Below are positions 1 to 5,369 of a stretch of 5,369 bases of DNA, in pieces. The notes below the pieces were generated by a model that was not told where the DNA came from, did no database searches, and worked only from the letters and a program-made list of their open reading frames with translations. The stretch spans positions 1-5,369 of the forward strand of contig QMUK01000077.1 in NCBI GenBank assembly GCA_003660555.1, given 5' to 3'. Numbering within the stretch: position 1 is the first letter of the stretch; each line of letters starts with the position of its first letter. The stretch is from Thermococci archaeon. Its GTDB lineage: Archaea > Hadarchaeota > B88-G9. Position numbers and translations under genes: made by a program.

Positions 1-738
1 CTCCGGGCCGTTTATGCTTATGAAGTAGGCATCTGCCTCATTGGCCACTGCTTTAGCTATTAGGGTCTTCCCCGTTCCAGGGGGGCCGTGGAGCAACACT
101 CCCTTGGGAGGCTCTATTCCCAATTTCTTGAACAACTCGGGGTGTTTCAGGGGGAGCTCTATCATCTCCCTTACTCTCTGTAATTCCTCCTTCAGTCCTC
201 CTATGTCTTCGTATGTTACTGTAGGCCTCACGATTTTCTCTTCAGATACGGGCCTCTCTGATATCTTGAGGTTAGTTGCCTCATTTACCTGCACGTATCC
301 GCTGGGATTCGTGTTAGTCACTACGAATGGTATAGATGTTCCTAGAACTGATATTCCGACTCTACTTCCCTTTCTCAGAGGTCTTCCTAGCAATTGATCC
401 CTCACATAAGCTTCGAAGCCCGGTGAGAACCTTATAGGCTCGGTTGGGGCTAAAGTTATGCTCTTAGCCTGTTTGACTTCTGTCTTTCTGACTTTCACAG
501 GCTCTCCCAGACCTACTCCTGCTTCTTTCCTCATGTATCCGTCCATCCTTATTATTCCCAATCCTTCATCCTCAGGATAAGCAGGCCAAGCTAAAGCAAC
601 GGTTTTCTCCTTACCCTCTATTTCCACTATGTCCCCTGAGCCTATTCCAAGCTTATTCATGGTGTATCTGTCTATTCTAACTATGCCTCTACCAACGTCT
701 CTTCCCTTGGCCTCGGCTACTTTGAGTTCCACCTCCAT
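1..738 (-). CDS. CDC48/VAT-family AAA+ ATPase, N-terminal part (cut by window edge)
   Basis: This is the first 246 codons of a cytosolic AAA+ unfoldase of the CDC48/p97/VAT family, which unfolds proteins for degradation or remodelling in archaea. Residues about 1-86 read as the double-psi beta-barrel half of the N-domain (start [21 protein letters not shown]), and about 105-165 as the second N-subdomain. The first AAA module opens with [12 protein letters not shown] near residue 174 and carries Walker A GPPGTGKT at 218-225. The frame stays open to base 1, so Walker B, the arginine fingers and any second AAA ring lie outside the window. The start is ATG at 738-736, supported by a strong Shine-Dalgarno site GAGGTGATC at 750-742. 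The gene diverges from the winged-helix regulator across an 84-bp promoter region. The family call is firm; one versus two AAA modules cannot be judged here, although this N-domain usually accompanies two. Confidence 0.93.
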
Positions 739-741
739 AAA

Positions 742-750
742 GATCACCTC
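742..750 (-). promoter_or_regulatory. Ribosome binding site of the CDC48-like gene
   Basis: On the minus strand GAGGTGATC, a nine-base match to the complement of the archaeal 16S rRNA 3' end, lies three bases before the ATG at 738. It fixes the start codon. The regulator on the other strand has the same GGTGATC core. Confidence 0.75.
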
Positions 751-756
751 TTGTTG

Positions 757-780
757 CTGACATTATGTCAGTGACATAAT
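757..780. promoter_or_regulatory. Palindromic operator with three alternating TGACAT half-sites
   Basis: Half-site TGACAT occurs at 758-763 (plus), as its complement ATGTCA at 765-770, and again at 772-777 (plus), each starting 7 bp after the last. This gives two overlapping perfect inverted repeats: CTGACAT-T-ATGTCAG at 757-771, and ATTATGTCA-G-TGACATAAT at 762-780. It sits between the start codons of the divergent CDC48-like and winged-helix genes and abuts their AT-rich TATA element. In the cdc48 direction it covers the stretch from TATA to the predicted transcript start; in the regulator direction it covers the BRE position. Such placement is typical of archaeal repressor sites. The regulator at 823-1374 is the obvious candidate to bind it, which would make the circuit autoregulatory. 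The symmetry is directly visible; the binding protein is inferred. Confidence 0.75.
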
Positions 781-797
781 ATATATAAACTTTTCCT
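780..797. promoter_or_regulatory. Bidirectional TATA element with minus-strand BRE
   Basis: TATATATAAA at 780-789 reads as TTTATATATA on the minus strand and can position TBP for either gene. On the minus strand it follows a purine-rich BRE-like GGAAAAG at 797-791, very close to archaeal promoter consensus, which points the stronger promoter toward the CDC48-like gene with a transcript start near 760. In the plus direction the BRE position is filled by half-site sequence (TGACATAA), and transcription would start near 810, giving a leader of about 12 bases before the regulator ATG. Whether one TATA box serves both genes cannot be settled by reading. Confidence 0.65.
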
Positions 798-813
798 CAG
801 TGCAAATGTACCA

Positions 814-822
814 GGGGTGATC
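814..822 (+). promoter_or_regulatory. Ribosome binding site deciding the regulator start
   Basis: GGGGTGATC ends directly at the ATG at 823, placing the G-rich core five bases upstream of it. This favours ATG 823 over the in-frame GTG at 817, which would lie inside the ribosome site. Confidence 0.6.
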
Positions 823-1374
823 ATGGAGGCAGAGATGGTACTGGACATACTGGGAAGTGAGACCAGAAGAAGGATACTGAGGCTTCTCTCTATAAGAAGG
901 AAATGTTATTTGACAGAAATATCCAAGATGCTTGAAATTAGCCAAAAAGCTTTGATAAGACATCTGGAAATACTAGAAAAAAGGGGAATAATATCATCGT
1001 ATTACGAGAAGGAAGAAGGGCCAGCTAGGAAGTACTTCTTCCTCAACAGAGGTTTGCAACTAGATTTGAGGATTGCCCCCGGCTCTTACGTGGTTCTCAC
1101 TAGAGAAGTGGTTGAGAGTCCAAAAAGCGAACTAGAGTTAGAATTAACCGAATGCAGGAGACTAGATCCAGAGGAAAGGATGAAGAAATTGAAGTCTCTT
1201 AGAAAGAAATTAGAGGAGAAACTAGAGGAGATCAACAGGGAGAGAGATTCGATATTGGACTTGCTCTCCAAAATAGACAGGGAGATGAGAGATGCTGAGA
1301 GAGAAGAAATTATGAAGAAGCTCAGGGAACTAGGGATAGAAAGAAAATCCATAGTTTTCAGGAGGATCGACTAG
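823..1374 (+). CDS. ArsR-like winged-helix regulator with C-terminal coiled coil (Phr-like)
   Basis: This is a cytosolic DNA-binding protein of 183 residues. Residues about 5-90 form an ArsR-type winged helix: [16 protein letters not shown] opens the domain, [17 protein letters not shown] (40-56) is the recognition helix, and [13 protein letters not shown] (62-74) is the wing. Residues about 116-170 are a Lys/Glu-rich amphipathic helix, probably a dimerising coiled coil. No metal-site cysteine pair or ligand domain is visible. From memory, the domain order, the LG-ETRRRIL opening and the GPARKY-type wing resemble Phr, the Pyrococcus heat-shock repressor, which controls an AAA+ ATPase gene, hsp20 and itself. 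The divergent CDC48-like ATPase and the palindrome between them support that reading. I chose ATG 823, with GGGGTGATC (814-822) as ribosome site; a GTG at 817 would overlap that site. Its stop shares the four bases CTAG with the convergent pstB stop. Regulator identity is strong; the Phr-like role is inferred. Confidence 0.88.
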
Positions 1375-2129
1375 CCAAATCTTCCTGTTATGTATTCCTC
1401 TGTTCTTCGATCTCTCGGGTTTTCGAATACTTGTGTGGTTTTTCCGTATTCTATGAGTTCTCCGTTCAAGAAGAAGGCTGTGTAATCTCCGATTCTAGCA
1501 GCTTGTTGCATATTGTGAGTGACTATTACTATGGTGTATTCCTTCTTGAGACTCACTAAAAGATCCTCTATCTTGGAAGTGGATATTGGATCCAAAGCCG
1601 AAGCTGGTTCGTCTAGAAGTAAAACTTCTGGATTAGTAGCTATTGCCCTAGCTATACAAAGTCTCTGTTGCTGACCCCCACTCAAGTTAGTTCCTAGTTC
1701 ATGCAACTTGTCCCTGACTTCCTCCCACAGAGCGGCTTTTTGGAGGCTTTCCCTCACTACTTTGTCTATGTATTCCTTGTCTTTTATTCCCCTTAGCTTG
1801 AGACCTATTGCCACGTTCTCGTAAATACTCATGTTAGGAAATGGATTCGGCCTTTGAAACACCATTCCCATCCTACTTCTGACTTCCACGGGATCCATTT
1901 TGTAGACGTCTCTTCCGTCTAAAATCACTTCTCCCTCTACCTTCGCCCCTCTCTTGAGCTCGTGAAGCCTGTTTATGCACCGTATGAACGTGCTCTTTCC
2001 ACAACCACTCGGTCCTATTATGGCGGTTATCGATCTATCCCTTATGACCATGTTTATGTTTTTCAGTGCTTGGAAATCCCCGTACCATGCGCTTAAATTT
2101 CTTATGGCTATTTTCTCATCTGAAGGCAT
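1371..2129 (-). CDS. pstB: Phosphate ABC transporter ATP-binding protein PstB
   Basis: This is the ATPase subunit of the high-affinity phosphate importer. It acts as a dimer on the cytosolic face of PstC-PstA and powers phosphate uptake by ATP hydrolysis. At 252 residues it has the usual PstB length. Walker A is GPSGCGKST (39-47), the Q-loop is at Q92 (VFQRPNPFP, characteristic of PstB), the ABC signature LSGGQQQR is at 149-156, Walker B VLLLDEP is at 169-175 and the switch histidine is H205 in VTHNM. All catalytic positions are intact. The ATG at 2129 is preceded by AGGAGGTAA, a near-ideal ribosome site that contains the pstA stop codon, so the two genes are probably translationally coupled. 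It is the last gene of the pst operon. Its TAG stop overlaps the stop of the convergent regulator within CTAG, leaving no room for a separate terminator between them. Confidence 0.97.
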
Positions 2130-2133
2130 GGAA

Positions 2134-2958
2134 TTACCTCCTGAGCTTGTATTTCACAGCTAAGTTTATGGCCAATACCATCAACATCAGGATTAAGGCA
2201 GCTCCCCATGCCTTCTGATGCCAATCTGGATACGGGGAAGTAGCATACACATATATGACCAGAGGTAGGGCAGAAACTGGCTCAAATGGGCTTCTAACGA
2301 ATTCCGGGTTTCCAAATGCTGTGAAAAGTAGGGGAGCTGTCTCTCCCATTATCCTGGCCAGGGCCAGCAATATTCCCGTTATTATTCCTGGTCTAGCTGC
2401 TCTAATTACTATTTTAGTTATGACTTTCCATTTCTCAGCCCCTAGGCTGAGTCCAGCCTCTCTGACATCTATGGGAACCAATTTGAGGGCTTCCTCGCTC
2501 GATCTGACTATGGTGGGTATAGCCAATATGCTGAGGGCAAAAGCACCTGCTATGGCTGAGAATCCAAACTTCCTGACTATGAGGGAATAGGCGAATACTC
2601 CTGCCACTATGCTAGGTGTCCCAGCGAAAGTGTCGCTTAGGAGTCTCACCAAGTTTCTGAACCAATTGTCTTGGTACTCCGAAAGGTATATTGCAGTTAG
2701 AATGCCCACGGGTATGCTGAAAGACATGGTCAATGCTGCTAAGATTATGGAGCCCTCTATGGCATTAGCTATTCCTCCTCCTACCTCCCCTGGAGGTTTT
2801 GGAAGAGAAATGAAGAACTCTAGACTCACTGCTTTTATTCCTCTCACTAGAGTAGTGCCTACTATATGTATTAGTGGCAAAATGGCAAATGAAAGTGAAA
2901 TGAAGCAGTAAATTGTAAATATTTTGTCTTTTATAAGCTTTGTTTTTGCCATTTCCAA
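2134..2958 (-). CDS. pstA: Phosphate ABC transporter permease PstA
   Basis: This is one of two membrane subunits forming the phosphate channel; it pairs with PstC and contacts PstB. It has 274 residues with about six hydrophobic segments (roughly 13-35, 65-92, 105-130, 134-152, 188-212, 250-270). The cytoplasmic coupling loop that docks the ATPase is the EAA-type stretch [16 protein letters not shown] starting at E167, followed by [10 protein letters not shown] (201-210), typical of PstA. The start is probably TTG at 2958, because a ribosome site GGGAGGGT (2972-2965) lies six bases before it; the ATG two codons later (2952) would sit twelve bases away. With TTG, the gene overlaps the end of pstC by 28 bases in another frame. 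Its TAA stop forms part of the pstB ribosome site. Function is well supported; only the start is uncertain. Confidence 0.95.
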
Positions 2959-3833
2959 ATTACAACCCTCCCAATCAAGTTCATCGATAAAGAAACAACT
3001 AAAAGTATGAAAGCTACAGCTATCAATGAAGAGAGGTGCAGATCCCCTGTGGCTTCAGTGAATTCGTTCGCTATTACAGCTGCCATTGTGTATCCTGGGC
3101 TTAAGAGAGAAGCAGATATAACGGGAGAATTGCCTATTACCATTGTTACCGCCATTGTTTCTCCAACCGCTCTTCCATATCCCAGTATTACTCCACCAAG
3201 AATTCCTATCTTGGCATACGGAATACAAACCTTCATCATGACCTCATATCTCCTTGCTCCGAGACTGTATAAAGCTTCTTTCAAGTCTTCAGGGACCATC
3301 ATCAGAGATTCCTTCATTATGCTCGATATTATCGGGGTTATCATGAAAGTCAAGATTATTATTGCTGTTAACATGGACAATCCGGTCAAACTTCTTCCAG
3401 AGAAAAGGGGGATGAACGAGAGTGGTTCCAACCAGTATTGGAGATGGTCCCTCACAAACGGTGCAACGTAGAATATTCCCCATAGTCCTATTATCACGCT
3501 AGGTATTGCTGCTATTAGCTCTATGAGTGAGGAGAGTACGTCTCTCAGTCTAGGTGGGGCCATTTCAGATAGAAACACAGCTATTCCCAAGCTTAGGACT
3601 ACCGATATCAGGAGAGATAACGTAGAAGTTAAAATGGTTCCATAAAGGAAAGGAAGTGCCCCGAAATCGTTTCTCAGCGGATTCCAGCTTTTTCCAAAGA
3701 CAAAACTCAGGCCGAAGCGCTTCCATGTAGGAATGGAATTGCACAAAAGTTGATGGAAAAAGAGCACAAAAAGCAGTACTATCAGGAGTGCGAAAAAGGA
3801 GACTAAGAAGAGAAAGAGTTTATCTCCCCTCAT
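2931..3833 (-). CDS. pstC: Phosphate ABC transporter permease PstC
   Basis: This is the second membrane subunit of the phosphate channel. It has 300 residues, with an N-terminal membrane anchor (about 7-29), an extracytoplasmic linker containing SWNPLRNDFGALPFLYGT (49-66), which resembles the start of PstC permease domains, and further hydrophobic segments near 64-89, 104-123, 152-172, 207-232 and 265-290. The EAA coupling loop runs from E186 (EALYSLGARRYEVMMK) and is followed by YGRAVGETMAV (219-229), matching the PstC-type permease core. The ATG at 3833 lies 14 bases inside the end of pstS, and GAGG directly abuts it, too close to work well as a ribosome site. Translation therefore probably depends on ribosomes finishing pstS. 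No frameshift or lost motif is visible. Confidence 0.95.
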   Translation of the reverse strand: MRGDKLFLFLVSFFALLIVLLFVLFFHQLLCNSIPTWKRFGLSFVFGKSWNPLRNDFGALPFLYGTILTSTLSLLISVVLSLGIAVFLSEMAPPRLRDVLSSLIELIAAIPSVIIGLWGIFYVAPFVRDHLQYWLEPLSFIPLFSGRSLTGLSMLTAIIILTFMITPIISSIMKESLMMVPEDLKEALYSLGARRYEVMMKVCIPYAKIGILGGVILGYGRAVGETMAVTMVIGNSPVISASLLSPGYTMAAVIANEFTEATGDLHLSSLIAVAFILLVVSLSMNLIGRVVIWKWQKQSL

Positions 3834-4917
3834 CCTCGCTCACTCTTACCTTGGATATCGCCTCTAGGTTGCGTTTCACGACTTCCTCTGGGAGAGGCAC
3901 GTATCCTAGGGGTTCACAGTACTTCTGCCCCTCCGTTAAAACCCACTCGAGGAAGTCCACTAGCGCTTTGGCTTTTTCCTCTGGCATGTAACTCAGATCT
4001 TGGTACAACAGTATATACGTGAAGCTGGACATTGGGTAGCTCCTCTCTCCCGGTGCATTGACTATGCTGAAACCATACCAGCTTTCATTCCACTCTGGAA
4101 GTTCCTCTATGGAATTCAGAGCTGCGCTAGAAATTGTCTCTAAATTTGCCTCTACGAAGTTTTCCTCTCTATTCATCAATAGTGCGTGCACTAATTTGTT
4201 TTGTATTGCATAAGTGAGCTCTACGTAGCCTATTGAATAGGGATTTTGCTTTACTGCCGCAGTCACTCCCTCGTTTCCTTTAGCTTGGACTCCTCTGTCC
4301 CCTATTTCTTTTGTGAATGGGAAGTTCTTTCCCCTTCCTATTTCCTTAGACCATCTCTCGCTTACTGAGGAGAGATAATCCGTGAATATAAAGGTAGTAC
4401 CACTACTATCTGCTCTCTTCACAACAACTATTCTCTCGGAGGGTAGATCAATTTCTGGGTTAAGTTTCTTCAGTAATGGGTCGTCCCATCTATCTATTTC
4501 TCCTAGATAGATCTTGGATATTGCTTCCCCGTCTAGTTTGAGTCTTCCCTTAATTCCCGGTAGGTTATAGATTATCACAACTGCTCCTATTGCCTCTGGA
4601 ATATGGAGAACCGTTCCCTTTGCTTTAGTGTATTCTTCCGGACTCATAGGAACGTCACTAGCTCCGAAATCGATTGACCTCTCTATCATTTGTCTTATAC
4701 CTCCTCCACTGCCTATACTCTGATAGTTCACTATGACTCTTCCTTGAGAGACTTTCTTGTACTCCTCAGCCCATTTCGCTATGAGCGGATATGGGAAGCT
4801 AGCACCTGCTCCGTTTATCACTATCCTTTCTTCACCTTTCTTTTCCCCATTTTCCCCTATGCATGCAGAGGAAAATAGTACTAGGAATAAGATGGGCAAA
4901 ACGCCCCTATGGGACAA
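3820..4917 (-). CDS. pstS: Phosphate-binding lipoprotein PstS
   Basis: This is the substrate-binding protein of the phosphate importer, secreted and held at the outer face of the membrane. With the preferred TTG start (4917) it has 365 residues, beginning with a short basic stretch, a hydrophobic core (VLPILFLVLF) and a lipobox FSSAC whose cysteine (C19) would carry the lipid anchor. Phosphate contacts known from E. coli PstS have counterparts: S40 and F41 in GAGASFP, S70 in SIGSGGG, D88 in DFGASD, and R168, S172, G173 and T174 in RADSSGTT. Only Thr10 of the E. coli protein is changed, to Ser. The alternative ATG at 4947 would add ten residues but lies four bases after a TATA box and has no ribosome site. 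This is the first gene of pstSCAB; its stop overlaps pstC by 14 bases. Family assignment is very firm; the start is less certain. Confidence 0.95.
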   Translation of the reverse strand: MSHRGVLPILFLVLFSSACIGENGEKKGEERIVINGAGASFPYPLIAKWAEEYKKVSQGRVIVNYQSIGSGGGIRQMIERSIDFGASDVPMSPEEYTKAKGTVLHIPEAIGAVVIIYNLPGIKGRLKLDGEAISKIYLGEIDRWDDPLLKKLNPEIDLPSERIVVVKRADSSGTTFIFTDYLSSVSERWSKEIGRGKNFPFTKEIGDRGVQAKGNEGVTAAVKQNPYSIGYVELTYAIQNKLVHALLMNREENFVEANLETISSAALNSIEELPEWNESWYGFSIVNAPGERSYPMSSFTYILLYQDLSYMPEEKAKALVDFLEWVLTEGQKYCEPLGYVPLPEEVVKRNLEAISKVRVSEDEGR

Positions 4918-4919
4918 GT

Positions 4920-4927
4920 CTCCACCC
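4920..4927 (-). promoter_or_regulatory. Candidate ribosome binding site of pstS
   Basis: On the minus strand GGGTGGAG lies two bases before the TTG at 4917. Its GGTG core pairs with the 16S tail, though less well than the sites of the neighbouring genes. No comparable site precedes the ATG at 4947, so this supports the later start. Confidence 0.45.
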
Positions 4928-4950
4928 GATGGGGCCAAGAGGTTCATGAG

Positions 4951-4968
4951 ATATAAAACCTTCCCGGT
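4951..4968 (-). promoter_or_regulatory. pst operon promoter (BRE plus TATA)
   Basis: On the minus strand TTTTATAT (4958-4951) follows a purine-rich BRE-like GGGAAGG (4965-4959). Archaeal transcription begins about 25 bases past the TATA centre, so the predicted start is near 4930. This yields a leader of about 13 bases before TTG 4917, almost the same TATA-to-start distance (about 38) as for the regulator gene. No other promoter is evident between here and 1371, so the four pst genes are probably one transcript. Confidence 0.65.
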
Positions 4969-4980
4969 TTCAGATCAAAT

Positions 4981-5009
4981 AGACGAAGTGTCTTAGTACG
5001 AAAGACGAA
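4981..5009. repeat. AGACGAA repeats upstream of the pst promoter
   Basis: AGACGAA occurs at 4981-4987 and again at 5003-5009, exactly 22 bp apart (about two helix turns), with a related TACGAA at 4997-5002. GTCTT at 4990-4994 is also inverted relative to AAGAC at 5002-5006. The cluster begins about 16 bp upstream of the BRE of pstS, where an activator of phosphate-starvation genes would be expected to bind. No known archaeal phosphate-box consensus is claimed. The repeat is visible; the regulatory role is a guess from position. Confidence 0.4.
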
Positions 5010-5027
5010 TCTCGACTAGTCCGAGAT
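5009..5027. repeat. Inverted repeat ATCTCG/CGAGAT
   Basis: ATCTCG (5009-5014) and CGAGAT (5022-5027) are perfect complements around the seven-base spacer ACTAGTC, and the centre itself holds the eight-base palindrome GACTAGTC (5014-5021). It directly follows the second AGACGAA repeat. It could be a protein site or a small hairpin. There is no T-run on either side, so it is not a convincing terminator. Confidence 0.4.
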
Positions 5028-5064
5028 GCCCTAGGAGTAATCGTACGGGTTCAGAGGAAAAAAT

Positions 5065-5369
5065 GTGAAGTTCTCTATCTCTATCCTGCCCAGAGACTTA
5101 GAAGAGTTTCTCCTAGACTCTGGAGGTAGAAAAATATTTTTAGCTTAGTTGGTGGAACAGGAAGTGCCCAATAAATAAAGACGTTTGTCTCTTCGATGGT
5201 ATGTATGTTGGCAGTAATAACTCCGGTTCCCCAAACTCAATGAATGAAGAGATTCGGAAAAATAAGAAATCAGCGACCTTTACTCGTGGAGCTATGGAAT
5301 ATACTTTGCACCTAACTCTAGGATTGAGTATGTCTATTCATTCGGATTGGGGATCCAACTCCCAAGAGA
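5065..5369 (+). other. Region without an intact gene; possible decayed coding sequence
   Basis: No complete gene of ordinary size is present on either strand. On the plus strand a GTG at 5065, with GAGG eight bases upstream, opens a 27-codon frame (MKFSISILPRDLEEFLLDSG onward) that stops at 5146. A second frame encodes LVGGTGSAQ at about 5145-5171 before a stop. The third frame is open from 5144 to the edge, with an ATG at 5201 and an AT-rich ATAAATAAAG (5171-5180) about 26 bases before it. From 5263 to the edge another frame reads EISDLYSWSYGIYFAPNSRI and onward. Protein-like stretches switching frame would fit a gene broken by frameshifts, or the ATG at 5201 could begin a gene running off the window. 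The Asn/Ser-rich translation from 5201 is unlike the Lys/Glu/Leu-rich neighbours. I recognise no family. Confidence 0.25.

Follow-up and report, generated by a model that had tools for sequence, protein, structure and literature searches.

A distant Phr/HSR1 homologue divergent from a CDC48-type ATPase gene in a draft archaeal genome: a likely heat-shock circuit

Phr and HSR1 are the closest described counterparts of the regulator considered here. The Phr regulon of P. furiosus is reported to be a multi-gene one that includes VAT1 and HSP20 (PMC10746257), HSP20 and CDC48 were reported to be under the control of both Phr and HSR1 (PMC5852551), and a small heat-shock protein together with an AAA+ ATPase is described as the common regulon of the two (PMC10653856). 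The published HSR1 box is CTAAC-N5-GTTAG, while the Phr site is described as overlapping the transcription start, with the level of Phr falling at heat shock (PMC9133787). In Methanonatronarchaeum, the regulator AMET1_0853 and the CDC48 protein AMET1_0852 carry adjacent locus tags, and both were reported to be raised at high temperature (PMC5852551).

The locus described below occupies one end of a contig (C91) of a 1.3-Mb draft archaeal genome that is 91% complete; the contig, 5369 bp long, was analysed in its entirety and is called the window. We consider it likely that the locus is a heat-shock circuit of the Phr/HSR1 family.

Locus layout and identity of the two divergent genes

The window holds a cdc48 gene and a regulator gene arranged head-to-head and separated by an 84-bp intergenic region (Table 1). 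The initial annotation had described a regulator and a CDC48 gene in this orientation with a palindrome between them, and all three are present in the sequence.

Table 1. Coordinates of the features at the cdc48-regulator locus (positions in the window)
Feature	Position	Strand	Evidence
CDC48/VAT-family AAA+ ATPase, 5' third	1..738	-	TIGR01243; Pfam CDC48_N, CDC48_2, start of AAA
cdc48 ribosome-binding site GAGGTGATC, 3 nt before ATG	742..750	-	sequence reading
Candidate operator CTGAC-N5-GTCAG, HSR1/Phr box layout	757..771		sequence; matrix from other loci; relatives' upstream boxes
19-bp perfect palindrome ATTATGTCA-g-TGACATAAT, second half-site pair	762..780		sequence; shuffling; genome search
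Shared TATA-like tract	780..789	+	sequence reading; presumed role
Anti-16S-like sequence GGGGTGATC, directly before ATG 823	814..822	+	sequence reading
Phr/HSR1-like ArsR-type winged-helix regulator, 183 aa	823..1374	+	phmmer to 2p4w; NF053602; predicted helix

The contig edge cuts cdc48 at position 1, so that the product consists of the N domain (CDC48_N, E 5.3e-34), domain 2 (CDC48_2, E 2.6e-19) and the start of the first AAA module with its first P-loop (Pfam). The CDC48 family model TIGR01243, which asks for an N domain, domain 2 and two AAA modules and for 802 bits, matches the product at 357 bits (E 1.7e-106) over profile positions 2-247 of 733, with the remainder past the contig edge.

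The regulator has a winged helix followed by a long C-terminal helix. Its HTH_5/ArsR match has an E value of 1.6e-11 (Pfam), and residues 116-169 are predicted to form a helix with block means of about 72-89 pLDDT in a single-sequence model whose overall confidence is modest (mean pLDDT 64.6). The start codon is taken as ATG 823, in agreement with the starts of homologues, and ATG 835, preceded by GGAGG, is an alternative; position 739, given earlier as the start, holds as the beginning of the intergenic region and not of the gene.

The resemblance to Phr, which the initial annotation had noted, is confirmed by several matches. Phr (2p4w) is the top solved-structure match at E 4.8e-17 over residues 3-151, followed by SurR PF0095 at 1.6e-9 (phmmer), and Phr_regulator NF053602 leads among the NCBIfam models at 5.8e-19, followed by SurR at 2.8e-13. 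A Phr-family profile matches the protein at 1.2e-51, a value to be read with the window row itself being part of the alignment. The homology to the Phr/HSR1 family extends over the winged helix and beyond, and is better than that to other ArsR-type families. The scores lie below the curated cut-offs, with 68.4 bits against 320 for NF053602 and 50.1 bits against 250 for SurR NF047699, and the name Phr is therefore unwarranted: by sequence comparison, the protein is a distant Phr/HSR1 homologue and not Phr itself. It shares at most 37-40% identity with any relative, and in a tree of 55 rows it stands alone on a long branch, and the rows at the shortest path distance are for the most part family members linked to CDC48.

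On the other side of the regulator, a complete pstS-pstC-pstA-pstB phosphate transport operon (1371-4947, minus strand) runs convergently, with overlapping stop codons. The gene phoU is absent from the 5369-bp window; another contig (C13, L061) encodes a PhoU-like protein whose N-terminus has an AbrB-like stretch.

Intergenic palindromes and predicted promoters

Two perfect palindromes overlap in the intergenic region, CTGAC-ATTAT-GTCAG at 757-771 and the 19-mer at 762-780. Chance does not account for the 19-mer, of which shuffling predicts 0.01 copies per window, and no second copy was found across the 1.3-Mb genome with up to three mismatches allowed. The shorter palindrome has the same layout as the published CTAAC-N5-GTTAG box and differs from it by one symmetric change per arm (A to G, T to C). 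Under a matrix derived from 12 other loci, the window being excluded, this site scored 10.1 bits and ranked second in the window, behind a site of 10.3 bits within the CDC48 coding sequence (260-276) and ahead of a third at 6.1 bits; the score of 10.1 bits was reached at 2 of 62,458 other positions of the own genome and in 17 of 2000 intergenic shuffles.

As the window box is two changes off the HSR1 box, the relaxed pattern CTRAC-N5-GTYAG was picked after the window site had been seen, and the matrix test alone is independent of this choice. In the own genome, the relaxed pattern occurs at the window site and once inside the trxB frame on contig C66, with no other occurrence. A one-mismatch TGACATNATGTCA site on contig C13 lies inside the PhoU-like reading frame; the location of both the C13 and the C66 site within reading frames makes neither a likely regulon member. 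An operator-like palindrome with the family box layout was thus found at no other intergenic place in this genome. The inverted repeat 742-754/810-822 was also considered as an operator and rejected, as it consists of two facing ribosome-binding sites.

Promoters were called by the general archaeal BRE/TATA rules, and a sigma-70 scan was disregarded as irrelevant to archaea. On the minus strand, GAAAAG-TTTATATA (795..782) reads as a good predicted BRE/TATA for cdc48, and the plus strand carries a TATA-like TATATATAAA as the predicted promoter element of the regulator. The predicted cdc48 start lies near 760, some 26 nt downstream of the middle of the TATA box at 789..782, and falls inside the 757-771 palindrome.

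Linkage and box among archaeal relatives

Searched with a profile of twelve family members, one of them the window protein, 95 of 297 archaeal genomes yielded relatives. Absence of the pairing from close relatives had been named earlier as an outcome that would speak against the circuit, and formally it is absent: no Phr-family homologue was detected at 1e-15 in 27 further genomes from the phylum of the window genome, none of which falls in that genome's own family. Outside the phylum, however, the pairing is widespread and recurs in many families. Of 52 Phr-family neighbourhoods from 24 archaeal families (609 kb), at least 23 have CDC48 no further than about 2.6 kb from the Phr-family gene, a lower bound because some unlinked loci end at contig edges, and these come from 11 of the 24 families, usually with Hsp20 as well. 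The co-directional orders regulator-cdc48-hsp20, regulator-hsp20-cdc48 and cdc48-regulator are the most common. Three divergent pairs were found, one with cdc48 followed by hsp20 opposite the regulator (G275), which equals the order inferred for the window locus, and two with hsp20-cdc48 opposite the regulator (G197 and G090); the window accordingly shows one of several recurring arrangements.

The exact CTAAC-N5-GTTAG box occurs seven times in the 609 kb, each time 35-98 bp before a Phr-family start (7/7), and of the 32 occurrences of the shorter TAAC-N5-GTTA, 20 stand no more than 150 bp ahead of a Phr-family gene, compared with one of 16 for the scrambled control.

Variations on the arrangement were also observed. 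Four loci of family f5 genomes (L056, L131, L133 and L134) hold a second, diverged Phr-family paralogue that is unlinked to CDC48, and in two genomes the Phr-family gene is directly downstream of hsp20 with no CDC48 nearby (L125 in G245, L129 in G143), an arrangement that is a reduced form of the same Phr-CDC48-Hsp20 circuit.

The own genome carries two further CDC48 ends. Contig C119 starts inside a CDC48 3' end with hsp20 about 30 bp downstream, and a second CDC48 3' end lies at the end of contig C37; both contain one exact 123-bp stretch at the contig edges (C119:1-123 and C37:10644-10766; L040 and L041), after which they diverge. The genome accordingly has two CDC48 genes; the common stretch, in which the assembly was interrupted, suggests a recent gene conversion between the paralogues that caused the break. 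A short in-frame repeat (EFRDYREEFREFRD...) at the C119 edge (L040, 3437-3610) is probably another assembly-breaking repeat. The C119 tail is closer than that of C37 to the tails of regulator-linked CDC48s from families f11, f5 and f109. Because of this likeness, and since hsp20 usually stands beside linked CDC48s, the window cdc48 likely runs on into C119, with hsp20 downstream, the contigs themselves being unjoined; joining C91 by edge sequence gave no partner, the 150 bases at the start of the window matching nowhere else.

Proposed circuit, alternatives and comparison with known systems

The regulator probably exerts local, heat-relieved repression of cdc48 (and hsp20) together with autorepression. 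We infer a course in which the protein would dimerise through its predicted C-terminal helix and the dimer would bind the palindromic operator at 757-780. From there it would block both divergent promoters, that of cdc48, with hsp20 probably downstream, by covering the predicted start, and its own by abutting the TATA-like tract. Upon heat shock or a build-up of unfolded protein, the regulator would leave the DNA or be depleted, and CDC48 and Hsp20 would then rise. A stronger version holds that the circuit has shrunk in this lineage to a one-operator local feedback loop, in which one pair of overlapping palindromes serves both promoters, the regulon is confined to cdc48-hsp20 plus the regulator gene, and the load may be sensed by CDC48 or Hsp20 itself through an action on the repressor; we regard it as unlikely.

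Control of the regulator's own gene alone, with CDC48 expressed constitutively and the neighbourhood carried along as a relic of an ancestral operon, would fit the standalone Phr-family genes that have their own box and no CDC48 nearby (Thermococcales-like family f9; L047, L136 and L137), as well as the position of the operator against the TATA-like tract of the regulator promoter. The same operator, however, also covers the predicted cdc48 start, and linkage retained or regained in 11 of 24 families in several orders and orientations is better explained by selection for co-control than by chance, which leaves self-control alone quite unlikely. The signal might also differ: instead of heat or unfolded protein, an ArsR/SurR-type regulator could sense redox state, a metal or some other ligand, as the winged-helix core is common to SurR (E 1.6e-9) and to ArsR metalloregulators (NF033788, E 7.8e-11). 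Phr is nevertheless ahead of SurR by 24 bits among the solved structures and by 18 bits in NCBIfam, the SurR pair sits on its own long branch in the tree, the regulator sequence has no Cys-x-x-Cys, and the partners are CDC48 and Hsp20 instead of sulfur or metal genes, all of which renders this sensing role highly improbable.

An association of the regulator with the convergent pst operon (1371-4947, minus strand), for which it might act as a phosphate regulator, is suggested by the overlap of its stop with that of pstB (1371-1374) and by a window that lacks phoU. The convergent orientation, the lack of any operator copy near pst in the window and the linkage of the relatives to CDC48/Hsp20 argue so strongly in the other direction that such an association is almost certainly wrong.

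The heat-shock circuit of the Phr/HSR1 family thus stands as the preferred reading, and it shares features with each described system. HSR1 of Archaeoglobus fulgidus (arCOG01684) belongs to a related family and is reported to control CDC48, Hsp20 and itself (PMC9133787, PMC5852551). Its operator, as published, has 5-bp arms and a 5-bp spacer, equal to the layout at 757-771 (PMC9133787), whereas the window arms read CTGAC/GTCAG and are accompanied by a second overlapping palindrome. HSR1 is described as sharing an operon with hsp20 (PMC9133787), while the window regulator is divergent. Phr of P. furiosus (2p4w), the top solved-structure match, likewise combines a winged helix with C-terminal helices, and its site is reported to overlap the start and to block polymerase recruitment, comparable to the predicted cdc48 start inside the operator. 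The window regulator is, however, distant from Phr (68 of 320 bits in NCBIfam), cdc48 is not adjacent to the Thermococcales-like phr loci, and the reported multi-gene regulon (PMC10746257) differs from the one intergenic site found in the window genome. The AMET1_0853/AMET1_0852 pair of Methanonatronarchaeum resembles the locus in that a Phr/HSR1-family regulator has a CDC48 neighbour (PMC5852551).

The initial annotation had singled out CDC48/VAT itself as the distinguishing target; this distinction falls away, as VAT1/CDC48 is already a published target of Phr and HSR1 (PMC10746257, PMC5852551, PMC10653856). The recurring Phr/HSR1-CDC48-Hsp20 linkage, together with the TAAC-N5-GTTA box, may aid the prediction of heat-shock regulons in uncultured archaea. 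The window locus adds one more case of a control circuit known in other archaea; it is no new kind of switch. Particular to it are the absence of other sites, a phylum otherwise without the regulator, the divergent order, the GC-shifted box and the second overlapping palindrome. With it, the known archaeal heat-shock circuit reaches into a poorly sampled phylum, in which the 27 other genomes analysed have no detectable Phr-family regulator.
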